From the NCBI GenBank assembly GCA_905234775.1, contig CAJOJC010000089.1, positions 1 to 9,162 of the forward strand: a DNA stretch of 9,162 nt, given 5' to 3'. Within the stretch, counting starts at the first letter, position 1; every line of letters starts with the position of its first letter. The notes under the pieces were generated by a model. The model was given only the letters and a program-made list of their open reading frames with translations. It ran no database searches and was not told where the DNA came from. The position numbers and the translations under genes are program-made. Shown here one piece after another: positions 1-9,162 of the stretch. The stretch is from an uncultured Bacteroidales bacterium. Lineage in GTDB: Bacteria > Bacteroidota > Bacteroidia > Bacteroidales > UBA932.

Positions 1-2603
1 ACCCTGGTCTGATTGTCATCACACGTGACGCTATCCCCGGCAGCGGCAGCGCCCGTATGCTTATCCGCGGAATCGGCTCCTACGCCGAGAGCCCGGATGT
101 CAATACCCTCAAGATCTATGTGGACGGCTTCGAGGTGAAGAGCGACTTTATTGACTATATCTCCGCGGAAGAAATCGAATCTGTGGAGATTCTCAAAGAC
201 GCCTCCGAACTCGCCCTCTACGGTATGAACGGCGCCAACGGCGTTATCTATATCACTACCAAACGTGGTACAGTCGGCTCGCCCAAGATCAATTTCCGAA
301 GCAGCGGGGGAGTCTCTACCCCGATTAACGTAGTGAAGCCCCTCGGATCCTACGATTATGCCCGCCTCTACAATCAGGCATGGGCAAACGACCATGGCCG
401 CGAGTGGGATCCGTACTACGATCTGGATGCCATGAACGCATATAAGAGCGGAACGGGCACGGACGTAGACTGGTACGACGAAGTCTTTAGAAGCGCCACC
501 CCCTATGCGGATGCGAACCTTTCGATACGCGGAGGATCGGATCTGGCCAAGTACAATGTCGTCCTCGACTATGCGAACCAGCAGGGCTTCCTGAACGTCC
601 GGAATACCGACAGGACCCACAACGCTTCGTTTGCCAAATACGGCGTCAGGACCAACCTCGATATGAAACTCAATAAGGTACTGACGGTGAGCATGGATCT
701 CGGCGGCAGGCTCGAAGACAGGGCCAGGCCGAACTACAGCCTCTACTCGCTCGTAAGCGACGTGATGAGCTATCCGTCCAACATCTACCCGATTTTCGAC
801 GAACTCTCGACCGACCCCATCATCAATCTTTCCGGAACCGCGGTCCATCCCAATAACCCCGTAGGCTCGCTCATCGGACTGGGCTGGACTACCTCCCGTA
901 CGAAGGTGATGCAGGCGAACTTCAAGTTCAGGGAAGATCTTGGCTTCTTGCTCCCCGGTCTCTACCTTCAGGAGGGCTTCTCCTTCTATTCGAAGACGAT
1001 AGGAAACACGGCCAAGACCGCGACCTACGCCCGTTATATCGGCGGCGTACCCCAGACGGCCGACGAGTCGACCTACCTTCGCTCGCAGGGCTACTGGTCC
1101 TCGGGCAAGGAGCGCTGGATGCAGGGCAACGTCATCCTCGGCTGGAACGGCAAAATGGACGAGAACGTCTTCGACGCTCAGCTCTCGGCCCACATATCCG
1201 ATTTCAACGGCACCGGCTCCCAGTTCTATAACTGGAAGTACCGCTATATCAACTACGCCGGCCGCCTTGGGTGGACATACGACGAGCGAATCGAGGCCGC
1301 TCTGGGCTTCTCGCTCTTCGGCAGCGACGCCTATGCCCCCGGACACCGCTATGTCTTCTATCCCACCGTCTCGCTCGGCTGGAAGCTCACAGACGATGTG
1401 AAGCTACGCGCATCCGCCGGCTTTACCGGCGCTACCGAGGCCTACGTGGGGATCGAGGGCCTGGAAACCGACGGCCGCTACCTCTACAAGCAGTATTACA
1501 CCTGGACCGGCAGTTTCGTTACCGGAATGGGACCGAACTTCGGAGGCGGAGTCAGCGGAATAAGGCCCCTCTACAGCGGAAGCGAAGACCTCACGGCAGA
1601 AAAGAGCTTCAAGGCCAATGTCGGAACGGATTCGAAGTTCCTGGACGGCAGGCTCAGCCTCAGGGCCGATTACTTCATGGACCTTCGCACCGGCATCCTC
1701 ACCCTCGACCGCACACTGATGGACTACTATGGCACCAAGACTGCCTACTCTAATCTCGGCAGGATGCTGAACCACGGTCTGGATGCCTCGATAGTCTGGG
1801 CCGATACCAAGGGTGAATTCAAGTACAATCTCTTTACCAACCTTCTCTTCGCAAAGAACACCATTCTCGAGATGGGAGAAGTCGGGCCCAAGTTCCCGTA
1901 CAACGCCGCAACCGGACATCCTTACGGTTCAAGAATGGGCCTTGAATGTATTGGCTTCTATGAACTTAAGGACTTCGACCTCGACGGCGAACTTCAGATG
2001 ACTGAAGCAATCCCGCTCTTCGGAAGCGTTCAGCCCGGAGACCTTAAATACAAGGACCAGGACGGCGACGGCTATATCGACGATACCGATATCGTCTGGC
2101 TTGGAAATCCTTCCTACCCGATGCTTACCGTCGATTTCGGCGGCCAGGCTGAGTGGCTTGGATTCGACCTTTCGGTACTCTTTACAAGTTCGTTCGGTTC
2201 TACCGTAAACCTGCTCGATTACTCGGCATGGAAGCCGTTCCTTAACTACGGCACCGCCTTCGAGTGGGCAAAGGGCGCCTGGGCCTACTATCCGGAAGCT
2301 CAGGTGGATACCCGCAAGAGCGCTACGTTCCCCAGACTCACTACAGGTCAGAACGACCACAACTACCGCTCCAGCTCATTCTGGGTGAAGAACAACAATT
2401 ACCTCCGCCTGAAGAACCTTGAGCTGGGTTATACTCTCAAATTCGCCGGATCGGGAGTGGAGAAGCTCCGCGTATACCTTTCCGGACAGAATCTCTTTAC
2501 GGTAAGTACTTTACTCTGGAAATACAAGATGGATCCGGAGACTGTAAACTACGGTTATCCCGCCGCAAGAAGCGTTTGCGCCGGAGTGCAGATCAGTTTC
2601 TAA
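1..2603 (+). CDS. SusC/RagA-family TonB-dependent outer membrane transporter, 5'-truncated
   Basis: This is an outer membrane TonB-dependent transporter of the SusC family, which imports oligosaccharides with its SusD lid protein using TonB energy. The frame is open to the window edge: codons from position 3 read PGLIVITRDAIPGSGSAR before the first ATG at 57, so that ATG is internal. The signal peptide, carboxypeptidase-regulatory-like domain and TonB box are off the window. The end of the plug domain is visible: RMLIRGIGSY near the left edge, then VEILKDASELALYGMNGANG and ITTKRG at about 183-270, matching the usual SusC LYG..ANGVI.ITTKRG signature. The rest is beta-barrel, with a Ca-loop-like DQDGDGYIDDTD at about 2055-2090 and a typical C-terminus (YGYPAAR, final GVQISF ending in Phe). 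About 866 codons are present, consistent with a roughly 1000-residue protein lacking its N-terminus. The next start is 13 bases after the stop, so it is probably co-transcribed with the susD-like gene. The substrate cannot be read from this gene. Confidence 0.96.
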   Translation, partial: PGLIVITRDAIPGSGSARMLIRGIGSYAESPDVNTLKIYVDGFEVKSDFIDYISAEEIESVEILKDASELALYGMNGANGVIYITTKRGTVGSPKINFRSSGGVSTPINVVKPLGSYDYARLYNQAWANDHGREWDPYYDLDAMNAYKSGTGTDVDWYDEVFRSATPYADANLSIRGGSDLAKYNVVLDYANQQGFLNVRNTDRTHNASFAKYGVRTNLDMKLNKVLTVSMDLGGRLEDRARPNYSLYSLVSDVMSYPSNIYPIFDELSTDPIINLSGTAVHPNNPVGSLIGLGWTTSRTKVMQANFKFREDLGFLLPGLYLQEGFSFYSKTIGNTAKTATYARYIGGVPQTADESTYLRSQGYWSSGKERWMQGNVILGWNGKMDENVFDAQLSAHISDFNGTGSQFYNWKYRYINYAGRLGWTYDERIEAALGFSLFGSDAYAPGHRYVFYPTVSLGWKLTDDVKLRASAGFTGATEAYVGIEGLETDGRYLYKQYYTWTGSFVTGMGPNFGGGVSGIRPLYSGSEDLTAEKSFKANVGTDSKFLDGRLSLRADYFMDLRTGILTLDRTLMDYYGTKTAYSNLGRMLNHGLDASIVWADTKGEFKYNLFTNLLFAKNTILEMGEVGPKFPYNAATGHPYGSRMGLECIGFYELKDFDLDGELQMTEAIPLFGSVQPGDLKYKDQDGDGYIDDTDIVWLGNPSYPMLTVDFGGQAEWLGFDLSVLFTSSFGSTVNLLDYSAWKPFLNYGTAFEWAKGAWAYYPEAQVDTRKSATFPRLTTGQNDHNYRSSSFWVKNNNYLRLKNLELGYTLKFAGSGVEKLRVYLSGQNLFTVSTLLWKYKMDPETVNYGYPAARSVCAGVQISF

Positions 2604-2616
2604 AAATGACAGTGTT

Positions 2617-4323
2617 ATGAAAAGAATAGTTCTTATTTCAGCGCTCACGCTCCTTGCAGTTTCCTGCTCCGATTTCCTCGATACCCGCATCGACGTATTC
2701 GATACGGTCGAGCGCCTCGAGACCCGTCCGAGTACGCTGTCGAGCTTCGCATATGCGTTCTATACGCCTATGCAGTATGGTTTCAATGTCATAGACGGAA
2801 ACCTCTTTGCTTCCGCTTCAGACGAAGCCGAACAGACCGCTCCGACCTCCGATGTGTCCGCCTTCAACCGCGGCCTCATCTCCCCGGATCTCAACCCTAT
2901 CGCTTACCTCTACAACAATTATTACGAAGGCATCCGCGCCGCTCACTTCTTCCTCGATTACGCAAAGGACGGTGAGAAGTTCCTTGCCCTCAACCGCGAC
3001 ACCAGTACCGTTTACAATCCCGACGGAACGGTATACAGTACCGAGAAGCCGAAGGCCTATATGAGGGACGTAATCAACCTCAATTGGCTCAGGGCCGAAG
3101 CTGCAATAGCCGAGGCTTACTACTACGGCGAACTTATCAAGATGTACGGCGGAGTGCCTATCATAGGTGAAAATACGGAGGGCACAACCCGTCAGGCCAC
3201 CTACGATGAGGTTGTAGAACACATCGTCAGCCTGATTGATGCGAATGCAGACAAGGTCAACCTCGACTGGAGGGTGGCTCTGGATCCTACCCCGGAAAAT
3301 GCAATCGCAGATGTAAACAACTGGAACTTCCGCGACGATATCGGCCGCTGGGACAAGACCTCGGCCCTTGCCGTGAAGGCCCGCGTACTGCTTTATGCCG
3401 CCAGCCCCCGCAATAATGAGGAGGCCGACGTGAAGAAGTGGGAGAGGGCTGCAGAAGCCGCCCACGACGTGATCAAGCTCCGCGAGGATATCTTCGCAAA
3501 GGGCTTCGGTTTCGGAGAGGATGCCAGGACTCACCCGAGCTCCCATATGCCCGCTAACCGCGACTATGGCAACTATTTTATCCGTAATAACGCGGCCTCC
3601 GACGTGGAATCGATCTTCCTCATCCGCAGGGCTGCAGGCAGCGCTCCCGAGGTGGCAAACTACCCGATCGGTACCCGTGGCGGAAACAGCGGCGTTTGCC
3701 CGACCCACAACCTGATCGAAGCGTACGATTACGTAGGCCCTGAGGCCCCGGATCCGTATGTCAACCGCGATCCCCGTCTTGCTGCGACCGTGGTCTTTAA
3801 CGGTTCCGTATGGAACGGCAGCATTATCGACGAGTCGGCCGGCGGCCTGTATGACCAGCGCGTAAACGGCGCCTCGAAGACCGGATACTATCTGAAGAAA
3901 TTCCTCGCCCCGAATCTCAACCTGATCGAAGGAGGAAGTACGGACCATATCTGGCCTCTCTACCGCTATGCCGAGGTCCTTCTGAACTATGCCGAGGCCA
4001 TGAACGAGGCCTATGGCCCGGATGCAGACCCGAAGGGCTGGGGAATGACCGCCCGCGACGCCCTTACCGAGGTCCGCAATAGCGCCAGCACCCTCCTTCC
4101 GGCTATCACTACCAGCTCCAAGGCCGAATTCCGCAAGGCGGTAAAGAAGGAAAGGCAGGTGGAACTCGCGTTCGAAGACCACCGCTACTGGGATCTGCTC
4201 CGTTGGAGAGATGCCGAGACTGTCCTGAACCGCTCGATCAAAGGTGTGGTAGTTATACAGCTATCAGTTCGTCGCGACCAGGACCTTCGAGGAGAAGAAC
4301 TACTACCTCCCATTCTCCCGTAA
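2617..4323 (+). CDS. SusD/RagB-family nutrient-binding lipoprotein, C-terminus frameshifted
   Basis: This is the surface lipoprotein that caps the SusC channel and binds glycan. It has a lipoprotein signal peptide with the lipid-anchor Cys at residue 17 (LLAVSC) followed by SDFLDT, a very typical SusD start. SusD/RagB landmarks occur in order: LRAEAAIAEAYYYGELIKMY and GGVPII at about 154-182, RWDKTSALAVKARVLLYAAS at about 248-267, YRYAEVLLNYAEAMNEAYG at about 449-467, and KKERQVELAFEDHRYWDLL at about 510-528. After SIKGV (to about 4248) the sequence becomes foreign to the family (QLSVRRDQDLRGEELLPPIL) and stops at 4321-4323. The expected SusD ending is found one frame over at 4253-4375. If the frame were restored, the protein would be about 585 residues instead of 568. 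The most economical explanations are a one-base insertion or a two-base deletion near 4250-4260, either a natural mutation or a sequencing/assembly error. Confidence 0.93.
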   Translation: MKRIVLISALTLLAVSCSDFLDTRIDVFDTVERLETRPSTLSSFAYAFYTPMQYGFNVIDGNLFASASDEAEQTAPTSDVSAFNRGLISPDLNPIAYLYNNYYEGIRAAHFFLDYAKDGEKFLALNRDTSTVYNPDGTVYSTEKPKAYMRDVINLNWLRAEAAIAEAYYYGELIKMYGGVPIIGENTEGTTRQATYDEVVEHIVSLIDANADKVNLDWRVALDPTPENAIADVNNWNFRDDIGRWDKTSALAVKARVLLYAASPRNNEEADVKKWERAAEAAHDVIKLREDIFAKGFGFGEDARTHPSSHMPANRDYGNYFIRNNAASDVESIFLIRRAAGSAPEVANYPIGTRGGNSGVCPTHNLIEAYDYVGPEAPDPYVNRDPRLAATVVFNGSVWNGSIIDESAGGLYDQRVNGASKTGYYLKKFLAPNLNLIEGGSTDHIWPLYRYAEVLLNYAEAMNEAYGPDADPKGWGMTARDALTEVRNSASTLLPAITTSSKAEFRKAVKKERQVELAFEDHRYWDLLRWRDAETVLNRSIKGVVVIQLSVRRDQDLRGEELLPPILP

Positions 4324-4375
4324 GGAGATTTCTAACTCTGGAGGGACACTTACCCAGAACCCTGAATACAATTAG
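4253..4375 (+). pseudogene. Out-of-frame C-terminal tail of the SusD-like gene
   Basis: Reading from 4253 (TTA TAC AGC TAT CAG) gives 40 codons that look like the conserved SusD C-terminus: YSYQFVATRTFEEKNYYLPF, then SRKEI and GGTLTQNPEYN, then TAG at 4373-4375. SusD proteins commonly end with a ..F..K.Y..PIP..EI....L.QNPGY pattern, so this is the natural end of the upstream gene. The restored stop lies two bases before the ATG at 4378, which is the tight spacing expected in an operon. An in-frame TAG at 4250-4252 in this frame means that a ribosome must read the first frame up to about that point. The exact lesion cannot be placed, because GGT AGT TAT (GSY) can also be read in the third frame just before it. 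Confidence 0.85.
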
Positions 4376-4377
4376 AT

Positions 4378-5004
4378 ATGAAGACTCTATATAAGATATT
4401 GCCTGTTTTGGCATTGTTTTTCGCCTTCGCGGCCTGCGAGGAGAATGATGCTACCCGTGACTACGGATTTGCCAAACTCTACATCCCTCAGGCTACCGTG
4501 ACGGGTCTCGACAACTCATATCCGATTCCTCTCGGGCCCTTTGGCCAGAACTCAGTCTATACCTGCAAGTTTGACAATGGGACCGGTATCCTTGATATCG
4601 AGGTCGGAGTAATCCGCAGCGGTTACTATGCCGAGCAGAAAGGATATTCCGTAGACCTGAAGGTCAGCGACACCGAAACAGCCGACAAACTGGCGGCCTA
4701 TTCGGAGGCCGGAACCCCGGCCGCGGAACTGCCTGCAGCAGTAGTGACTGTCCCTTCCAAGATTACCGTTCCTGCCGGCCAGAGCGGGGAAGCGGTCTAT
4801 GTAAGCGTGGATCTTAAAGCTCTCGCCCTCCAGAAGACTTCGCTCTGGGTTACAGACAAGTACAAACTGCTCGTCCTCGGCCTTGAGATCTCGAATCCTA
4901 CCGAGTATGAACTCGCGGATAACAACACCAGTGTCGTAATCGTACTCGACCTTAACAGCGAGTATTGGGGCGCTGAAGTCCGTACGCTATTTCCAATGAA
5001 CTAA
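4378..5004 (+). CDS. DUF1735 (BT_3987-like N-terminal domain) lipoprotein
   Basis: A 208-residue lipoprotein. The signal peptide ends in a lipobox with Cys20 (FAFAAC), followed by the acidic EEND, as in surface-exported Bacteroidota lipoproteins. Residues about 30-155 resemble the DUF1735 domain: FAKLYIPQA at 31-39, then a hydrophilic strand region, and VPSKITVPAGQSGEAVYVSV at 125-144, which matches the typical ..TIPAG.....V.V pattern. The remaining C-terminal stretch is beta-rich (WVTDKYKLLVLGLEI, SVVIVLDL) and not recognised. Proteins with this domain are common just downstream of SusCD pairs in PULs and are thought to bind glycan or carry other surface domains, but this one has no catalytic domain. 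The start codon sits two bases after the restored stop of the SusD-like gene, so it belongs to the same operon. A glycan-binding accessory role is inferred from position and domain only. Confidence 0.8.
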   Translation: MKTLYKILPVLALFFAFAACEENDATRDYGFAKLYIPQATVTGLDNSYPIPLGPFGQNSVYTCKFDNGTGILDIEVGVIRSGYYAEQKGYSVDLKVSDTETADKLAAYSEAGTPAAELPAAVVTVPSKITVPAGQSGEAVYVSVDLKALALQKTSLWVTDKYKLLVLGLEISNPTEYELADNNTSVVIVLDLNSEYWGAEVRTLFPMN

Positions 5005-5031
5005 CAATTAATACCAATCATTCATTTTATT
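5005..5031 (+). promoter_or_regulatory. A/T-rich translation leader before the PKD lipoprotein
   Basis: The 27 bases between the two lipoprotein genes are strikingly A/T-rich (only five C and no G) in otherwise GC-rich surroundings, and contain no Shine-Dalgarno-like motif. Bacteroidota genes typically rely on A/T-rich, unstructured leaders rather than an SD sequence, so this probably acts as the ribosome loading region for the ATG at 5032. No TAnnTTTG promoter element is present. Confidence 0.4.
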
Positions 5032-6255
5032 ATGAAAAAGTTTTTCTATCTCATTGCAGCAGCTGCTATTATGATGGTCAGTTGCGAGGATCCGGCAGGT
5101 CCGGAAAAACCGGACACTCCGGCCGGTGCTCCCAAGGCAGACTTTGAGTTTGTCGTAGACGGTCTTACCGTTACCTTCACCAGCAAGGCTGAGAATGCCG
5201 CTTCCTACAAATGGGAATTCGGCGATGGCGAAACAGCCAAGACCGCTTCTCCTACCCACGAGTATCTCAGCGGCGGAACTTACAACGTCAAGCTCACTGT
5301 AGCCAATGCCGACGGAGAGACTGACAGCACCGAGAAACCTGTTACCGTACAGGGCGCAGGCGGAGCTGTTAAGGCTTTCTTCTCTACCAATGTCATTACC
5401 GACCGTTCCGGAAAATTCGGTCTTAAGGTCGAATTCGACGCTACCTCTTCCCAGGGCGCAGAGTCCATCAGCTGGGACTTCGGCGACGGCGGCAGCGCAA
5501 CTGAGTTCAAGACTTCTCACCTCTACGAGGCTTTCGGTACTTATACCGTTAAGGCTACCGTAACCGGTGGCGGCAGCTCTGATACCTACACTGCAAGTGT
5601 CGAGCTCGTTCCCTTCACCGAACTTCTCAAGGGCGGCGCAATGGAGGAGGATGACGCTCAGTACTGGACTGTAGTCAGCGCAGACGCTTCTACCAATGAT
5701 GACGGTTACGCTGGAACTCCCGGCCTTCCTTCCTTCACTTCTACCTTCGGTTATACCGAGGACGGCCCTAAGGGCGGCAAGGGCGGATGCCTCCGTCTCG
5801 GCGGTGAGAACCAGTTCCACGACTGGGCCCACAACGCTACTGTCTACCAGGCCATCGAGCTCGAGGAAGGCGATATTATCGAACTGTCTGCCCAACTCAA
5901 GTGGGACGGCAACATCAATGACAACGGCCTCTTCTGGCTCTGTGTCGACACAACCCCCGAGCCGTCAGACGATAACATCATAGTCCAGTTCTTTAACTGG
6001 TGGGATGCTGAAGGCAGTCAGGTATCCGTACCTGCATACGACGGAGATCTCTCCGGCAGTGCCAATTATTCCCAAGGCGACGATTGGGGCTTCTCGACTC
6101 CTTATGATGCCAACGGCGAGGGAACAGGAGTTCAGTACACTGCCGCTACTTCCGGAACCTACTACATTATGTTCAATGTACGTAATGTCTGGAGCGTAAC
6201 ATACTATGGAAAGCCTTATTTCATCGACGAGGTAAGCGCTAAGATAGTTTTATAA
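5032..6255 (+). CDS. Two-PKD-domain lipoprotein, probable surface glycan-binding protein
   Basis: A 407-residue lipoprotein. The signal peptide ends at Cys18 (IMMVSC) and is followed by acidic EDP and a Pro-rich spacer. Two PKD domains follow: residues about 35-106, with the signature WEFGDG at 61-66 and HEYLSGGTYNVKLTV; and about 113-192, with WDFGDG at 148-153 and HLYEAFGTYTVKATV. PKD folds usually act as rigid spacers or in protein-carbohydrate contact. Residues about 195-407 form a beta-rich, aromatic-rich region (GGAMEEDDAQYW, CLRLGGENQFHDW, VYQAIELEEGDIIELSAQLK, FFNWWD, closing with FIDEVSAKI) that looks like a jelly-roll carbohydrate-binding module, though no CBM family could be assigned. 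No catalytic motif is seen. PKD lipoproteins beside SusCD and GH16 genes are known in beta-glucan PULs, so a glycan-capturing role is the best inference. Confidence 0.85.
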   Translation: MKKFFYLIAAAAIMMVSCEDPAGPEKPDTPAGAPKADFEFVVDGLTVTFTSKAENAASYKWEFGDGETAKTASPTHEYLSGGTYNVKLTVANADGETDSTEKPVTVQGAGGAVKAFFSTNVITDRSGKFGLKVEFDATSSQGAESISWDFGDGGSATEFKTSHLYEAFGTYTVKATVTGGGSSDTYTASVELVPFTELLKGGAMEEDDAQYWTVVSADASTNDDGYAGTPGLPSFTSTFGYTEDGPKGGKGGCLRLGGENQFHDWAHNATVYQAIELEEGDIIELSAQLKWDGNINDNGLFWLCVDTTPEPSDDNIIVQFFNWWDAEGSQVSVPAYDGDLSGSANYSQGDDWGFSTPYDANGEGTGVQYTAATSGTYYIMFNVRNVWSVTYYGKPYFIDEVSAKIVL

Positions 6256-6273
6256 TCGTTTTCATTTTTTTTT

Positions 6274-6303
6274 GAGACAGGGCGGCTGACCCTGCCCTGT
6301 CTC
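6274..6303. repeat. Perfect 10-bp inverted repeat (stem-loop) between the binding and GH16 genes
   Basis: GAGACAGGGC at 6274-6283 is the exact reverse complement of GCCCTGTCTC at 6294-6303, with a 10-base loop in which GG/CC can add a further pair or two. It lies 18 bases after the PKD gene stop. The long T run (6265-6273) lies upstream of the stem, and the sequence just after it is CCCAATTAATTAG, so it lacks the U tail of a standard intrinsic terminator on the + strand; the - strand also lacks one. It may partially terminate or protect the 3' end of the upstream message, or act in the leader of the GH16 genes. Only the inverted repeat itself is seen directly. Confidence 0.75.
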
Positions 6304-6316
6304 CCCAATTAATTAG

Positions 6317-6324
6317 TATTTTTG
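6317..6324 (+). promoter_or_regulatory. Candidate Bacteroidota -7 element for the GH16 genes
   Basis: TATTTTTG fits the Bacteroidota -7 consensus TAnnTTTG and ends four bases before the ATG at 6329. A transcript starting at the usual distance would have almost no leader. No TTTG is found at the expected -33 spacing (the nearest is at 6271-6274, about 42 bases away), so the promoter call is weak and the match may reflect local A/T richness. Confidence 0.35.
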
Positions 6325-6328
6325 TGCG

Positions 6329-7273
6329 ATGAAAAAATCGATCATCATCAGTGTCCTTGCTTTGTGCGGCCTTGCCTTCACGGCTTCGGCCCAGGATACG
6401 GACAGCCGTTTTATGCGTCCCTTTACCGAAAATTTCAGCTCTTCGAAGCCGGATAATTTCGGTACTTCCGGCAGCTCTCTTCGCTACTACTGCGGAGTCC
6501 CTTCGCTGAGCGAACTTGGCTCGGATGTGATGCTTATGCGAATCAATCCGTCCGATCCCGCCGGCGCGGGCCGAGGTCCCGAAATCTCAACCCCAAAGAT
6601 GACTCATTTCGGTACCTACAGTGCTAGAATCAGGGTTCCGGATGTCAAGGATGTACAGCCGAATATCGGTGTCGTGGTCGGTTATTTCACCTATCGCTTT
6701 ACGAAGGGATACGGCCTCAGCGAGATCGACTTCGAGTGGCTTATCGCAGATCCGACCCTCATCTATATCGGTACCTGGACCAGCGACCCCAATAATGTAA
6801 ACAATCTCCAGAGGGTAGGCCGTACCATTAACCTTGCTACTGGCCAGATTCTGTATACCAACTACAGGTCCTATCACGACGGTAACCGTAATCACGACTT
6901 TGCCAGCAACGACGATGCGGCCCTCACTCCCCGTACTATCCCCGCGATTACGGGCTACGACGCCTCGAAGAAGTTCTATGTCTACGGCTTCGACTGGTAT
7001 CCGAACCGTCTGACCTGGTGGATCGAGCACCCGGATACCGGAGAGAAGATCATCCTCTGGGACTACCAGGGAACGACACCCAACTTCTCCGGAATTCCTC
7101 AGCCCCCGACTACCTATCTGCTCAATTTCTGGCACACCAACGACTGGTCGGTCGATACAAACCCCCGCTCGAAGGAGGCTCCTAAGTATCCTTATTTCCT
7201 CGAGATTGACTGGATGAAGTATGAGCCTTACGACGATGTAAATATCGCCTGGAGAAAGGAGAACAACTTTTGA
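6329..7273 (+). CDS. Secreted GH16-family endo-glycoside hydrolase (first paralogue)
   Basis: A 314-residue secreted enzyme of the concanavalin A-like GH16 family, which cuts beta-1,3 or beta-1,4 bonds in beta-glucans or galactans by a retaining mechanism. A type I signal peptide is likely cleaved after TASA (residue 21). The catalytic motif is SEIDFEW at 131-137: Glu132 nucleophile, Asp134, Glu136 acid/base, in the ExDxE (no bulge) form seen in lichenases and xyloglucan enzymes. Other family landmarks are GPEI at 83-86, FGTYSARIRVPDV at 94-106, GVVVGYFTY at 114-122, FYVYGFDWYPNRLTWW at 216-231, LLNFWHTNDW at 264-273 and LEIDWMKY at 291-298. About 58 residues (151-208) lie between the catalytic strand and the GYDASKKF block, more than in a compact lichenase, and include VGRTINLATGQIL. 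It is close in sequence and identical in length to the gene at 8085. The substrate is not readable from sequence alone. Confidence 0.9.
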   Translation: MKKSIIISVLALCGLAFTASAQDTDSRFMRPFTENFSSSKPDNFGTSGSSLRYYCGVPSLSELGSDVMLMRINPSDPAGAGRGPEISTPKMTHFGTYSARIRVPDVKDVQPNIGVVVGYFTYRFTKGYGLSEIDFEWLIADPTLIYIGTWTSDPNNVNNLQRVGRTINLATGQILYTNYRSYHDGNRNHDFASNDDAALTPRTIPAITGYDASKKFYVYGFDWYPNRLTWWIEHPDTGEKIILWDYQGTTPNFSGIPQPPTTYLLNFWHTNDWSVDTNPRSKEAPKYPYFLEIDWMKYEPYDDVNIAWRKENNF

Positions 7274-7275
7274 TT

Positions 7276-8085
7276 ATGAAACTTTTTAAGAGTATCATAG
7301 GGTTATCGCTGGCGGCATCTCTTCTGTATGTCGCCTGCTCCGATCCGTATACTTATACCGGCCCGGTCCACGTCAATCCCGGCAATCAGACCGATACTAC
7401 CGCGGCTCCTGATACCGTGACCCCCGGCCCGGTAATTCCGCCTACTCCTCCTATCGAAGTCACTGTGATGGAGTCCTTCACTGAGAATTTCGACGCGAAG
7501 ACATCCGAACTCTTTGCCTTCCAGAAAAGTACCGTCCGCCCGGATTTCCGTTATTATCCGGCTTTCCCTTCGCTTAGCGAGTCCGGAACCACTATCCTGA
7601 TGCTGAGACTTGACCCTAAGGACCAGGTAGGCGAAGGCGCCCTCGTAGGCGCAACAGGGTATATAGACAAGGGTTCGCTGAGCCTTCGTATGCGTACGCC
7701 GGATGTGGCGTCAGCCCAGTCCAACGTAGGCTCCAGCGCAGATCTGCAACTTTTGGATCCTGACGGGAAAGAGGCTTTCGTTCTTAGCCTGAAACTCTCC
7801 GAACCCGGCAAGGTCTACGTAGGCGAATCGGCCCTGACTCCTGAAATCTCGGGATTCAAGGCATGTTCCAAATTCTATATCTACGGCCTTGACTGGACCG
7901 AGGAAAAACTCAGCGTCTGGATCAAGACCGGAGCAAAGGCAGACAAGCAGGTTTTGACTGAGATTACCGAGAATCTCCCTTCGACCCCTTTGCGTCCCGT
8001 GCTCCGTTTCTACACTCCTTCGGGCAAGCTCCCGCTCTATCCCTACGAACTTGAAGTAAACTGGATCTCCTATACCTCAGAATAA
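7276..8085 (+). CDS. GH16-like lipoprotein lacking catalytic residues (predicted pseudoenzyme)
   Basis: A 269-residue lipoprotein. I start at ATG 7276, two bases after the previous stop; an upstream in-frame TTG at 7270 would overlap the previous gene and add only two residues. Lipid-anchor Cys21 (LLYVAC) is followed by SDP and a Pro/Thr-rich linker to about residue 63. The remainder is homologous to the flanking GH16 proteins: FRYYPAFPSLSESG at 91-104, LRLDP at 110-114, SLSLRMRTPDV at 134-144, VYVG at 180-183, KFYIYGLDW at 199-207, and YPYELEVNWISY at 255-266. Where the paralogues have SEIDFEW this protein has KEAFVLS at 165-171, so the catalytic Asp and acid/base Glu are gone. The 58-residue segment after the catalytic strand is cut to about nine residues, and NFWHTN is replaced by RFYTPS. 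It is therefore unlikely to hydrolyse glycan; a binding or scaffolding role at the cell surface is inferred. Confidence 0.85.
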   Translation: MKLFKSIIGLSLAASLLYVACSDPYTYTGPVHVNPGNQTDTTAAPDTVTPGPVIPPTPPIEVTVMESFTENFDAKTSELFAFQKSTVRPDFRYYPAFPSLSESGTTILMLRLDPKDQVGEGALVGATGYIDKGSLSLRMRTPDVASAQSNVGSSADLQLLDPDGKEAFVLSLKLSEPGKVYVGESALTPEISGFKACSKFYIYGLDWTEEKLSVWIKTGAKADKQVLTEITENLPSTPLRPVLRFYTPSGKLPLYPYELEVNWISYTSE

Positions 8086-9029
8086 TGAAACACGGCATAC
8101 TCGCAGGGGCTCTGCTCCTGACCTGCTCCGTGGGCTTTGCCCAGAGTACAGACAAAGAGGCCCCGAGGTTCCACGAAGCGTTCGTGGAGGACTTCTCCGG
8201 CCCTTCTTCAGAGTACTTTTACTACAACTACCGTCCTTCGGGAGAGGATTTCCGTTATTGTTCGGGTTTCAACTCTCTTTCAGAAGAAGGGACTAAGGTG
8301 ATGCTTTACCGCATCGATCCCAATGATCCCGCAGGCGCAGGCCGTGGCCCGGAGATTATCTCTAAGGACTACACCTTCTACGGCAGCTATTCTGCCCGTA
8401 TCAAGGTCCCCGATGTAAGGGAGGTCCAGCCCAACGTGGGCGCTGTTGTTGGCTATTTTACCTACAACATCGACCGTGAGTTCGGCCAGAGCGAGATCGA
8501 TATCGAGTGGCTTATCGCCGACCCTCGCATCATCTACGTAGGAACGTGGACCGGAAAGAGGGGAGCCCACAACCGCGTAGGCCGCATCATCAACCTTGCG
8601 ACCGGCGAGATCCTCGAGACCATCTGGCGCAGCGAGGTCCGTCATCGCGACGGAACAGTCACCCGCATCCCCAATACCCCTTTCAAAGGCCGTCAGAACA
8701 AGCCCTCACACATTAAGCCCATCGAGGGCTATGATGCTTCGGCCCAGTTCTATACCTACGGTTGGGATTGGTATCCCGACCGCCTCGTGTGGTGGATGGA
8801 ACATCCGGATACGGGGAAGAAAATAGTTCTCTGGGATTACAAGGGCAAGGAGATATTCCCCGATCAGCCGTCAAAAACAGGCGTTCCCTGCCTGAAGAGC
8901 AAGTATCGCCTGAATTTCTGGCATACCAACAACTGGCCCGTAGAGACTAACCCCAATTCAGTCGAAAAACCGCTCTATCCCTATGAGCTCGAAATCGACT
9001 GGATGAAATACACTCCTTTCAAATACTAG
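8085..9029 (+). CDS. Secreted GH16-family endo-glycoside hydrolase (second paralogue)
   Basis: A 314-residue GH16 enzyme. Its ATG shares the final A of the previous gene's TAA (TAATG), a one-base overlap that suggests translational coupling. The signal peptide is probably type I, cleaved after GFA (residue 19); a Cys at 14 is preceded by Thr, so it is a poor lipobox. The catalytic motif is SEIDIEW at 136-142 (Glu137, Asp139, Glu141). Blocks shared with the first paralogue include DPAGAGRGPEI at 81-91, YSARIKVPDV at 102-111, VVGYFTY at 121-127, EWLIADP at 141-147, INLATGEIL at 169-177, GYDAS at 215-219, EHPDTG at 239-244, LNFWHTNNW at 276-284 and LEIDWMKY at 302-309. The segment after the catalytic strand (156-214) differs most from the first paralogue, being richer in Arg/Lys/His, so the two enzymes may prefer different linkages or chain lengths. 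The protein ends soon after the final strand, without the charged tail of the first paralogue. Confidence 0.9.
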   Translation: MKHGILAGALLLTCSVGFAQSTDKEAPRFHEAFVEDFSGPSSEYFYYNYRPSGEDFRYCSGFNSLSEEGTKVMLYRIDPNDPAGAGRGPEIISKDYTFYGSYSARIKVPDVREVQPNVGAVVGYFTYNIDREFGQSEIDIEWLIADPRIIYVGTWTGKRGAHNRVGRIINLATGEILETIWRSEVRHRDGTVTRIPNTPFKGRQNKPSHIKPIEGYDASAQFYTYGWDWYPDRLVWWMEHPDTGKKIVLWDYKGKEIFPDQPSKTGVPCLKSKYRLNFWHTNNWPVETNPNSVEKPLYPYELEIDWMKYTPFKY

Positions 9030-9031
9030 CT

Positions 9032-9063
9032 TTTGACGATTTGACCGGAAAGCGGTATCTTTG
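9032..9063 (+). promoter_or_regulatory. Bacteroidota-type promoter for the downstream gene
   Basis: TATCTTTG at 9056-9063 is an exact match to the -7 consensus TAnnTTTG, and TTTG at 9032-9035 lies 20 bases upstream, a normal -33 spacing. Transcription would start near 9067-9070, giving a short A-rich leader before the ATG at 9078. It begins right after the last GH16 stop, which marks the probable right boundary of the PUL operon. Confidence 0.75.
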
Positions 9064-9077
9064 AAAAAAAACAGAAG

Positions 9078-9162
9078 ATGACTCTTTTCGGACAGGAATC
9101 GCTGAACACAGGTCGGCAGGTCGAATTGGATCTTGCCAAGGGTTTTGCAATCATTTGTATGA
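9078..9162 (+). CDS. N-terminus of a probable membrane acyltransferase (DUF1624/heparan N-acetyltransferase-like), 3'-truncated
   Basis: Only 28 codons are in the window, starting MTLFGQESLNTGRQVELDLA and running into KGFAIICM at the edge. The pattern R..ELDLAKGFAII.M at the start of a first hydrophobic segment is typical of multi-pass membrane acyltransferases in Bacteroidota, including the DUF1624/heparan-alpha-glucosaminide N-acetyltransferase-like group, where the continuation would be a conserved His in the first membrane helix (not visible here). It has its own promoter and an A-rich leader, so it is probably not part of the PUL operon. Confidence in an open reading frame is good; confidence in the family is moderate because of the short length. 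Confidence 0.6.
   Translation, partial: MTLFGQESLNTGRQVELDLAKGFAIICM

Follow-up and report, generated by a model that had tools for sequence, protein, structure and literature searches.

Surface glycan-binding proteins (SGBPs) and catalytically dead GH16 proteins are both already known. For the former, utilisome work shows that a glycan-binding lipoprotein and a surface glycanase act with SusCD in one complex (PMC7618045). Among the latter, the insect protein Aae GH16.4, which has no catalytic residues, has been described as probably binding glucan (PMC6403176), whereas Rv0315 of Mycobacterium tuberculosis, an inactive GH16 protein, reportedly does not bind oligosaccharides in solution (PMC4606783). 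The precedents for binding by dead GH16 proteins point both ways.

The locus and its genes

The window, i.e., the whole 9,162-nucleotide stretch of DNA analysed here, is most of one polysaccharide utilisation locus (PUL), with all genes on the + strand:

3..2603, +, SusC-like transporter, 5' end truncated at the window edge
2617..4323, +, SusD-like lipoprotein (Pfam)
4378..5004, +, lipoprotein with a BT_3987-like N-terminal domain (Pfam)
5032..6255, +, PKD-domain lipoprotein (Pfam and locus comparison), probable surface glycan-binding protein
6329..7273, +, GH16a, secreted, without lipobox, triad SEIDFE intact
7276..8085, +, dead GH16-fold lipoprotein of 269 aa (the middle gene)
7276..7338, +, its signal peptide, which includes the lipobox SLLYVAC; by pattern, Cys21 (7336-7338) is the lipidated residue
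7342..7371, +, short motif DPYTYTGPVH, directly after the lipid anchor
7372..7467, +, stalk rich in Pro and Thr, running to residue 64 or so and for the most part without structure in the model
7468..8082, +, GH16 jelly-roll domain, residues 65-269, about 205 residues
7765..7797, +, ex-catalytic strand GKEAFVLSLKL, with A167, V169 and S171 at the triad positions
8005..8013, +, putatively rebuilt cleft strand with Arg244 and Tyr246 (Asn266 and Trp268 in GH16a)
8085..9029, +, GH16b, secreted, triad SEIDIE intact

As the first-pass annotation had it, the middle gene sits between two triad-bearing GH16 genes; the locus is of the SusC/SusD type. Only 2 bases lie between the GH16a stop and the middle-gene start, and the middle-gene stop TAA (8083-8085) overlaps the ATG of GH16b. 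Both GH16a and GH16b exceed the Pfam cut-off for PF00722.

Some irregularities were seen in the upstream genes. The SusD ORF of the window has 568 aa against 594 aa in loci L001 and L002, and its stop is followed by 55 bases before the next gene, compared to only 3 in L001; this ORF (2617-4323) has probably been frameshifted or misassembled close to its 3' end. Between the window (5032-6255) and L002 (7746-8981), the PKD gene shows a dN of 0.293 and a dS of 0.887, with a dS of 0.098 for the adjoining SusD gene, and this excess divergence suggests mosaic exchange of the PKD surface protein. In L002 the gene for the BT_3987-N lipoprotein is broken into two overlapping ORFs (7157-7718).

A fixed neighbourhood under purifying selection

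The first homology search recovered 23 relatives of the middle protein, of which 10 (P0013-P0022) bear a precomputed PF00722 label and 13 none. A scan of genome contigs gave 57 loci, and 22 of these (L001-L021 and L025), from Bacteroidales MAGs, many of them from ruminant stomachs, contain the middle gene. A secreted GH16 gene lies immediately upstream of it in all 22 and immediately downstream in 21, the exception being L016, where a GH2 gene is found instead. The PKD gene is upstream in 22/22 loci and SusC plus SusD in 20/22, the contigs of L003 and L005 being too short. With the window included, the middle-gene stop overlaps the next start codon in 16 of the 23. The gene order that the first-pass annotation proposed to look for in other PULs recurs, in orthologous loci.

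These genes are maintained by selection. By the NG86 method, with pairs that are not independent and dS above 1 in window-L003 and L009-L013, dN/dS is 0.068-0.222 for the dead middle genes (12 pairs), 0.029-0.118 for GH16a (the same 12 pairs), 0.023-0.083 for GH16b (11 pairs), 0.039-0.173 for SusD (11 pairs) and 0.150-0.375 for the PKD protein (10 pairs). These values place the dead gene above the enzymes and below the binding-type PKD protein. In view of intact frames in the 22 loci and the window, with dN/dS below 0.23, we reject a pseudogene or an assembly error.

A GH16 fold without its triad

The middle protein matches its two neighbours with BLASTP E-values of 1e-26 and 2e-24, at 27-28% identity with large gaps, which rules out chance similarity, and the conserved GH16 blocks named in the first-pass annotation are present in all three. 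The structure model bears out the GH16 fold, aligning 170-181 residues to lichenases with an rmsd of 1.7-2.1 Å and 16-21% identity in the VIA-align rows, although the alignment feeding the model included both active neighbours and triad-keeping relatives and may bias it towards GH16. In the Pfam search there was no PF00722 match at E<=1, and a DCX match (E 0.038, below the cut-off) was judged to be chance. The protein shows the jelly-roll fold of PF00722, but neither the ExDx(x)E motif nor a score reaching the curated Pfam cut-off. This has consequences for annotation: the window protein, having no Pfam GH16 match, counts as hypothetical, while some decayed relatives bear the PF00722 label despite partial or complete loss of the triad.

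The catalytic motif is indeed gone. GLSEIDFEWLI of GH16a aligns with GKEAFVLSLKL, placing Ala167, Val169 and Ser171 at the positions of the nucleophile, the Asp and the acid/base, respectively. The sequence, with A, V and S at these positions and L at that of E85, gives no sign that other parts of the fold provide a triad instead. The proposed deletion of about 50 residues holds relative to the paralogues, as the spacing from the catalytic strand to DASKKF / KACSKF is 24 rather than 75; the loss is, however, mainly of the family's extra loops, since the model still matches 170-181 lichenase residues. The lost LNFWHTN motif now reads LRFYTPS, but the aromatic of this strand has not disappeared: Tyr/Phe has taken the place of Trp, and an Arg/Lys has newly appeared next to it. 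The claim that the aromatic cleft residues are gone needs the same qualification: the window protein does lack the cleft-side residues E85, F120, Y122, W244 and W273 (GH16a numbering), which are fixed in the active enzymes, yet Trp268 is replaced by Tyr/Phe in most dead members.

The altered strand stands out in a comparison of alignment columns, in which we asked for one residue in >=85% of 51 active rows and another class in >=85% of 36 dead rows. Just two columns pass, 266 and 268, two residues apart on one strand. The former has Asn in 51/51 actives and Arg/Lys in 35/36 dead rows, and the latter Trp in 51/51 actives and Tyr/Phe in 32/36 dead rows, counts that are inflated by shared descent among the clade sequences. 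The 17 intermediates retain Trp268 without exception, whereas position 266 is in most of them Ser, Asn or Ala. In Bacillus lichenase the equivalent strand carries sugar-contacting Asn and Trp, and by analogy R244 and Y246 would point into the cleft. A ligand site that changed would leave just such newly fixed residues where a sugar cleft used to be, and the conserved Arg/Lys and Tyr/Phe on the LNFWH strand make it likelier, from sequence, that the cleft was rebuilt than that it was abandoned.

Both the lipobox (SLLYVAC) and the Pro/Thr-rich stalk reported for the middle protein were confirmed, lipobox calls being throughout a matter of sequence pattern only. A lipobox-like site is matched in 23/23 middle genes, window included, and C21 is kept in 97% of the 36 dead members. 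The stalk is clearly Pro-rich by eye in 21/23, with L016 and L020 shorter and Pro-poorer. Within the window's own subclade the stalk is variable beyond the DPYTYTGPVH motif. Of 14 rows, 11 carry this motif unaltered, P0005 and L003 each differ from it by one change, and P0009 lacks it; the motif may serve in export or docking.

A single clade with intermediates

Further members came from the 120 best matches of a second homology search, in which 1474 proteins scored E<=1e-5. The main tree has 104 rows, including 18 of 98 new proteins from this search, with the six catalytic columns removed and four Cytophagales GH16s as root; the L025 GH16b-GH2 fusion was trimmed to 330 aa. Left out were P0001-P0004 and P0021 (near copies or fragment), L034-L057, the frame-extended ORFs L003_1920 and L021_10354, and 14 near-copy active genes. 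The lipoproteins form a single clade of 53 rows (support 100/100) adjoining GH16b-type enzymes, and the remaining 51 rows all have E-D-E at the triad positions. An earlier 100-row tree is compatible, placing all 59 other GH16s beyond one branch (support 100/99). Pattern matching picked out a lipobox in 43 of the 53 clade rows and in 4 of the 51 active ones (P0043, P0080, P0107 and L033), with P0043 and P0080 doubtful. Of the ten clade rows that it missed, nine have a Cys at a lipobox-like place by eye (L005, L006, L007, P0013, P0014, P0016, P0017, P0019 and P0047) and P0018 is without an N-terminus.

The clade preserves several states of the triad. E-D-E is retained in seven rows (the middle genes of L017-L019, P0024-P0026 and P0028), both glutamates are kept with the Asp replaced by S, A, Y, F, G, R or T in 11 (for example E-S-E in P0030 and E-T-E in L008), and the Asp plus at least one glutamate are lost in 35. 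Of 91 columns that are >=95% fixed in the active enzymes, clade members retain from 68 down to 30, and the window protein 32. E85 is Gln in all seven E-D-E rows, and Trp at W273 is found in none of the 53. The lipid anchor and some cleft change therefore probably predate the loss of the triad, because a lipobox-bearing branch with a full E-D-E exists; this same branch contradicts the view that the anchor is restricted to dead members. The 104-row tree calls for two triad-state changes, but the second is doubtful, as it hinges on the joining of P0105 (E-R-E) to the E-D-E branch, with weak support (87/31) and a long-branch warning.

We tentatively suggest, at a little short of even odds, that the locus keeps successive stages in living species at a fixed position, from an anchored enzyme through an Asp-less binder to a compact lectin-like domain. 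The Asp-less binder would be anchored and have both glutamates, and the lectin-like end would have the new Arg/Lys-Tyr/Phe site. Living intermediates and adjacent sister enzymes make the order of steps (anchor, Asp loss, glutamate loss, loop loss, new cleft residues) testable.

Substrate of the locus

The assumed beta-glucan substrate found no support, though it may still apply: GH16a shares no more than 16-20% identity with the ten structures that match it best, and amino-sugar-type genes or GH9 occur in some loci. Gene context was assessed in chosen ORFs of L002, L008, L009, L016, L018, L020, L021, L022, L024, L025 and L031. A GH2 with an exo-glucosaminidase-type Ig domain is found in L008, L016 and L018 and is fused to GH16b in L025, where the fusion is one ORF of 1135 aa (10879-14286). 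GH20 is present in L018 and, more weakly, in L022 and in L024, which has no middle gene; in these two, the divergent GH20-like genes (L022:7866-9158 and L024:8847-9935) adjoin triad-bearing GH16 genes. NAGLU occurs with GH97 in L021, as domains of a single 1366-aa ORF (11705-15805) 3' of GH16b, and GH9 in L022, which lacks the middle gene. Downstream proteins of 885-892 aa in L018 (12028-14685), L020 (13051-15726) and L022 (13044-15722) have no Pfam match at the thresholds used. These contexts, which vary between loci, hint at an amino-sugar glycan as the substrate. We do not extend the hint to the window's nearest kin, because L002, whose flank is the longest among the close relatives, has a gene for a PAP2 protein next downstream.

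Function of the middle protein

We favour, with a probability of about 0.6, the reading that the middle protein acts as a surface glycan-binding protein and retains the chain cut by GH16a and GH16b. A copy of a GH16 enzyme, nearest the GH16b type on the tree, would have acquired a lipid anchor and stalk, remained between two secreted sister enzymes in the SusC/SusD locus, and lost catalysis in steps, the Asp and then the glutamates, along with loops. On the outer surface, where the protein presumably resides, its remodelled concave face would still bind a glycan chain, the same as the enzymes' substrate or longer, and holding without cutting would raise the local substrate for GH16a, GH16b and SusCD. 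The model fold, the triad loss, the synteny, the single clade, the purifying selection and the Arg/Lys and Tyr/Phe on the ex-cleft strand form the basis of this proposal. Against it, several cleft-side residues fixed in the active enzymes are lost in the window protein, and other candidate binders, namely SusD and two further lipoproteins, are already encoded in the locus. Moreover, a GH16 fold that has lost catalysis does not have to act as a lectin, since the inactive Rv0315 reportedly lacks oligosaccharide binding.

The main rival is a protein scaffold that has lost glycan binding, with the domain attaching to GH16a, GH16b, SusC or SusD and gathering enzymes or transporter at the membrane. 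GH16a and GH16b have no anchor of their own, the gene order is nearly fixed with stop/start overlap in 16/23, DPYTYTGPVH is kept after the anchor in 13/14 rows with at most one change, and much of the ancestral cleft is lost, all of which would suit a scaffold; as the newly fixed residues sit on the former cleft strand, we nonetheless consider it unlikely. Hydrolysis or transglycosylation by an altered or weak enzyme using other residues is quite improbable for a protein that is non-acidic at the triad positions and E85 (A, V, S, L), and whose close relatives vary at the triad positions (SVS, SIS, NVT, SAS, ATS), even though part of the clade may be active, given the 11 of 53 members with both glutamates and the 7 with the full triad. 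We regard as highly improbable a sensor or regulator that signals bound glycan, masks substrate or blocks the sister enzymes; the Pfam search found no transmembrane or signalling domain in the middle protein. Faster evolution (window-L003 dN 0.456 versus 0.111 for GH16a) and the shrinking of the protein across the clade are what a functionless relic being lost would display, but a frame that stays open in the window as well as in 22 loci, dN/dS of 0.068-0.222, a lipobox in 23/23 and new fixed residues make this hardly credible.

Comparison with known systems

The closest solved folds to the middle protein are those of the Bacillus lichenases (GH16 1,3-1,4-beta-glucanases), which differ from it in being active enzymes, at the low identity given above. 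The insect beta-1,3-glucan-binding proteins (GNBP/bGRP) share with it a GH16-like domain without catalytic residues but belong to animal immunity and have no lipobox or PUL. They typically carry an N-terminal glucan-binding module (CBM39); in the middle protein an unstructured stalk precedes the domain, and no Pfam match to such a module was found. Rv0315 (PDB 4wzf; ranks 21 and 42 in the fold search) is also a GH16 fold without glucanase activity, yet it keeps both catalytic glutamates, lies outside a PUL and is a reported non-binder. In the open-licence PubMed Central literature we found no paper describing a dead GH16 as a PUL component, nor a dead GH16 lipoprotein between live sisters in a PUL, with intermediates.

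The middle protein also resembles the SGBPs of Bacteroidota PULs. Like them, the middle protein is a lipoprotein (by its signal pattern) with a flexible stalk and no catalytic residues, encoded beside SusC/SusD and endo-glycanases. However, the SGBPs compared are SusD-like or sequence-divergent binders, whereas the middle protein has a GH16 fold derived from the locus's own enzymes. The origin of the sequence-divergent PUL glycan-binding proteins is mostly obscure; here that of a probable one is traceable to an enzyme of the same locus, and if binding holds along the series, PULs would have a way to make glycan-binding proteins from their own enzymes.
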